From: Planctomycetota bacterium
GTDB taxonomy: Bacteria > Planctomycetota > Planctomycetia > Pirellulales > PNKZ01
Assembly: GCA_018242585.1 (NCBI GenBank)
Contig: JAFEBQ010000027.1
Coordinates: forward strand, 141,932 to 205,931
DNA: 64,000 nt
Reading direction: 5' to 3'
Part shown: piece by piece, positions 1-64,000 of the stretch
Position numbering within the stretch: position 1 is the first letter of the stretch
Layout of the letters: each line of letters begins with the position of its first letter
The notes under the pieces: generated by a model
The model's input: the letters and a program-made list of their open reading frames with translations, nothing else
The model's database searches: none
What the model was told of the DNA's origin: nothing
Program-made: the position numbers and the translations under genes

Positions 1-12
1 CTGCGCTCACCA

Positions 13-33
13 CCTTCTCCCCGGTGGAGAAGG
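13..33 (-). terminator. Hairpin downstream of the ABC permease
   Basis: Perfect 8-bp stem CCTTCTCC/GGAGAAGG with a 5-nt loop, 17 bases past the permease stop codon. There is no clear T-run, so it may be a transcript-end hairpin or a copy of an intergenic palindrome rather than a classical intrinsic terminator. Confidence 0.45.
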
Positions 34-49
34 GTTAAATCCAATCACA

Positions 50-2335
50 TCAGAAATCTTTCCGCGCCACATAGATCGACCCCAGCGCGAGCATCACGCT
101 CAGAAACGCCAGATTACTCCACAGCGGTTGCCAAATGTCGACCTTCAAGCGTCCGGCGTCGAGGCCGCGCCGGTTGCCCATCGCCACGCTCGTCTGACCC
201 GTCAAAGCATAGTGAACCAGGTTGTCGAGTTCCGACGGCTTGGGACAAACGGTGTAGATCGGCTTGACGACGTAATAGTAAGCCTTGCTCACCAGCGACA
301 GCGGCCCTTGCCGGCGGTTGGTGACAGTCAGCCCTTCGATCGCGACTTCTGAGATTCGCGTCCCCTGGTCGGCCACCAGCAACTGGTCGTTGTCAACGAA
401 CGCGGCAGCCGAGACGTCACCGATATTGATGCCGCTGGGCACGCGTTCGGCCGAGGCCGTGGTGTCGTACAGCCAAAGCCGACCGTCATGAAACACGCCC
501 GACAGCCAGCGGCCATCGGGCGACGCGTTCAGATAGCGCGGCGTGTTGGTACGGCTGAGCGCGACGGTCATCTTTTCCTTCAAGTCGGCCGGGTCATAAA
601 ACGCGATCCGGCCATAGTCGAGCGCCAGGGCCAACGTCTTGCCGGCGTAGGTCACGATGCCTTGCGTTTCGTCCTCGATGATGGTCTCGACCCGCACCCG
701 ATACTTTTGCTTGGCATCCCGTTCGAGGATCACGAATCGTCGCCCGTCGAACAGCGCGATCTCATTGTTCGCCGGATTCAACGCGGCGCTCAACGGCGAC
801 GTCATCGATAGCCGGACGCTGGCCTCGGCAAAGTGCGAGCCCGACGTGAAGGGGACATCAAAGCCCAGCACCTTGGCCGGCGGCGATTTGTCGTCGATGC
901 TGCCATCCCAGCGATAGACTGCCAACGGCGTCACCACGAGCAGCGATCCTTCGTTGTCGAGCAGCAGCGCTTCGGGACCGGTCGGAACCGTGGGGCCGCG
1001 CTCGCGCCGCCAGTCACCCGCGGGCTTGCCGATCAACAACGGCGTCTTGTTCGACAGCGGGCCGAACTGCTGCAGCGGATTGTCGATGGCGAAAATGCGG
1101 TTGCCGGTACGATCGTAGATCGGGCCGATCATGCCGTTGAACAAGCCGAGCGCAAACGCCGGCCCCATGTCTTGGCTTCCCTCGAAGACGTCATTCCAAT
1201 CGCCCTTCGACGCATCCCAACGCCGCACCGTGCCCCCTTCGGTCACCGCCAACAGCGTGTCGCCCGCGGAGATCAGCTTCACAATCCGCTGTGGATTGAT
1301 CGACAGCGTTTCGGTGGTTGTCTTAGCCGTGCCGACCAGCCAACAGACACCCCAAAACAACACGGTGAGCACGACCGAAACGATCGCGTTCCGCCAGATC
1401 ACGCCAGCCAGCGCTGACACGGCGTAGTAAATGGCGAACAGAAACATGTAGAGCGGAATGCAGAGCAACAGCCGATGGTGCCAAAGACCGAAACGAAAGC
1501 CGAGAATCAGCCACAGTCCCCCGACCATCCAGGCCACGAGCACCAAGATGAAGGCACAGCCCCCCAGGAATTTAGTCAACAGCACCAGCGTCCGCGCCAC
1601 CGGCTTGCTGAACAGCAGGTCGATGGCCCCGGGCTCAAACGTGTGCGGAATAATTGGCGAGGTGACCAGAATCGCCGCCAGGATGCCGAGCACGCCCAGA
1701 AAGAAGCCCATCACGATCTGTAGCGTGCTCGTCAACTGCAAATGCAGGTCTTTCCGTTCCATGGGGAAAGGCCGTGACTCCCAGATGGCCCAATAAAACT
1801 GCATTTGATGCGCGCCGACCGCGCGCAGGTCGGCAGGGAACGCCGCGTCAATCGCCAGGCGATTGAACCGCGCCAACCGTTCGGCCGAGAGCTTGTCGAG
1901 ACCTTCGCCAAGCAGCGACCGGGCCTCGGGACGCAACGGAATGCCTCGCCAATCGTCCTGGTTGTACAAGTCCACCTTGGTGATCAAGCCATTGAGCTCG
2001 GCAACCAGGGCGCGGCGCAAGCGAAGCTGCTCGGGCAACTTGCCGGCCCCCGCTTCGGCCTTCTCAAGTTGTTCTTTCGTGCTGTTGCTGGCTAAATCGT
2101 AAATACGCTTGGCTGGCGAACGCGTCTCTTTTTTCCCGGCGTCGACCAGTCGCTGGGCAAAGGCGGAGGGGTTGAGAAAGCTTTCGTCGTCGAACCGTGA
2201 GGCCATGTGCTCGGTCACGCCGGCCGGCGCAATGACCAGCAGCAACAGCGTCGACAGGATGATCGAAATCCAAAGCACGCGCGATGCCAGGGCCTCGTCG
2301 AAAGAGTCACGCAAGATTGCCAGGTAAGGTCGCAT
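50..2335 (-). CDS. ABC-2 type transporter permease with a propeller-like soluble insert
   Basis: Membrane subunit of an ABC exporter, 761 aa. One membrane helix lies near residues 20-42, then a soluble stretch, then about four hydrophobic segments between roughly 200 and 338, and a single helix near 735-755 before the C-terminal RKDF. Between the last two hydrophobic regions, about residues 350-700 form a soluble region with repeated short strands such as GDTLLAVTEGGTVRRWD and DGRWLSGVFHDGRLWLYD, which look like WD40/propeller blades. Usual ABC-2 permeases are 250-400 aa, so this insert is the odd part. The partner ATPase lies 62 bases upstream on the same strand, so the two are probably one operon. 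The membrane assignment is firm, the propeller is read from pattern only, and the substrate is unknown. Confidence 0.85.
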   Translation of the reverse strand: MRPYLAILRDSFDEALASRVLWISIILSTLLLLVIAPAGVTEHMASRFDDESFLNPSAFAQRLVDAGKKETRSPAKRIYDLASNSTKEQLEKAEAGAGKLPEQLRLRRALVAELNGLITKVDLYNQDDWRGIPLRPEARSLLGEGLDKLSAERLARFNRLAIDAAFPADLRAVGAHQMQFYWAIWESRPFPMERKDLHLQLTSTLQIVMGFFLGVLGILAAILVTSPIIPHTFEPGAIDLLFSKPVARTLVLLTKFLGGCAFILVLVAWMVGGLWLILGFRFGLWHHRLLLCIPLYMFLFAIYYAVSALAGVIWRNAIVSVVLTVLFWGVCWLVGTAKTTTETLSINPQRIVKLISAGDTLLAVTEGGTVRRWDASKGDWNDVFEGSQDMGPAFALGLFNGMIGPIYDRTGNRIFAIDNPLQQFGPLSNKTPLLIGKPAGDWRRERGPTVPTGPEALLLDNEGSLLVVTPLAVYRWDGSIDDKSPPAKVLGFDVPFTSGSHFAEASVRLSMTSPLSAALNPANNEIALFDGRRFVILERDAKQKYRVRVETIIEDETQGIVTYAGKTLALALDYGRIAFYDPADLKEKMTVALSRTNTPRYLNASPDGRWLSGVFHDGRLWLYDTTASAERVPSGINIGDVSAAAFVDNDQLLVADQGTRISEVAIEGLTVTNRRQGPLSLVSKAYYYVVKPIYTVCPKPSELDNLVHYALTGQTSVAMGNRRGLDAGRLKVDIWQPLWSNLAFLSVMLALGSIYVARKDF

Positions 2336-2397
2336 GGTGTCGATTCAGTCGGTGCGTTGGGGGCGTCGCGATGCTTGCCGTATCAGGGTGGTCAAAG

Positions 2398-3387
2398 TCA
2401 CTCGGCGGCGGTCGCCTGTACAATATTCAGGAACGCTTCTTCCAAGGTCAGGCGGCGACGGGACATTTCGACCACGCTGATGCCGCGCTGGCGCAGCTGA
2501 TCCAGGCAGCGATCGACCGTCCCCTGGTCCGCGGCGCGGACGGTCACTTGCACCTGCCCCTCGGCGGTGATTTGCAACGGGCCGAACTCGAATCCTTGCA
2601 GCGCCTCGCGCGCCGCCAGCTCGCTGGCCACCAGGCTGAACCGTAACTCGCTCGACGCTTGCATGGCCACGCCGGTCGTGTGCTTGATCTCGGCCACGGG
2701 GCCTTCGCGCAGCACCAGCCCGTGGTCGAGGATCGCCACCCGGTCGCAGACCAGTTCGATCTCTTGCAGCAGGTGGCTGTTCAGGAAGATCGTCTTGCCT
2801 TGCTGCTTGAGGTCGCGCAGCACTTCGCGCATCTCGGAGCGCCCGACCGGATCGACCCCGTCGGTCGGCTCGTCCAGGATCAGCAACTCGGGCTCGTGCA
2901 ACATCGCCTGGGCCAGCCCCAACCGCTGCAGCATCCCTTTCGAGTAGCTGCCGACGTTCGTCGTGCCCCATTTGCCGAGGCCGACCTTGTCGAGCAACGC
3001 CGGCGCGCGGCGGCGGACCTCGCCGCGCGACAAGCCACTCAGACCGCCGTAATAGAACAGTGCCGAGTTGCCCGTGTGATGCCGCGGGATGCGATGATTC
3101 TCGGGCAGATAGCCGACACGAATGCGGCCATTTCGATCGCCGGCCGCGTGGCCCAAGAGCGTCGCTTCGCCGTGCGTGCGGCGGACGATCCCCAGCAGAA
3201 TCTTGATCAGCGTCGTCTTGCCGGCGCCGTTCGGCCCCAGCAGCCCGAATATCTCACCCCGCTCGACGCGGAAGGTGACCCCTCTGAGGGCTTCGACCCG
3301 GCAGCCGCCGAACAGCCCGCTGCGATAGGTTTTTTGCAAGCCGGCCACGCCAATAGCCAGCCCGTCGTGCGTTCGATCGGCAACCAC
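2398..3387 (-). CDS. ABC transporter ATP-binding protein
   Basis: Nucleotide-binding subunit that powers the adjacent permease. From the chosen start, Walker A GPNGAGKTT is near residues 52-60, the Q-loop follows in YLPEN, the signature is YSKGMLQRL near 148-156, Walker B is LLILDEP near 168-174, and the H-loop is LNSHLLQE. An extra C-terminal domain of about 100 aa ends in LTLEEAFL, a tail typical of ABC-2 exporter ATPases (CcmA/YhaQ-like). The GTG at 3387 is preferred over the TTG at 3405 because GGAGGAGAGG lies about 6 bases before the GTG and overlaps the upstream TTG. Gene order ATPase then permease is usual for this family. Confidence 0.92.
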   Translation of the reverse strand: MVADRTHDGLAIGVAGLQKTYRSGLFGGCRVEALRGVTFRVERGEIFGLLGPNGAGKTTLIKILLGIVRRTHGEATLLGHAAGDRNGRIRVGYLPENHRIPRHHTGNSALFYYGGLSGLSRGEVRRRAPALLDKVGLGKWGTTNVGSYSKGMLQRLGLAQAMLHEPELLILDEPTDGVDPVGRSEMREVLRDLKQQGKTIFLNSHLLQEIELVCDRVAILDHGLVLREGPVAEIKHTTGVAMQASSELRFSLVASELAAREALQGFEFGPLQITAEGQVQVTVRAADQGTVDRCLDQLRQRGISVVEMSRRRLTLEEAFLNIVQATAAE

Positions 3388-3511
3388 GAGCAGCCTCTCC
3401 TCCAAACAGCGCGAGCAAGTTCACCGCGAACAGTTTATGATAATCGCTCTTGCCGAGCTACCTGCCAGCTCAACTCACCCACGGTTTTGATCCACATTAG
3501 TGAGCATTGTC

Positions 3512-5209
3512 ATGCCTCGATTGCTGCTTGTGACTTTGACTGCGTTTGTTTTGCTGTTGGCCGGCATGGCCAAAGTTTCATTAGCCCAGGCCAAAAGGCC
3601 CGATCCACAGGTTGTCCTCGACAGCGTGCGCGAACAGCAGGTCATGATTCCCATGCGCGACGGCGTGCGGTTGTCGGCCTATGTCTACTTGCCGCGCGGC
3701 GAGGGGCCCTGGCCGGTGATCTTTGAACAGCGCTACGCCGATGTCTCGGCCAAGACCACGCGGGCCAGCTTTGCCGCGCTGGCCGCGCGCGGCTACGCAG
3801 TGGCTGTCGTCAACTTTCGTGGCACGCACCTTTCGGAAGGAACTTGGGTCGGCTATCGCGCGCTGGGCTGGGGAGAGCAAAAAGACGGCTACGACATTTG
3901 CGAGTGGCTGGCCGTGCAGCCCTGGTCGACCGGCAAGGTGGGAACCTTCGGCAGCTCGCAAGGGGGCTTCGTGCAGAACTTCCTGGCGGTCACGCGGCCG
4001 CCCCACTTGGTGGCCCAGTACATGATCGATACCGGACTCAGCTTGTTCCATGAAGGCTATCGCATCGGCGGCATCACGCGGCCCCAGCGGTTCCTCGAAG
4101 CAGGCAAGCTGTGTCGCAATCCGGACGACAATCGCCGCCTGCTCGACGAATGGTATCGGCATCCCAACTACGACGACTATTGGGCGGCCGAAAACTGTGC
4201 CTTGCATTTCGACAAGATGAACGTCCCGTGCTTCACGGTCGGCAGTTGGTTCGACTTTATGTGCATCGGCTCGATCGAAAGCTATCGCGGCCGGCGGCAA
4301 CACGGCGGCCCAGGTGGGCGGGGTCAGCAACAACTGTTGATCGGCCCGTGGCTGCATGGTCGCTACAAAGATACGAACGTCGCGGGCGAGATGACCTTTC
4401 CCGAGCGCGCGCGGTTCGCGATGGAAGATCACCTCGTCCGCTGGTTCGATCATTACCTGAAAGGGATCGACAACGGCGTCGAGCGCGAGCCGACCGTGCG
4501 CTACTACACGATGGGAGCGCTGGGCGAAGCCAACGCGCCGGGCAACGTCTGGCGCACGGCCGATGATTGGCCAGTCGCGGCCAAGGACACGCCGTATTAT
4601 CTGGCTGCGGGTGAGCAATTGTCGCTCGGCGCGCCGACCAGCGGCGAGGGGAAGACCGAGTTCCGCGCCGATCCCGTGCATCCCAACGAGATTCCCGGCC
4701 GGGCCTTCCCGGGAGCGCGCGACGCCCGGGCTTTTGAACGCCAGAGTGAAGTCCGCACCTTTACGACTGAGGTATTGGAGCAGCCGGTCGAATGGACCGG
4801 GCTGGTGCGGGCCGAGTTGCAAGTCTCCTCATCCGCCCGCGACACCGACTTTATCGTCCGCGTTTGCGACGTGTACCCCGACGGCCGGTCGATGTTGCTG
4901 GTCGACTATGTCCGCCGCGCCCGGTATCGCGAAGGGTACGACCATGAAGCCTTGCTGAAGCCGGGCGAGATCGTGCCGCTGAACTTCGACATCGGTTGGA
5001 TCAGCCAGGTGTTCAACCGCGGCCACCGCATTCGCGTCACCGTGGCCAGCACCGGCGCGCCGTTCTTCGAGCCCAACCCCAACACCGGGCTGCCTCTGAC
5101 CATTGACCCGCCCAGCGAACAAGTCGTAGCCGTCAACGCGGTCCATCACAATCGCCAGCACGCATCACGCATCGTCGCCCCGATGGTCGCCGTCACTAAG
5201 AAAGATTAA
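3512..5209 (+). CDS. Secreted CocE/NonD family alpha/beta hydrolase
   Basis: Serine hydrolase of the X-Pro dipeptidyl-peptidase (S15)/CocE family, which cleaves esters or peptides; exact substrate unknown. The N-terminus (LLLVTLTAFVLLLAG) is a Sec signal peptide ending near LAQA. The core carries GSSQGG with the nucleophile near Ser149, a PWLHGR segment near the catalytic His, and the C-terminal jelly-roll domain typical of the family (SSSARDTDFIVRVCDVYPDG). The ATG at 3512 is preferred over the GTG at 3500 because it begins directly with the signal peptide. It is transcribed divergently from the ABC pair. A paralogue lies at 32284-34161. Confidence 0.9.
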   Translation: MPRLLLVTLTAFVLLLAGMAKVSLAQAKRPDPQVVLDSVREQQVMIPMRDGVRLSAYVYLPRGEGPWPVIFEQRYADVSAKTTRASFAALAARGYAVAVVNFRGTHLSEGTWVGYRALGWGEQKDGYDICEWLAVQPWSTGKVGTFGSSQGGFVQNFLAVTRPPHLVAQYMIDTGLSLFHEGYRIGGITRPQRFLEAGKLCRNPDDNRRLLDEWYRHPNYDDYWAAENCALHFDKMNVPCFTVGSWFDFMCIGSIESYRGRRQHGGPGGRGQQQLLIGPWLHGRYKDTNVAGEMTFPERARFAMEDHLVRWFDHYLKGIDNGVEREPTVRYYTMGALGEANAPGNVWRTADDWPVAAKDTPYYLAAGEQLSLGAPTSGEGKTEFRADPVHPNEIPGRAFPGARDARAFERQSEVRTFTTEVLEQPVEWTGLVRAELQVSSSARDTDFIVRVCDVYPDGRSMLLVDYVRRARYREGYDHEALLKPGEIVPLNFDIGWISQVFNRGHRIRVTVASTGAPFFEPNPNTGLPLTIDPPSEQVVAVNAVHHNRQHASRIVAPMVAVTKKD

Positions 5210-5253
5210 CCACAAGGCACGGTGACACGGAGGTTTGCACGGAGTTTGTGGAG
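5205..5253 (+). repeat. Dispersed ACCACGGAG-type repeat, left copy
   Basis: Begins over the stop codon of the CocE gene (ATTAACCAC) and continues with CACGG, GACACGGAGG and GCACGGAG units. Bases 5218-5253 match the reverse complement of 5879-5914 at 30 of 36 positions, so the M50 gene is bracketed by inverted copies. Function unknown. Confidence 0.6.
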
Positions 5254-5293
5254 AAATGCGCTGAGGGGATGGGGAGAAGAGGGCGAAAGTTCT

Positions 5294-5857
5294 CTATTCG
5301 CCGCCGATACTGAGCGCGAGGGCGAGCAACGCCACGCTTGCCGCAGTCGTTGAGTAAACGACGCATGGCTTGATCGGTTCGCGTTGTTGGCCGAGGCCGA
5401 AGTAGCGACCTTGTCGGTGCCAGAGCCAGAGGCCCGGCGGCACGGCCGCGATGCCGAACAGCCAGAGGGACCAAAGCGGCCCGCCGTGACGGATGATTTC
5501 GCCGCAATCGCCGACCCGATCGAACGAGCCCAGCCCCAGATACAGCCCGTTCGCCAACAAACAGAAGCCGGCAAAGAAGCGCAAGACGAACGCCTCGGCC
5601 GCTCGCGCCAGCGCCGCAGCGCCCCAGAACAACGCAGGCATCGTGCCCCCGACAATCGGTCCCGCCCAGGCCACGGCGAGCGGACGCGGATTGCTCGCCA
5701 GATCAGTCCGCGAAAACGTCCACGGAGTTAGCACCACACGGGCCACGCTGCCGCCGGTGAGCCACGCCCCCAGGCAATGCCCGGCCTCATGCACCGCCTG
5801 CATGCCGAGCCACGATGTAACCAACGTCGCAATGATTAACGCCACGCGCAACAGCAA
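5294..5857 (-). CDS. Small M50-like membrane zinc metalloprotease homologue
   Basis: A 187-aa polytopic membrane protein. The first hydrophobic segment leads into HEAGH at residues 23-27, the HExxH zinc motif of site-2-protease-type enzymes, embedded in the membrane as in that family. About four further hydrophobic segments follow, with DRVGDCGEI near residue 117 as a possible place for the third ligand. It has no PDZ or CBS domain and is shorter than usual M50 proteases. The start is uncertain: TTG at 5857 is taken, but a GAGGGGG Shine-Dalgarno fits TTG at 5851 better. It is flanked by inverted copies of a short repeat. Substrate unknown. Confidence 0.7.
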   Translation of the reverse strand: MLLRVALIIATLVTSWLGMQAVHEAGHCLGAWLTGGSVARVVLTPWTFSRTDLASNPRPLAVAWAGPIVGGTMPALFWGAAALARAAEAFVLRFFAGFCLLANGLYLGLGSFDRVGDCGEIIRHGGPLWSLWLFGIAAVPPGLWLWHRQGRYFGLGQQREPIKPCVVYSTTAASVALLALALSIGGE

Positions 5858-6066
5858 TACCCCCTCTACTCACCTGTCCTCCGCCAACTCCGTGCCAACC
5901 ACCGTGTCGCAGTGTCTCCGTGATTGGCCAAGCGTTTCCATCGCAAGTGGGGCCGGCGGAACTGTCAGCCCGCCATTGTGGCTTGTGGACGAGCGCGCTG
6001 GAAGCGGCTTCCTGCGCCATTGATTGCCCGCATTTGGCCGCCACAATGGAGGTTCTGATCAAACGG
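5858..6066. other. Gene-free stretch between the M50 and RidA genes (left part)
   Basis: Part of a 382-base gap. It contains the right copy of the ACCACGGAG-type repeat (5879-5935) and then unremarkable sequence up to the composite palindromic element at 6067. No convincing open frame or promoter was seen. Confidence 0.5.
5879..5935 (-). repeat. Dispersed ACCACGGAG-type repeat, right copy (inverted)
   Basis: On the minus strand it reads ATCACGGAGACAC, GACACGGTGG, GGCACGGAG and then GGCGGAGG, just upstream of the M50 gene start. It is the inverted partner of 5218-5253 (30 of 36 positions over the best block). Confidence 0.6.
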
Positions 6067-6201
6067 GGGTAGCCCCGACAACTTGTTGTCGGGGTTGCGC
6101 AGCAACAAGAGGGAAATGGGCTGAGCCGCAAGGCGCGCGACCGTTGCCCCGACTCCTCTTGTCGCTTGCGCGACCTGGACAACAAGTTGTCCAGGCTACC
6201 C
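6067..6201. repeat. Composite palindromic element, copy A
   Basis: An outer stem GGGTAGCC/GGCTACCC (6067-6074 and 6194-6201) encloses two separate hairpins: CCCCGACAA-cttg-TTGTCGGGG (6073-6094) and CCTGGACAA-caag-TTGTCCAGG (6174-6195). Inside these lies an imperfect inverted pair, TTGCGCAGCAACAAGAGG (6095-6112) and CCTCTTGTCGCTTGCGCGA (6155-6173). The same architecture recurs at 6625-6779 with different hairpin sequences. It is non-coding and lies just upstream of ridA. Confidence 0.75.
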
Positions 6202-6239
6202 GATGGTGCTTATTTTTCCATAACACACGATTTCATGCC

Positions 6240-6596
6240 ATGAACCAAATCAAGCGTATCGGCGCTGGCCCGCGCTGGTCGGAAATTGTCATTCACCAGG
6301 GAACCGCCCGCTGGGTTGAGGTGGCCGAGTCGCCGGCGCTCGACGCCCGCGGGCAGATCGCGCAAGTCTTGACGCAAATCGACGCCACGCTCGCCAGCCT
6401 TTCGGCCGATCGCACGCGATTACTGCAGGTGATCATCTACCTGGCCGATCTGGCCGACGCGCCCGCGCTGAACGAGTTGTGGGACGCCTGGGTTCCGGCG
6501 GGGCACGCCCCGGTGCGGGCCTGTGTCGGCGTGCAACTGGGGGCTGGCTACAAGGTCGAAATGGTCCTCACCGCCGCGGCTGATGACGCGCGCTGA
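6240..6596 (+). CDS. RidA (YjgF/YER057c/UK114) family protein
   Basis: A 118-aa cytosolic protein of the RidA fold. Family members form trimers; the archetype deaminates reactive enamines and imines released by PLP enzymes. The C-terminal part APVRACVGVQL...VEMVLTAA matches the family end, with the Arg in VRAC corresponding to the conserved carboxylate-binding Arg. ISTLADLADAPALN-type spacing in the middle (VIIYLADLADAPALNELW) is also family-like. The ATG at 6240 gives the standard length; the frame is open further upstream but would run through the palindromic element. No clear Shine-Dalgarno. It is an isolated gene flanked on both sides by composite palindromes. Confidence 0.82.
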   Translation: MNQIKRIGAGPRWSEIVIHQGTARWVEVAESPALDARGQIAQVLTQIDATLASLSADRTRLLQVIIYLADLADAPALNELWDAWVPAGHAPVRACVGVQLGAGYKVEMVLTAAADDAR

Positions 6597-6624
6597 GACG
6601 AACCCGCCACACGCCGCCTAGGTC

Positions 6625-6779
6625 GGGTGGCCTCGATTGCCACGCAATCGGGGTTGCGCAGCAACAAGAAACTTGATGAGCGCCGAATGCTTGACCATTG
6701 ACGCTTGTTATCTAGGGAGCGCGTCGCCCGAGGTTTCTTGCGGCCTTCGGCCGCCCAGGTGCAAGCACCTGGGCCACCC
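6625..6779. repeat. Composite palindromic element, copy B
   Basis: An outer stem GGGTGGCC/GGCCACCC (6625-6632 and 6772-6779) encloses hairpins CCTCGATTGC-cac-GCAATCGGGG (6631-6653, one T:G pair) and CCCAGGTGC-aa-GCACCTGGG (6754-6773). Inner pair: TTGCGCAGCAACAAGAAAC (6654-6672) against GTTTCTTGC (6733-6741), with a further GCGGCC-ttc-GGCCGC hairpin. TTGCGCAGCAACAAG is identical to copy A while the hairpins differ in sequence but not in form. Confidence 0.75.
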
Positions 6780-6809
6780 GATGCGCGCTCGCTTAAAGGC
6801 TCGGTGCGA

Positions 6810-7895
6810 TTACTTAGCTTCGGGCAACGGGTGGCGCTGGTCGGCGGCGATGAAGTATCCGTCTTTCAGGAACCGCACGGTGTCTTCCTGCACCCGGCGA
6901 TCGTTCATCGTCAAGGGGTGCAGCACCGGCACCACCGTAAAGTCGGCGGCCCCATCAAGCCGCGTCGTCGCCACGGTAAGCACAAAGTCGTCGTCGCCGT
7001 CAAGGTGCGAATTGTAGCCGCGTTGGTCGCCCAGTCCGCCGGCGATGATGCCGAACTCGCACTTCGGCGTGGCCAGGTGCCGCTCGACTTCGCCCCACTT
7101 CGGACCAAGTTCCACGGCCGCGTCCCCGAGCACCAGCTCGAACAGCTTGTAGGTTCCTAGTTCCGTGGCCAGTTCGGCGCCATGGTTCGGCGGCGCGAGC
7201 ATGACGAACCGCTTGATTCGCTTGTCGGGTGTGCGCCCAATCGACGGGTTGTCATTGTCGGCCAAATAATGGCGAATGATCAGGTTGCCCATGCTGTGCC
7301 CGACGAAGTCGATCTCGCTGACCTGGTCCAGGTGGCTGATCACGCGGGCCAGCGACTGGGCATGCTCGGCCAGACTGCCACGCGTACTGGCGTAGCCGAC
7401 GTTCACTGTCTGGAATCCTTGCTGGTTCAGGTACTCACACAACGGTTCCATCTTGGCGCGCCAGCCACCCAGGCCGTGCAGCACAATCACCACGCGGCCC
7501 GTCATGGGCACCAGCTTCTTGTCGCGCTTGATCTTCTCGAGTTCCGCGGCGCACGTCTCAAACGTGCCCCAGGTCAGCCGCGTTTCCTTCTTATCCAAGA
7601 GCCGACAGTGCCCGGTCAGCGAGTGGCGTTGAATGCGATATTCACGGAAGATGAGCTCGTCGTCCCACAGTTGAATGCCCCCCATGGTGGACTTGCTCCA
7701 CCGCTTGAAGAATCGCTCGGTCTCGGCTTCGTCGCGCCCCGTGGGGGGCTCGTCGCCGGGGGCGGGTTCGCGCCCGACCGAGGGGGCATTGGGGGCCGGC
7801 TCGGCCGCCGAGGAGGTGGAGATGACCAGCGCGAGGGCGAAGCTCAGAATGGGCGCGCGCACGACCGCGCGTTCGAGCCAGGATTTGAGGTGCAT
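6810..7895 (-). CDS. Secreted alpha/beta hydrolase (lipase-like)
   Basis: A 361-aa serine hydrolase. The N-terminus has a hydrophobic segment (ILSFALALVISTSSA) consistent with a Sec signal peptide, followed by a low-complexity Pro/Glu linker. The catalytic domain begins at VVIVLHGLGG (oxyanion-hole HG near 140) and carries GHSMGN with the nucleophile Ser near 201; DLHPLT-like VPVLHPLTMND near the end could supply the His. The layout resembles esterases/lipases of the LipA/PGAP1-like type. ACGGAGAG sits before the ATG. The SDR gene ends 17 bases upstream, so the two are probably co-transcribed. Substrate unknown. Confidence 0.85.
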   Translation of the reverse strand: MHLKSWLERAVVRAPILSFALALVISTSSAAEPAPNAPSVGREPAPGDEPPTGRDEAETERFFKRWSKSTMGGIQLWDDELIFREYRIQRHSLTGHCRLLDKKETRLTWGTFETCAAELEKIKRDKKLVPMTGRVVIVLHGLGGWRAKMEPLCEYLNQQGFQTVNVGYASTRGSLAEHAQSLARVISHLDQVSEIDFVGHSMGNLIIRHYLADNDNPSIGRTPDKRIKRFVMLAPPNHGAELATELGTYKLFELVLGDAAVELGPKWGEVERHLATPKCEFGIIAGGLGDQRGYNSHLDGDDDFVLTVATTRLDGAADFTVVPVLHPLTMNDRRVQEDTVRFLKDGYFIAADQRHPLPEAK

Positions 7896-7912
7896 ACGGC
7901 TCTCTCCGTGAT

Positions 7913-8758
7913 TTAAGCGTTCCGTGCAGACTCTCTACGCCGCTCGACGGCACTTAGTTCGGCCAAGGCGGCCAGGTATTCCCCCAGGCCGCCACAATTG
8001 TTCTGCGACCAGCCTCCGTCGGCCGGAATGACCGCCCCGGTGACAAAGCCCGCTAGCTCCGAGGCCAGGAACAAGCAGACGTTGGCCACATCGACGGGCA
8101 GCCCCATCCGACCCAGTGGCACGCTCTCGGCGACCTTTTGTCGGGCGAACTCGTCGGGGGCCAGCCGGGCCATACCTTCGGTCTGGTCGATCGGCCCGGG
8201 CATGACCGAATTGATCCGCACGCCTTCAGCGCCCCATTCGAGCGCGAGCGTGCGCGTGATCATATCGACGCCCGCCTTGGCGGCACAGACGTGCGACTGG
8301 GCCTTCATCGGCAGCGCGGCCTGGGGCGCCGAGATATTGATCACGCTGGCCCCCGGCTTGCGCAACCGCGGGTAGATCGCCTTCATCGCGTGGAACGTGC
8401 CGCGCAGGTCGATATCGACGACCGAGCGAAAGCCGTTGGGCGAAAGATCCTTGGCCAAGGCCGGAAAGTTGCCCGCCGCGCCCGAGACGACCACGTCGAA
8501 GTCGCCGAGTTGCTCGTACACACGGGCCAGGCCGGCATCGAGCTGATCAAACTCGCGCACGTCGGCCGTGAAGCCCACGGCCCGAGCGTCCAGGGCGGTG
8601 AGCGCGCGCACCGTGTCGTCAACTTTCTCTTGCCGCCGGCTGCACACGGCCAACTGCGCGCCATGCCGGGCGAAGGCATCGGCAATCCCGCGGTTGATCC
8701 CGCTGGTCCCGCCGATGACCACGACCGTTTTGCCGGAGAAGTCAAGTTGAATGGCCAT
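7913..8758 (-). CDS. SDR-family oxidoreductase resembling 2,4-dienoyl-CoA reductase
   Basis: A 281-aa Rossmann-fold NAD(P)-dependent enzyme. The cofactor motif is GGTSGINRG near 17-25, with CSRR after strand 2 favouring NADP. The usual catalytic Tyr of YxxxK is missing: the segment reads SHVCAAKAGVD, with Val at the Tyr position and Lys kept. Tyr loss here and the segment VMPGPIDQTEGMARL are both seen in peroxisomal-type 2,4-dienoyl-CoA reductases (DECR2-like), which reduce dienoyl-CoA esters during unsaturated fatty-acid beta-oxidation. That assignment is inference from motif likeness. It overlaps no gene and is followed by the hydrolase after 17 bases. Confidence 0.85.
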   Translation of the reverse strand: MAIQLDFSGKTVVVIGGTSGINRGIADAFARHGAQLAVCSRRQEKVDDTVRALTALDARAVGFTADVREFDQLDAGLARVYEQLGDFDVVVSGAAGNFPALAKDLSPNGFRSVVDIDLRGTFHAMKAIYPRLRKPGASVINISAPQAALPMKAQSHVCAAKAGVDMITRTLALEWGAEGVRINSVMPGPIDQTEGMARLAPDEFARQKVAESVPLGRMGLPVDVANVCLFLASELAGFVTGAVIPADGGWSQNNCGGLGEYLAALAELSAVERRRESARNA

Positions 8759-8798
8759 GATCTCTTTCTTGACCTTTTAGCAGCTCAAAAGCTCACGC

Positions 8799-10613
8799 TT
8801 ACTTACCCGCTCGTAGCGTTTCCAGCTCTTCCCAGCGTGCGTACAGCGTCTCGACGGCGGCGGTGGCTTCGTTCAGTTCGCTGCTCTTCACGGTCAGTAG
8901 TTTATAGTCCGCCCCGGCCGCCACGACAGCTACTTCGTCGTGCAAGGCCGCTACCCGTGCTTCGGCCGCGGCGATCCGATCTTGGATTTGGTCCAGCTCT
9001 TTTTGCTGTTGATAGTTCAACTTGACCGCTTTAGTCGCGGGCTGGGGGGCCGGTTTCTTGGCCTTTTTGGTCGCTTCCTGTTCGGCTTCGGCGGCGGCCT
9101 CGGCCTGGGCGGCCAGGCATTGCCGGTAGTCGGCGTAAACCTGCCCGCCGCCGCGACCATCGAGCCCCAGCACCATCGTCGACAGCCGATCGAGCAGGTA
9201 CCGATCGTGCGTGATCAGTACGATCGCGCCGGGAAACTGCGACAGGCCCTCTTCCAACACATCGAGCGACGGAATATCGAGATCATTCGTCGGCTCGTCC
9301 AGCAGCAAGATATCGGCCGGCTGCAACATCAGCCGCGCGATCAGGATTCGCGCCTGCTCGCCGCCGGAAAGCTTACCGACGGGCGTGAGCAGTTGCTCTT
9401 CGCGGAACAGGAATCGCTTGGCCCAGGCCGTGACGTGGACCGAGTTGTCGCGGAACTTGACGGTGTCCCCTTGCGGGGCCAGGGCCTGGCGCAGCGTCTG
9501 CTCGCGATCGAGCTGGTCGCGGTTCTGATTGAACCAGACGACCGACAGATTCTTGGCCTGTTTGATCGTGCCCGACTGCGGGGCCAACTGTCCGGTCACC
9601 AGCTTCATCAGCGTGGTCTTGCCGCTGCCATTCGCGCCCAGCAGACCCAATCGGTCCCCTGGCGCGAGCGTGAAGCTGACGTCGCGGAACAACACGCGAT
9701 CGCCGTAAGCATAGGACAGGTTCTCGACCGTGAGCAGCTTGTTGGCCACGCGCCCCGTGTCGGTGAAGTCGATGTCGATCTTGCGTGAATGGGCGTTCCG
9801 CTCGCCGAGCGCTTTCAGATTGGTCATCATCTGCCCGGCCCGGTCGATGCGCGACTGGCTCTTGGTCGTCCGGGCCGGCGGACCGCGGCGGAGCCATTCG
9901 ATCTCGCGCCGCACCAGATTGGCCAGGGCTTCTTGCTGCCGCTGCTGGCTCGTGAGGAACTCCTCGCGCTTGACCAGGAACTCGCTATAGTTCCCGGCCA
10001 TGCGAAAGTAGCCTTGCGGATACGCCCGGTTCAACTCGACCACGCGGTTGGTGACGTTTTCGAGCAGGTAACGATCGTGGCTGACCACGACGAACGCGAA
10101 CGGCGCGTTCTGCAGAATCCTTTCGAGCCACAGAATCCCGTTGAGGTCCAGATGATTGGTCGGCTCGTCGAGCAGCAACACCTCGGGCTGTTGCACCAGC
10201 TCGCGGGCCAGCGCCAGCCGCTTGCGCCACCCGCCCGACAGCGAATCGGCCAAGGCCGTGCGGTCCTCGAAGCCGAACTTGCCCAGCGCGATGCCCGCCT
10301 GGGTGTGCCGCTCGTGCTCCTCGTGGAACTGCTCGGCCAGGGCGGCTTCGATCACCTGCTCGACTGTGGCCCCGGTCGGGAATTCATCGACCTGGGGGAG
10401 GTAACCGACGCGGAGTCCCTTGCGGCGGCTGGTGCGGCCGCTGTCGGGCTCGATCTGGCCAGCCAGCATCTTCAAGAGCGTCGACTTGCCCGACCCGTTG
10501 GGGCCGATCAGCCCCAGGCGTTCTTCCGCGAAGACGTCGAGCGAGATGGCGTCGAACAACGGCCCGCCGCCAAACGACTTGCTCAGCGATTGACCACTTA
10601 AGAGAAGCGACAT
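8799..10613 (-). CDS. uup: ABC-F family ATPase, Uup type
   Basis: A 604-aa soluble protein with two ABC cassettes and no membrane domain. Cassette 1 has GPNGSGKST near 37-45, signature LSGGWRKRL and Walker B VLLLDEPTNHLDL. Cassette 2 has GANGSGKTT, LSGGEQARI and ILLLDEPTNDLDI. The two are joined by the ABC-F linker, and a C-terminal Lys/Ala-rich stretch plus coiled coil (YQQQKELDQIQDRI onward) is the DNA-binding domain typical of Uup. Uup homologues influence ribosome function and transposon precise excision. It precedes the SDR gene by 40 bases on the same strand, which may be chance. Confidence 0.9.
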   Translation of the reverse strand: MSLLLSGQSLSKSFGGGPLFDAISLDVFAEERLGLIGPNGSGKSTLLKMLAGQIEPDSGRTSRRKGLRVGYLPQVDEFPTGATVEQVIEAALAEQFHEEHERHTQAGIALGKFGFEDRTALADSLSGGWRKRLALARELVQQPEVLLLDEPTNHLDLNGILWLERILQNAPFAFVVVSHDRYLLENVTNRVVELNRAYPQGYFRMAGNYSEFLVKREEFLTSQQRQQEALANLVRREIEWLRRGPPARTTKSQSRIDRAGQMMTNLKALGERNAHSRKIDIDFTDTGRVANKLLTVENLSYAYGDRVLFRDVSFTLAPGDRLGLLGANGSGKTTLMKLVTGQLAPQSGTIKQAKNLSVVWFNQNRDQLDREQTLRQALAPQGDTVKFRDNSVHVTAWAKRFLFREEQLLTPVGKLSGGEQARILIARLMLQPADILLLDEPTNDLDIPSLDVLEEGLSQFPGAIVLITHDRYLLDRLSTMVLGLDGRGGGQVYADYRQCLAAQAEAAAEAEQEATKKAKKPAPQPATKAVKLNYQQQKELDQIQDRIAAAEARVAALHDEVAVVAAGADYKLLTVKSSELNEATAAVETLYARWEELETLRAGK

Positions 10614-10898
10614 GGGGACGGGCGCAACAGGCCTGGGACAAAAGCCTGGATCATACCCGATTCATGGCATTTCGGAGAGAGGCTGGGTGCGTCGCGATTC
10701 ATTCGGAGCAGACCAACCACGACGACACAACGGAGGAAATGATGAGTGATGAGTGCTGAATAATGAGTAGAAAAGGACAGCGCGTGGGTCTATGGCCATT
10801 CGGCTAAGCCGCGATGCGACATTCAACGCCTTTTCTGCTCCTCCTTTTCCTTGACCTCTCCGTGTCTTCCTCTGTGTCCGCTCCGTGGTTAATCCCTC
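10614..10898. other. Intergenic repeats between uup and a DUF1501 gene
   Basis: Non-coding. It contains AACCACGACGACACAACGGAGG (10715-10736, split here as two halves), a short tandem ATGAGTGATGAGTG/ATAATGAGTAG patch (10740-10771), and on the minus strand a TTAACCACGGAG...GACACAGAGG...GACACGGAG repeat (10850-10893) that starts 6 bases past the DUF1501 stop codon. Confidence 0.5.
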
Positions 10899-12338
10899 TC
10901 ATGCAAGCAGTTCGCGCACCACTCGGCCCGCCACATCGGTCAGGCGGAACTCGCGACCCTGGTACTTGTACGTCAATCGTTCGTGATCGATGCCCAGCAG
11001 GTGCAGTACCGTCGCGTTCAGGTCGTGGACGTGTACTCCTTGCTCGGCCACGCTGAAGCCGAACTCGTCGGTCTTGCCGAACGAAACGCCCGGCTTGATT
11101 CCGCCGCCGCACAGCCAGGCGGTGTAGGCGTCCTTGTGATGATCGCGCCCCGGCTTGGTCGCGGCGCCGTCGCCCGAGATTCCTTGCCGCAGCGGCGTGC
11201 GACCGAACTCGCTGGCCCAGATGACCAGCGTATCGTCCAGCAGCCCACGCTGTTTCAGATCGCGAATCAGCGCCGCCATCGGCCGATCGACGTTCTTGCA
11301 CTTGGCCGGCAAGGCGTTGGCCAGGTTGGCGTGATGGTCCCAATCGCTGTCGTACAGCTCGACCAGCCGCACGCCCCGCTCAATCAGCCGCCGCGCCAGC
11401 AGGCAATTGTTCGCGAACGACGCCTTGCCCGGCTCGGCCCCATAGTCGGCCAAGGTCGTCGGCGATTCCTGGCCAATCTCCACCAGCTCGGGCACGCTCA
11501 TCTGCATGCGAAACGCCATTTCGTACTGGCGAATTCGCGTGGCGATCTCGCCGTCGCCGACCTTGTCGAGTTGCAGTTGATTCAACTGGTTGATCGCGCC
11601 AATCACGCGGCCGCGATCTTCGCGCGTCACCCCTTCGGCATTCGACAGGAACAACACCGCGTCGCCGGTCGATCGGAACTGAATCCCTTGATAGACGCTA
11701 GGCAAAAAGCCCGACGACCACATCGACGTGCCAGCGCCGCCGGTCGGCCCGCTGACCAGCACGACATAGGCCGGCAGATCGGCGTTCTCGCTCCCCAGTC
11801 CATAGGTGACCCACGAGCCAAAGCTCGGCCGCCCGCCGCGGCCAAAGCCGGTGTGCAGGAACATCTGGGCCGGGGCGTGATTGATTTCCTCGGTGTGCAG
11901 CGAGTGAACGAACGCCAGGTTGTCCGCCTCGCCGGCCAGGTTCGGCAGCAACTCGCTCAGCGTGTGGCCGGCCTGGCCGTGCTGCTGAAACTTGAATTGC
12001 GAGCCGGCCAGCGTCATTTGCCCGCCGATGAACGCGAACCGGCGACCTTTCAACAGTTCCTCGGGGCAGACCTCGCCGTCCCGTTTGACCAACTCGGGCT
12101 TGGGCTCGAACAGATCGAGCTGCGACGGCGCGCCGATCATGTGCAGATAGATCACGCGCTTCGCCCGAGGCGTGAAGTGGGGCTTGCGCGCGGCGAGCGG
12201 ATCGTTCGACGCGGCCGCCGGCGTCGCCCCCATCGCCTCGCCCGCCAACAACGTCCCGAGCGCCCAGCCCCCCAGGTTCAACCCGCACCGTTGCAAGAAC
12301 GCGCGCCGCGCGACGTGATTGATCGATTCAGCCGGCAT
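10899..12338 (-). CDS. DUF1501 family exported protein
   Basis: A 479-aa protein of the planctomycete-rich DUF1501 family, which has an alkaline-phosphatase/sulfatase-like fold but no established reaction. From the chosen ATG the N-terminus reads RRAFLQRCG, a Tat-like twin-arginine signal with the following hydrophobic stretch [14 protein letters not shown]. Family motifs seen: [17 protein letters not shown] near the start, and WASEFGRTP with [10 protein letters not shown] toward the end. The other three copies in this window have GRDHW instead. It lies 3' of the PSCyt1/PSD1 gene on the same strand, the usual pairing. Upstream in-frame ATGs (12359) exist, but 12338 gives the conventional signal peptide. 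Confidence 0.88.
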
Positions 12339-12427
12339 TGATAATTCGCCAGGTTTCATATCGCGAGTCTTGTCAAGAACGCGAGGCAACTTGAAATCAT
12401 TCAACAGTTCAAAAAAGGCAGATTCAA

Positions 12428-12495
12428 CCACGACGGCACGACGGTCACGACGTCGGACAGGTCGGTTTTACGTCGTGTCCGTTGTGCCGTCGTGG
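12428..12495. repeat. Long inverted repeat, 26-bp arms
   Basis: Arms 12428-12453 and 12470-12495 are complementary at 24 of 26 positions with a 16-nt loop. The left arm is built of CACGACGG-like units, related to the repeat at 10715-10736. It lies in the gap between the PSD1 and DUF1501 genes. Confidence 0.7.
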
Positions 12496-12526
12496 TCGAC
12501 CTTCTCTTTCATCTTCTTGGATAACA

Positions 12527-12570
12527 GGTTCGCATGCTCAAACAAGAAGTTTGAGCATGGCACCCGAACC
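12527..12570. repeat. Nested hairpin, possibly a half copy of the composite element
   Basis: Perfect 11-bp stem CATGCTCAAAC/GTTTGAGCATG (12533-12543 and 12549-12559, loop AAGAA), framed by GGTTCG/CGAACC (12527-12532 and 12565-12570). The hairpin is followed by GGCACCC, comparable to GGCTACCC and GGCCACCC that end the ridA-flanking elements. It is 18-61 bases past the PSD1 stop and could also end its transcript. Confidence 0.6.
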
Positions 12571-12587
12571 CATTGTTTTCGCTGCAA

Positions 12588-15500
12588 CTACCCCTTGGTA
12601 ATCGTCTCGTCCAGATTCAGTAGCGCCGTAGCCACGGCGCGCCAGGCGGCCCATTCTTGGGCCGTCAGTTTTACCGGCGGCTTGGTGTCGTCACTGGCCG
12701 GTGTGCGCAACTGATCGTCGTACAACCGGCGCATGATCGCCGCTTCGGCCACGCTCGGCGCGCGGGCCACGCACAATCGAAAGGCAAAGACGAGCCGCGC
12801 GTCGACACCGGCGCTTGGCCGCTCGCGGATCACGCGGCGGGCCAGTGCCTCGGCCGCTTCGACATAGACCGGGTCGTTCAACAGCGTGAGCGCCTGGAGC
12901 GGCGTGTTGCTGCGCGACCGCTTGACGGTGCAGGCCAATCGGGCCGTGGCGTCGAAATTGACAAAGCTGGGGTACGGCGCGCCGCGCTTCCAGACGACGT
13001 AAACCCCGCGGCGGTACTTGGCCTCGCCGGGGCTGACGACGTACTCGATCTTTTCGCCGCCGATCTTGGTCCACAGCCCGTCAGGTTGAAACGGCCGCAC
13101 CGGCGGGCCGCCACCGGCCAGGCTCAACAAGCCCGAGATCGCCAGGGCGTTGTCCCGAATCGCCTCGGCGTCGAGCCGCACCCGTGGGCCGCGTGCCAGC
13201 AACCGGTTCTGATCATCGCGGGCCTGCAACTCGGGTGTCAGGTACGACTGCTGCTGGTAAGTGTCCGACGTGACGATCCTCCGCAGCACGTGCTTGGTCG
13301 ACCAGCCGTACTCCATGAACTCGACCGCCAGCCAGTCGAGCAACTCGCGATGAGACGGCGGTTCCCCCTTGATGCCGAAATCTTCGACCGTGCTGACCAG
13401 GCCGCGACCGAACAACTCGGCCCACCAGCGATTGACTGTCACTCGCGCGACCAAGGGATTGTCCCGATCGACCAGCCAGCGTGCCAGCGTGAGTCGGTTC
13501 TTTGGCCCCTCGGGCAGCCGGTGCAGCACGGCCGGCGCGGCGGGTTCGATCTTGTCCCCCGGCGCGCGGAAATCGCCGCGCGTGAACAGGTGGCTCTCGC
13601 GCGCTGGGCCGACTTCTTTCATCACCAGGGTCGTCGGCTGCGGCAGCAGCTTCACGCGGCGATCGACGTCGGCCCGCCGCTCGAGCAACTTGCGTCCGGC
13701 CGGCTCCTGGCTGACCAAGTAATCGACCAGCTTGTCGGTCTGGGGAGCGGTCCGCCTCTTAGCATCGACTTTCGCCAGCTTGGCGATGTCGGCTGGCATC
13801 TCGCCGCCACGCTTCGAGCCCGCCAGCGCCGCCAATCGCAAGCGACCAATCGTGCGGCCGTTGCCGAAATTTTGCACCATCGTGAACGTGAACCGCGTCC
13901 CGCCCGCGTTGCTCACGGGCTTGTCGAACGTGAACTCGGCCCAGTGAGGCTCGTGGAACTTGGGATTGATCGCCCACGCCGATCGCTCGTTGTCGTCGAT
14001 CGCTCCGGCCACGTCGTACTTGGTCTGCGAGAAATCAGCCTGGGCGTCGGCGAACTTCACTGGCTTGTCACCTTCGGGTTTGGCGTTCGTCGGGCCAGCT
14101 GTCGCCTTGAACGAGTTCAGCACGAAGTTCGGCCGCTCGGCGTCGCCGCGCCCGGGACCGTTGCCGGGTAGCGACGGATCGGTCAGCGCTTCGAGCCGGA
14201 TGGCCGTCACGTTCGGTAGATCGGTCGTCGCCACGACGGTGTAGGTGTCCTTGTCCGGCGCGTCGTCCACCAACAGCACCGAGCAATCGTCCAACACCTT
14301 GTGCGCCGCGCCGCCCGCCGAGTCGAAATCGTCGACGTGCATCACCTCTTCGGCGGGTTTGCTGCCGGCTTCGACCGCGAGGGCCGCCAGGCGCTCGTCA
14401 AGTTTCTCGCGCGCGGCTTGTTTCAGACCATCCAACTCTTTGTCGAGCGAGGCTAGCTCGCGGCGCAGCTCGGTTCGCTGGGTGTCGACCTTGGCGTCGG
14501 CCAGATTCATCCGCGGCCCCAGGAACCGAATCGAGCCGGGCACCTTGGGGTTGTTGCGGTCGGCCTCGATTTCGGTCTGGTTGAAGAACGCGAGCAAGCC
14601 GTAGTAGTCGCGCATGGTGAAGGGATCGTACTTGTGGTCGTGGCACTGGGCGCATTCGAGCGACGTCCCCAGCCAGACATAGCCGGTCGTATTCACGCGA
14701 TCGATCAGTTGATTGATTCGGGTCTCTTCCGGATCGCTGCCGGCTTCGACGTTGGTCGGCGCGTTGCGGTGAAAACCGGTGGCGATCCGCGAGGCGTCGT
14801 CGGCCCCGTCGATCAGGTCGCCCGCCACCTGATGAATGGTGAACTGATCGAACGGCATATCGGCGTTCAGCGCGCGAATCACCCAGTCGCGATAGGCCCA
14901 GATTTCGCGCAGGTCGTCCCGTTGAAACCCGTGCGAGTCGGCATAGCGGGCCAGATCGAGCCAGGGCCGGGCCCAACGCTCGCCGAACTGGGGTCGAGCG
15001 AGCAAATCGTCGACCAGCCGCGCGTAACGATCCGCGCGCGTGTCGTTCAAGTACTTTGCGACCTCGGCCGGCGACGGAGGTATGCCGATCAGGTCCAAGT
15101 AAACGCGCCGCACCAGGACGGCCGGTTCGGCCGCGGGGGACGGTGGCAGCTTCTCTTCGGCCAGCCGTGCGCGAACGAAGCGATCGATCGGGTGGGTGTT
15201 CTTGTTTGCGCGATTTGTGTCGGCAATGTCGAACGCCGGCGGCGCGGGGCGAACTGGCTTGACATAGGACCAGTGCTGTTGCTCGGCGACGTGATCGGGC
15301 CAGACGGCCCCTTCGGCGATCCAGCGCCGCAGCGTGGCAATCTCGCCGGCGTTCCATCGTTCGCCCCGGTTGGGCATTCGCTGCGGATCGTCGGCCGGTA
15401 GCGAGACGCGGGCCAGGATTTCGCTTTCGTCCGGCTTGCCCGCCACGAGGGTCGGGCCGCTGTCGCCGCCGCGTTGCAGGTCTTCGCGCCGATCGAGTCG

Positions 15501-15683
15501 CAGGCCGCCGAGTTGCTTCTCGGGGCCATGACACTCGAAGCACGATCGCTTGAGCAGCGGGAAAACCTGGGCCGAAAAGTCGAGCTTGTTGGGGGGCCTC
15601 TCAGCAGCGCCAACCGTGGCAGCGAATGCGCAGACAATGAGCGCGAGCAAGCAACCAAGCCAGCGGCTCAACGGGGCGAGCAT
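12588..15683 (-). CDS. PSCyt1-PSCyt2-PSD1 protein (DUF1549/DUF1553) with cytochrome c-type heme motif
   Basis: A 1031-aa exported protein. The start region MLAPLSRWLGCLLALIVCAF is a Sec signal peptide. A PSCyt1 (planctomycete cytochrome c) domain carries CFECH near 48-52. The PSCyt2 domain (DUF1549) runs about 163-371 and has the second motif CAQCHDHKYDP near 344. A beta-rich middle section (about 380-690) with NERSAWAINPKFHEPHWAEF resembles a discoidin-like binding module. The PSD1 domain (DUF1553) fills the C-terminal third: NPLVARVTVNRWWAELFGRGLV ... LRRIVTSDTYQQQS. The ATG at 15683 (or 15689) is chosen because upstream codons would place a non-signal extension. It pairs with the DUF1501 gene downstream. 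Family role unproven; exported redox or polymer-degradation function is inference. Confidence 0.9.
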   Translation of the reverse strand: MLAPLSRWLGCLLALIVCAFAATVGAAERPPNKLDFSAQVFPLLKRSCFECHGPEKQLGGLRLDRREDLQRGGDSGPTLVAGKPDESEILARVSLPADDPQRMPNRGERWNAGEIATLRRWIAEGAVWPDHVAEQQHWSYVKPVRPAPPAFDIADTNRANKNTHPIDRFVRARLAEEKLPPSPAAEPAVLVRRVYLDLIGIPPSPAEVAKYLNDTRADRYARLVDDLLARPQFGERWARPWLDLARYADSHGFQRDDLREIWAYRDWVIRALNADMPFDQFTIHQVAGDLIDGADDASRIATGFHRNAPTNVEAGSDPEETRINQLIDRVNTTGYVWLGTSLECAQCHDHKYDPFTMRDYYGLLAFFNQTEIEADRNNPKVPGSIRFLGPRMNLADAKVDTQRTELRRELASLDKELDGLKQAAREKLDERLAALAVEAGSKPAEEVMHVDDFDSAGGAAHKVLDDCSVLLVDDAPDKDTYTVVATTDLPNVTAIRLEALTDPSLPGNGPGRGDAERPNFVLNSFKATAGPTNAKPEGDKPVKFADAQADFSQTKYDVAGAIDDNERSAWAINPKFHEPHWAEFTFDKPVSNAGGTRFTFTMVQNFGNGRTIGRLRLAALAGSKRGGEMPADIAKLAKVDAKRRTAPQTDKLVDYLVSQEPAGRKLLERRADVDRRVKLLPQPTTLVMKEVGPARESHLFTRGDFRAPGDKIEPAAPAVLHRLPEGPKNRLTLARWLVDRDNPLVARVTVNRWWAELFGRGLVSTVEDFGIKGEPPSHRELLDWLAVEFMEYGWSTKHVLRRIVTSDTYQQQSYLTPELQARDDQNRLLARGPRVRLDAEAIRDNALAISGLLSLAGGGPPVRPFQPDGLWTKIGGEKIEYVVSPGEAKYRRGVYVVWKRGAPYPSFVNFDATARLACTVKRSRSNTPLQALTLLNDPVYVEAAEALARRVIRERPSAGVDARLVFAFRLCVARAPSVAEAAIMRRLYDDQLRTPASDDTKPPVKLTAQEWAAWRAVATALLNLDETITKG

Positions 15684-15935
15684 GCGCATGACCAGCAGGG
15701 GAAGGGGAGACGGCGCGGCAGGCAAAGACGGCAGACCATTCCATTGTGCCCCGGGGCGATGTGGCCGACAAGCAGTTTTGACCCGCGAACGAACGCACCG
15801 TCCTTCCCTAACTTGAATTACATCGCCTGAGTTCCAGGCGGCCGGAACAGTAGTCTCGCCTGTGTTGGTAGGCAACGTCGCAAGCTTCCCCCAGCCCCTT
15901 CATGGAAGGGAGGTGTGTTTCGTCTCTGCCGGCGC

Positions 15936-17819
15936 TTACTTAGTATTCGGAAGTGTCTCCAGCCACGCGCAAATCGCCTCGATATTGCGGGCAAAGGCTT
16001 CGCTCGACAGGTACCTGAAACCGGGTTGGAACTTCGGCTGGCCGACCAGTCGTTCGCCGTTGAATGTCGACACCCAGCGCCCTTCGGCGTCGAGTTCCTT
16101 GAGCGTCTGCTCGGCGCGCTCGCGCACCGGCGTTAGCTTTGCCGCGACGGCGCCCCCATCTTTGGCGGTCTGGTAAGCCTGTTCAATCTCGCTCAGTCGC
16201 GACACCTGTTTCCAGCCGTAATGCGGCGGCAGGTCGCGATCGTCGTGCGTCAACTCGTAGGCCGAGTTCATGTACAGCGGCCGGTTGGTCTTCAACTCGT
16301 AATAGCGCGCCACCTGGCCCTCTTTCAATTCGCACTTCCGCAGGTAGGCGAGCGCGCGAGGAATCGGTTCCAGAAACTTCTTGTCTTCCAGCACCCGCGA
16401 AATCTTGATGAGTGTCTCGAGCACGTCCTGGCTTTCCCAGGCCGTCACCGCCGGCGGTTCGAACTTGCGCGCCCAGATGGGCTGCATCTCGTAGTTGTAC
16501 TGCTGGCACCAGGCGGGCTGCGGCTCGGGCATCTGGGCCAACAGTAGGAAGTCGCCGAGCTTGCGCAGCGCTGCCCGGTAACGATCGTCTTGATAGATTG
16601 TGTCGGCGTCGATCAGCACGTCGGCCACCGTGCCAGCCAGGCCGTCGTTCAACGTGTAGTAGTCCCAGTAGTTCTTCAGCCGCCCCTCGGTTCGCCAGTC
16701 GTAATCGGGATACTTGGCCGCGAGGATCGGTTGCGGCTTGACCGGCGCGGTCCAGACTTGTGGGAACGCGCCGTTAGGAAATTGGGCCTTCAGCAACGCG
16801 TCGAGCCCATACGTAGCCGCCTCGTGAATAGCCGCGTGCTTGAAGCCGAGCGCGCGATCGACGTGCATCAAGAGCCGCAACGCCGATTGCGTCTGATCGT
16901 CATCAAGTGTCGAGGCGTTCCAGTCGCCGCCGCGGCCATGGCGATACTTGCCCAGCCGCTTTGCCGACGCAAAATGAATCGTCTGGGTCCAGCCCCCGGA
17001 CTGCAACTGGCCATTGACCAGCGCCTCGGCCGCTTCTTGCGCGGCGTCGCGATAAAACTGGTCAAATGTCGCCTGATACGCCCGCAGGTACGCCATCCCC
17101 ACGGTCGGCGTGCCCGGCGGCTGGACAAAGATCGTGTCGGCGTCGGCCCGGCCTTCGCCCCAACGCTGCGTGAAGTCTTCGCTGTAGTAATAGACGTAGC
17201 CGCCGTGGCTGGCCGCGCGGGTGCGATAATAGGTGGCAGCACGCTTAAGCGCGTCGCGGCATTGGCCGCGCAAGGCATCGTCTTCAGCGCGGATCGCGCC
17301 GGGCGTCGCGACGGCCGCCAGAAACAGAATCATCGATGCCGCACGCCGCATTCGGAACAGCCTGTACAAGACGAAGAAACTGGCGAGGGAACACAGGCCA
17401 AAGAGTCCAAAGAACATCAAGGGAATCAGGCCAAATAACATCGGCCAAGCCAGACCACGATCGAGAACCGCATTCTCCGGCTTGGCCGGATCGACGTAGC
17501 AGGTGGCTTGCATGCCCGGCCCCAGGTCGCCACGGAGCATCCAACGCTCGCTCGTGAACATGTCGGCGAAAAAATCTCGTCGTTTCGAGCGATAGGTCTG
17601 CTGTCCGACCTGATATTCGAACTCGACGCGCAAACGCGAATTGCCCTTGTAGTTCGTTTCGACATTCAACTGCGTGATGACACAAGGAGTGGCCTGCCAC
17701 GATTGTGCTGCGATGGTACTCCCAGTGCCCTTGAGAAAGGGCCAGGACATCGCGCCAAAAATGAGGGTGCCCACCCAGCAAAATACGTAAAACGCCTTTT
17801 GCCTAATCAATCTTGGCAT
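15936..17819 (-). CDS. DUF3592 membrane domain fused to a PL10-like pectate lyase domain
   Basis: A 627-aa protein. From the ATG at 17819 (GGGAGG 6 bases upstream) residues 1-155 form a DUF3592-type unit: a helix (FYVFCWVGTLIFGAM), a beta domain with YRSKRRDFF and CYVDPAKPENAVLDRG, and a hydrophobic hairpin. At about residue 157 the sequence MRRAASMILFLAAVATPGAIRA has the look of a complete signal peptide, followed by a 450-aa alpha/alpha domain with GGWTQT, TLDDDQTQSALRLL, FPNGAFPQVW and DYYTLNDG, which match polysaccharide lyase family 10 pectate lyases. The join looks like two formerly separate genes read through in frame. No good Shine-Dalgarno was seen before the internal ATGs (17351, 17333). 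Confidence 0.82.
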   Translation of the reverse strand: MPRLIRQKAFYVFCWVGTLIFGAMSWPFLKGTGSTIAAQSWQATPCVITQLNVETNYKGNSRLRVEFEYQVGQQTYRSKRRDFFADMFTSERWMLRGDLGPGMQATCYVDPAKPENAVLDRGLAWPMLFGLIPLMFFGLFGLCSLASFFVLYRLFRMRRAASMILFLAAVATPGAIRAEDDALRGQCRDALKRAATYYRTRAASHGGYVYYYSEDFTQRWGEGRADADTIFVQPPGTPTVGMAYLRAYQATFDQFYRDAAQEAAEALVNGQLQSGGWTQTIHFASAKRLGKYRHGRGGDWNASTLDDDQTQSALRLLMHVDRALGFKHAAIHEAATYGLDALLKAQFPNGAFPQVWTAPVKPQPILAAKYPDYDWRTEGRLKNYWDYYTLNDGLAGTVADVLIDADTIYQDDRYRAALRKLGDFLLLAQMPEPQPAWCQQYNYEMQPIWARKFEPPAVTAWESQDVLETLIKISRVLEDKKFLEPIPRALAYLRKCELKEGQVARYYELKTNRPLYMNSAYELTHDDRDLPPHYGWKQVSRLSEIEQAYQTAKDGGAVAAKLTPVRERAEQTLKELDAEGRWVSTFNGERLVGQPKFQPGFRYLSSEAFARNIEAICAWLETLPNTK

Positions 17820-17946
17820 GTCGCCTCCCGGCGGGCGAACGCCGCCCAGTTCGACAAAGCGCCTGGCACCTTGCCACGATCTCCGTCGCGAAATTCTGGC
17901 ATCGTGAAAAGATTGCGTCATCAACCACATCTGTTATCTTGCTGTC

Positions 17947-18426
17947 ATGGACACTAACCCTTACGCGCCGCCGAATCAATTGGACCCGGCCGCCAATCCG
18001 GCCATTCCTTACAAGCTGTATTCGCCCCAGCAAGTGGCTTTGGCCACGTTTCTCGGCGCACCGATCGCCGGCACCTGGTTTTTGTTCCAGAACTATCGCC
18101 AGTCCGGTCGCGCTGGGGCCGGCGTCCAGGCGCTCGTGTTGGGATTATTGGCGACGGTGGCGCTGCTGACGCTCAGTTCCTTTCTGCCCGAGAACTTTCC
18201 CAACATCGCGCTACCGCTGGTCCAGGTCTTCGCCATGCTCTACATCGCCAAGGCGCTGCAAGGGAAAGAAGTCGAAGCGCACGTGGCACAGGGGGGCCAA
18301 TTAGGCTCGTGGTGGGCCGTGGTCGGCATCGGTCTGCTCTGCCTGATCGTGATCGTTGGCGTGTTCGTTGCCGCGGCGATGATATTCTCGGCCAACCAAC
18401 CCGACGCCGGCGCGATGTTGAGCTAG
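17947..18426 (+). CDS. Small membrane protein, unknown function
   Basis: A 159-aa protein starting NPYAPP, a polar proline-rich N-terminus seen on many planctomycete membrane proteins. About four hydrophobic segments follow: ATFLGAPIAGTWFLF, ALVLGLLATVALLTL, LPLVQVFAMLYIA and WWAVVGIGLLCLIVIVGVFVAAAMIF. No catalytic motif was recognised. It is divergent from the DUF3592-lyase gene across 127 bases and upstream of the APC transporter. Confidence 0.65.
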   Translation: MDTNPYAPPNQLDPAANPAIPYKLYSPQQVALATFLGAPIAGTWFLFQNYRQSGRAGAGVQALVLGLLATVALLTLSSFLPENFPNIALPLVQVFAMLYIAKALQGKEVEAHVAQGGQLGSWWAVVGIGLLCLIVIVGVFVAAAMIFSANQPDAGAMLS

Positions 18427-18533
18427 TGCGATCGCGCGACTGAGACTGGCGGCATTCTGGGCGATGTTTGGCGTGCAATAGCATGCGCGCCACGAGCCAT
18501 GCAACTTGCTCTTCCCACAAGGGACGATCGGCA

Positions 18534-19892
18534 ATGGAGGACGAGCGTTCCCAGGTAACTACATTGCCGCGCGTGCTCGGGCCGCTCGATGCATGCACCG
18601 TGGTGGTTGGTTCGGTGATCGGCAGCGGCATCTTTCTCAAGCCTGGGATCGCGGCCGCCGAGTTGCCCAACTTCGGGCCGATCGTTTGTGTGTGGATCTT
18701 CGTCGGACTGGTTACGCTGTGTGGCAGTCTGGCGCTGGCCGAGCTGGCTGCCATGTTGCCGCACGCGGGCGGCCCGTACATCTATCTGCGCGAGGCCTAT
18801 GGCAAGCTGCCGGCGTTCTTGTGGGGCTGGACCGAGTTCTGGGTGATTCGCACCGGCTCGATTGGCGCGCTGTCAACCGCGACGGCGATTTACCTGGGCC
18901 AGTTCGCGCCCCTCAGCCGCTTACACCAAGAAGCCGTCGCCGTGGGCCTGGTCCTGACGCTTAGCGCCATCAACATTGTCAGCACCCGCTGGGTGGCGCG
19001 GGTGCAGAACATTACCACGGTGCTCAAGCTGGGGTTCTTGGGGCTGATCATCATTGCCCCCTATGCGCTAGGAAGCGCGCACCGCGAATACCTACAGCCG
19101 CTATTCCCGGCGCAGGTTGACATGTCGCTGTGGCGCGGACTGGGGATGGCCATGGTGGCGGTGATGTGGCCCTACGATGGTTGGATCAACATCGCGCCCG
19201 TCGCCGAAGAGATTCGCGACCCGCACCGAAATCTGCCGCTGGCGATCATCCTGGGCATGGGCGTGGTGATCAGCGTTTATGTGGCGGCCAACGTGTCGTA
19301 CCACCTGACCTTGCCACATCAGGAGATCGCGCAAAGCGGCGCGGTCGTGTTCGATCTGTTTCGCGCGCTGCTGGGAAGCGAAGCAGCCCGCTGGGTGGCG
19401 CTGGGAGTGATGTGCTCGACATTCGGCGCGGTGAACGCCAACGTACTGACCGGGCCGAGAATCTATCTGGCGATGGCCCGCGATGGTTTGTTGCCGCGAG
19501 CGGTCCACCAGGTACACTCGCGCTACGAGACACCCGCGAATGCGATTGTGCTGCAGGGAGTTTGGGCAACCTTGTTGATCGTGGGGACGTTTCACTTTTC
19601 CGAGGCACCGAAAGACGCATTCAACAAGCTGACCGATTTCGTGATCTTTGGCGGCTCGGTGTTCTATGCCCTGGCGGTGGCGGCAGTGTTTGTGTTGCGC
19701 CGACGTCGACCTGAACTGAAGCGGCCGTATCGCACCTGGGGTTATCCCGTGACGCCGGCGTTGTATTTGCTGACCTTTGGTGGCGCGTTAGTAAGCCTGC
19801 TGCTTAACTCCCCAGGCGAATCGCTTGCTGGCACGATGTTGATCGTGGCCGGCGTGCCGTTTTTTGTCTGGATGCAACGGCGCACTAATTAA
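18534..19892 (+). CDS. APC-superfamily amino acid permease
   Basis: A 452-aa, roughly 12-helix transporter of the amino acid-polyamine-organocation superfamily, in the inner membrane. The first helix carries VVGSVIGSGIFLKPG, the unwound GSGIF substrate/cation-binding motif. Helix 6 region reads MWPYDGWINIAPVAEEIRDPHRNLPLAI, a family signature with the Glu-Glu-Ile-x-Pro/Asp loop. RRRRPELKRPYRTWGYPVTPALY near the end matches LAT/AAT-type members. The ATG at 18534 begins the family's usual short polar N-terminus; upstream ATGs give a Cys/Ser-rich extension. AAGGGA lies about 9 bases upstream. Substrate not predictable. Confidence 0.9.
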   Translation: MEDERSQVTTLPRVLGPLDACTVVVGSVIGSGIFLKPGIAAAELPNFGPIVCVWIFVGLVTLCGSLALAELAAMLPHAGGPYIYLREAYGKLPAFLWGWTEFWVIRTGSIGALSTATAIYLGQFAPLSRLHQEAVAVGLVLTLSAINIVSTRWVARVQNITTVLKLGFLGLIIIAPYALGSAHREYLQPLFPAQVDMSLWRGLGMAMVAVMWPYDGWINIAPVAEEIRDPHRNLPLAIILGMGVVISVYVAANVSYHLTLPHQEIAQSGAVVFDLFRALLGSEAARWVALGVMCSTFGAVNANVLTGPRIYLAMARDGLLPRAVHQVHSRYETPANAIVLQGVWATLLIVGTFHFSEAPKDAFNKLTDFVIFGGSVFYALAVAAVFVLRRRRPELKRPYRTWGYPVTPALYLLTFGGALVSLLLNSPGESLAGTMLIVAGVPFFVWMQRRTN

Positions 19893-20105
19893 AACGAAGT
19901 TGCCGCGTAACGAACTTCTGCGATGGGTAAAAAAACCGTTGACGCTCTCCTCGGAAAGCATTAACGTATCAAGCTGTGTCGATGTATCGACTTGATCCGC
20001 GTCTGCTGCTGATCGGGTCGAAGCGTCTTCCCCCTCCCTCCAGCCGATTTGCCCGCCCGAAAACATTCCCGCCTTTCCCGTCCGCACGCCTGGGGAACCG
20101 TCGCC

Positions 20106-22481
20106 ATGTCGCAGCCTGCTGGCCGACATCTTGGCTATTGTCTGGTCGCCATTTTCCTGGCGTCGTTTTCGTCAACTGGCGGTGCGGCTGACGCGCTGGC
20201 ATTGCACGCCCAGGTCGATCAACTGCTCGAGTCGGCGGCCATCGGCCCTTTGCCACCCTTGGCCGACGACGCCGAGTTTGTACGGCGCGTTTACCTGGAC
20301 CTGGTGGGAGTGGTTCCCACCTCGGCCGAGGCTCGCGTGTTCCTCGATGACAAATCAGCCGACAAGCGTTCGCGACTGGTCGACCAACTGCTTGGCGACC
20401 CACGGTACACGCGGTGGTGGGCGACGGTGTTTGACGTCATGCTCATGGAGCGGCGTCCCGACAAAGTGGTCAAAGCGACCGACTTCCAGCGCTACCTTTA
20501 CCAGTCGATTCTCGACAACAAACCTTACAATCAGTTGGCTCGCGAGATCATCGGCGCCGATGTCGTGAAGGGCGCCAATCCACCTGCGTCGCGATTCTTG
20601 CTCGACCGTGATGTCGAGCCGAACTTGCTCACGCGCGACATCGGGCGTCTATTCTTCGGCATGGATTTGCAGTGCGCCCAGTGCCACGACCATCCGCTGG
20701 TCGACGATTACGCTCAGTCGGACTACTACGGCTTGTATGCGTTTGTGAATCGCTCCTTCTTGTTCACTGACAAAAAGGACAAGAAGGCCCCCAAGCTCAT
20801 GGCCGAGAAGGCCGACGGCGATGTGAGCTTTAAATCAGTGTTCACCGGCGACGAAGGGCAAGGAGTCAAGCCGCGATTGCCTAGGGACGTGGCCATTGTC
20901 GAGCCGGCGGTGGCCAAGGGGCAAGAGTATCTGGTTCCGCCCGAAAAGGACGCACGGCCGGTGCCGCGTTACAGCCGGCGACAGAAACTTGCCGAGTTGT
21001 TGGAATCTGGTGAGAACCTGGCCTTCAATCGCAACATCGTCAATCGTTTATGGGCCCAACTCATGGGGCGCGGCCTCGTCCACCCGGTCGACTTCCAGCA
21101 CTCGGACAATCCGCCGTCACAGCCCGAGCTGCTGGACCTGCTGGCGCGTGAGTTTCGAGCGCGCCGTTACGACATCAAATGGTTTCTGCGCGAGTTGGTT
21201 TTGACACGAGCATATCAACGCTCGTGTCAACTTCCAGCGCCGGCGGAGGTCAACGTCGACCAGGTTGCCGCCCGCCTGCACAAGTTCGAAGCCGAATTGC
21301 AACAGCGTCAAGCGGCCCGCGCCGCCGCCAGCGCCGAGGTGGAAAGGATCACGACAGCGATCGACCTCCTGAAGCCGGCCAAGACGCCGGCCGCCGAACT
21401 GGCCAAGTTGGAAGAGGCTGTGAAGCTCGCCATCGCGGCGCGTGACAAGGCTCGCAAAGAAGCCCAGGACGCGCAACAAGCCGCCACAACTCGCGACGAA
21501 GCCGCCCAGTTGCTGAACGCCGCTGTCGCCGCCAATCAAGCGGTGATCGACAAGTTGGCGTCGGATAAAATCGCCGTCGAGGCGGCCAGGAAGATCGTCG
21601 ACCGGGCCCAACGGACGCGCGCCGAGGCGACCCAAGCTCAGACCAAGGCAAGCGCATCGGCCAAGACCGCCGAGCAGGCGGCAGCCAAACTAAGCGCCGC
21701 CGAGCAGGCCTTGGCCAAAGTGAAAACTTCGAGTGGCGCGACCAGCGAATTGGAAAAACTGCAAGCCGAGTTACAGGCCGCCCAGAACCGGCTGGCCGCC
21801 ACAACCGTGGCTGCCAAAACGTGCGTCGCCCGCGAAAACGACGCCCAGGCGCTGCTCGCTTATCAGCAACTGGCCAAGAGCGACCGTGTCGCGGCCGAGC
21901 GCGCCTGGAACAGCCTGACCGAATCGTGGGCCAACCTGGGATATGTTGCCACGCTCAAGCCGCTGGCACCCGAGCAATTTGGGTTGAGCCTGATGCAGGC
22001 CACGGGCGCGCTGGCCGCTCAGGGCTCGGCGAGCGCCGCGGCGATCGAGAAGCAGCCTCCCGAAGAACTGAAGAAGGCGGAAGACCAGCAGAAGCAACCG
22101 CTCAAGGCCCGGCTGCTCGAGCAAAAGACGTACGAAGCCGTGCGCGGCAACTTGAACTCGATCATTACCCTTTATGGCGGCCAGCCGGGGCAGGATTTTG
22201 CCGCGACCTTGAACCAGGCGCTGTTCTTTGGCAATGGGCCGTTGGTTTCAGCGTGGCTGAAGCCGCAGGCCGGTTACCTGGTCGACCGATTAAACCAGCA
22301 GAAGGACGAGCGGCTGCTGGTCGAAGAATTGTATTTGAGCGTCTTTTCGCGACTGCCAAGCAGCGCCGAGACCGCTGACGTCGTCGCCTTTCTGGAAGCG
22401 CAACCGGACAAACGCGTGGCGGCGCTCCAGGAGATTACCTGGGCACTGTTGTCGAGCAACGAGTTCCGCTTCAATCACTAG
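20106..22481 (+). CDS. PSCyt2-PSD1 protein (DUF1549/DUF1553) with a long coiled-coil insertion
   Basis: A 791-aa exported protein with a Sec signal (LGYCLVAIFLASFSSTGGAA). It has no PSCyt1 domain. DUF1549 occupies about 30-240 with CAQCHDHPL near 190-198. DUF1553 begins around 300 (NLAFNRNIVNRLWAQLMGRGLV) and is interrupted after LTRAYQRSCQ at residue ~372 by some 240 residues of Ala/Gln/Lys/Glu-rich heptad-like coiled coil; the family sequence resumes at LKPLAPEQFG (~615) and ends SSNEFRFNH. Bases encoding the edge of the insertion form a perfect 10-bp inverted repeat (21201-21230). DUF1501 and WD40 genes follow, probably as one operon. Partners and substrate unknown. Confidence 0.88.
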   Translation: MSQPAGRHLGYCLVAIFLASFSSTGGAADALALHAQVDQLLESAAIGPLPPLADDAEFVRRVYLDLVGVVPTSAEARVFLDDKSADKRSRLVDQLLGDPRYTRWWATVFDVMLMERRPDKVVKATDFQRYLYQSILDNKPYNQLAREIIGADVVKGANPPASRFLLDRDVEPNLLTRDIGRLFFGMDLQCAQCHDHPLVDDYAQSDYYGLYAFVNRSFLFTDKKDKKAPKLMAEKADGDVSFKSVFTGDEGQGVKPRLPRDVAIVEPAVAKGQEYLVPPEKDARPVPRYSRRQKLAELLESGENLAFNRNIVNRLWAQLMGRGLVHPVDFQHSDNPPSQPELLDLLAREFRARRYDIKWFLRELVLTRAYQRSCQLPAPAEVNVDQVAARLHKFEAELQQRQAARAAASAEVERITTAIDLLKPAKTPAAELAKLEEAVKLAIAARDKARKEAQDAQQAATTRDEAAQLLNAAVAANQAVIDKLASDKIAVEAARKIVDRAQRTRAEATQAQTKASASAKTAEQAAAKLSAAEQALAKVKTSSGATSELEKLQAELQAAQNRLAATTVAAKTCVARENDAQALLAYQQLAKSDRVAAERAWNSLTESWANLGYVATLKPLAPEQFGLSLMQATGALAAQGSASAAAIEKQPPEELKKAEDQQKQPLKARLLEQKTYEAVRGNLNSIITLYGGQPGQDFAATLNQALFFGNGPLVSAWLKPQAGYLVDRLNQQKDERLLVEELYLSVFSRLPSSAETADVVAFLEAQPDKRVAALQEITWALLSSNEFRFNH
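21201..21230. repeat. Perfect inverted repeat inside the PSD1 gene
   Basis: TTGACACGAG and CTCGTGTCAA, 10-bp perfect arms with a 10-nt spacer, within codons for LTRAYQRSCQ. It coincides with the point where the DUF1553 domain is interrupted by the coiled-coil insertion. Confidence 0.7.
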
Positions 22482-22508
22482 CGCGATCACACGCTGGAGA
22501 GAATTGCC

Positions 22509-23786
22509 ATGAAATGCCCGTACGCCTGCCGAACTATCGATCATGTGATGTCGCGGCGTTCGTTCCTGGGACAGGTCGGGGCGATCGGGGCGGGGCTCGG
22601 CGTGTCAAGCTTCGTCCAGCCGGCGGTCGCCAGCCAGCTCAAGACCAATCACAAGCGGATCTTGACGATCTTCTTGCACGGTGGCGTCAGCCAACTCGAA
22701 TCGTGGGATCCGAAACCGAATACCGATACCGGCGGTCCGTTCCGCGCCATTCCTACCAGCGTGCCGGGCGTACACATCAGCGAGTTGCTCCCCTACACCG
22801 CCAAGCAGATGCACCATCTGTCGCTGGTCCGCGGCATCAACACCAAGAACGGTGACCACGGCAAGGGGCAAGTCGAGATGCTCACCGGGCGCACGCGCAC
22901 CCCGGGGACCGACTACCCTCACTTGGGCGCGCTCGCGGCGAAGACCCTGGCGTCGGAATCGTTCCCGCTGCCGGGGCACATCCTCGTCAAAGGGGAGCGT
23001 GGCGGCGTGGCTGGGCCAGCGTACCTGGGGCCCAAGTTTGCAGCCGTCGAACTCGACGGCGCCAAGCCCCCCCAATACGCCGAGCGTGCCGCCGACTTGA
23101 CCGAAGCGACGGATGCCCGGCGCAACCGCTTCCGCCAGTTGGCAAACGACCATTTCGCGGCCAAGCGACGCAGCGCCGACACCGACGCCTACACCTTCTC
23201 GTACGAACAAGCCCAACAACTGCTCGCGCAACGCGACGTTTTCGAGTTGGCGAAAGAGCCGGCCAAGGAGCACGACAAGTACGGCAAGAGCGAATTCGGC
23301 CAACACCTGCTGCTGGCCCGGCGGCTGATCGAGAACGACATCCCCTTCGTGCAAGTCAATCACGCTGACTACGACTCCCACTACGAAAACTTCGACTTTC
23401 ACATCGAGCAGCTCGGAGAATTCGATCGCCCCTTCGCCACGCTGATCGCCGATTTGGCGGAGCGCGAGCTGTTAAAAGACACGCTCATCATCGTCATGAG
23501 CGAGTTCGGCCGCACGCCCAAGATCAACGCCGGCTATGGCCGCGACCATTGGGGAACGGCTTGGAGCGTGGCGCTGGCGGGTTGTGGTCTGCAACATGGC
23601 GCGGTCGTGGGCAAGACGAACGCCAACGGCACCGCCGTGGTCGATCGCGAGGTTGATCACGGTCACCTGTTGCACACCTATCTGCGCGCGGTCGGTGTCG
23701 ATAGCAAGAACGAGTTCACGATTGGCGGGCGCAAGCTGCCCATCGCCGATCCAGCCAAATCGGCCATTCAGGAGTTGCTGGCATGA
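22509..23786 (+). CDS. DUF1501 family exported protein
   Basis: A 425-aa DUF1501 protein. A twin-arginine motif SRRSFLGQVG near residue 15 is followed by a hydrophobic stretch (Tat export). Family motifs: FLHGGVSQLESWDPKP, VMSEFGRTPKIN and GRDHWGTAWS. GGAGAG lies about 8 bases before the ATG at 22509, which supports that start over the internal ATG nearer the RR motif. It starts 27 bases after the PSD1 stop and its own stop overlaps the WD40 gene start (ATGA), so the three are very likely translated from one message. Confidence 0.9.
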   Translation: MKCPYACRTIDHVMSRRSFLGQVGAIGAGLGVSSFVQPAVASQLKTNHKRILTIFLHGGVSQLESWDPKPNTDTGGPFRAIPTSVPGVHISELLPYTAKQMHHLSLVRGINTKNGDHGKGQVEMLTGRTRTPGTDYPHLGALAAKTLASESFPLPGHILVKGERGGVAGPAYLGPKFAAVELDGAKPPQYAERAADLTEATDARRNRFRQLANDHFAAKRRSADTDAYTFSYEQAQQLLAQRDVFELAKEPAKEHDKYGKSEFGQHLLLARRLIENDIPFVQVNHADYDSHYENFDFHIEQLGEFDRPFATLIADLAERELLKDTLIIVMSEFGRTPKINAGYGRDHWGTAWSVALAGCGLQHGAVVGKTNANGTAVVDREVDHGHLLHTYLRAVGVDSKNEFTIGGRKLPIADPAKSAIQELLA

Positions 23787-24919
23787 GCGCCGCCGACCAG
23801 GAAAAGCCAGCCAGCGCCGCGGCGCCAGAAAAGCAACCGGCGCCGAAGGACCAGTCCTCGCCCAAGGAACCGACGGCGTCACAGGCCGATCCGCGGCAAA
23901 CGCATCTGGCTGTCGAATGGAAATATGCGCGGCCGTTGACGGCCTGTCGGTTCGATCCGCTCGGGCGTTTTGTGCTCACCGGCGCCGAGGATAACAGCAT
24001 TCAGCGTTGGACTCTCACGGATCAGCCGCCGGCCAAGGGCCCCGATGGCAAGCCCGTCGAAGTGCAGCCGACCTTGTTCGAAGGGCACGATAGTTGGGTG
24101 CGGGCCATCGCCTTTTCGCCCGACGGGAAGTGGACCTACACGGGCGGCTATGACGGCCAGCTATTCACTTGGGAGACGGTGGGCGATAAGCCCGCGTTTA
24201 TTCGCAAGATCGCCGCCCACAACGGCTGGGTGCGCGCCATCGCCGTCAGCGCCGACGGCAAGCAACTGGCCAGTTGTGGCAACGACCAGTTGGTCAAGCT
24301 TTGGGACACCGCCGATGGCCGCCAGATTGCCATATTTAAGGGACACGAATCACACGTTTACAATCTGGCGTTTCATCCTGATGGCAAATCGCTCGTGTCG
24401 TGCGACTTGAAGGCTAATTTCAAACACTGGGAGCTGGCGACTGGCAAAGTCCTGCGCGATTTCAAAGCCGATGCGTTGTACAAGTACGACACCAAATTCC
24501 GCGCCGATATCGGCGGCGCGCGGTCGCTGGCGTTTAGCCTCGATGGCAAGCTGCTGGCCGCGGGGGGCATCACCAATGTCACCAACGCCTTTGCCGGAAT
24601 CGGCAGCCCGGCCGTGGCGGACATCGACTGGGAGTCGGGCAAGCTCAAGCTGCTGCACACCAGCAAGGAAGCCGGCAATGGCGTGATCTGGGGGGTGGCG
24701 CCACACATTGACGGCTATTGGATTGGCGTCTCTGGCTCGCGCAGCACCAGCGGTGGACTCTTCTTCTGGAAGCCCGATGCAGCCAATGAATTCTTCAAGT
24801 TCAAACTCGCCAGCGGCGTCGGGCGAGATCTGGCGTTGCATCCCGATGGTTTGCGCGTGGCCGTGGCGTGTGCCGATGGCTATATGCGTGTCTACAAAAT
24901 GCAAAGGCAGAAGACGTAG
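23783..24919 (+). CDS. WD40-repeat protein
   Basis: A 378-aa beta-propeller. After a polar, Pro/Lys-rich N-terminus of about 45 residues without a signal peptide, blades with the WD40 form follow: GHDSWVRAIAFSPDGKWTYT, AHNGWVRAIAVSADGKQLAS, KLWDTADGRQIAIF, GHESHVYNLAFHPDGKSLVS. About six blades can be counted, the last ones weaker. The ATG overlaps the DUF1501 stop by four bases. WD40 genes beside PSD1/DUF1501 pairs suggest a scaffold or cytoplasmic/periplasmic partner, but the lack of a signal peptide next to exported neighbours is unexplained. Confidence 0.88.
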   Translation: MSAADQEKPASAAAPEKQPAPKDQSSPKEPTASQADPRQTHLAVEWKYARPLTACRFDPLGRFVLTGAEDNSIQRWTLTDQPPAKGPDGKPVEVQPTLFEGHDSWVRAIAFSPDGKWTYTGGYDGQLFTWETVGDKPAFIRKIAAHNGWVRAIAVSADGKQLASCGNDQLVKLWDTADGRQIAIFKGHESHVYNLAFHPDGKSLVSCDLKANFKHWELATGKVLRDFKADALYKYDTKFRADIGGARSLAFSLDGKLLAAGGITNVTNAFAGIGSPAVADIDWESGKLKLLHTSKEAGNGVIWGVAPHIDGYWIGVSGSRSTSGGLFFWKPDAANEFFKFKLASGVGRDLALHPDGLRVAVACADGYMRVYKMQRQKT

Positions 24920-25020
24920 CATGACGTCGCCCGTGACCGTTTCGGCGCGCTGCGCCGACTCCAAATAACGGCCTGCCGATTGAAGAACCGGTTTAGAATC
25001 CTCAAACGGAATTGGTTGCC

Positions 25021-26385
25021 ATGACACGTTGCCATCGTCGTGCGACCCGTGAGGGCGGAGTATTCCCCGACGGCGTTTCGCGCCGCAACTTCTTGCGAAT
25101 CGGTGGCCTGGCCATGGGAGGGCTGGCGCTGCCTGACTTGCTGCGCGCCGAAGCGCGGGCGGGCGTCCGCTCGTCGAACAAGTCGGTGATCATGATCTTC
25201 TTGTCGGGCGGGCCGCCTCATCAAGACCTGGTCGACTTGAAGCCCGACGCCCCGGTTGAGATCCGCGGCGAGTTCGACCCCATCGACACGAACGTCCCCG
25301 GCATTCAAATCTGTGAACATCTGCCGCGACTGGCGGGCATGATGGATCGCGTGGCGCTGATTCGCTCTATGGTTGGCTCCGAGGGGCGGCACGCGGCGTT
25401 TCAGTGTCTGACCGGCCACGGCGTGGCGTCACAGCCGCAAGGTGGCTGGCCGTCGCTTGGCGCCACGCTGTCCAAGCTGCGCGGCGCGGCCGCACCTGGC
25501 ATACCGCCGTTTGTCAGCCTGGTACCGAAGATGAAAGGGCAGTTTTGGGCCGACCCGGGCCAGCCGGGTTTTCTGGGAGTGGCGCACGGTCCCTTCCGGA
25601 CGCTCGGGGACGCGCACGACGACATGGTCCTCAACGGCATCACCGTCGACCGGTTGCACGATCGGCAGTCGCTATTGGCCAGCGTCGACCGCTTCCGACG
25701 CGATGCCGACGGCCAAGGCTTCATGACGGGGCTCGATACGTTCAATCAACAAGCGTTCGATATCCTCACTTCCAGCAAACTGGCCCAGGCGCTCGACATC
25801 GAACGTGAAGATCGTCGCGTTCGCCAGCGCTACGGCTATGGATCGCCCGAGCCTGCTGGCTATGGCGATGCCGGGCCGATCATGAACGAGTACTTCCTGA
25901 CGGCGCGCCGCTTGGTCGAAGCCGGCGCCCGCTGTGTCACCGTCGCCTATGGTCGCTGGGACTGGCACGGTCGGCCTCACGGCACGACGTTCGAGAACGC
26001 CCGGCATCACTTCCCGATATTCGATCAAGGGATCACGGCGTTGCTGGAAGACTTGCGCGAGCGCGGTCTGGAACGCGACGTCTCGGTGGTGGTGTGGGGC
26101 GAATTTGGCCGCACGCCGCGAATCAACGCCAACGGTGGCCGCGATCATTGGCCCGCGGTTTCGTGCGCCATGTTGGCGGGTGGCGGCATGCGCACGGGTC
26201 AGGTGATCGGCTCAACGAACCGGTTGGGTGAGCATGCTCAGGATCGCCCAGTTCAATTCAAAGAAGTGTTCGCGACGCTGTATCGCAACTTGGGAATCGA
26301 CGTCGACGCGGTGACGCTGCGCGATCTGACCGGCCGGCCACAGTTCCTGGTTGATCGCGCCTCGGCGATCAAGGAGTTGATCTAA
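25021..26385 (+). CDS. DUF1501 family exported protein
   Basis: A 454-aa DUF1501 protein with a Tat signal, [22 protein letters not shown], preceded by about 24 polar residues. Motifs: [32 protein letters not shown] and [10 protein letters not shown]. It is 101 bases past the WD40 gene and may share its transcript, giving this locus two DUF1501 genes for one PSD1 gene. The ATG at 25021 is preferred to the TTG at 25012. Confidence 0.88.
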
Positions 26386-26406
26386 GCCATCTGGCCAGGT
26401 CGTCGC

Positions 26407-27720
26407 CTACGTCGGGTGAGTCTCGCCGCCGCGCATGAAGCCTGAATCGGCAGGCGGGGCGTAGCTGACGTCCAGGTCGGGCGTTTCCAAGCGTTTGTGC
26501 CCCTGGTGGCGTGATTCGAGCGCCAGGTCCAGGATGCCGCCAGTCAGCATCGTCCGCTCGACCGGATAGGGGGCGCGACCTGTCGTCAGGAACTCTTCGA
26601 CCTTGCTGGTCAGCGCGCCCAGAAAGTCGGCCCCCGGTGGCGGCGGCAGCATGAACAGCGTCGAAGCTGGCTTGGCTTGCCCGCGCACGCGCGCGGCAAA
26701 GGTCGTGTCGTCGACGTGCCCGTTCAGAATCAGCACCGTGGCTTTGAGCCCGTCGCGATACTCGACCAGGAACGCGGCCGGCCCCTTGGTGTTGGCGGGC
26801 GAGGCGAAACGCGACACATAATGTCGACAGTTCTCGCGGACGCTACCGACATTCAACGAAGGACTGCGTCCGAGCGCGTGTTCAAGCAGTTCCCACGACC
26901 AAAGACCGGCGTCCCCGGCGCGCCAGACGGCGTCCCCTTCTAAGCAGGTGACGGCGTGGACCCCTTGCTGGCCACGAGTGCGGCGCTCGACCATGCATTG
27001 CAACGCTTCGAGGGCGTGAAAGCCAAACAGCTCGATCTCGCCGCGCGAGGCGACCAGGGCTTCTTCGACGGGCGCGCCCAGCGGCAACTCCAGTTCGGGC
27101 CGACGCCACGTGACCGGCAGGCTCGAACCGGCAAACAGCGGAAACTTCAACTCGCGCGCCGTCTCGACCATCGCCCGGCCTTTGGCCCGGTCGTACGACA
27201 AGTGCTTATCGCAGAACACCGGCACGCCGCGCCCCGAACGGCGAAACACCTCGGCGATCTGTTGAAACAGCTCGAAGCGCGGATACAGCTTTTGGCCCTT
27301 GGCGTTGTACGGGTAGTCGCCATGCTCGCCGATCAACAGCACCCCATCGACGGCCAGCTTATCAGTGCCCAGGGTCAACGCTTGGGCCACGTCGGGGTAA
27401 AGCGCGAAGCCGTGCCGCGCGGCCAGCGGCCGGCTCAGATCGCCTGCCTTCTGTTGCTCGACGAACATGCCCGCGATGGCGTGGTCAGGATAGTGCATCT
27501 GGCCGTCGCGCAGATAGCCGTGCAAGAAGCGACCGCAGATGTGATAGGCGTGCGATAGGTAGTAATAGGTCGTGGCCACGACGGCGATCTTCTTCGTGGC
27601 TGGCTTCGAGCGCGGCGGCGGCTGGCTGCGCGGCCCTTGGGCCATCGCCATGGGGTTGGCCCAATGCGAAGCGGCAATCGACGCGCCGCTGGCCTGAATG
27701 AAACGCCGACGATTCAACAT
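26407..27720 (-). CDS. Tat-exported protein of unknown function
   Basis: A 437-aa protein with a twin-arginine signal (RRRFIQASGASIAASHW) and a likely cut near MAQG. The mature part begins KKIAVVATTYYY, a strand like that opening a Rossmann-type alpha/beta domain, and has GEHGDYPYN, CDKHLSYD and a later section with LEGDAVWRAGDAGLWSW. The general plan is like secreted Gfo/Idh-related proteins common in planctomycetes, but no GxGxxG motif was found, so I do not assign that family. It is 71 bases downstream of an enolase-superfamily gene on the same strand. Confidence 0.7.
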   Translation of the reverse strand: MLNRRRFIQASGASIAASHWANPMAMAQGPRSQPPPRSKPATKKIAVVATTYYYLSHAYHICGRFLHGYLRDGQMHYPDHAIAGMFVEQQKAGDLSRPLAARHGFALYPDVAQALTLGTDKLAVDGVLLIGEHGDYPYNAKGQKLYPRFELFQQIAEVFRRSGRGVPVFCDKHLSYDRAKGRAMVETARELKFPLFAGSSLPVTWRRPELELPLGAPVEEALVASRGEIELFGFHALEALQCMVERRTRGQQGVHAVTCLEGDAVWRAGDAGLWSWELLEHALGRSPSLNVGSVRENCRHYVSRFASPANTKGPAAFLVEYRDGLKATVLILNGHVDDTTFAARVRGQAKPASTLFMLPPPPGADFLGALTSKVEEFLTTGRAPYPVERTMLTGGILDLALESRHQGHKRLETPDLDVSYAPPADSGFMRGGETHPT

Positions 27721-27790
27721 GACAGTCCTCGCGCTACAAACGACGTGATCGGCCAGGTACTTGCCGGCGACAACGGGCTACGTGGCGTGC

Positions 27791-28912
27791 TTAGTCGGCC
27801 GCGGGGTGCAGGCGCACGACATCCCAATCGACCTCAACGCCTAGCCCCGGGCCGCTGGGCACCGTGACAAACGGCCCTTCAATCACGACCGGCTTCTTCA
27901 CCACCGAGAACTCGTGATAGATCGGCCCCAATGCGTCGCCCGGGTACTTCTCGACCTGCATGTTCTGGCACGCGACGATCAGGTGCCCCATGGCGGCGGT
28001 GCCGACGTCCAACTCCAGGTTCGAGCCGATGGTGCAGGCGATCTTGTGCTCGGCCGCGAAATCGACCATCCGCTTGGCCTTGGCAATGCCCCCTTGCTTG
28101 CCGGGATAGACGTTGAGGATGTCACAGGCCCGATGCCGCACCAACTCGCGCGCGTGGACCAGGTCGAAGCACATATCGTCGGCCATTACGACGCTGTTGG
28201 TTTCGTGCCGCACGCGGGCCAGGGCTTCGTAATCGCCATCGGGCGTCGGTTGTTCCACGACCGCCAATCGGCAATCGGCCAGCGCGCGAATCTTGCGAAT
28301 GGCGGTCTCCACCGACCAGCCGCAGTTGGCGTCGATGTCCAGCGCCCGGTCAGGGCCAATCACCTCGCGCACGGCGCGCACGCGCTGCAGGTCGTCGTCC
28401 GACTCGCCGCCGACTTTTACTTTGATGGTGGTAAAGCCAGCTTTGATCCGCTCCTCGGCCACGCGCCGCGCTCGCGGCAGGTCATAGGCCCCCATCGAGA
28501 AGCGACATTTGAACTTGTGCGCCCGGCAGGCTCCGCCTAGCAGCTCGTAGACCGGCTTGGCTTGCCCTTTGCCCCAGGCGTCCCAGCACGCCATCTCGAT
28601 CGCCGACTTGGCAAACCAGTTGTGTTTGCAGACGGCGTCCATCCGCCGCGCGATTTCGGCGATGTCGGTCACTTCGCAACCGATCAGCGGCGGCGCCAGC
28701 ACCCGATCGATCGCCGCCTGGCACCCCCAGACGGTTTCTCCGCTCCACGCCGGGGTGGCGGTCGCTTCGCCGGCCCCCTCGACACCATCGTCGGTCAACA
28801 GCCGGACGAGCACATAATTGCTGACCGTGTGCGAGCCCAGGCTCGAGATCATTCGCCGCTCGGGCACGAGCGGCACGCGAACCGTGTAGGATTCGATGCG
28901 AGCAATCTTCAT
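27791..28912 (-). CDS. Mandelate racemase/muconate lactonizing (enolase superfamily) enzyme
   Basis: A 373-aa cytosolic enzyme. The superfamily abstracts a proton alpha to a carboxylate to form a metal-stabilised enediolate. The capping domain ends near 125. In the barrel, TIKVKVGG supplies KxK, and metal ligands are read in DIDANCG, VEQPTP and MADDMC; the C-terminal segment CTIGSNLELDVGTAAMGHL fits MLE-subgroup enzymes. The reaction could be acid-sugar dehydration, cycloisomerisation or epimerisation; sequence alone does not decide. It lies upstream of the Tat protein gene on the same strand. Confidence 0.88.
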   Translation of the reverse strand: MKIARIESYTVRVPLVPERRMISSLGSHTVSNYVLVRLLTDDGVEGAGEATATPAWSGETVWGCQAAIDRVLAPPLIGCEVTDIAEIARRMDAVCKHNWFAKSAIEMACWDAWGKGQAKPVYELLGGACRAHKFKCRFSMGAYDLPRARRVAEERIKAGFTTIKVKVGGESDDDLQRVRAVREVIGPDRALDIDANCGWSVETAIRKIRALADCRLAVVEQPTPDGDYEALARVRHETNSVVMADDMCFDLVHARELVRHRACDILNVYPGKQGGIAKAKRMVDFAAEHKIACTIGSNLELDVGTAAMGHLIVACQNMQVEKYPGDALGPIYHEFSVVKKPVVIEGPFVTVPSGPGLGVEVDWDVVRLHPAAD

Positions 28913-28981
28913 CGGCTACTCAACCAGGTTCGTGGGTAGGGGGCGACCGCCAACGCAGGTTGTCGGCGAACGATGTTTCGT

Positions 28982-30694
28982 TTAACGATTCGGCTCCAGC
29001 AGGTGTTGAATCACATTCTTGGTGACGCGCGACAATGGTTCGTCGACCGGCAACGAGCTGACATAGTTGATCGAGCCGGCCGAAAAGACAGCGCCGCCGC
29101 TGGGAGTGTCGAAATAGATCATCTGTGCGCCGCCGTCGTCGCGATTGGTCCCTTGGGCGATCAAGTGAATGTTCTTCGGTGAACTGGGAGAGATCTTATC
29201 GGTCTCATGCCCGGAAGCCCCACCGGGACAGCGCATGTGCAAGCTCTTAACACCGAACAAATCGTCAGCTTTCAGTCCGGTGCCGGCAAAAGCCCAATGC
29301 TGAGGATCGAGCACCCGGTACGGCGCGCCGGTCATCGCGCCGGCGTCGGTGTAAACCACGCCCAGCAGATTGGCCTCGCTTTCCAGGCGCTCGTGCATCC
29401 GGCTTTCCAGATTCCGGGCGCGTTGATTCCGCTTGTCGCCGTTGCGCACGATGATCGACGTCGGGCTGGGGAACTCGACTTCGCAGTTCAGGCCATTGCC
29501 ACCCAGATAAAGCAGCTTGCCGCCTCGTTCAAAGACCCAACGCTTGACGGCTTGGTACATCGCGCGCGACCAGTACTCGGGATGCGTATGGATAATCAAC
29601 AGCCGATAGTCGTCGAGCCGTAGCGTGCCGTCGTGCAGTTGCGTCTCGGCGTACAGGTCAAATGGGATCGACTCGCGCTCAAGCCAGCCATACAGCCGCC
29701 ACTCGGCCGGGGCCAGATGGCATGCCTGACGCCCTTCGATCGGATCGGTAATCTGCTCGCGCAGGTCGATGTGGTTGAACGGCTCGGGCCGATCGAACGA
29801 CAGCGGAGCGTAATCCTCTCGGTCGTAGAAAATATGCTCGGGATCGGTGTACCGGTCGAGGTCTTGCCGCGAATTGACCGTCGGCGTCGGCGGCAATTCG
29901 GCACAGTGGATATAGTTGCTCCGCCCGCCGAAGCTGTTGTAGCAGTTCCAATTGATGTTCGCGGCCAGCACGGCGATCTTGGCCGTCGGTTTGGCCGGCG
30001 CGACGATCCACGGAAAGGCGAACGTCCGCCCCGAAGGCGTGCGGGCGTGGAAATAGTACAGGCCGCTCTGCGCCGGCGCGGTCTGCATTTGGCGATGGAC
30101 GGGATTGTTGTTGTAGCCGACTTTGTTCCACTCGACGCCGGTGCGCGTGTAGTCACCATCGGGCGTGATTTGCATGGTGGCCCGGGGACCGTGCTCATCG
30201 AACCAGCCGATCGAGCGAACGAGTTCCTGCTTCCAGCCGTAGCGCCACAGCTCAAGCTGGTACATCTCGACCGCGTGAACGCGAAACTCGGCTTGCTCGC
30301 CGCCGCGCACCCACTTGGGCCAGGCGTAGCCCAACAGCGTATCGCTGAGTAAACGGAAGTGATAAGGCCGCTGGGGATCGACCGTCATCATCACGCTCTT
30401 CGAGCCATAGCCCGTACGGTAAAGCGTCACCCGCCACTGGCCCGGCGCGAGTGATGCATAGACCGCGCCGGTGGCGCGGGAACGGGCTTCGACACTTTGC
30501 CCCGGCCGCTGGAACTCAAGCGACACCTCGGGCAAGGCCACGTAACGCTCGTCACTGACGTAGCCGACCAGGATTTCGGCCTGAGCTGGCGATACCGGCG
30601 CGCTCGCCGTTTGTGCAACGGTCGAAATGGCTGGCGCGAACCAAATCAAACCAAACGCCAGCAACACGGTGCGCCAAAGATGATGCCACGGCAT
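28982..30694 (-). CDS. Secreted N,N-dimethylformamidase beta-subunit-like protein
   Basis: A 570-aa protein. From the ATG at 30694 there is a Sec signal (WRTVLLAFGLIWFAPAIS), then a beta-sandwich region with SLAPGQWRVTLYRTGYGSKS that looks like a carboxypeptidase-regulatory-like module. The main part matches the large subunit of dimethylformamidase: CYNSFGGRSNYIHC, then LLIIHTHPEYWSRAMYQAVKRWVFERGGKLLYLGGNG and a long loop with MTGAPYRVLDPQHWAF. The known enzyme hydrolyses DMF with a tyrosine/glutamate-bound iron; whether this protein does so is unknown. Export and the added N-terminal module are unusual against the characterised cytosolic enzyme. It is divergent from the next gene across 225 bases. 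Confidence 0.8.
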   Translation of the reverse strand: MPWHHLWRTVLLAFGLIWFAPAISTVAQTASAPVSPAQAEILVGYVSDERYVALPEVSLEFQRPGQSVEARSRATGAVYASLAPGQWRVTLYRTGYGSKSVMMTVDPQRPYHFRLLSDTLLGYAWPKWVRGGEQAEFRVHAVEMYQLELWRYGWKQELVRSIGWFDEHGPRATMQITPDGDYTRTGVEWNKVGYNNNPVHRQMQTAPAQSGLYYFHARTPSGRTFAFPWIVAPAKPTAKIAVLAANINWNCYNSFGGRSNYIHCAELPPTPTVNSRQDLDRYTDPEHIFYDREDYAPLSFDRPEPFNHIDLREQITDPIEGRQACHLAPAEWRLYGWLERESIPFDLYAETQLHDGTLRLDDYRLLIIHTHPEYWSRAMYQAVKRWVFERGGKLLYLGGNGLNCEVEFPSPTSIIVRNGDKRNQRARNLESRMHERLESEANLLGVVYTDAGAMTGAPYRVLDPQHWAFAGTGLKADDLFGVKSLHMRCPGGASGHETDKISPSSPKNIHLIAQGTNRDDGGAQMIYFDTPSGGAVFSAGSINYVSSLPVDEPLSRVTKNVIQHLLEPNR

Positions 30695-30919
30695 GAGTGT
30701 CGCCCCAGGCTGGGTGCAAGGCAGGAAGTTCCGGCAAGAACCACGATCGTGCCAGACGCCGGCCCAAGATGCAACCAATTCCACGCTCATCAGCCTCATT
30801 TGAACCCCGCCGTCAGAGGTTGAAACAAGTCGCCTGATGCGGCGGCCGCGCCCGTCGCTTAAGATTGATTTGGCAAACGCCAGCCATCGCCACATGCCAA
30901 GCTACCAGGGACAGCCAGG

Positions 30920-32191
30920 ATGACCAGGAATCACTCGCTCGGTTTCAATCGTCGCCAATTCGTATCGGTCGCGGCCGCGGGTCTGGCGATCAGCGCCGCA
31001 CAGGCCCGGGGCCAAGAGGCGGCCAAGGCCGAACTTCCGCCCGTGCGCGCGATCACCAAGGGTGATGGCTTTTACTGGTTTGGCTATTACGACAAGCTGC
31101 AATTCTCGCCCGACAATCGCTTCGTGTTGGGTAACCGCGCGCGGTTCGAGCATCGGTCACCGACCGCCGAGGACGAGATTCAAGTCGGCATGGTCGACCT
31201 GGCCGAGAACGATCGCTGGATTCCGCTGGGCAAGTCGAACGCCTGGAACTGGCAACAAGGGTGCATGCTGCAATGGATACCGGGTTCGCCATGGAAGGTC
31301 ATCTGGAACGACCGCGACGGCGACAAGTTCGTCGCCCACATTCTTGACGTGAAGACCAACGAGAAGCGAACGATTCCCAGTCCGATCTACGCCTTAAGCC
31401 CCAACGGCAAGGAAGCCGTATCGTGCGACTTTGCCCGCGTGGCGGACTGTCGCCCCGGTTATGGCTATGCGGGCATTCGCGACCCTTACTTCGATGACAT
31501 GGCGCCGACGGCCGCCGGCATTACGCGCGTGAACCTGGAAACCGGCACGTCAAAGCTTATTATCTCGCATCACCAATTGGCCACGACCGGCGAAGTGATT
31601 CAGAACACGCCCCAGTCAAAGCATCACGCGTATCACCTGTTGTGCGGTCCTAACGGCGAACGGTTCATCCTGCTGCACCGCTGGACGCAGCCCAAGGGTG
31701 GGCACTTGACGCGGCTGATCACCGCGGCGATGGACGGCAGCGATTTGCGGATCGTGATTCCCAACGGTTATGCCTCGCACTTCATCTGGCGCGATCCCAC
31801 GCACATTCTCTCACAGGCCAAGGGCTGGCTCGGCAACGACAACTGGGGAGACTTTCTGTTCGAGGACAAGGCGTCGGGCATCGTCGCCGAGATCGGCCAC
31901 GGGGTGCTCGACTCGGGAGGGCATCTCACCTACTTGCGCAACAACCAGTGGATTCTCAACGACACCTACCCGCAAGGGGCCAAGCGGCTGCAGACACCGC
32001 ACCTGTACGAGATTGCGACCAATCGCCGCATCGACGTGGGGCACTTTCCGTCCCCCGAGGAGTACAAAGGGGAGTGGCGCGTCGACAATCACCCGCGATT
32101 GAGCCGGGACGAGCGATTTGTTTGCATCGACTCGGCCCACGAAGGACGCGGCCGACAGCTTTACCTGATCGACATCAGCGGCGTGAAGTGA
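30920..32191 (+). CDS. Tat-exported beta-propeller protein
   Basis: A 423-aa protein with a twin-arginine signal (NRRQFVSVAAAGLAIS). The mature chain shows repeated blade-like units: FYWFGYYDKLQFSPDNRFVLGN, WKVIWNDRDGDKFVAHILD, TRVNLETGTSKLIIS, LTRLITAAMDGSDLRIV and RYVSIDSAHEG-like FVCIDSAHEGRGRQLYLID. The general fold resembles oligogalacturonate-lyase-type propellers, with His residues in KHHAYHLL and ILLHRWTQPKGGHLTR, but a catalytic set was not confirmed. Function unknown; it is followed by a CocE hydrolase 92 bases later. Confidence 0.75.
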   Translation: MTRNHSLGFNRRQFVSVAAAGLAISAAQARGQEAAKAELPPVRAITKGDGFYWFGYYDKLQFSPDNRFVLGNRARFEHRSPTAEDEIQVGMVDLAENDRWIPLGKSNAWNWQQGCMLQWIPGSPWKVIWNDRDGDKFVAHILDVKTNEKRTIPSPIYALSPNGKEAVSCDFARVADCRPGYGYAGIRDPYFDDMAPTAAGITRVNLETGTSKLIISHHQLATTGEVIQNTPQSKHHAYHLLCGPNGERFILLHRWTQPKGGHLTRLITAAMDGSDLRIVIPNGYASHFIWRDPTHILSQAKGWLGNDNWGDFLFEDKASGIVAEIGHGVLDSGGHLTYLRNNQWILNDTYPQGAKRLQTPHLYEIATNRRIDVGHFPSPEEYKGEWRVDNHPRLSRDERFVCIDSAHEGRGRQLYLIDISGVK

Positions 32192-32283
32192 CGGCGTGCT
32201 CGCCTGGTTCGTTGCACATTCGATCAACGCCTCGCGTGCTCGCTGAACACCATGAGATTCAACACCACCTGAGCTTACGCATC

Positions 32284-34161
32284 ATGCCGAATCGCACTCG
32301 CTTCCTCCTTGTTCTGATCGGCGTCCTCAGCGCCGCGGCCACCACTGCGTTGAGCGCCGAAGTCGTGGGTTTGGAGTACACCAAAGCCCATTACACGAAG
32401 TACGAGTATCGGATTCCGATGCGCGACGGCAAACGCTTATTCACCGCGGTCTATGTCCCCAAGGACAAGAGCCAGGCCTACCCGATCATGATGACGCGCA
32501 CGCCGTACAGCGTGCGCCCTTATGGCGCGGACCAGTACCGCAACGACCTCGGCCCTTCGCCGCTGTTCACCAAGGAAGGCTACATCTTCGTCTATCAAGA
32601 CGTTCGCGGTCGCTGGATGAGCGAGGGGCATCACGAGAACATGCGGCCGCACCTGGCCCGGAAGGCGAAGCCGACCGACATCGACGAAAGCACCGACACG
32701 TTCGACACGATCGAGTGGCTGATCAATCACGTCAAGGGACACAATGGCCGCGTGGGCTTGTACGGCATCTCGTACCCTGGGTTCTATTCGTCGGCCGGAA
32801 TGATCGATGCTCACCCGGCGCTGCGAGCCGTATCGCCCCAGGCGCCAATTTGCGACTGGTTCATCGGCGACGATTGGCACCACAACGGCGCCTTGCACCT
32901 GACGCATGCGTTTAACTTCATGGTCAAGTTCGGCCGCCCGCGCCCCGAGCCGACCAAGAAGTTCGACTATCCGTTCGAGCACGGCACGCCCGATGGGTAT
33001 GACTTTTTCCTGCGGATGGGACCGTTGGCAAAGGCGAATCTGGTGCATATGAAAGATGAGGTGGCCTTCTGGCACGAATTGATGCGGCACGGCACGTACG
33101 ACGAATTCTGGAAAGCGCGCAACCTGCGGCCCCATTTGCAGGACATTCGGCCGGCGGTGATGACGGTCGGCGGCTGGTTCGACGCCGAGAATCTGTTCGG
33201 CGCGCTCGAAACCTATCGCGCGGTCGAGCGACAAAGCCCCCAGACCAACAACACCCTGGTGATGGGTCCCTGGTCGCACGGCGGCTGGGCACGCGGCGAC
33301 GGCGATCGGCTGGGGGACGCCACGTTCAACAGCAAGACCAGCGAGTTCTACCGCGAAACGATCGAGCTCAACTGGTTTGAGCGTCATCTGAAGGACAAAG
33401 GGGCCAAGGACCATCCCGAAGCCTGGATCTTTCACACCGGCACCAATGAATGGCACCGCTACGATGCCTGGCCACCCCAGCAAGCCGTGAAGCGGACGCT
33501 TTACCTCAAGGCCAAGGGTGGCCTCGGCTTCGAGTCGTCACCCAAGGGAGACGTCTTTGAACAATACGTCAGCGACCCCGCCAGGCCGGTTCCTCACACC
33601 GACAAGATCAGCAACATCATGGCGGTCGACTACATGACCGCCGACCAGCGGTTTGCCTCGCGTCGCACCGATGTGTTGACTTTTGCCACGGATGAGTTGC
33701 CCGAAGATATCACCTTGGCTGGCCCGCTAGAAGTGGACTTGTGGATATCTAGCTCGGGCACCGACAGCGATTTCGTCGTCAAGCTGATCGACGTCTACCC
33801 CGACGACCTCGCGGACCCAAACCCGAATCCGACCAACGTACGCTTGGGAGGCTATCAGCAGTTGGTGCGCGGCGACATCATGCGTGCCAAGTTCCGCGAC
33901 AGCTTCGAGAAGCCCACTCCGCTCAAGCCGAACGAACCGACGCGCGTGCGGTTTACCTTGCAGGACGTGGCCCACGTGTTTCGCCCTGGGCATCGGCTGA
34001 TGGTCCAGGTGCAAAGCAGTTGGTTCCCCCTGTTCGATCGCAATCCACAGACGTTCACCGATATTTACAGCGCCAAGCCCGAGCAGTTCGAAGCGGCGGC
34101 CCAGCGCGTGTACGTCTCTGGGGACCACGCTTCCCACATCGACGTATACGTGCTTCCTTGA
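32284..34161 (+). CDS. Secreted CocE/NonD family alpha/beta hydrolase
   Basis: A 625-aa serine hydrolase with a Sec signal (RFLLVLIGVLSAAATTALSA). Motifs: IPMRDGKRLFTAVYVPK at the domain start, GLYGISYPGFYSS with the nucleophile Ser near 163, and a C-terminal jelly-roll with SSSGTDSDFVVKLIDVYPDD. The family includes cocaine esterase and glutaryl-7-ACA acylase types. The frame is open 336 bases further 5' but overlaps the preceding gene; ATG 32284 starts the signal peptide. It shares little beyond the family pattern with the paralogue at 3512-5209. Confidence 0.9.
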   Translation: MPNRTRFLLVLIGVLSAAATTALSAEVVGLEYTKAHYTKYEYRIPMRDGKRLFTAVYVPKDKSQAYPIMMTRTPYSVRPYGADQYRNDLGPSPLFTKEGYIFVYQDVRGRWMSEGHHENMRPHLARKAKPTDIDESTDTFDTIEWLINHVKGHNGRVGLYGISYPGFYSSAGMIDAHPALRAVSPQAPICDWFIGDDWHHNGALHLTHAFNFMVKFGRPRPEPTKKFDYPFEHGTPDGYDFFLRMGPLAKANLVHMKDEVAFWHELMRHGTYDEFWKARNLRPHLQDIRPAVMTVGGWFDAENLFGALETYRAVERQSPQTNNTLVMGPWSHGGWARGDGDRLGDATFNSKTSEFYRETIELNWFERHLKDKGAKDHPEAWIFHTGTNEWHRYDAWPPQQAVKRTLYLKAKGGLGFESSPKGDVFEQYVSDPARPVPHTDKISNIMAVDYMTADQRFASRRTDVLTFATDELPEDITLAGPLEVDLWISSSGTDSDFVVKLIDVYPDDLADPNPNPTNVRLGGYQQLVRGDIMRAKFRDSFEKPTPLKPNEPTRVRFTLQDVAHVFRPGHRLMVQVQSSWFPLFDRNPQTFTDIYSAKPEQFEAAAQRVYVSGDHASHIDVYVLP

Positions 34162-34255
34162 TCGCGACTGGTTGTCGCCAAGCTCGCGGACTGAGATACT
34201 GGCTTCCCCCTTCGCGTCATCCCGCCCTGAATCCTGCCGTTACGGAGAACTTGCC

Positions 34256-37200
34256 GTGTCAAATCAGCGAGCGCTGCTTGGGTTCGCGTTCTGGAGTGTG
34301 GCCTGGTTGGCGTGCGCGCCGCTGGCCCATACCGCCGAGTTCCAGGTGCGCGGCTACACGATCCGTGTGCCGGATGGCTTCACCGTCGAGTTGGCGTGCG
34401 ACACGTCGCTGGTCAAGTATCCGGTCTGCGCCAACTTCGACGAACGGGGCCGGCTGTACGTTTGCGAAGCATCGGGCACGGCCCAGTGGAACAAGCCCCA
34501 GCCCATCGAAACTCGGCATCGCGTCGTTCGGCTCGAGGACTCGAACGGCGACGGCGTGTTCGATCGCCGCACGACGTTCGCCGAGTTCGAGATGATGCCC
34601 CAGGGAAGCTGCTGGCTCGATGGCTCGCTCTACGTGGCGGCCGCGCCGGTGATCTGGAAATTGACTGACGCCGACGATGATGGCGTGGCCGAACGCTGCG
34701 AAGAATGGGTGAAAACGGACGCCGTGACGGGCTGTCTGAACGACCTGCGCGGCCCGTACCTGGGGCCCGACGGCAACGTTTATTGGTGCAAGGGGCCGGC
34801 GACCCAGACTTACTCGCGCGACGGCAAACCCTGGACCAGCGCCGCGCGACACATCTTGCGCCGCCCGCCAAACGGAAAAGATGTCGATGTCTTGATGGTC
34901 GGCGGCATGGACAACCCGGTCGAGATCGCCTTTGCCGCCAACGGCGAACGGTTTGTCACCTGCACCAACTTTCAGATGCTGGGCACCCCGCGCGACGATG
35001 GCATTCTGCACGCCGTGTATGGCGCGGTTCACCCCAAAGACATTGGCCCCGTGTTCGAGTACCCGTGGACGGGGCCCGACTTGATGCCGCCGTTGACCGG
35101 CTGGGGGGCGATGTCGCCGGCGGGGCTGATGTGCAATGAATCGTCGGTCCTCGGTCGCGAATACCAGGGAAATCTGTTCTCGGCCCTGTTCAGTGGTCAT
35201 AAGGTCATGCGCCACGCGCTGGCGCCGTCGGGCTCGACGTACGCATCGCGCGACGAGGACTTCCTGGTCTGTGACGATGTGGCGTTTCATCCGACCGATG
35301 TGCTCGAAGACGCCGATGGCAGTTTGCTGGTCATCGAAACCGGCGGCTGGTACTTGCACTGTTGTCCGTCGTCGACGTTCTATCGCCCCGACGTCAGCGG
35401 CGCGATCTACCGGGTCCGAAAATCGAACGCCGCGAAAGTCGCCGACCCACGCGGGGCCACGGTTGCTTTTGCCAATCTAGCGCCGGATGCGTTGGCGACG
35501 ATGCTGGGGGACGCGCGTCCCGCGGTACGTCGCCAGGCGACCGAGCAACTTGCCGGGCGCGGAGTGGACGCGCTCCCCGCGTTGCAAGCCACGCTGAAGG
35601 ACAGCCCGTCGGTCGAAGCCCGCTGTGCCGCGGTCTGGACAACGACGCGCATCGCCGGCCCCGAGGCGCGGGCGCTCGTTCGCGAAGCGCTCGCCGATCG
35701 CGATGTAACAGTCCGCCAAGCGGCGCTGAACTCGATTAGCCTGCACCGTGATCCGGCGGCTTCGCCGACGCTGACCAAGATGCTCGCCTCGGGCACGCCC
35801 CACGAGCGTCGACTGGCGGCCGAGACGTTGGGGCGTCTGCACGACCGTGCCGCGGTGCCAGCCCTCTTGGCCGGTCTGTCGACTCCGGCTGATCGATTCT
35901 TGGAGCACGCGTTGATCTACGCTCTGATCGACATTGCCGACGCCGATGCCACGTCGCAAGGTCTGACAAGCCGCAACGTCGCTGTCCGCCGAGGCGCGCT
36001 GATTGCGCTGGACCAAATGCACGCCAAAACTCTCGATCCGCAACGAGTGATCGCCGAACTCGATACCGCCGACGAGCGGATGCAGGATGCCTCCTGGTGG
36101 ATCGTGTCGCGACATGCCAAGGAGTGGGGCGGACTGCTGGCCGAACGCCTGAGAAAAAGTCTGGCCAACACCAGCGCGAGCGCGGACGAACGCGCCGTGT
36201 TGAAAAAGCGTTTGGCCAAGCTGGCCCGAGCGCCCGGCTTGTCGAGTTGGCTGGTGACCGAGTTGACCGCCGCCCAGGTAGCGCCCGAGACGCGGATGCT
36301 GCTGCTCGAGGCCATGAGCGACGCTGGCGGCCAGTTTGCCGAGCCCCAGTGGGTCGAGGCGCTGTTGACCATGTTGCAACAGCCGGCCGATCGGCAACTG
36401 TCAACGCAGTTGATCGCCACGTTGGCGAAAATGCCTCCGGTGGCCACGCGCGATGACGCCGGGCGCAAACTTTACAAGGCGCTCAATGCCGGCTTGCTCG
36501 CTTCGGCGCGCGACGCTCAGCTTGCCCCCGAGGCGCGAGTTCGCGCCCTGGCGGGCATTCGCGACAAGTCGCTCGGCGCGATCGACGACGAGTTGTTTGG
36601 GTTTCTGCTGCTGAACCTGGCGCCCGATCAACCGTTGGCCTTGCGCACCAGCGCGGCTGAGGCGTTGGCCCGGAGCAAACTGAACGCTAACCAGTTGTCA
36701 CGTCTGGCGGGCGGTTTGAAGAACCTGGCACTGTCCGAACTGAACGTCGTGCTGCCTTTGTTCCAGGGGCAAGCGGACGACGCGCTGGGACGCCGGCTGG
36801 TGTCATCGCTGCAGGGCTCGTCGTCAGCCGACGGGTTGAACGCCTTTCGTCTGCGCACGGTGCTGGGCACGTTCAGCGAGCCAGTGCTCAAGGAAGCCCA
36901 GCCGCTGTTCGATCGGCTCGAACAGGCCCAGGCCGAGCAACTGGCCAAGGCGACTCGCGTGTTGACCCTGTTGCAAAGCGCCGATCCTCATCGTGGCATC
37001 CAGGTGTTTTTGAGCCAGAAGGCGGCTTGTGCTTCGTGTCACAAGGCGGCGCACGTCGGCGGGGTGACGGGGCCGCACCTGCAGGGAGTCGGCAAGCGTC
37101 GCACCGAACGGGATCTGATCGAGTCGATACTGTTTCCCAGCGCGTCGCTGGTGCAAAGCTACGAATCGTGGGTCGTGGCCACCACCGACGGGCGGATGTT

Positions 37201-37393
37201 GAATGGAGTGTTGTTGGAAGACCGCCCCGATGAAATCTTGCTGTCGGCCGGTGTCGACAAAACCTACCGAATTCCGCGCGCGGCGGTCGAGCAAATGCAG
37301 CGGAGCGAGTTGTCGATCATGCCGACCGGGCTCGACAAGACGCTCAGCGAGCAGGAGCTTGCCGACCTGGTCGCGTACTTGAAGTCACTTTGA
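34256..37393 (+). CDS. PVC-type propeller/HEAT-repeat/cytochrome c protein
   Basis: A 1045-aa exported protein. The GTG at 34256 has GGAGAA about 7 bases upstream and starts a Sec signal (LLGFAFWSVAWLACAPLAHTA). The N-terminal half is a dehydrogenase-type beta-propeller (GYTIRVPDGFTVELACD ... VEIAFAANGERFVTCTNF ... FLVCDDVAFHPTDVLEDADGSLLVIETGGWY). A middle section of about 400 residues is HEAT-like helical repeats (RRQATEQLAGRGVDALPALQ and following). The C-terminus is a cytochrome c domain with CASCHKAAHVGGVTGPHLQGVG and LADLVAYLKSL. Members of this planctomycete family are thought to oxidise sugars or alcohols in the periplasm, but none of that is shown here. It follows the CocE gene by 94 bases. 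Confidence 0.9.
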   Translation: MSNQRALLGFAFWSVAWLACAPLAHTAEFQVRGYTIRVPDGFTVELACDTSLVKYPVCANFDERGRLYVCEASGTAQWNKPQPIETRHRVVRLEDSNGDGVFDRRTTFAEFEMMPQGSCWLDGSLYVAAAPVIWKLTDADDDGVAERCEEWVKTDAVTGCLNDLRGPYLGPDGNVYWCKGPATQTYSRDGKPWTSAARHILRRPPNGKDVDVLMVGGMDNPVEIAFAANGERFVTCTNFQMLGTPRDDGILHAVYGAVHPKDIGPVFEYPWTGPDLMPPLTGWGAMSPAGLMCNESSVLGREYQGNLFSALFSGHKVMRHALAPSGSTYASRDEDFLVCDDVAFHPTDVLEDADGSLLVIETGGWYLHCCPSSTFYRPDVSGAIYRVRKSNAAKVADPRGATVAFANLAPDALATMLGDARPAVRRQATEQLAGRGVDALPALQATLKDSPSVEARCAAVWTTTRIAGPEARALVREALADRDVTVRQAALNSISLHRDPAASPTLTKMLASGTPHERRLAAETLGRLHDRAAVPALLAGLSTPADRFLEHALIYALIDIADADATSQGLTSRNVAVRRGALIALDQMHAKTLDPQRVIAELDTADERMQDASWWIVSRHAKEWGGLLAERLRKSLANTSASADERAVLKKRLAKLARAPGLSSWLVTELTAAQVAPETRMLLLEAMSDAGGQFAEPQWVEALLTMLQQPADRQLSTQLIATLAKMPPVATRDDAGRKLYKALNAGLLASARDAQLAPEARVRALAGIRDKSLGAIDDELFGFLLLNLAPDQPLALRTSAAEALARSKLNANQLSRLAGGLKNLALSELNVVLPLFQGQADDALGRRLVSSLQGSSSADGLNAFRLRTVLGTFSEPVLKEAQPLFDRLEQAQAEQLAKATRVLTLLQSADPHRGIQVFLSQKAACASCHKAAHVGGVTGPHLQGVGKRRTERDLIESILFPSASLVQSYESWVVATTDGRMLNGVLLEDRPDEILLSAGVDKTYRIPRAAVEQMQRSELSIMPTGLDKTLSEQELADLVAYLKSL

Positions 37394-37677
37394 CGGCCCG
37401 CTCTTTTCTCGGCTGCGGCGCCGATTTCCGCACAGATGGCAAACCTGGCCGGATGCCGCGATAGCATTCGCAAGTGGATGCTGCAAAACAACTTGCATCT
37501 CGCTACTGGTCTGCAACGGCAATCTTATAACGCGAATGTGATTGATCGAGTCCACACTGACTCATTAAAATTGACCGATGAACTTGGTGGTTCCCTGGTC
37601 CCCAGCCCAGCGGATCAAACACCAAGCCCCCGCCTGTTTGAACTCCCACCAACTGCATTCACTTCGGATCGAGACGA
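37394..37677. other. Intergenic region upstream of the third cytochrome module
   Basis: 284 bases with lower GC content than the flanking genes. It holds a TATAAC (37526-37531) that could be a -10 element, but no -35 at proper spacing was found. It presumably contains the promoter of the PSD1-PPC-DUF1501 operon. Confidence 0.3.
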
Positions 37678-39927
37678 ATGTCTTTCCCGTCGACCTCGAC
37701 CAGTCGAACGACGCTCCCGATGTTCTTATGGGGAGCCCTATTGGCGCTTGGTGTCTGCCTGGGCTTGGCCCCGGGGGCTTCGGCTGCCGATCGGCCAGTC
37801 AGCTTTATCAATGAAGTCGTGCCGGTCCTGACCAAGGCGGGTTGCAACGCCGGGGTCTGCCATGCCAAGGCGATCAAGGGTCAGAACGGGTTCCAGTTGT
37901 CGCTGTTCGGCTACGAGCCGCGCGAAGATTACGATCACATCGCCCACGAAGGTCGCGGCCGGCGCATCTTCCTGCCGGCTCCCGACCGCAGCCTGCTGCT
38001 GTTGAAGGCTTCGGGTCAGTTGCCACACGGGGGTGGCGTGCGCCTGGACCGCAGTTCGGAAGGCTATGCCGTGTTGCGCGAGTGGATTCGCCAAGGGGCG
38101 TTGTTCGATCCACCGACGGGCCCCACCCTGTCCGCGCTTGAAATCGAACCGTCTCGCGCATCGATGGCGCGTAACTCGCAACAGCAGCTCAAATCGCTGG
38201 CCCGCTATTCGGACGGCAGCGTCCGCGACATTACGAGCATGGCCCTCTACGAAACCAGCGACCGCGCGTTGGCCGAAGTTTCGGGCCAGGGGCTGGTTCG
38301 CGTGCTGGATATTGCCGGCAACGCCTCGGTGATGGTGCGTTACCAGGGGCGCGTGGCCGTGCTGAGCGTGTCGATTCCACTGGGCTCTCCGGTCGATCAA
38401 TTGCCGGCGTCGCGCAACTTTATCGATGACCTGGTGTTCGCCAATCTCAAGAAGCTGGGCGTGCAGCCCTCGCCTGTTTGCGACGATGCCACGTTCGTGC
38501 GGCGTGTCACGTTGGACATTGCCGGTCGGATGCCCACCGAGGCCGAGACCACGGCGTTTCTGGCCGATGGCGATGCCGCGAAGCGCGACCGGCTGATCGA
38601 TCGACTGTTGGGCAGCGCGGACTACGCCGACTATTTCGCCGGCAAATGGGCGGCGCTGTTGAAGAACCGCCGCGAAAACGCCAGCGACCTGGTGGCGAAC
38701 TTTGCCTTTCATGCCTGGGTGCGCGACAGCCTGCTGGCCAACAAGCCCTACGATCAGTTCGTGCGCGAGCTATTGGCCGCCACGGGCACGATCGTCGGCA
38801 ATCCGCCGGTGGCCTGGTACAAGCGCGTCAAAGAACCCAAGCAGCAGATCGAAGACATCGCCCAGTTGTTCCTGGGCGTGCGGATGCAGTGTGCCCAGTG
38901 CCACCATCACCCGTTCGAGAAGTGGAGCCAGGACGACTATTACGCTCTGACCGCTTTCTTCAGCCAGGTCGGCCGCAAGCCTTCGCTGACGCGCGACGAA
39001 GATCTGATCTTCCACAAGCGCGGGCTCGCCACGGCGACCAACGTGAAGACCGGCCACCAGTTGAAGCCGGCCGCGCTCGGGGACAACATGCCGAGCATCG
39101 CTCCCGACGAAGACCCGCGGCTGCGGCTGGCCGATTGGATGAGTTCGCCTGACAACCCGTTCTTTGCCAAGTCGCTAGTCAACCGCTACTGGAAGCATTT
39201 CTTTCAGCGCGGGCTGATTGAACCCGAGGACGACATTCGCGACACCAACCCGCCCACCAATCCCGAACTGTTGGCGGCGCTGGAACAGCACTTCATCAAG
39301 AGCAAGTTCGACCTGAAGGCGTTGGTCCGCACCATCGTCCGGTCCAACGCCTATCAACTCAGCTCGCAGCCGAACGAATACAACCTGGGGGATCGGCAGA
39401 ACTATTCGCGGTTCTATCCCCGCCGGCTGCCGGCCGAAGTGATGCTCGACGCGATCGACCGGCTGGCGGGGGCGCAGACCGATTTCGCCAACTTGCCTGC
39501 CGGCACCCACGCCATTGCGCTGCCCGATAGCAGCTACAACCAATCGTCGCCGTTCCTCAAGGTGTTTGGTCGCCCCGCCGGGGAAAGCGTTTGCGAATGC
39601 GAACGTGTTCAATCGTCGAGCCTGGCGCAAAGCCTGCACCTGATTAACGCCGCCGATATCAAGGCCAAGCTCACGGCGGCGGCCGGCCGGGCGCAGCGGC
39701 TGGCCAAGGAAGACCGGCCGGCCGAGGCCAAGATTCGCGAGTTGTACCTGCTGGCGTTCTCGCGCGAGCCGCGGGCCGATGAGTTGAAGACCGCGACGGA
39801 CTACCTGGCCGAAGCGCGCACCGACGTCAACGGCAAGCCGATCGATCCGCAACAAGTGGCGCGCGAGAACTTCCAGGATCTGCTCTGGGCGCTGATTAAC
39901 ACCAAAGAGTTCCAGTTCAATCACTAA
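37678..39927 (+). CDS. PSCyt2-PSD1 protein with N-terminal cytochrome-like and Ig-like domains
   Basis: A 749-aa exported protein with a Sec signal (FLWGALLALGVCLGLAPGASA). The N-terminal domain has AGCNAGVCHAKA near residue 55, a CX4CH spacing instead of CxxCH, and otherwise follows the PSCyt1-like plan (FQLSLFGYEP, LPHGGGVRLDR). A bacterial Ig-like (Big) module follows (EIEPSRASMARNSQQQLKSLARYSDGS). DUF1549 follows with CAQCHHHPFE near 403, then DUF1553 from NPFFAKSLVNRYWKHFFQRGL to NTKEFQFNH. The next two genes start within 5 and 3 bases of each preceding stop, so this is a three-gene operon. Whether the CX4CH binds heme is open. Confidence 0.9.
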   Translation: MSFPSTSTSRTTLPMFLWGALLALGVCLGLAPGASAADRPVSFINEVVPVLTKAGCNAGVCHAKAIKGQNGFQLSLFGYEPREDYDHIAHEGRGRRIFLPAPDRSLLLLKASGQLPHGGGVRLDRSSEGYAVLREWIRQGALFDPPTGPTLSALEIEPSRASMARNSQQQLKSLARYSDGSVRDITSMALYETSDRALAEVSGQGLVRVLDIAGNASVMVRYQGRVAVLSVSIPLGSPVDQLPASRNFIDDLVFANLKKLGVQPSPVCDDATFVRRVTLDIAGRMPTEAETTAFLADGDAAKRDRLIDRLLGSADYADYFAGKWAALLKNRRENASDLVANFAFHAWVRDSLLANKPYDQFVRELLAATGTIVGNPPVAWYKRVKEPKQQIEDIAQLFLGVRMQCAQCHHHPFEKWSQDDYYALTAFFSQVGRKPSLTRDEDLIFHKRGLATATNVKTGHQLKPAALGDNMPSIAPDEDPRLRLADWMSSPDNPFFAKSLVNRYWKHFFQRGLIEPEDDIRDTNPPTNPELLAALEQHFIKSKFDLKALVRTIVRSNAYQLSSQPNEYNLGDRQNYSRFYPRRLPAEVMLDAIDRLAGAQTDFANLPAGTHAIALPDSSYNQSSPFLKVFGRPAGESVCECERVQSSSLAQSLHLINAADIKAKLTAAAGRAQRLAKEDRPAEAKIRELYLLAFSREPRADELKTATDYLAEARTDVNGKPIDPQQVARENFQDLLWALINTKEFQFNH

Positions 39928-39931
39928 ACCG

Positions 39932-42244
39932 ATGATGACCAGGCAAGATGCTATGGGACTGATGCCGCACTTCATTCGCACGCTCGGGCGCCGTCGTTCG
40001 CTGGCGCTGTTCGCCGTTGGCACGCTGTTGGCATGGAGCATGCCAACCGATCTGGTGTGGGCCCAGCCGGTGGGCCTGCCGGCGCCTCGCTTGCTGACCA
40101 CCATGCCCATGGGCGCTCAGGTCGGCGGCGAAATCGACGTGACGATCGCCGGTGACGATTTACAGCAAGCCGACGAGTTGGTGTTTTCCGATCCACGCCT
40201 GGTCGCTACGCACAAGCGAGACGCGGCCGGCAAGATTCTGCCGAATCAATACACGGTCAAGATCGCGGCTGATTGCCCCTTGGGGCTGCACGAGGCCCGC
40301 GTGATGACCCGCCTGGGCCTTTCGTCATCGCGGGCCTTCTCGGTCGGCGCGCTGTCCGAGGTCGCGCGGACCAAGGCGAACACGTCGGCGGAAACCGCGA
40401 TGGAACTGAAGGTCAATTCCATTTGCAACGCCTCGACCAGCCCGCGCAATATCGATTACTACTCGTTCGAGGGGCGCAAGGGACAGCGGATTGTCGTCGA
40501 CTGTGGCGCGAAGGGAATCGATTCCAAGTTATCGGCCGTGCTGATCGTGGCCGACGCGACAGGAAACGATCTGGCCGTCGAGCGGCGAGGCGGCGCGCTT
40601 GACTTCACGCTGCCGCAGGACGGCAAGTACCTGATCAAAGTTCACGAGTTGACCTACCAAGGTGGCCCGGCCTATTTCTATCGCCTGGCGCTGCAGGAGT
40701 TGGCCCCCGGCGCCCCCATCGTGCGTTTGCCGGCGACGCGAACCGTGAACTCCTTTTCGTGGCCACCCACTGGTCTTGCCGAGCAAGCGGCCGCCCAGGA
40801 AGTCGAACCGAACAACGTCACCCAGGCGCAAAAGATCACGCTTCCTTGCGACATCTCGGGCAGCTTTTTCCCGGCCGCCGATGTGGATGTGTTCGAGTTC
40901 GACGCCAAGAAAGGGGACGTCTGGTGGGTCGAGGTTGCTTCCGAGCGGTTCGGGCTGCCGACCGATCCCGCCGCGCTGGTGCAACATGTCGGCACGGCCG
41001 ATGGCGCCGAGAAGCTGACCGATGTGGCCGAGCTGAGCGACATTCCCAGCCCGGTCAAGATTTCGAGCAACGGCTATGCGTACGATGGTCCTCCTTACAA
41101 CGCCGGCTCGGCCGACGTGCTGGGCAAAGTAGTCATCCAGCAAGATGGCCGTCATCGGCTGTCGTTGTCCGATTTGTTCGGCGGCACGCGAAACGATCCG
41201 CGCAATGTTTATCGGTTGGTGATTCGCAAGGCAGCGCCCGACTTCGCCTTGGTCGCCTGGCCGCTGCACATGGAGCTGCGCAATGGCGACCGCAACGCGC
41301 TTTCCAAGCCGATTGCCCTGCGTGGCGGCGCGACGATGGCGCTCGAAGTCGTGGTCGTGCGGCGCGATGGCTTCGACGGAGAAATCGAACTTGCCATGGA
41401 CCGCTTGCCCTCGGGCGTTCGTGCCACGGGGCTAAAGATTCCGGCCGGCAAGTCGCGCGGCATCATGTTGGTGACCGCCGACGAGCACGCCTCGCACGGG
41501 TATGCCAGCGCCAACTTCCTTGGTCGCGCCAAGATCGACGGCGTCGAAGTCGCGCGGCCGTGTCGGCTGGCGACGATGGCCTGGCCCGTGCCCGATGCCT
41601 GGGGCGAACTCCCTTACCCGCGGCTGATGGCCGATGTGCCCGTTTCGACCAGCGGCGAAGAGTTGGCGCCGGTAACCTTGGCCGCGGCCAAGCGCGAAGC
41701 GTTCGAGGCGCCGGCTGGCACGAAGCTGACGATTCCGCTCACCGAAGTTCGCCGCGGCGAGCTGAATGCCAACGCGATTTCGATGCGTGTCTTTGGCGCT
41801 GGTTTTGAACAGTCAGCGGCGGTGAGCGTGTCGCTCGCCGCCGACAAGACCGAAGTGGTGTTCGATCTGGCCGCGCTCAAGACGCCGCCGGGCGATTATC
41901 TGATCGCCTTGTACGGCGGCACGGTCGCCAAGTATCGTCCCTGGTCCGAGGCCGCGGTCAAGGCCGAAGCCCAACAGCGCGACGCCCAGGCCCAGGTCGC
42001 CGCGCTCGACAGCGAGGCGAAAAAACTCGACGCCGCGGCCAAAGCTGCCCCGCCCGAAAAGAAGGTGCAAGCCGACGAGGCGTGCAAGCAAATGGCCACC
42101 AAGCAAAAGACGGCCATGGCGGCGCTGAACACGGCGGCCGAACAAGCCAAGAAAGCGGCGGCAGCCTCCGAGCCGAAGGGGATCGCCGATATCGTCGTCT
42201 CGGAACCGATCATGATTCGCGTCTTGTCGGCGGAGAAAAAATAG
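39932..42244 (+). CDS. Exported PPC-domain (pre-peptidase C-terminal) protein
   Basis: A 770-aa protein with a signal peptide (RRRSLALFAVGTLLAWSMPTD), possibly Sec, a start among several ATGs near 39932. An IPT/Ig-like domain opens the mature part (MPMGAQVGGEIDVTIAGDDLQQADEL). Two PPC modules follow, seen in PRNIDYYSFEGRKGQRIVVD and FFPAADVDVFEFDAKKGDVWWVEV, each a beta-sandwich of about 80-100 residues. Near the C-terminus (about 660-740) lies an Ala/Lys/Gln-rich coiled coil. No catalytic site is seen; binding or scaffolding for its PSD1 and DUF1501 partners is inference. Confidence 0.85.
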   Translation: MMTRQDAMGLMPHFIRTLGRRRSLALFAVGTLLAWSMPTDLVWAQPVGLPAPRLLTTMPMGAQVGGEIDVTIAGDDLQQADELVFSDPRLVATHKRDAAGKILPNQYTVKIAADCPLGLHEARVMTRLGLSSSRAFSVGALSEVARTKANTSAETAMELKVNSICNASTSPRNIDYYSFEGRKGQRIVVDCGAKGIDSKLSAVLIVADATGNDLAVERRGGALDFTLPQDGKYLIKVHELTYQGGPAYFYRLALQELAPGAPIVRLPATRTVNSFSWPPTGLAEQAAAQEVEPNNVTQAQKITLPCDISGSFFPAADVDVFEFDAKKGDVWWVEVASERFGLPTDPAALVQHVGTADGAEKLTDVAELSDIPSPVKISSNGYAYDGPPYNAGSADVLGKVVIQQDGRHRLSLSDLFGGTRNDPRNVYRLVIRKAAPDFALVAWPLHMELRNGDRNALSKPIALRGGATMALEVVVVRRDGFDGEIELAMDRLPSGVRATGLKIPAGKSRGIMLVTADEHASHGYASANFLGRAKIDGVEVARPCRLATMAWPVPDAWGELPYPRLMADVPVSTSGEELAPVTLAAAKREAFEAPAGTKLTIPLTEVRRGELNANAISMRVFGAGFEQSAAVSVSLAADKTEVVFDLAALKTPPGDYLIALYGGTVAKYRPWSEAAVKAEAQQRDAQAQVAALDSEAKKLDAAAKAAPPEKKVQADEACKQMATKQKTAMAALNTAAEQAKKAAAASEPKGIADIVVSEPIMIRVLSAEKK

Positions 42245-42246
42245 CC

Positions 42247-43689
42247 ATGTCCAGCGCTCGATCCAAACATTGCCCTGGTCCCGCCAGTGGAACCTCGGCC
42301 AGTCGGCGGTCGTTCCTCGAAATGGGGCTGGCCGGGTTCGGCTGCCTGACGCTGCCGGGGCTGTTGCGGCTGCGCGCCGAGAACTCGCTCTATGCGGCCG
42401 ACATGGGCCAGACGCCGCGCGAGAAGAAAGCCGTCATCATGGTTTGGAAGCCGGGCGGCTGTTCGCACATCGACTCGTACGATCCCAAGCCGAACGCCAA
42501 CAGCGATTATCGCGGGCCCTTTGCCACCATCTCGACCAAGGTGCCGGGCCTGCAATTCACCGAGTTGCTGCCGCGGCACGCGGCGCTTGCCGATCGCTTT
42601 ACGGTGCTGCGGTCGATGCAGCAGGGGGCCGGCGGCCACCCGGCCGGCTCGATGCAGATGTTGTCGGGCGACTCGGACACTCGCGACAAGCCCAAGCCGC
42701 GCTTGCCCGACTGGATGGCGGTGACGAACTACTTGCGATCCCAGCAAGGCCCGCGCAACAATCCGCTGCCGGCCTACGTGGGGGTCAATCCGCCGCTGGA
42801 ATACAACGGCCCGGCATACTTAGGAGACGCCTACTCGCCATTCATCGTCCGAGGAGACCCCAGTTCCCCCACGTTCTCGGTGCCGAACATCGGGTTGGCC
42901 GACGCGGGCGAAGTGATGCGGCTCGATCGACGCACGGCGCTGCGCCGCAAGCTCGACACGCTGGAACGCGCCTTCGACCAACAAGGCGAACTGGCCGCGC
43001 TTGACGAGTTCGAGACGCAAGCGCTGACCCTGCTGACCAATCCCAAGACGAAAGAAGCGTTCGATCTAACCCGCGAAGAGGACCGCGTTCGCGATCGGTA
43101 CGGCCGGAACCAGTGGGGGCAACAACTGCTGCTGGCGCGACGCTTGATCGAAGCGGGCGTTGACGTGCTGACGACCAGCCTGAGCGGCCCGTTGTGCGGC
43201 CGAGTCAACAACTGGGACGATCACGCGGTGAATCATCACGTCTTTGACGCCATGCGATTCCGCGCCGAAGTCTATGACCAGGCCGTGACCGCGCTGATCG
43301 AGGACATTTACGAACGCGGACTCGACAAGCGAGTGCTCGTCGTGGTGACGGGCGAGTTTGGCCGCACGCCCAAGATCAGCTACGCCGCCAGCACCGGCGT
43401 CGGCAACGCCAGCGCGCCGGCCGGCACGATGCAGCCGGGCCGCGACCATTGGCCGCGGGCGTACTCAAACATCTGGGCCGGCGGCGGCATCGAAACGGGC
43501 CGGGTGATTGGCGCGACCGATAAACGCGGCGAAGACGTAGTCGAGCGCCGCTGTGGCCCGCACGATTTCTTGGCCACGATCTATCACCACCTGGGCATTG
43601 ACTCAGCGACGACCTTCATTCAGGACTTCAACGGCCGCCCCACGCCGATCGTCGACCACGGTCGGCCAATTCCCGAGTTGATCGGCTAA
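42247..43689 (+). CDS. DUF1501 family exported protein
   Basis: A 480-aa DUF1501 protein with a twin-arginine signal (SRRSFLEMGLAGFGCLTLPGLL). Motifs: WKPGGCSHIDSYDPKPNANS, VTGEFGRTPKI and GRDHWPRAYSNI. The ATG at 42247 is 3 bases past the PPC gene stop; the frame stays open further upstream only inside the PPC gene. It closes the PSD1-PPC-DUF1501 operon and is followed by a 211-base gap before a convergent SDR gene. Confidence 0.9.
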   Translation: MSSARSKHCPGPASGTSASRRSFLEMGLAGFGCLTLPGLLRLRAENSLYAADMGQTPREKKAVIMVWKPGGCSHIDSYDPKPNANSDYRGPFATISTKVPGLQFTELLPRHAALADRFTVLRSMQQGAGGHPAGSMQMLSGDSDTRDKPKPRLPDWMAVTNYLRSQQGPRNNPLPAYVGVNPPLEYNGPAYLGDAYSPFIVRGDPSSPTFSVPNIGLADAGEVMRLDRRTALRRKLDTLERAFDQQGELAALDEFETQALTLLTNPKTKEAFDLTREEDRVRDRYGRNQWGQQLLLARRLIEAGVDVLTTSLSGPLCGRVNNWDDHAVNHHVFDAMRFRAEVYDQAVTALIEDIYERGLDKRVLVVVTGEFGRTPKISYAASTGVGNASAPAGTMQPGRDHWPRAYSNIWAGGGIETGRVIGATDKRGEDVVERRCGPHDFLATIYHHLGIDSATTFIQDFNGRPTPIVDHGRPIPELIG

Positions 43690-43900
43690 TCAACGAGTCG
43701 CCAGCAGCGGACGGTCGATGCTGATCCGTGGCGGCAAGTCAGGCCCGAGCCACCCCGTCGCACCGGTCGCCACGACCACGACCTGCCCCCCCGGTCGTGC
43801 CCGCTTCAAGCGGCACCTTGTACGTGGTGGCCGAGGCGCGTGGCTGGCAAAGCAAGCGCGATGGCAACTCGAAACGTACCTAAGCGCGCAAGCCAAAACC
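43690..43900 (-). pseudogene. Possible decayed gene fragment
   Basis: On the minus strand the gap reads ATTYKVPLEAGTTG in one frame and, after a G7 run near 43786-43792, GQVVVVATGATGWLGPD...RPLLATR up to a stop at 43690 in another frame. This looks like the C-terminal end of a lost gene with a frameshift, but no family was recognised and chance open frame in GC-rich DNA is possible. Confidence 0.25.
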
Positions 43901-44713
43901 TCACCAGGCGGTCCAGCCACCGTCGATGATCAGATTTTGGCCCGTCATGTAGCTGCTGGCCGTGCTGGCCAGGAAGACTACGGCCCCTTTGAGTTCGTGC
44001 GGATGCCCCATGCGCCCCAGCGGCGACTTCTGTTGCAGCCGTTCGACCATTTCGGCCGGCGCCTTTTCACTCGGGAACGGACCTGGGCTCAGACAGTTCA
44101 CACGGACGTTGTCCTTCGCCCAATAGACCGCCAGGTGTCGCGTTAATTGGACAATCGCTCCCTTGAGCGCGTGGTACGCAGCCGGGCTTGCCGCGCAGAC
44201 TCCGGCATAGGCCTCGGGATAGGAGCCGACGACGCCATACATCGAACCGAGCAAAACGATGCTCGCCGGCGCCCCGCGCTCAACGGCTGAGTCGCGCGCT
44301 AGTTTCGCCAGTTCGAAATACCCAGTGGCGTTGCCGAGGTGCCGCGAGAACTCTTCGGGCGTCACGGTTGTCCAATCGGCGGCCAGGGCCTCGTGGCCGT
44401 TGTTGACCAGGATGTCGACTTTGCCAGCGCGGCCGAGCGCTACTTGAAAGCTGGCCTCGAGCGAATCGAGGCGCATGTGGTCGAGCGCGATGCCAGCGTG
44501 CTGTGCCTTGCCAACCGTTGGCAAGGTCGCGGCGGCCGCTTGGGCGCGCTGGGCGTCACGGCTGGTCACGATTACCGAGGCCCCGGCTTCAGCCAGTCCG
44601 CGGCACATCGCCGACCCCAAATGGCCGCAGCCGCCGGTAACCAGCGCCACCTGCCCAGTCAGGTCGAACAGTTGTTTAACGCTGGGTTCGGTCGCATTCG
44701 TGGAGTTGGTCAT
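43901..44713 (-). CDS. SDR-family oxidoreductase
   Basis: A 270-aa classical short-chain dehydrogenase. Motifs: VALVTGGCGHLGSA (cofactor loop), ILVNNG, the catalytic Ser region VLLGSMYGVVG and YHALK as YxxxK, then VNCLSPGPFPSE and a C-terminal IIDGGWTAW. The ATG at 44713 is used; an earlier ATG gives a 12-residue extension. It lies 66 bases downstream of a Gfo/Idh gene and is likely in its operon, divergent from the GntR regulator. Substrate probably a sugar or polyol derivative by context. Confidence 0.88.
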   Translation of the reverse strand: MTNSTNATEPSVKQLFDLTGQVALVTGGCGHLGSAMCRGLAEAGASVIVTSRDAQRAQAAAATLPTVGKAQHAGIALDHMRLDSLEASFQVALGRAGKVDILVNNGHEALAADWTTVTPEEFSRHLGNATGYFELAKLARDSAVERGAPASIVLLGSMYGVVGSYPEAYAGVCAASPAAYHALKGAIVQLTRHLAVYWAKDNVRVNCLSPGPFPSEKAPAEMVERLQQKSPLGRMGHPHELKGAVVFLASTASSYMTGQNLIIDGGWTAW

Positions 44714-44778
44714 TATGGGGACCGTGTTGACAACGTCAGTGATCAAGTAATCAAGCCGTTAGAGAGTGCGCACCGCGA

Positions 44779-45780
44779 TCAGGCATCGCGCCCAATGGTC
44801 TGCCACTTGCCCACTTTGACGCTGGCGAGGGCGGCCAGATTGACTCGCAACGTCTGCAAACCTTCGGCCAGTGTACATGGTGGGGGTGTGCGATGGTCGA
44901 CCGCGTTGAGAAACTGCTGGGCTTGCTCGACGAAAATTGCGTCGCGCGACAGCGGCTCGCCAGGCATGTCGGTCCACGGCCCGTCGGGAACCGTCATATA
45001 GCGCCAGCGCTGGGTGTGCGACTCCCAGCGCACGGTGCCGCGTTGGCAATTGACGGTAATCACCACTTCGTTCGGCGGTTGAAATTGATTCAGGCTGTAG
45101 CTCCCCAGCACGTCGCCATGGCGCGTCAGCAGATGGGCCGTATCTTCCACGGCCACCCCTTCGAGCACGCAATGGGCCGCGTCGGCGACGAGCCGATCGA
45201 TCGGCCCAACCAGCCATTCGCCGGCATTGAGGACGTGCGTGAGCGCATCCTGAATAGCGCCGCCGCCCAAAGCGTGGTCAACGTAATAGGTATTGCGATA
45301 TGCTGGTCGATAGCTAGGGAAGTGCTGGCCGCAGGTGGCGACGATCTCGACCGGTTTGCCGAAACGGCCGCTTTGAATGGCCTCGCGCATAGCGCTCAGG
45401 GTTGGGATGCACCGGTAAACATACGCCACGCCAACGACTACGTTACGCTCGCGTGCCACGCACGCCAGCCGGTCGCTCCCCAGCGTGCTGGTGCCGAGGG
45501 GCTTCTCGATCAACACGTGGCTGCCCGCATCGGCGAGAATGGTGGCGATTTCCAGGTGGGACGGAGCGGGGGTGGCGACCACGGCCACGTCGCAACCTGG
45601 CGTGGCCATGGCCAACTCGGCGAAACCGGGCACTCGATAACGCTCGGCAATCGTGGCGCGTAGCGAGTCGTTCGTCTCGACGAACGAGACATCGGCTCGG
45701 CCGGTCGCCTGAAAGCAGCGTAAATGGCGTTCGCCAATCGAGCCCACGCCGATGATCAGGACGCGATGTCGATGGTTCAT
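44779..45780 (-). CDS. Gfo/Idh/MocA family dehydrogenase
   Basis: A 333-aa NAD(P)-dependent oxidoreductase. The N-terminus RVLIIGVGSIGERHLRCF is the Rossmann GxGxxG motif, followed by CDVAVVATPAPSHLEI and HVLIEKPLG (EKP motif). The C-terminal sheet domain carries DHALGGGAIQDALTHVLNAGEWLVG, where the metal-free family places its catalytic HxxD/H cluster. ATG at 45780 is used; upstream codons carry no family features. It is divergent from the GntR gene across 259 bases. Confidence 0.88.
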   Translation of the reverse strand: MNHRHRVLIIGVGSIGERHLRCFQATGRADVSFVETNDSLRATIAERYRVPGFAELAMATPGCDVAVVATPAPSHLEIATILADAGSHVLIEKPLGTSTLGSDRLACVARERNVVVGVAYVYRCIPTLSAMREAIQSGRFGKPVEIVATCGQHFPSYRPAYRNTYYVDHALGGGAIQDALTHVLNAGEWLVGPIDRLVADAAHCVLEGVAVEDTAHLLTRHGDVLGSYSLNQFQPPNEVVITVNCQRGTVRWESHTQRWRYMTVPDGPWTDMPGEPLSRDAIFVEQAQQFLNAVDHRTPPPCTLAEGLQTLRVNLAALASVKVGKWQTIGRDA

Positions 45781-45873
45781 CGTCTGGCTTTCTGGTTCGA
45801 CCGCTCGCGGTCGCCACGGTGGTGATTCTAAGCGTGCCCCCGCATTGCCACTGGCCGGCAGCAGCGGATTTCC

Positions 45874-45905
45874 TTGACAGGCGACAATAAATGGTATTAT
45901 ATAAT
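45874..45905 (+). promoter_or_regulatory. Possible sigma-70-type promoter for the GntR gene with overlapping palindrome
   Basis: TTGACA at 45874-45879 and TATAAT at 45900-45905, but with a 20-base spacer; TATTAT at 45895-45900 gives 15. The -10 region is itself a perfect palindrome ATTATATAAT (45896-45905). No such consensus pair is seen in neighbouring gaps. Confidence 0.4.
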
Positions 45906-45910
45906 GCGAG

Positions 45911-45926
45911 TGCCGCAAGAGCGGCA
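45911..45926. promoter_or_regulatory. Palindrome near the predicted GntR transcription start
   Basis: TGCCGC-aaga-GCGGCA, perfect 6-bp arms, 5 bases after the possible -10. It could be an operator for the adjacent GntR/FadR-type regulator or a 5'-UTR hairpin. Binding is inference. Confidence 0.4.
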
Positions 45927-46039
45927 GGTCGCAAACTATGCCAGGCAGTTTACTACCGTTCTTCCAGCCGCGGAATAGTGCGAGATCGCCCAGGAGCAGC
46001 AGCGGTCGGCATGGCGTCTCATAAAATAGGTTTTAATTG

Positions 46040-46756
46040 ATGGCCGACGAATCGCGAAAGAACCTGTCACAGCAACTCGCCGAGCGCCTGCGGCAACATA
46101 TTGAAAAGGCTCGTCTGCCCGACGGTGAGTTGTTCATGACCGAGGCCGAGGTGGCCGAGAAGTTCCAAGTGTCGAGAACCGTCGCGCGTGAAGCCGTCGG
46201 GCGATTGCGGGCAATCGGGTTGCTCGAGGGGCGGAAGCGCAAAGGACTGATCGTGCGCCGCCCCGATCCGGTGCTATTGTTCTCCGCCAGTCTGCCGTCA
46301 TTGATCAGGTCGGACCAGGATTTGGCCGAACTCGCCCGGCTGCGCTATGTCCTGGAAGTCGGCGCCATCGAGCTGGCAGTCAAGAACGCCAGCGATGAAC
46401 AGATCGCACGGCTGGTGAGCATTGGCCAGAAGTTCCAGCAAGCGGTCAATGGCCGGGCGGCGGCGAAGAAGCAGAAAGAACTCGACATCGCCTTTCACTC
46501 GCTGTTGTTGGAGATGACCGGGTCATCCCTGGTCGCCGGTATGCAGCGTGTACTGGTCGATTTCTTTCGCACGGTGACCACGAGCACACCCTTGGATGCC
46601 TCGAATGCCGAACGAATTGTGTGGGAGCACGCGGAACTGGCCGCGGCTATTCGCGACCGCGACGTCGAGCGAGCCCGCGCGATGATTCGCGCCCAGGTGC
46701 GTCGTTATCTGCCCGAGGGCCCTCAGGCCACTCAAGAACCGGTACGGATTGCCTGA
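46040..46756 (+). CDS. GntR-family transcriptional regulator, FadR subfamily
   Basis: A 238-aa DNA-binding regulator. The N-terminal winged helix reads LFMTEAEVAEKFQVSRTVAREAVGRLRAIGLLEGRKRKGLIV; the C-terminal FCD domain (about 85-225) is all-helical with conserved Asp/His metal-site candidates in DIAFHSLLLEMTG and WEHAELAAAIRDRD. FadR-type regulators usually respond to an organic acid of the pathway they control. It is divergent from the Gfo/SDR pair and just upstream of the aldolase gene, so both flanking units are plausible targets. ATG at 46040 is preferred to TTG at 46037. Confidence 0.9.
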   Translation: MADESRKNLSQQLAERLRQHIEKARLPDGELFMTEAEVAEKFQVSRTVAREAVGRLRAIGLLEGRKRKGLIVRRPDPVLLFSASLPSLIRSDQDLAELARLRYVLEVGAIELAVKNASDEQIARLVSIGQKFQQAVNGRAAAKKQKELDIAFHSLLLEMTGSSLVAGMQRVLVDFFRTVTTSTPLDASNAERIVWEHAELAAAIRDRDVERARAMIRAQVRRYLPEGPQATQEPVRIA

Positions 46757-46822
46757 ACCCGACAACCGTCGGCCCGCCTGCTTTGATCACCGCGATTTAA
46801 CTGATCCACCTAAGGAGTAGTC

Positions 46823-47674
46823 ATGAGAGCAAGTCGAGTGAAGGCCAAGCTAAATCGTGACGAACCGGCGCTGGTGACCTGCCTGCATTTTACCGATCCG
46901 GCGGTCTATGAGATGACCAGCCTGCTCGGCTTTGACGCGATTTGGATGGACCTGGAACATCACGCGACGGGCCAGGAAACCGCCGCTGGATTGATGCGGG
47001 CAGCGCGAGTTGGGGTTTCCGACATTCTTGCTCGGCCGGCCAAGGGAGAATTCATGCGGATGGGCCGGCTGTTGGAAGCTGGCGCGCAGGGGATCATGTA
47101 TCCGCGCTGTGACGATGCGGCCGAGGCCCGCGAGGTGGTGCGCTGGATGAAGTTTGCGCCGCACGGATCGCGCGGATTCGACGGCGCCGGCGCCGACTCT
47201 GGCTACTGCTCGATGCCCATGGCCGACTATGTAGCCGCCGCCAACCGCGAGACTTTCTGCGTGATTCAGTTAGAGGAACAAGCGTCCGTTGACCGCGCGG
47301 AAGAGATTGCCGCGGTGCCGGGCGTCGACGTGCTGATGTTCGGGCCAGCCGATTTTTCCGTGCTGGGCGGTTTTCCCGGCGCGTTTGATCACCCCCGGAT
47401 TCAAAGCGCCGTGCAGAAGGTTGCGGACGCCGCCCGCAATCAGGGCAAGCATTGGGGGACGCCGGCATTTTCAGTGGAGCATGCCCAACAGTTGATGGAA
47501 CTTGGCGCGCGACTGCACTTTCACATGGCCGACATCGTGCTGGTGCGACGTGGGCTGCAAGCTATCCAGCGGCAATTCGCCCCATTGGGCTTCACCTTTG
47601 ACGATACGACGACCCGATCAGGACATTATCTCGAGGGAGCCACGGCAACGCGTCCCAAGCCTGCCCAGCCATGA
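46823..47674 (+). CDS. HpcH/HpaI aldolase/citrate lyase family protein
   Basis: A 283-aa class II aldolase fold (TIM barrel). The active-site region reads IWMDLEHHATG, the metal ligands sit in CVIQLEEQ and LMFGPADFS, and ARPAKGEF holds the substrate-binding Arg. Related enzymes cleave 2-keto-3-deoxy acids to pyruvate and an aldehyde. The strong Shine-Dalgarno AAGGAG lies 7 bases before the ATG at 46823. It follows the GntR gene by 66 bases, and its end overlaps the next gene (ATGA). Confidence 0.9.
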   Translation: MRASRVKAKLNRDEPALVTCLHFTDPAVYEMTSLLGFDAIWMDLEHHATGQETAAGLMRAARVGVSDILARPAKGEFMRMGRLLEAGAQGIMYPRCDDAAEAREVVRWMKFAPHGSRGFDGAGADSGYCSMPMADYVAAANRETFCVIQLEEQASVDRAEEIAAVPGVDVLMFGPADFSVLGGFPGAFDHPRIQSAVQKVADAARNQGKHWGTPAFSVEHAQQLMELGARLHFHMADIVLVRRGLQAIQRQFAPLGFTFDDTTTRSGHYLEGATATRPKPAQP

Positions 47675-48408
47675 ACATTGATGTTGCCCGACTTCAACAC
47701 GATTATGAGCGCGACGGCGTGGTCGTGATTCGCGAACTGTTCACCGCCGAACAAACCGCCGCGCTACGCGGAGAGTTGGATGGTTATGTCCGCGACGTGC
47801 TGGCGTCCAAACCGGCCGACGCGCGCACGATCGAAGACGACGGCAAGACCGTGCGGAACCTGTGGCGTTTAGAGCAACATCTGCCGGCGATCGTGCCGAT
47901 GGTGGCTCGCCCAGACATCGTGGCGCTGGCCGGGCGACTCGTTCGCGGCGAGCCACGGTTGTGCGCCGTCGAGACATTCAACAAACCGGCACGCGTCGGG
48001 TCCGGTGTGCCTCCCCATCAGGACAACGCCTACTTTTGCCAGACGCCCCCCGACATGCTGACGATCTGGATTGCGCTCGACCCCGCCACGCCTGACAATG
48101 GCCCGGTCTACTATGTGCGCGGCTCGCACACGTCGGGCGTGCTGCCGACAAAACCCTCGGGCGTGAAAGGGAACTCGATCGGCCTGGCCGAGCCTCCGGC
48201 GACGCCGCTTGCTGACCAGCTTTGCGGACTGCTCGCGCCCGGTGACGCCCTGATTCATCATTGCCAGACGATCCACCAATCGGCGCCAAATCGGAGCGGC
48301 CAATCGCGTTTGGGACTGCTGCTCGTCTATCGCGGCGCACATACGCGAACCGACCCCGGGCTCCAAGCCACCTACGCTGCGGCTGCTACCGCGAACCCGC
48401 CCGCCTAA
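47671..48408 (+). CDS. Phytanoyl-CoA dioxygenase (PhyH) family protein
   Basis: A 245-aa Fe(II)/2-oxoglutarate-dependent hydroxylase-like protein. PPHQDNAYF gives the HxD ligands, and HQSAPNRSGQSRLGL gives the distal His and the Arg that binds 2-oxoglutarate. The jelly-roll core includes LTIWIALDPATPDNGPVYYVRGSH. Start overlaps the aldolase stop by four bases, implying coupled translation. The hydroxylation substrate is unknown; being between an aldolase and secreted hydrolase-like genes fits an organic-acid or lipid-derived substrate. Confidence 0.88.
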   Translation: MNIDVARLQHDYERDGVVVIRELFTAEQTAALRGELDGYVRDVLASKPADARTIEDDGKTVRNLWRLEQHLPAIVPMVARPDIVALAGRLVRGEPRLCAVETFNKPARVGSGVPPHQDNAYFCQTPPDMLTIWIALDPATPDNGPVYYVRGSHTSGVLPTKPSGVKGNSIGLAEPPATPLADQLCGLLAPGDALIHHCQTIHQSAPNRSGQSRLGLLLVYRGAHTRTDPGLQATYAAAATANPPA

Positions 48409-48439
48409 TCCGAAGCCCCCCGGAGAATACCGCCACACC

Positions 48440-49966
48440 ATGATAACTCACCTCGCCAACTCAGCCTCGCGCCGGCATTTCCTGCGAACCGCCGGCGCCC
48501 TATCGGCCCTGGCCGTTACCGGCGTCGCGCGCATCGTCCAGGCTGTGCCAACCGCGGACGCCCCGTTGGACTTGGGCTCGCGGCGCGAATTGTTCGTCGA
48601 CCGATACTTGATCGAGAAACTCGACAACGTGCGGCTCAAGCTGCACGAGCCTCGCGATGAGGGCGAGGTATTGCGCTATGACGCACCGTGGGAAGGCCAG
48701 TTCTGTGGCTACTGCACCGTGATCCGCGACGGCGACACATTTAGGCTTTACTACCGCGGCAAGGCGGCGGGGCGCGACGGCACCGGAGAAGTCACCTGTT
48801 ATGCCGAAAGCAAGGACGGCCAGCACTGGGCCAAGCCGAAGCTGGGGCTGTGTGAAGTAGCTGGCTCGAAGGATAATAACGTCATCCTCGACGAGGCCGG
48901 AGTGACGCACAATTTCAGCCCTTTCCTCGACACCAGGCCCGACGTGCCGACCAACGAGCGTTTCAAGGCGCTCGGTGGCGTGCATGACAGCAAGAATCCC
49001 AGTGGCGGATTGATGGCCTTGGCATCGGCGGATGGCATACATTGGCGGCCGTTCCACAATACCGCCGTCATCACGCGCGGCGCGTTCGATTCGCAGAACG
49101 TGGCGTTCTGGTCGCCGACCGAGCAATGTTACGTCTGCTTTTTCCGCATCTTCACTTCGGGCGTTACCACGGCCACGGAATGGAAGGTCGCTGGCCTACG
49201 CTCGGTGTCGCGCGCCACTTCGAGCGATTTCATTCATTGGAGCCAACCCGAGCGGATGCGTTGGGAGCCGCCGCAGGAAGTTCATATTTATATCAGTCAA
49301 ACGCATCCCTATTTCCGGGCGCCGCACATCTATCTCGCCACCGCGGCCCGGTTCATGCAAGGCCGGCAGGCCATCACCGAGGAGGAAGCCAAACAGATCA
49401 ACGTCAGCCCGGGCTATTTCCTGGACGTGTCTGACGCCGTACTGTTGACCTCGCGCGACGGCCACACCTATCAACAAACATTCCGCGAAGCCTTGATTCG
49501 ACCGGGCCTGCGCCCGAATGAATGGGTGTCGCGAACCGGGTATCCGGCGTTGAATGTCGTGCAGACTGGTCCGAACGAAATGTCGCTCTACACGAACCAG
49601 GATTACGCGCAGCCGAGCGCTCACTTGCGGCGGTACTCGCTGCGGCTCGATGGCTTTGCTTCGATAAATGCCCCCTATGAGGCGGGCGAGTTTATTACCA
49701 AGCCGCTGCGCTTCGCGGGGCGGAATTTGAAGTTGAATTACGCCACGTCGGCCGCGGGGAGCATTCGAGTCGAGATTCAAGACGCACAAGGGGTTCCGTT
49801 GCCAGGCTACACGGCCGATGACTGTGTCGCGTTGCTCGGCAATCGGATTGAACAGGCCGTCGGGTGGAAAGGGGGGCACGACCTGAGTGCGCTGGCCGGC
49901 CAAACGGTGCGACTCCGGTTTCTGATGCGGGATGCCGATCTCTACTCGCTGCAGTTCACGCCGTAG
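48440..49966 (+). CDS. Tat-exported five-bladed-propeller glycosidase-like protein
   Basis: A 508-aa protein with a twin-arginine signal (SRRHFLRTAGALSALAV). The mature chain begins DLGSRRELFVDRYLIEKLDNV and carries GYCTVIRDGDTFRLYYRGK, TCYAESKDGQHWAKPKLGL and SADGIHWRPF, a pattern shared with GH32/GH43/DUF4185-like five-bladed propellers. No complete Asp/Glu/Asp catalytic set was identified. A C-terminal beta-sandwich (about 415-505) with GSIRVEIQDAQGVPLPGY may be a binding domain. It lies 32 bases past the PhyH gene and is probably in its operon. Confidence 0.8.
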   Translation: MITHLANSASRRHFLRTAGALSALAVTGVARIVQAVPTADAPLDLGSRRELFVDRYLIEKLDNVRLKLHEPRDEGEVLRYDAPWEGQFCGYCTVIRDGDTFRLYYRGKAAGRDGTGEVTCYAESKDGQHWAKPKLGLCEVAGSKDNNVILDEAGVTHNFSPFLDTRPDVPTNERFKALGGVHDSKNPSGGLMALASADGIHWRPFHNTAVITRGAFDSQNVAFWSPTEQCYVCFFRIFTSGVTTATEWKVAGLRSVSRATSSDFIHWSQPERMRWEPPQEVHIYISQTHPYFRAPHIYLATAARFMQGRQAITEEEAKQINVSPGYFLDVSDAVLLTSRDGHTYQQTFREALIRPGLRPNEWVSRTGYPALNVVQTGPNEMSLYTNQDYAQPSAHLRRYSLRLDGFASINAPYEAGEFITKPLRFAGRNLKLNYATSAAGSIRVEIQDAQGVPLPGYTADDCVALLGNRIEQAVGWKGGHDLSALAGQTVRLRFLMRDADLYSLQFTP

Positions 49967-50020
49967 CTTTCTTTCTCTAGAAGCCACGTGACAATTCGAT
50001 TCTCCCACCTTGGTCATACG

Positions 50021-51580
50021 ATGAAGAATACATTGCTCTTGATCGTCGCTTTGATCTCTCTCGGGACAGCCGCCGCGCGCGCCGAGGAAAAAACGCTCTT
50101 TGCCTTCGATGACCACGGCATTCCCTGGTCACACAATCTGAAGCTCACGTTGGTGCAGGCGACCAAGCACGCCGAGAATCCTGTCTTACGACGCGGGCCG
50201 GAAGGAGCGCCCGATCATGGACACGCGGTCCTCTACGGTACCGTGATCAAGGAAGGCGAGAAGTTTCGCATGTGGTACTTGGGCATGTTCGAGGAGAAGA
50301 TCGAACGTGGCCAGGCGCCCGGGATGTGGCGTCCCATGTGCTATGCCGAAAGCATGGACGGCGTCCGCTGGACCAAGCCCGAGCTGGGATTGGTCGAATT
50401 CAACGGCTCGAAGCGGAACAATATCTGTCTGATCGAAGGCGAGCCCTTTTCACTGACGCGGGTGAACGATTTTCTGTCGGTGCTACACGACCCAAGCGAT
50501 CCCGATCCGGCGCAGCGCTACAAAGCCGCTTTCATCGCCCATGTCCCTTACGATGAGATCACCGGCGGCATGAGCAAGATCGGTATTAAAGAGAAACGGG
50601 TCTGCGCGACCATCTGTGCAACGAGCGCAGATGGCTTGACGTGGAAAGTCGTGGGCCATCGGCCGGCGAACGCGGGAGGCGAGCGTTTTGAGGTCAGCAG
50701 CTTGTATCGCTTTGGCAACTTCTACTACACAACCGGGCAATTGATCTCGCCTTGGACGTGGCTGCTCGATGGCAGCAATTCCAGCCGCGTCATGTTGGCG
50801 TATCGCTCCCCTGATTTCGTGACTTGGTCCCCAGCCAAGGCCTTCTCGTTTGCGCGGCCGGGGCAGCTCACTCGGCCAGCGATCACCGGCCAGCAGACTC
50901 ACATGGGGGCGGGCTTATGGAGCCGGGGCAATGTCCTTGTCGGCTTGTATGGCATGTGGCAGGATGCCCCAACTCCGCCACCGAAAGGGGCATCGCATTT
51001 ACTAGGTGTTCATGTCGATCTGGGGCTGATCGTCAGTAACGACGGCATCCATTTCCGTGAACCGGTGCCCGACTTCAAAGTGATCCCCCGCGGCCAGCCG
51101 GGGGAATGGGACGACGTAGCTCTGCTGCAGGGGCACGCCTTCGTTAACGTCGGCGACCAGACCATGATCTGGTATTCACATTGGGACACTGGCGGCAAAT
51201 TGAAATCGATGGATATCGGCCTCGCCACATTGCGCCGTGACGGTTTCGGTTACCTATCGCGAAAGGAAGCGAACAGCGACGCCCATTGCGTCACGGCCAC
51301 GTTGATGTCAGGGGCGACGAGCCGCTTGCTGATGAATGTGGATGGCCTTTCGCCCGAGGCGCCCCTGAAAGTCGAACTTGTCGACGAACGCGACCAACCG
51401 ATGACAGGTTGGTCCGGACCTGACGCGGCAATGTTGACCAACAGCGGCACCCAGCAAGAAGTCATTTGGGCCAAGACCAAAACGGCGTCACTTCCGGCGG
51501 GGAAGCAACTGGCTATCAAAGTCAGTTTCCCCGAGAACAGCCAGGCGCGTCTCTATTCCCTTTACCTAACTGACCGTTAA
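50021..51580 (+). CDS. Secreted five-bladed-propeller glycosidase-like protein
   Basis: A 519-aa protein with a Sec signal (NTLLLIVALISLGTAAARA). It shares the neighbour's plan: LYGTVIKEGEKFRMWYLG, MCYAESMDGVRWTKPELGLVEF, TSADGLTWKVVGH, and a C-terminal beta-sandwich with LSPEAPLKVELVDERDQPMTGW. It is probably a diverged tandem duplicate of the preceding gene, with a Sec rather than a Tat signal. ATG at 50021 is used. It ends the plus-strand run; the next operon is convergent. Confidence 0.8.
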   Translation: MKNTLLLIVALISLGTAAARAEEKTLFAFDDHGIPWSHNLKLTLVQATKHAENPVLRRGPEGAPDHGHAVLYGTVIKEGEKFRMWYLGMFEEKIERGQAPGMWRPMCYAESMDGVRWTKPELGLVEFNGSKRNNICLIEGEPFSLTRVNDFLSVLHDPSDPDPAQRYKAAFIAHVPYDEITGGMSKIGIKEKRVCATICATSADGLTWKVVGHRPANAGGERFEVSSLYRFGNFYYTTGQLISPWTWLLDGSNSSRVMLAYRSPDFVTWSPAKAFSFARPGQLTRPAITGQQTHMGAGLWSRGNVLVGLYGMWQDAPTPPPKGASHLLGVHVDLGLIVSNDGIHFREPVPDFKVIPRGQPGEWDDVALLQGHAFVNVGDQTMIWYSHWDTGGKLKSMDIGLATLRRDGFGYLSRKEANSDAHCVTATLMSGATSRLLMNVDGLSPEAPLKVELVDERDQPMTGWSGPDAAMLTNSGTQQEVIWAKTKTASLPAGKQLAIKVSFPENSQARLYSLYLTDR

Positions 51581-51682
51581 CGTGCGGTCGCCGCAAGCAA
51601 GCTGTTCGTCGCGAGCAGCTTTACCAGCGGCACATGCTGGCCGATCGAGCAGGCTACGTAACGATACTCTTCGAGACCCTCG

Positions 51683-52618
51683 CTACCGCGGGAACGACGC
51701 TTCCCCGGGAGCCGTGACCGGCAGGATCACCACCAAGGGATCGCCGACGCGAACGCTCGGGAACGAGTGCAATAAGAGCACGGTCCCTGCCTGATACGCG
51801 GTGATGGCCGCCAGCCGGTTGCCGAGCGGATCGACAATGTGACCAATCGTCTGGCCGCGCTCGACGGTTTGGCCCAACGTGACCGCTGGTTCAAAGTATC
51901 CCGCGCAAGGCGCGTTGCATTGCACTTGCAAGTGGCCGCTCTGGTCGCGATCGTCTTCAACAACATAGCGGACCTGGCTGGCGGCCGTGGCGCCGTCCAG
52001 CATGCCGAGCGCCCGGGCGACGTTCAAGCAGCCTTGCACATTCTGCTCGACGCGTCGCGGGTCGCAGGTGCCACCGCCTCCATTCTCGACATAAATCGCG
52101 GACACATTTGCATCGCGGGCTACCGACAACGAGCGACCTTCAAGCCGGGCCGAGGTTCCCCATACGATCGGCAAGTTAAACGCGCGAGCCATCAGTCGCT
52201 GGCGTTCGAGCACCACGCGATCAGCGTGCAGCGTGTAACCAGCCAGCGCTAATATCTGGAACACCGTGCCGCCGGTGTGCAAATCGATGTAATAGTCGGC
52301 GTCACGAATCAGCCGCGCCAGCGCCGCGGCAATCCTCTCGGTGATCGTGCCGTCGTCGCGACCTGGACAAGTGCGGGCCAGATCCTTGTCGTCGTCGGCC
52401 GTTCGCTGGCCGCGCTCGAAGGCGGGCTCATTCACCACAGGAACCAGCGTGACCTGCCCACGAAGTTGCTCGGGCGCGAACTCGTGCATCAGCCGGCGCA
52501 CCGTCGCCAGGGGCTCGAACTCGTCGCCATGCACGCCGCCGGTGATCAGTAGACGAGGGCCCGCCGCGTGGCCGACGATCGTTCGCTGTTGAAGCGTGAT
52601 AGGTTCCATGACCTGCAT
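51683..52618 (-). CDS. AstE/AspA (succinylglutamate desuccinylase/aspartoacylase) family deacylase
   Basis: A 311-aa zinc-dependent deacylase-like protein. The ligands are in GGVHGDEFEP (His30, Glu33), with DLHTG near 112-116 and KDLARTCPG as the family's Arg-FPG segment; IYVENGGGG holds a candidate catalytic Glu. The C-terminal region (about 225-305) is a barrel-sandwich-like domain (GYFEPAVTLGQTVERGQTIGHI). Family members remove N-acyl groups from amino acids. Start at 52618 or 52609, since the longer frame overlaps the upstream gene. It is last in a five-gene run. Confidence 0.85.
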   Translation of the reverse strand: MQVMEPITLQQRTIVGHAAGPRLLITGGVHGDEFEPLATVRRLMHEFAPEQLRGQVTLVPVVNEPAFERGQRTADDDKDLARTCPGRDDGTITERIAAALARLIRDADYYIDLHTGGTVFQILALAGYTLHADRVVLERQRLMARAFNLPIVWGTSARLEGRSLSVARDANVSAIYVENGGGGTCDPRRVEQNVQGCLNVARALGMLDGATAASQVRYVVEDDRDQSGHLQVQCNAPCAGYFEPAVTLGQTVERGQTIGHIVDPLGNRLAAITAYQAGTVLLLHSFPSVRVGDPLVVILPVTAPGEASFPR

Positions 52619-52638
52619 TTCGCAGTTGCGGTCGTCAA

Positions 52639-53460
52639 CTACGACTTGGCCCGGATCGCTTTCACGGTCTCGGCCGCGCGATGGTCGATGATGCGACGCC
52701 CCCACTGAATCGTCTTCTCGACTGGCGCTAACTCGACGCCATTGATGCGAAACTTGCCAGCCTTCACGCGCTCGTCCATCCGCGCGGTTCGTGGGTCGAC
52801 GGCGATCATCTGCGCCGAAATCACGAAATCGTCGTGAAAGCCCTCGGGCTGCTGGTGGACCCCCTCTGCTTCGATCCACTTGGTCAGACCGGCGTAGTCG
52901 TAATACTCGGGCACGAAAACGACGCGGGGAGTTCCACTCCATTGGGAATTAAGACGATCGGCTACCGCTTTCATGCCGGCCTGGTTGCCACCGCTGTCCC
53001 CGAGCAAAACAATCCGCTTAAAGCCGTGCGTCTTGAAGCTGCCGCAAATGTCAATCAGCAATCTTTCAAAGGTGTCTTCCGTCACGCTGATCGAGCCGGG
53101 ATACTTCATGTGCATCGACGGCGGATTGATATCCCCCTCGGGCACGAACGGAACAATGGGGGCGACCAGTGCTTTTCCTAGCTTGCGCGCAATGGCTTCG
53201 GTCGTGCCGCGTAAGATGTAGTTGTGCTTGCCGGTCACCAGATAGGGACCGTTTTGTTCAACTCCCCCCGTGGCAACGATGACCGTGTCGGTGCCTTGGG
53301 CGAGCTGGTCGCGGACCTCCATCCAGGTAAGCTCCTCGACAAACACTGAATCGACCGCCGCAATCGGCCGCAGCCCGGCGGGGTCGGGTGTCATCGCATC
53401 GGGTATCGCGACCAGCAGCGCGGCCGCCGCACCAATCGCCCACAGGTAAGCTGTCTGCAT
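52639..53460 (-). CDS. Secreted creatininase-family protein with altered metal-site residues
   Basis: A 273-aa protein with a hydrophobic N-terminus (AYLWAIGAAAALLVAI). Where creatininase reads GSxEQHGPHLPLGTD, this protein has GGVEQNGPYLVTGKH, so the first His is Asn and the Asp is His; the NGHGGN motif reads GDSGGN, so that His is Ser. Glu is kept. Such variants exist in an uncharacterised exported subgroup, so metal binding and the amidohydrolase reaction cannot be taken for granted. It follows the FAH gene and precedes the deacylase gene by 20 bases. Confidence 0.8.
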   Translation of the reverse strand: MQTAYLWAIGAAAALLVAIPDAMTPDPAGLRPIAAVDSVFVEELTWMEVRDQLAQGTDTVIVATGGVEQNGPYLVTGKHNYILRGTTEAIARKLGKALVAPIVPFVPEGDINPPSMHMKYPGSISVTEDTFERLLIDICGSFKTHGFKRIVLLGDSGGNQAGMKAVADRLNSQWSGTPRVVFVPEYYDYAGLTKWIEAEGVHQQPEGFHDDFVISAQMIAVDPRTARMDERVKAGKFRINGVELAPVEKTIQWGRRIIDHRAAETVKAIRAKS

Positions 53461-53534
53461 GGTGAACCTCGTTTGTCAGCAAGAAGAAGTGAAAGCAATG
53501 TCAACTCAAACTAGTCGGCGCTGGTCCGGCAGCC

Positions 53535-54491
53535 TCATTCCGCCACGATGGGCGAGCTGAGCAGGCCAATGCGCTCGATCGAGGCCTCGAGCCGATCGCC
53601 AGGTTTCACAAAGGTTCCGCTCGATGCGCCGACGCCGGCCGGTGTGCCGGTCGAGATGATGTCTCCTGGTTCTAGCGTGACCATGTTTGAAATGAACTCG
53701 ATGATCGCGGCGACCGGGAAGATCATGGCGCCGGTAGTCGAGTTCTGGCGCAGTTCGCCGTTCAACTTGAGTTGCATCGCCAACTGCTGAGGATCGGCAA
53801 TCACGTCGGCCGACGTGATGCACGGCCCGCAGGGACAAAAGCTGTCGTGCCATTTGCCGTGCAACCAGTCGAAGAACTCGTCTTTGTCGCGTTTCTTGCG
53901 CCCCGGGTTCGGTCGAAACTTCCGATTGGAGATGTCATTGATCACGGTGTAGCCAGCCACAACGCCGAGTGCCTCGGACTCGGGAACTGCTTTGCAGCGC
54001 TTGCCAATCACGACGGCCAGTTCCAACTCCCAATCGATCGCCGCCGGCGAAATCTTGGGAATGACGACCGGCGCGCCGGGATCGGTCAACGTGGTCGTCG
54101 GCGGTTTCATGAAGACATAGGGAAACGTCTCGGCCCGGGCGGCCGCAATGCCACCCCCTTCCTTGATGTGATCGGCGTAGTTGCCAGCCAGCAGAAACAA
54201 CTTGTTCGGCCGGGGAATGGGGACATGCAGCTTGACCGCGGACGTGGCGATGGCCAGCTTGCCCGCTAGCGCGACGCGGTTCTGTTCGACCCAGCCGGCG
54301 ACTTTCTTCGCCGCGGCGAATGACGTCCCGGCGGGCAGATAGTCGAGCAGGTTGTCGCTCGCTGGCAGCGCGATATTCTCGTGAGTCGCGTCGGCATAGG
54401 CGCGAGCCGCGCTCGACAGCGAGACCACCTGCTGCTCATCGTAGATGCCAACCGAGGTCTGGCCTTGATGGGTGAAACGGCACAATCGCAT
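53535..54491 (-). CDS. Fumarylacetoacetate hydrolase (FAH) family enzyme
   Basis: A 318-aa enzyme. Family metal ligands are read in DWELELAVVIGK (Glu-x-Glu) and GYTVINDIS (Asp), with LAGNYADH at the domain start and SMVTLEPGDIISTGTPAGVG near the end. Family members cleave or isomerise 2-keto-acids with a beta-keto or hydroxy group (e.g. 2-keto-3-deoxy acid dehydratases/hydrolases). N-terminal FAH-type cap about 1-95. The neighbouring HpaI aldolase and SDR suggest acid-sugar-like intermediates, but this is inference. Confidence 0.9.
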   Translation of the reverse strand: MRLCRFTHQGQTSVGIYDEQQVVSLSSAARAYADATHENIALPASDNLLDYLPAGTSFAAAKKVAGWVEQNRVALAGKLAIATSAVKLHVPIPRPNKLFLLAGNYADHIKEGGGIAAARAETFPYVFMKPPTTTLTDPGAPVVIPKISPAAIDWELELAVVIGKRCKAVPESEALGVVAGYTVINDISNRKFRPNPGRKKRDKDEFFDWLHGKWHDSFCPCGPCITSADVIADPQQLAMQLKLNGELRQNSTTGAMIFPVAAIIEFISNMVTLEPGDIISTGTPAGVGASSGTFVKPGDRLEASIERIGLLSSPIVAE

Positions 54492-54621
54492 GGTGGGTTA
54501 TTTCCGTGGCGTGGCGGGAGGGGGGCGGGAAGCACACGTAGCTTGGCATCCCGTGGCGCGAAGTCAAGCGTTCCACGAGCCAAGGTAAAGCAGCGTGACC
54601 GTCGCCGTGGCAAATGCCGGG

Positions 54622-55542
54622 CTAGATTCGCGAATTGGCGATCTGAGCGGCGATGTCCATGCCGGCACGCTCGCTCCAGGCGTTGAGCATCCGCTGGAAG
54701 CGAGGGCCCGGCGCGCCGCCGCCGATCGGAATGTTGTTGACCTTGGTGCAGGGGGCCAGGCAATAAGGTGTCGTCGTCAGCCAGGCCTCGTCGGCGTTGA
54801 CCACGTCGTAGGGCTGGAAATCCTTCTCGAGGAACCCCAGGCCAACCGACGCGGCCAGCTCTTTGACCGTCTGCAAGCTGACGCCCCACAAAATGTTCCG
54901 CGTCGTGGGAGTGACGATCGTCTCGTCCTTGACAATGACAAAGTTGGCGCCGGCGCATTCGGTGACGTTGCCGTCGAGATCAAGCAGCAAGGTGATCGCG
55001 CGCGGATCGACCGCCTGGGTTTGCCGGTCGGCAAGAAACCAGTGCAGGCGGCTACGGTTCTTCATCTTTGGTTCGACGCACTGGGGAGGGACATGGCGAA
55101 TCGACGGGGTGACCACGTGCGCGCCGTCGGTGAACAAGTGCCGCCACATGCTGAAGCGGAGTGGGAACGAATGAATGCAGATCGTCGGCCGCAACGCCCC
55201 CGACGCGCCGGCGCTGCCCGCGTACATCAGGTTCTCGCCAGGAGTAACAAAATGCACGATGCCCAGGTCGTCCGCGGCATTCAGTAGCCGGCCATTGACC
55301 TCGGCCAACTCGCGCGTCTTGGCGACCATCTCGGCCTGGGTCATGGGGACGGCAATGCCGGCGTATTTCAACGAGCGATACAATCGCGCCACGTGATCTT
55401 CCACGCGGTACGGAACGTGGCGAAATGTTCGCGTCATCTCCGTCAACGTCGCGCCAAGTACCAGGCCCAGGTCGTAGATGTTCAGCTTGGCCAACGAGGC
55501 AGGCACGAACTCGCCATTCAGATAGACTACCGGTTCGCTCAC
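54622..55542 (-). CDS. Class IV aminotransferase (PLP-dependent)
   Basis: A 306-aa BCAT/D-amino-acid-transaminase-fold protein. Opening YLNGEFVPASLAKLNIYDLGLVLG and the segment EPKMKNRSRLHWFLAD (Lys159 or Lys161 binds PLP) are typical, as are GNVTECAGANFVIV and TTPYCLAPCTKVNN. Family members move amino groups onto or off 2-keto acids. The GTG at 55542 has GGAG about 9 bases upstream and overlaps the preceding stop (GTGA), so translation is probably coupled to the propeller gene. Substrate unknown. Confidence 0.88.
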   Translation of the reverse strand: MSEPVVYLNGEFVPASLAKLNIYDLGLVLGATLTEMTRTFRHVPYRVEDHVARLYRSLKYAGIAVPMTQAEMVAKTRELAEVNGRLLNAADDLGIVHFVTPGENLMYAGSAGASGALRPTICIHSFPLRFSMWRHLFTDGAHVVTPSIRHVPPQCVEPKMKNRSRLHWFLADRQTQAVDPRAITLLLDLDGNVTECAGANFVIVKDETIVTPTTRNILWGVSLQTVKELAASVGLGFLEKDFQPYDVVNADEAWLTTTPYCLAPCTKVNNIPIGGGAPGPRFQRMLNAWSERAGMDIAAQIANSRI

Positions 55543-56810
55543 GGCTGATTGCTCCGCGGCAAGACATCGGATCGTCGGTTCGGCTTGGCCCACAGCACGC
55601 GGGCCACGAACGTCGCCCCTTCGGCTCCGCGTTGCTGGGAATCTTTCATAAACATCCCTTCCGACACCGTGACCCACGATTCCGCCGCATTGATCGGGCA
55701 GGCGCCAAAGTTGCCGAGTTCCGCTCCGCGCTCCGGCACGACGATTCTCTCGGTACGCCGCAATACGCGTAAGCTGTCGAGATTGACTTGCGCCATGAAC
55801 AAGGGCGCGCGATGCCGGACAATATGATCATTGTTCGCGCCGCGGCGGGTATAAACGAGAAACAGGCCATCGCTGTGCGCCAGCCAATGTTGCTGTGTGT
55901 TGTAGCTGCCCAGTTCCGCGCCGTCGTCGAAGAGCCAGGGTTGCGGCTCGGCGAATTGCAGGCTTGCGTCGCCGACGCTCACATATCCCCGGACATCGTT
56001 GCGCAGCGTCAGGAAATAGCGGCCGCCAAATTCGACCAGCGAGGGCTCGTAAAGTCCGCGCGCGACGCTTGACCGCAACACGCTCCCGTGCCGCGCATAG
56101 GTCAACCGCGCGCCATCGAAGCGGCATTCGGCCACCGTCGTGCTGAACGGTTCGCGTGCGTTGCGGCCAATGTACAGCGGCACCAACAGGCGGCCATCGG
56201 GCCGCACCAGCCATTGCGAGCAGGCATTGCGCGCGAAATTGAATTGTTCGTCTGGGGGCAACTCCAGCATTTGCCAAGGCGACCAGTGGCGCGTCCGCGG
56301 GTCAAACACCGCGTAGACCGTTTGGTGCGCGCGGGGGATGTCTTCCAACTGCTTCCCTTTGGCGTTGTAGCGCACCTGGCAGCCGATGGCGAGCAGTTTG
56401 CCGGTGAGGGCGTGCCAGCCGGGCGTGACGTCCGCGACGCTAATGGTGACGCCGTCCGGTTGTTGACGCCAATCCAGTTCCTGGGGAAGAATCGGCCCGG
56501 CCCAACTGCCAGTCGGGGACTCGCGAGTTAGCACGTGCAAGCCGGAGTAATAGTCCGATATCTTGAGGTGCTTTTGAATTGTCATGACGATCGACGGCTC
56601 AACGCCCTCGGGGGCGGGAATGGCGGCGGCACGAGGGTGAAACCAGAGAAAGTCACCGCCGTTATGCTTGATGACGGTTTCCAACTTCACGGAAAAGTCG
56701 ACTGGCGCTGGATCGGCCGCGGAAACCGTCAACGAAGTCGCGAGCAAGCTCGCGACCAGCGGGAACGAGCACCTGAACAGTCTCGGCCATCGGCCGCGCG
56801 CACAAGTCAT
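55539..56810 (-). CDS. Secreted sialidase-like beta-propeller protein
   Basis: A 423-aa protein with a Sec signal (LFRCSFPLVASLLATSLTVSA). It shows six-bladed-propeller traits of sialidase-like proteins: DFLWFHPRAAAIP, RHWSPWQMLELP, ARGLYEPSLVEFGGRYFLTLRN and HWLAHSDGLFLVYTRRG. The Arg triad of true sialidases was not located, so enzyme activity is not claimed. It is first in the minus-strand run; its end overlaps the aminotransferase start. Confidence 0.75.
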   Translation of the reverse strand: MTCARGRWPRLFRCSFPLVASLLATSLTVSAADPAPVDFSVKLETVIKHNGGDFLWFHPRAAAIPAPEGVEPSIVMTIQKHLKISDYYSGLHVLTRESPTGSWAGPILPQELDWRQQPDGVTISVADVTPGWHALTGKLLAIGCQVRYNAKGKQLEDIPRAHQTVYAVFDPRTRHWSPWQMLELPPDEQFNFARNACSQWLVRPDGRLLVPLYIGRNAREPFSTTVAECRFDGARLTYARHGSVLRSSVARGLYEPSLVEFGGRYFLTLRNDVRGYVSVGDASLQFAEPQPWLFDDGAELGSYNTQQHWLAHSDGLFLVYTRRGANNDHIVRHRAPLFMAQVNLDSLRVLRRTERIVVPERGAELGNFGACPINAAESWVTVSEGMFMKDSQQRGAEGATFVARVLWAKPNRRSDVLPRSNQP

Positions 56811-57095
56811 GGATACTACTTCGCGAGTTGAGTAGGTGTGAGCGATCACCCAGGCAAGGCTGTAGGAGAAGGCGGCGCATGTCGGCCATTGGCGCCGCTG
56901 GGGCAAGTGAATGTCTCCGGTGGGCAAGTCATTGCAAGCATATCCCACCGCGAGCTAGCGATCTATCCCCGCTGGGCGGCAATCTGTGCGCGCTCTTTGC
57001 AATGCACGCCAGCGGCGAGTAGGCTTTTCATGGTGGATCGTTTCGACGGTCTCACTCCCGCCCCATTTCCCACCTCAGAGAGCAAAGGATCCGTG

Positions 57096-57665
57096 ATGAA
57101 GAAACTTGTTCTACTAGTCGCGGCCGGCGCGCTGGCCCTGGCCGCCAACGTCGGTTTTGCCGATTCGCCCCAGACGCCGCTGGACTATCAGGTGACCACG
57201 ATCGACGGCAAACCGGCCGACTTATCGCAATACAAAGGGAAGGTCGTGTTGATTGTCAACACCGCCAGCCGTTGCGGCAACACCAAGCAATACACCAACC
57301 TGGAAAGTCTGTATCGCAAGTATCAAGGTCAGGGCCTGGTGATTCTTGGCTTCCCCGCCAACGAGTTCGGCAAGCAAGAGCCTGGCACCGACGCCGAGAT
57401 TGCCGAGTTCTGCAAGACCAAGTATGCGGTCGAATTCCCCATGTTCAGCAAGATCGTGGTTAAGGGCGAGGGAATCGCCCCGTTGTATCAACACCTCACC
57501 GGTGCAAACACCAATCCGAAGTTCGCCGGCCCAGTCTCGTGGAACTTCGAGAAATTCCTGATTGGTCGCGACGGTCAGGTAGCCGCCCGCTTTGCGCCGA
57601 AGCTTAATCCCGAGTCATCCGAAGTGGTGAGCGCCATCGAAGCGGAACTGGCAAAAGCGAAGTAA
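57096..57665 (+). CDS. Exported glutathione peroxidase family protein (thioredoxin-type)
   Basis: A 189-aa thioredoxin-fold peroxidase with a Sec signal (KKLVLLVAAGALALAANVGFA). The catalytic tetrad is intact: Cys in NTASRCGNT, Gln in GKQEPG, and Trp-Asn in SWNFEKFL. The Cys of EFCKTKYAVEFPMF matches the resolving Cys of thioredoxin-dependent Cys-GPx proteins; the usual FPC Cys is Ala. Reduces peroxides in the periplasm. ATG at 57096 gives the signal peptide. A hairpin terminator follows 54 bases after the stop. Confidence 0.88.
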   Translation: MKKLVLLVAAGALALAANVGFADSPQTPLDYQVTTIDGKPADLSQYKGKVVLIVNTASRCGNTKQYTNLESLYRKYQGQGLVILGFPANEFGKQEPGTDAEIAEFCKTKYAVEFPMFSKIVVKGEGIAPLYQHLTGANTNPKFAGPVSWNFEKFLIGRDGQVAARFAPKLNPESSEVVSAIEAELAKAK

Positions 57666-57718
57666 GCTCGCGGCGCGTCGAACTCGCGTGCCATCAAGGC
57701 CACCACAGCCAACGCATC

Positions 57719-57746
57719 GCCCGCTCCCACGCCGATGGGAGCGGGC
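57719..57746 (+). terminator. Strong hairpin downstream of the glutathione peroxidase gene
   Basis: Perfect 11-bp stem GCCCGCTCCCA/TGGGAGCGGGC with a 6-nt loop, 54 bases after the stop. No long T-run follows directly; TGTTTGATT is 22 bases later. Likely ends the gene's transcript. Confidence 0.55.
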
Positions 57747-57833
57747 AGCCGCGCGCCGTGGCGGGGTGTTTGATTCGCGCCGCGCTTTGCTCGCGACAAG
57801 CATCGCTCCCATCATTTTTCCAAGGAACCGCTC

Positions 57834-58751
57834 GTGCTGAAAAACCCGCTGCTGGCGACGCCGAATCGCATTTTGCCGGCGTTGGTGACCCCGCTGACGC
57901 CCAACGGCGATTTGGACGTGGCCAGCGCGGAACGGCTGATCGACCATCTTTACACGCGTGGCGTGGGTGGTTTGTACGTCACCGGGAGCACCGGCGAAGG
58001 GATTTACCTCGACTTTGAAATCCGCCGCCGGTTGGTTGAATTGGCCGTCAGCATGTCCGCCAACCGTGGGCAAGTTGTGGTCCACGTCGGCGCGATCCAA
58101 ACCTCGGCGGCGTTGCAGTTGGCCGCGCACGCGGCAAAAGTCGGGGCCACGGCCGTGAGCAGCATTCCGCCGTTCGTGGGCGGCTTCAGTTGGCCCGAGG
58201 TGCATGACTATTACCGCCGCCTGGGGGAAGCTAGTCCGTTGCCCGTGGTGGCCTATTACATTCCAGGGCTGACGGGCCAGACGTTCTCGGTCGACCAGTT
58301 GGCGTCGCTTTTGTCGCTGCCGAACATCGTCGGTTTCAAGAGTACCGACACCAATTTATACCTGATGCAACGGCTGCTGTCGCGATTCAGTTCCGACCAA
58401 ATCATGTACAACGGCCCTGACGAATTGTTGGCCATGGGGCTCGGCATGGGTGCCCACGGTGGAATTGGCACCACTTATAATTTCATGCCGGAACTGATTC
58501 TGCAGGTGGCCCGGTATGTGGCCGCGGGGCAACTGCGCGAGGCCACGCAAGTGCAGAAACAGGTCAACGAGATCATCGAAGCGCTACTGCGACACCAAGG
58601 ACTAGCCGCCTCGAAGCAAATTCTCTACTGGCAAGGGTTAATTGACCATCCCGATTGCGCGGCGCCGCGAGCGCCGCTTACGCCGCCCGCTCAAGCTGAA
58701 CTGCGGCGCAGCCTGGAAAGAACCTCGCTCGCGTCGACCTGGGTGCGATAG
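57834..58751 (+). CDS. Dihydrodipicolinate synthase/N-acetylneuraminate lyase family aldolase
   Basis: A 305-aa class I aldolase TIM barrel. GSTGEG at 51-56 binds the 2-keto-acid carboxylate, Tyr in VVAYYIPGLTG (141 or 142) is the proton relay and Lys169 in GFKSTD forms the Schiff base. YIPGLTG and GFKS resemble the N-acetylneuraminate lyase branch more than DapA. The start is GTG with AAGGA about 8 bases upstream. Isolated from other sialate genes, so substrate is open; sugar-acid or sialate-like aldol cleavage is inference. Confidence 0.9.
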   Translation: MLKNPLLATPNRILPALVTPLTPNGDLDVASAERLIDHLYTRGVGGLYVTGSTGEGIYLDFEIRRRLVELAVSMSANRGQVVVHVGAIQTSAALQLAAHAAKVGATAVSSIPPFVGGFSWPEVHDYYRRLGEASPLPVVAYYIPGLTGQTFSVDQLASLLSLPNIVGFKSTDTNLYLMQRLLSRFSSDQIMYNGPDELLAMGLGMGAHGGIGTTYNFMPELILQVARYVAAGQLREATQVQKQVNEIIEALLRHQGLAASKQILYWQGLIDHPDCAAPRAPLTPPAQAELRRSLERTSLASTWVR

Positions 58752-58763
58752 CGGCCGGCGCGA

Positions 58764-60269
58764 TCACTCGCCAAAGCAGAGCAATGATTCACGCGTGCGA
58801 AAAAAAAGCCGACCGTCGGCAATGGCCGGCGTGGCGACGATGGCGGCGCCGAGTTGATTCTTGGCCAGGATCTCGAGTTCGGGCGAATCCTTGAGCACGA
58901 CGACCACGCCGTTTTCGCCGGCAACATAGATTTTGCCATCGCCATGAATCGGCGAGGCAAAGTAATCGCTCGCGTTGTCAATTCGCTTCGGCCCCCACAA
59001 CTGATTCCCTTGCGATGTCTCAAAGCAGGTCGCGATGCCGCCACACTTCACCAACAGCATGCGTCCGCTGGCCACCATGGGCGAAACGATGTGATCCGTG
59101 TGCTTCGTCGCGTGCTTCCACAGCACATGGGTGTCAGTCACGTTTCCCGCGCCTCCGCCGCGCACGGCCAGCACGTATTCGCTGGCCGGATTGGCCGACT
59201 CGAAGCTGGCTCCCGCATAGTTTCCCGGTGGGAGAAACGCTTTGTCGAGTTCCTCGCCTTCGAGCGCGCCGTCGCCGTTCAGGTCACCGCGATCAAATGT
59301 CCGACGATAGAAGGCCGCTGGCACGGGCATTTTGCCAACGAATGCCTGTAGCTCTTCCTTGGTGATCTTGCCGTCACGGTTGCCGGTCTCGGCCTGATCG
59401 ATCGACGCGATCCATTGCTTGGCGATGCCTCCGCTTTGCAGCGAGATATAAATAATGCCGTCACGACTGACCGGCGTCGTTTTGATGTTGCGCAGCAACG
59501 TCCGCGCAAACCATGCCCGCTTGCCAGTCTCCAAATCGTAGCCAATCAGCATGCCGGTGCCGGCAACGATTAACTCGTCGCCATGCCCCGCCTGGTTGAT
59601 GACCGGGTGTGAGTAGCCAGCGCACATATCGCTGCGATCGTCTCGCCAACGCAACTTGCCGGTCAGCTTGTCAAAGGCGTACAGGGCGGGAGACAGGTCG
59701 TCATCCTGGCAAAAGATCACCAAATCCTGATGCACGATTGGTGACATGCCAGGCCCCCATTTGAACACGTAGTAGGGGATCGGCAACTCGGCCTGCCACC
59801 GGTCGGCGCCGGTCACCGCGTCGACACAGCGCAGTCCCAGCGTCGTGAAGTAAAAGAAAACTCGCTCGCCGTCGGTCGCGGGGGTCGTCGAGGCGTGGCT
59901 GTTCGTATGGTGAATCTCAGGCAGCTCGCCCGTCGGCCACGAGCGCTCCCACAACTTGGCCCCCGTCTGGGCATCAAAAGCCGATAACGCCACATGCCCA
60001 GAATCGATCATCGAGGTGATAAACACCCGGCCAGAGGCAATCGCCGGGCAGCCAATGCCGTCGCCCAGCGGCGCCGACCATTTCAGATGTTCGGTGGCGG
60101 AAAAAGTCGTCGGCAATGGCAGCTTCGAGTTGGAAATGCCGCTGCAATTGCACCCGCGAAACTGCGGCCAGTCCTCCGCCGTGGCTTGAGCAACCAGCAA
60201 CCCCCAGCATAACAGCCAACTTACGTTGGCGATTTTCAAGGCGCATAAGCGTGGCATAAGTCGCCTCAT
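58764..60269 (-). CDS. Exported PQQ-like beta-propeller with an EF-hand insert
   Basis: A 501-aa protein with a Sec signal (ANVSWLLCWGLLVAQATA). The propeller repeats of PQQ type are clear: FDAQTGAKLWERSW, VDAVTGADRWQAEL, FDKLTGKLRWRDD, YDLETGKRAWFA. Residues about 291-345 break the propeller with two EF-hand-like loops: the second, DLNGDGALEGEE, is canonical; the first (TGNRDGKITKEE) is degenerate at position 1. Calcium sensing or structural binding is possible. No PQQ-coordinating residues were verified. It is convergent with the aldolase gene. Confidence 0.88.
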   Translation of the reverse strand: MRRLMPRLCALKIANVSWLLCWGLLVAQATAEDWPQFRGCNCSGISNSKLPLPTTFSATEHLKWSAPLGDGIGCPAIASGRVFITSMIDSGHVALSAFDAQTGAKLWERSWPTGELPEIHHTNSHASTTPATDGERVFFYFTTLGLRCVDAVTGADRWQAELPIPYYVFKWGPGMSPIVHQDLVIFCQDDDLSPALYAFDKLTGKLRWRDDRSDMCAGYSHPVINQAGHGDELIVAGTGMLIGYDLETGKRAWFARTLLRNIKTTPVSRDGIIYISLQSGGIAKQWIASIDQAETGNRDGKITKEELQAFVGKMPVPAAFYRRTFDRGDLNGDGALEGEELDKAFLPPGNYAGASFESANPASEYVLAVRGGGAGNVTDTHVLWKHATKHTDHIVSPMVASGRMLLVKCGGIATCFETSQGNQLWGPKRIDNASDYFASPIHGDGKIYVAGENGVVVVLKDSPELEILAKNQLGAAIVATPAIADGRLFFRTRESLLCFGE

Positions 60270-60392
60270 CAGAGCTGCCCTTCATGGCAGGCAAAATTGT
60301 CGGATCGACCCTGCCCCGTGCAGAATGACATGTCGCGAATCGCCAGTCAAATATTTGCTCCGCTGATCACGCGGTGGGGGCCGGAAAGACGC
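60270..60392. other. Gap between the SDR and PQQ-like genes
   Basis: Holds a perfect AT palindrome CAAATATTTG at 60348-60357, about 80 bases upstream of the PQQ-like gene start on the minus strand. It could belong to that gene's promoter; nothing else is seen. Confidence 0.3.
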
Positions 60393-61163
60393 TCAGCTAT
60401 TGTCCATCGCGTCTTTGATGACCCAACCACCATCGACGCGCAGGACGCTGCCGGTGATGTAGTCTGCCTGATCGGACGAGAGAAACGTCACGGCCTGGCC
60501 AATGTCCTGGGGAGTGCCCAGGCGCCCCCACGGTAGCGTGGGGGCCGCCTGGCGAATGGCTTCCGCGCCGAAGGTGCTTTTTTCGCCCGGCGTGTCGATC
60601 CAGCCGGGTTCGATGACGTTGACATTGACGCGGTGCGGCAACAACTCGACGGCGATCGTCGCGGCCAGGTGATTCAAGCCAGCCTTGGCCGCGTTGTAGG
60701 CCACGCTTCGCGCGTAGGGGCGTTCGGCATGGACGCTCGAAATAAATACCATTTTGCCCCCAGCGCCTTGCGAGACCATTTGACGGGCGACAAGTTGCGC
60801 CATGTGAAACCCCGCAGTCAGGGTGCCCAGGATCACGCGCTCGAACAGGGCGGGGTCGTACTCCAAAAACGTGCCGCGCTTACTAAAAGCGGGGTTGCTG
60901 ACCAGAATGTCGATCCGCCCGGTTGCCGCCACGGCCCGGGATACCAGTTCTTCACAGCCGGCGCGCGAGAAGACGTCAGCATCGATCTCCACGCACGACC
61001 GGCCAAGTCGGCGAATTTCATCGGCCGTGGCCGCCAGGTCGGAGCTACCAGGGCGATCGTTGATGATCACGTTGGCGCCGGCACGCGCCAATTCCCAGGC
61101 GCAACCCTGACCGATGCCGCGCCCCGCGCCGGTAACCAAGGCAAACTTTCCGGCCAGATTCAT
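60393..61163 (-). CDS. SDR-family oxidoreductase (FabG-like)
   Basis: A 256-aa classical SDR. Motifs: ALVTGAGRGIGQG, IDILVSNPAF, the Ser region MVFISSVHAERP, YNAAKAGLNHL (YxxxK) and the C-terminal ITGSVLRVDGGWVI. It is transcribed divergently from the SSF symporter; the shared 251-base region has a perfect palindrome, so both may be under one regulator. Substrate unknown. Confidence 0.9.
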   Translation of the reverse strand: MNLAGKFALVTGAGRGIGQGCAWELARAGANVIINDRPGSSDLAATADEIRRLGRSCVEIDADVFSRAGCEELVSRAVAATGRIDILVSNPAFSKRGTFLEYDPALFERVILGTLTAGFHMAQLVARQMVSQGAGGKMVFISSVHAERPYARSVAYNAAKAGLNHLAATIAVELLPHRVNVNVIEPGWIDTPGEKSTFGAEAIRQAAPTLPWGRLGTPQDIGQAVTFLSSDQADYITGSVLRVDGGWVIKDAMDNS

Positions 61164-61245
61164 GATCGTTCACGGCCAGCTAGCCGCGCCTGGACCAAGG
61201 AGGGCCACTCGAGGGTGGCGCCAGTCGTCAACGCTCGATTGCCGC

Positions 61246-61259
61246 CGTGTTATAACACG
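61246..61259. promoter_or_regulatory. Perfect palindrome in the SDR/symporter divergent region
   Basis: CGTGTTATAACACG, 14 bases and fully palindromic, 82 bases from the SDR start and about 155 from the symporter start. A second, weaker inverted pair (TGGTGGC/GCCACCA, 61294-61300 and 61311-61317) is nearby. It has the shape of an operator for a dimeric regulator; the regulator is not encoded beside it. Confidence 0.45.
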
Positions 61260-61414
61260 CGGACATCTCCCACCGCACGGGAGAAAATAGCCCTGGTGGC
61301 AATGTAGGGCGCCACCAAGTATCCTGCGTATCGGCCAATCCACGCCTGATTCATGGCGCGATCAATGCAACAAGTCGCGCCGCCCGTCGCCCCTTTGCTT
61401 GGTATCTGTTGACC

Positions 61415-63106
61415 ATGAACGAGCATGACGCAGCCGTTGGTTTGCAAACACTTGACTACGTCGCGGTCGTGGGCTACCTGGCGATCACGGCGTTCATCGT
61501 CTATTGGTCGAGTCGCAAACAGGACGACACCGAGGATTTCTTCCTGGGGGGTCGCAGCATGCCCTGGTTCGCCGTGGGTTTGTCGATCATGGCGACGCTG
61601 CTTTCGACCAACACCTACCTGGGCGCGCCTGGCGAGATGATTAAGTACGGCCCGGCGTATCTGATTGGCTATCTGGCTTATCCGGCGGTGGCGTTCGTGG
61701 TGATTTGCTTTTGGATTCCCTTCTTCATGCGTTTGCGCATGACCAGCGCCTATGAGTACCTCGAACGCCGTTTCGACCATCGAGCCCGCTGGTTGGGGGG
61801 GCTGCTGTTTCTGGGCCTCAGGCTGGGATGGATGTCGATGGTGGTCTACACGGCGTCGATGGCAATGGTAACGATGGCGTCCGAACCGCTCGGCGCCTTC
61901 GCACAACTCTTTGGCGCGTCGCATCCCATTTACCCGGTGATCGCCGTGATTGGGCTGGTCGCGTCGATCTACGCCTGCGTCGGCGGCATTCGCGCGGTGA
62001 TCTGGACCGATGTGCTCCAGGCCCTGATGCTCTTCGGCGGGGTCATCGTCATCATCGGCTATGTGATGTGGGACGAGCGGACGGGCGTGGAGACGTGGTG
62101 GACCACGATTTCAACCCACCAAGAACATGCGCCTCAACTCCGCTGGTTCGGCGCCGATATCACCGAACGGACGACCGTCCTGTGGGCGCTGCTGGCCATC
62201 TTTACTTGGAATGTTTGCACGCATTGCTCGGACCAGGTGGCGTTGCAGCGCTATTTCAGCACGACGAACTTGTCGGCCGCGCGCAACAGTTTTATCGTCA
62301 ATATCGTCTCGGCGGCCGTGATCGGCCTGTTGTTGTCGACGTCGGGCTTGGCCTTGCGATATTACTATCTTGAGCATGCGGCGCGGCTACCGGCGGGCCT
62401 TACGCCCGAGAGTGGCGCCGATCAATTGATGCCATTCTTTTACGCTTATCAATTGCCCGCGGGCTTTGGCGGCTTGATTCTGGTGAGTTTCTTGTGCGAC
62501 GCGATGCAAACCCTCGGCTCGGGCGTGAATAGCATCGCCGCCGTGATCACGACCAACGTGAGCGGGCGGAACGACGGCCAGCGGTCAAACGCCGATACGC
62601 GCGCCAGTGACTTGCGATCGGCGCGGTTTGTCACCTTGGCTACTGGCGCCGTGACGACGGTGCTGGCGATGTTCGCGGCGAACTTTGCCATTCACTCGGG
62701 TAAAACGATTTTCGACATGTTGCCGCGCATGTTCAACATGTTCCTCGGCCCGCTGGCGTCGATGTTCATGATTGGTATGTTTTTTCGCCGGGCCACGGGG
62801 CGCGTGATCGTGATTGTCGTCGTTCTGACCCAGGCGTTCTCTTCGCTGTGGTCCTGGTGGGGCGAAGTGCCCGTGCTGCTTAACAAGCTGGGCTTACCAG
62901 AACTGGCCAACCGTTGGATCGCGCTACTGGGCGTCGATGCCGCGGGGCACCCCAAAACCCCCTCGGTGATGATCGCCATCACCGTGCCCGTGCTGTTCGG
63001 ACTAGCGACCGGTTGGCTGTTCAGTTGGCTGCTGGGAGCCGACGAGCATCCTGGCGCTGACTTCTCGTGGCGGCGCGTGATGAGTCGGCCCGCTCCCACC
63101 GAGTGA
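61415..63106 (+). CDS. Sodium:solute symporter (SSF family)
   Basis: A 563-aa inner-membrane transporter with about 13 hydrophobic helices. Typical SSF features: DFFLGGRSMPWFAVGLSIMATLLSTNTYLGAPGEM near the start, LIGYLAYPAVAFVVICFWIPFFMRL, YEYLERRFDHRARWLG, and GGIRAVIWTDVLQALMLFGG. The symporter couples Na+ to sugar, amino acid or organic-acid uptake. ATG at 61415 is preferred to TTG at 61409. It is convergent with the last gene, 10 bases away. Confidence 0.93.
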   Translation: MNEHDAAVGLQTLDYVAVVGYLAITAFIVYWSSRKQDDTEDFFLGGRSMPWFAVGLSIMATLLSTNTYLGAPGEMIKYGPAYLIGYLAYPAVAFVVICFWIPFFMRLRMTSAYEYLERRFDHRARWLGGLLFLGLRLGWMSMVVYTASMAMVTMASEPLGAFAQLFGASHPIYPVIAVIGLVASIYACVGGIRAVIWTDVLQALMLFGGVIVIIGYVMWDERTGVETWWTTISTHQEHAPQLRWFGADITERTTVLWALLAIFTWNVCTHCSDQVALQRYFSTTNLSAARNSFIVNIVSAAVIGLLLSTSGLALRYYYLEHAARLPAGLTPESGADQLMPFFYAYQLPAGFGGLILVSFLCDAMQTLGSGVNSIAAVITTNVSGRNDGQRSNADTRASDLRSARFVTLATGAVTTVLAMFAANFAIHSGKTIFDMLPRMFNMFLGPLASMFMIGMFFRRATGRVIVIVVVLTQAFSSLWSWWGEVPVLLNKLGLPELANRWIALLGVDAAGHPKTPSVMIAITVPVLFGLATGWLFSWLLGADEHPGADFSWRRVMSRPAPTE

Positions 63107-63116
63107 ACGCGGCTTA

Positions 63117-64000
63117 CTATGCCGTGGGTTCGACCCGGCGTGACTCAGCCGAGGCATAGCACGAGAAGACGGCTTTCAGCGCCGCCAGGCCTTCGGCGCC
63201 CGTGATCGGCGGCGGAATCATCGGGTCGACGGCGCTGGCCACGCAGGCGCGGACAAAAGGCGTGTAGCTTGGCATCTCGGGCGGCCCCTCGAATTGCTTG
63301 ATCTGCGGCGGCGTGTCCTTGGTACTGTACCACTGCAATTGTACGTCGCCGTGCGGTTCCATTTGCAGCCAGCCGTGCGAGCCCCAGATTTTGATGTACG
63401 AATGGTAGCCACGGTCCAGATAGTAGCCGCTGGTAATGGTGCCGAAAAAGCCGCAATCGAATCTCAGGATAGCCGCCGCCGAATCTTCGACCGAGATCGG
63501 TTGCTGGCCGACGTTGCCGATGAACGCCGCCGTTTCGGTGATCTTGGCGCCGGTCAGAAACATCACCAGGTCGAGCCAGTGGATGCCGAGCCACGCCAGA
63601 TGCCCGCCTCCAGCGCGCGACTTGTCGGCGAACCAGGACTGGTGATACGCGGGACTATGCAGGCGTGTTTGATCGGCGATGATGTGCAACTCGGCGCCGT
63701 AGAGCGCGCCAATCGCCCCCGTTTGAATCAGCATGCGAGCATGCGCAACGCGAGGCCGCATGCGATTGGCCAGGGCCAGCATTAGGTGCCGATGTTTGCC
63801 GTCGGCCAAAGTGACAAGCTCGGCAAAGTTGGCGACGCGCACGCACGAGGGCTTTTCCGCCAGCACGTGGCAGCCGGCCTGCAACACCTCGCGAATCAAC
63901 GGCGGAGCCAGGACCGCCTCGACCGAAACGATCGCGAACGAGGGCTTCTCGGCCGCCAGCGCTTTGGTCAGGTCGCGATCAAACCGAACAAGCTTCTTGC
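63117..64000 (-). CDS. Gfo/Idh/MocA family dehydrogenase (partial, 5' end beyond window)
   Basis: The frame is open to base 64000, so the N-terminus with the Rossmann GxGxxG is outside the window. The visible 294 residues include SFAIVSVEAVLAPPLIREVLQAGCHVLAEKP (EKP motif), GGGHLAWLGIHWLDLVMFLTG (catalytic-domain His/Asp cluster of the family) and an ending KAVFSCYASAESRRVE. A nominal start at 63899 would be a TTG inside the domain and is not real. It is convergent with the SSF symporter. Confidence 0.85.
   Translation of the reverse strand, partial: KKLVRFDRDLTKALAAEKPSFAIVSVEAVLAPPLIREVLQAGCHVLAEKPSCVRVANFAELVTLADGKHRHLMLALANRMRPRVAHARMLIQTGAIGALYGAELHIIADQTRLHSPAYHQSWFADKSRAGGGHLAWLGIHWLDLVMFLTGAKITETAAFIGNVGQQPISVEDSAAAILRFDCGFFGTITSGYYLDRGYHSYIKIWGSHGWLQMEPHGDVQLQWYSTKDTPPQIKQFEGPPEMPSYTPFVRACVASAVDPMIPPPITGAEGLAALKAVFSCYASAESRRVEPTA

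Follow-up and report, generated by a model that had tools for sequence, protein, structure and literature searches.

How a long coiled coil came to split the PSD1 domain of a planctomycete protein, and what such a coil might do there, are the questions raised by a gene at positions 20106-22481 of the window, the 64,000-nucleotide stretch of Planctomycetota bacterium DNA that was analyzed. A preliminary description of the window had proposed that the coil may be an oligomerization rod and that an inverted repeat at its left edge may mark how it entered. The open reading frame, its translation and its Pfam matches define a protein of 791 residues encoded on the forward strand, as are the parts of this gene and the two genes that follow it, with an ATG start codon at 20106 and a TTG upstream at 20049 in the window open reading frame. 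The protein matched PF07583 (PSCyt2, DUF1549; E = 1.6e-37) and PF07587 (PSD1, DUF1553; E = 2.2e-29) with 129.9 and 103 bits, respectively, against gathering scores of 29.8 and 28.5. These were its only Pfam matches, with no ATPase and no NlpC/P60-type hydrolase domain detected; a search of NCBIfam returned no match in this protein (P0001) and weak coil matches below cut-off in a relative, L117. The PSCyt2 domain (residues 37-216; 20214-20753) contains the sequence CAQCH (20673-20687), no position of which varies across the 31 rows of alignment A1. We take this CxxCH sequence to be a haem-c attachment motif, and haem binding is putative. An N-terminal hydrophobic stretch, judged by eye, suggests that the protein is exported.

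Alignment to relatives confirmed that the PSD1 domain is divided. Its N-terminal part (20976-21230) runs from the Pfam start at residue 291 to the sequence LTRAYQRSCQ (residues 366-375) and is followed by a coiled-coil insertion of 241 residues (376-616; 21231-21953) and then by a C-terminal module (617-791; 21954-22478) that opens with LKPLAPEQFG (617-626). The preliminary description had placed the split between these same two sequences, and a definite insertion point inside PSD1 was established from coil-less relatives, in which 16-19 residues occupy the junction where both anchors align; junction values down to -24 in coil-less rows represent partial C-module matches. The counterparts AYQLSS and TYQQQS, to which the left anchor had been likened, are also present in the PSD1 genes of the window at 37678-39927 and 12588-15875. 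Beside the former gene, the gene at 39932-42244 encodes an Ala/Lys-rich, coiled-coil-like stretch near the C terminus of its product. The Pfam PSD1 match itself covers residues 291-513 and extends to position 225 of the 244-position profile only by way of the coil. Because the match is stretched into the coil, the PSD1 boundary taken from Pfam is wrong in the window protein, and the same warning applies to the coil-bearing branch. In a coil-less Gemmata protein (L122:3938-5494), the C-terminal half scored slightly over the cut-off for PSD2 (DUF1585) and under it for DUF1800, a hint that these families and the C-terminal module in this branch may be related.

A coil was found in 80 of 128 rows, the window included, and 48 rows had none. 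The rows are proteins with both modules; those with no C-module match, with an N-module score below 160 bits or with an identical N module (4 rows) were excluded, and the sample leans toward close relatives, since the best 80 of 578 were kept in one search. The number of junction residues was at most 16-19 in the 48 coil-less rows, 105-109 in 3, 182 in 1, 207-234 in 3, 241-248 in 13, 254-266 in 10, 289-290 in 4, 319 in 2 and 398-424 in 44. Across 393 genomes surveyed in the phylum, 60 gave a match at E <= 1e-90; among the 76 matches listed, 36 lie in open reading frames shorter than 660 residues and 40 in frames of at least 690, length serving here as a proxy for the coil. The coils of different classes are homologous: the 13 of 241-248 residues, the window coil among them, gave a profile score of 138.6 against the 406-residue coils, compared with at most 32.6 in 30 heptad-block shuffles.

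In a quick tree of the 128 rows, coil-bearing proteins span the base of a clade of 115 rows (support 99), and the state without a coil accounts for three changes. A careful tree of 65 rows, built without near-duplicates and without six named rows (one partial, five on branches that were long or doubtful), grouped the window protein with L032, L038 and L039 of its family (100/99), the coils of which are 243, 182 and 105 residues long, respectively. Five changes of coil presence were counted on this tree (bootstrap 4-5), and repeated loss or transfer must therefore be assumed; a single gain of the coil without loss was rejected, as one-change trees made up 0% of 200 bootstraps. The placement of the window protein differs between the trees, near the base in the 128-row tree versus inside the 400 class (95/85) in the 65-row tree, so that its single hairpin may be either primitive or reduced, and the tree backbone is weakly supported in places. 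A foreign composition of the coil was also rejected, its GC3 of 0.768 being in line with those of the flanks (0.740 and 0.789). Because the coils are homologous across most classes, a single origin with later losses is the most economical interpretation, though transfer may also have contributed. The recent insertion implied by the preliminary description is contradicted by a coil that its wide occurrence and both trees mark as ancestral in the clade. The 182-residue coil of L038 (genome G004) has a proline-rich middle, unlike the 105-109-residue coils of relatives in the same genus.

The inverted repeat was reported to have perfect 10-bp arms within 21201-21230. Its position at the left edge and its perfection were verified, but the arms measure 11 bp (21201-21211 and 21220-21230, with an 8-nucleotide loop), and the repeat lies within the codons of LTRAYQRSCQ. 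A perfect repeat that ends exactly at the left junction, and that as RNA would form a stable hairpin (-20.3 kcal/mol, z -6.5), might be taken for the scar or end of a recent mobile insertion. The distribution of the repeat argues against this. Among 137 distinct 60-nucleotide junction segments (N-module score of at least 160 bits, with or without coil), 11-bp arms were observed in the window alone; in the other 136, coil-less copies included, arms did not exceed 7 bp (reached in 2 segments), and L032 of genome G001, which is the nearest relative, has a 3-bp arm despite its own long coil. Repeat and insert thus do not occur together as in a mobile insertion with a terminal inverted repeat, every other coil-bearing relative examined being without the repeat. 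Even when up to 3 mismatches were allowed, the repeat sequence occurred only once in the 5.57-Mb genome, which speaks against mobile insertion and also disposes of the repeat as a dispersed element.

The frequency of such repeats is at the level of chance. Three inverted repeats of at least 11 bp (loop 3-15) were counted in the 64-kb window, compared with 0-3 in 12 first-order Markov draws, and one in its coding part (51,996 bases), compared with 0.4 on average over 25 synonymous resamplings. An 11-bp repeat at this one site was obtained in 6 of 20,000 resamplings, a figure to be read in light of the site having been picked post hoc. With a coil that is widespread, homologous between classes and similar to its flanks in GC3, and a repeat wholly inside conserved-motif codons, a recent mobile insertion has next to no probability; the ancestral coil and the repeat-free sister rule it out. 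The repeat is most probably coincidental rather than a mark of entry. Of the genomes examined, it was seen in this one only, which also makes a role as an RNA regulator unlikely despite the stable hairpin. Two more perfect 11-bp inverted repeats, at 12533-12559 and 57719-57746 with loops of 5 and 6 nucleotides, are intergenic and terminator-like.

The AlphaFold2 model of the window protein (m6efa709fc854; pLDDT 89.2, pTM 0.83) predicts coil helices at 355-396, 400-454, 459-512, 515-563 and 565-581 in model numbering, to which 29 is added to give protein numbering. The arm is read as one antiparallel hairpin whose tip falls at model residues 455-458 and whose two sides are broken opposite each other at 397-399 and 513-514, a topology derived from DSSP breaks and aligned ranges rather than from coordinates. 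The predicted outgoing arm (21255-21554) comprises helices at protein residues 384-425 and 429-483, separated by a break at 426-428, and the predicted returning arm (21567-21935) comprises helices at 488-541 and 544-610, with a non-helical residue at 593. Between them lies the predicted tip (21555-21566; coil residues 109-112), the LASD of LASDK, which matches the motif LPxDxxL at 110-116 of the 406-residue class. Each arm would contain ~100 residues and extend ~15 nm if straight (1.5 Å per helical residue), with the breaks ~57 residues from the tip. In VIA-align, the colicin E3 receptor-binding hairpin matched model residues 396-514 with Z 12.7 and rmsd 1.9 over 115 aligned residues, and an Smc arm matched residues 349-566 with Z 10.4 and rmsd 7.5 over 217, although helical hairpins align to many unrelated chains at Z 10-14. 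As to a solved relative of the protein body, Foldseek gave no match at E <= 0.001, and the structural alignments barely covered the body.

The prediction is of an antiparallel hairpin instead of a parallel rod. Oligomerization, as the preliminary description had proposed, through pairing of the coil with other chains, in either orientation, would accommodate the Ala/Gln/Lys-rich heptads, with their hydrophobic period of 3.44, as well as the appearance of the two-chain coils myosin and tropomyosin among the top PDB sequence matches; of 252 such matches, the 60 listed all include the coil region. Those matches are explained by composition, however, and the models suggest intramolecular hairpins that turn at a conserved tip and would not need a second chain; moreover, the two ends of the insertion lie at one point of the domain. 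Although a hairpin could still dimerize, an oligomerization rod is considered quite improbable.

A model was also available for L117 from Lacipirellula limnantheis, which belongs to the 406-residue class (pLDDT 87.6, pTM 0.76). The predicted helices at 349-453, 458-555, 557-643, 648-666 and 669-744 are consistent with two tandem hairpins in a coil of 406 residues, and the single-residue break at 556 fits a second hairpin lying alongside the first or pointing opposite. With VIA-align, the RipA N domain matched residues 558-742 with Z 14.3 and rmsd 2.6 over 185 aligned residues, and JetABC matched residues 352-555 with Z 12.1 and rmsd 12.7 over 199. When the two halves of the 31 coils of 406 residues were compared by hhalign, a score of 106.7 was obtained over 182 ungapped columns at an offset of 190; the score was 89.7 with the tips masked and did not exceed 32.5 in 40 heptad-block shuffles. 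Identity autocorrelation likewise peaked at an offset of 190 (0.19; next highest value 0.142). Computation thus shows, at the level of sequence, an internal tandem duplication of 190 residues in these coils.

The motif LPxDxxL is found at both tips (110-116 and 300-306), with D113 and D303 each conserved at 90% (weighted), and no other nine-residue stretches in the 406-residue coil are as well conserved as the two tips. A point against the hairpin reading is that turn scores in the top 5% fell in the tip window in only 52 of 76 coils, compared with 26% for random windows. Pairwise alignment to the 406 class placed the main gap at ~232-397 or 283-400 in L063, L078, L034, L032, L045, L040, L061 and L050, and by MAFFT the window coil (L031) aligned raggedly, as did L104, L112 and L052. 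The shorter coil classes thus mostly appear to be without much of the second hairpin.

Length is nearly fixed in the long class. Exactly 406 residues were counted in 31 of the 44 coils of 398-424 residues, whereas in the same 44 rows the commonest length was shared by 24 C modules and 14 N modules; median identity among the 31 rows was 21% for the coil versus 50% for the N and C modules. Were the coil a flexible or neutral spacer, with any helical filler tolerated and the length classes reflecting common descent only, its low identity, the several length classes and the many coil-less relatives with the same operon would all be accommodated. An equal length kept at such low identity, when the better conserved N module varies more, and tips that are the best conserved part are less easily reconciled with neutrality, which is accordingly regarded as unlikely. 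Length is not fixed across the whole family, and coils of 241-255 residues occur in L063, L078, L034 and L104, within or beside the 406 class, contrary to what a strict ruler would lead one to expect.

The gene neighborhood is very constant. A DUF1501 gene (22509-23786) is next in the predicted operon and is the immediate downstream neighbor in all 71 relatives examined, and a WD40 gene (23783-24919) follows, no more than 3.5 kb away in 57 of 65; the loci counted were those from L061 to L140 that have both modules, reach 280 bits or more for the N module and include sufficient flanking sequence. Spacing and strand suggest a PSD1-DUF1501-WD40 operon. A twin-arginine-like SRRSFLG sequence, again assessed by eye, suggests export of the DUF1501 protein. 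The WD40 protein has no obvious signal peptide by eye, and its PSD1 and DUF1501 neighbors look exported. Constant gene order and a conserved tip motif could both be explained by a clamp, in which the arm or its tip specifically binds the neighboring DUF1501 or WD40 protein. The same partners, however, stand beside coil-less genes (DUF1501 in 15 of 15, WD40 in 13 of 14), the length of the WD40 open reading frame has no clear trend with coil class and the tip motif may be a mere helix-turn cap, so that a partner clamp carries a low probability. Because coil-less relatives keep the cluster, the arm is an optional part of it and would not be needed for basic activity.

The explanation favored as a whole, and considered probable, is an ancestral, duplicable antiparallel hairpin arm that works in the cell envelope as a spacer or docking device. 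It builds on computed properties of the family (near-fixed length, coil homology, duplication, conserved tips, operon context and the irrelevance of the repeat) and on a hairpin fold that is predicted only. The hairpin would project from a surface loop of PSD1, at the site of the 16-19-residue linker of coil-less relatives, and a single hairpin would have been duplicated in tandem in most long relatives. For this anatomy and history confidence is high. The rigid arm could keep the cytochrome-like body spaced at a fixed interval from some partner or layer, a role suggested by insertion ends that share one point of the domain and by a length kept while sequence drifts; this functional part is put forward tentatively, at somewhat less than even odds. 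A bolder extension, in which the hairpin is a molecular ruler of the planctomycete envelope and none, short, one or two arms match the spacing of layer or partner, is quite improbable; if it were true, two opposed arms would reach ~30 nm and the PSD1-DUF1501-WD40 system would span to that layer or partner. Arm length and tip in any case offer an experimental handle on an operon-linked branch of a many-copy family without known function.

The window protein belongs by both of its domains, each above the Pfam cut-off, to the PSCyt2-PSD1 proteins of planctomycetes and verrucomicrobia. Published accounts give 41 copies per domain for Rhodopirellula baltica (PMC2754498), and the function of these proteins is described as unknown (PMC5615132), while 46 matched stretches were found in genome G000. 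A word search of both papers gave no occurrence of "coiled", and among the results listed by literature searches no paper mentioned a PSD1 hairpin arm or coiled coil. Compared with the ordinary arrangement, the PSD1 domain of the window protein is interrupted, a variant common to all 80 coil-bearing rows.

Long helical hairpins on exported proteins are also known from the peptidoglycan hydrolases RipA (N domain), Cg1735 and PcsB and from the adaptors HlyD and EmrA. The RipA-type hairpin aligned at Z 9.9 with the window model, compared with 14.3 for the second hairpin of L117, values in the range of common helical arrangements; the window protein differs from RipA-type peptidoglycan hydrolases in its body, which has no NlpC/P60 or similar domain. 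No sequence relation beyond coil composition links it to the hairpins of SMC, dynein or colicin, and by Pfam it is without the split ABC-type ATPase head of SMC and Rad50, so that the resemblance to these would be one of working only. As in the SMC arm, the dynein stalk and the colicin receptor-binding domain, two long helices are predicted to run out and back from one globular point.
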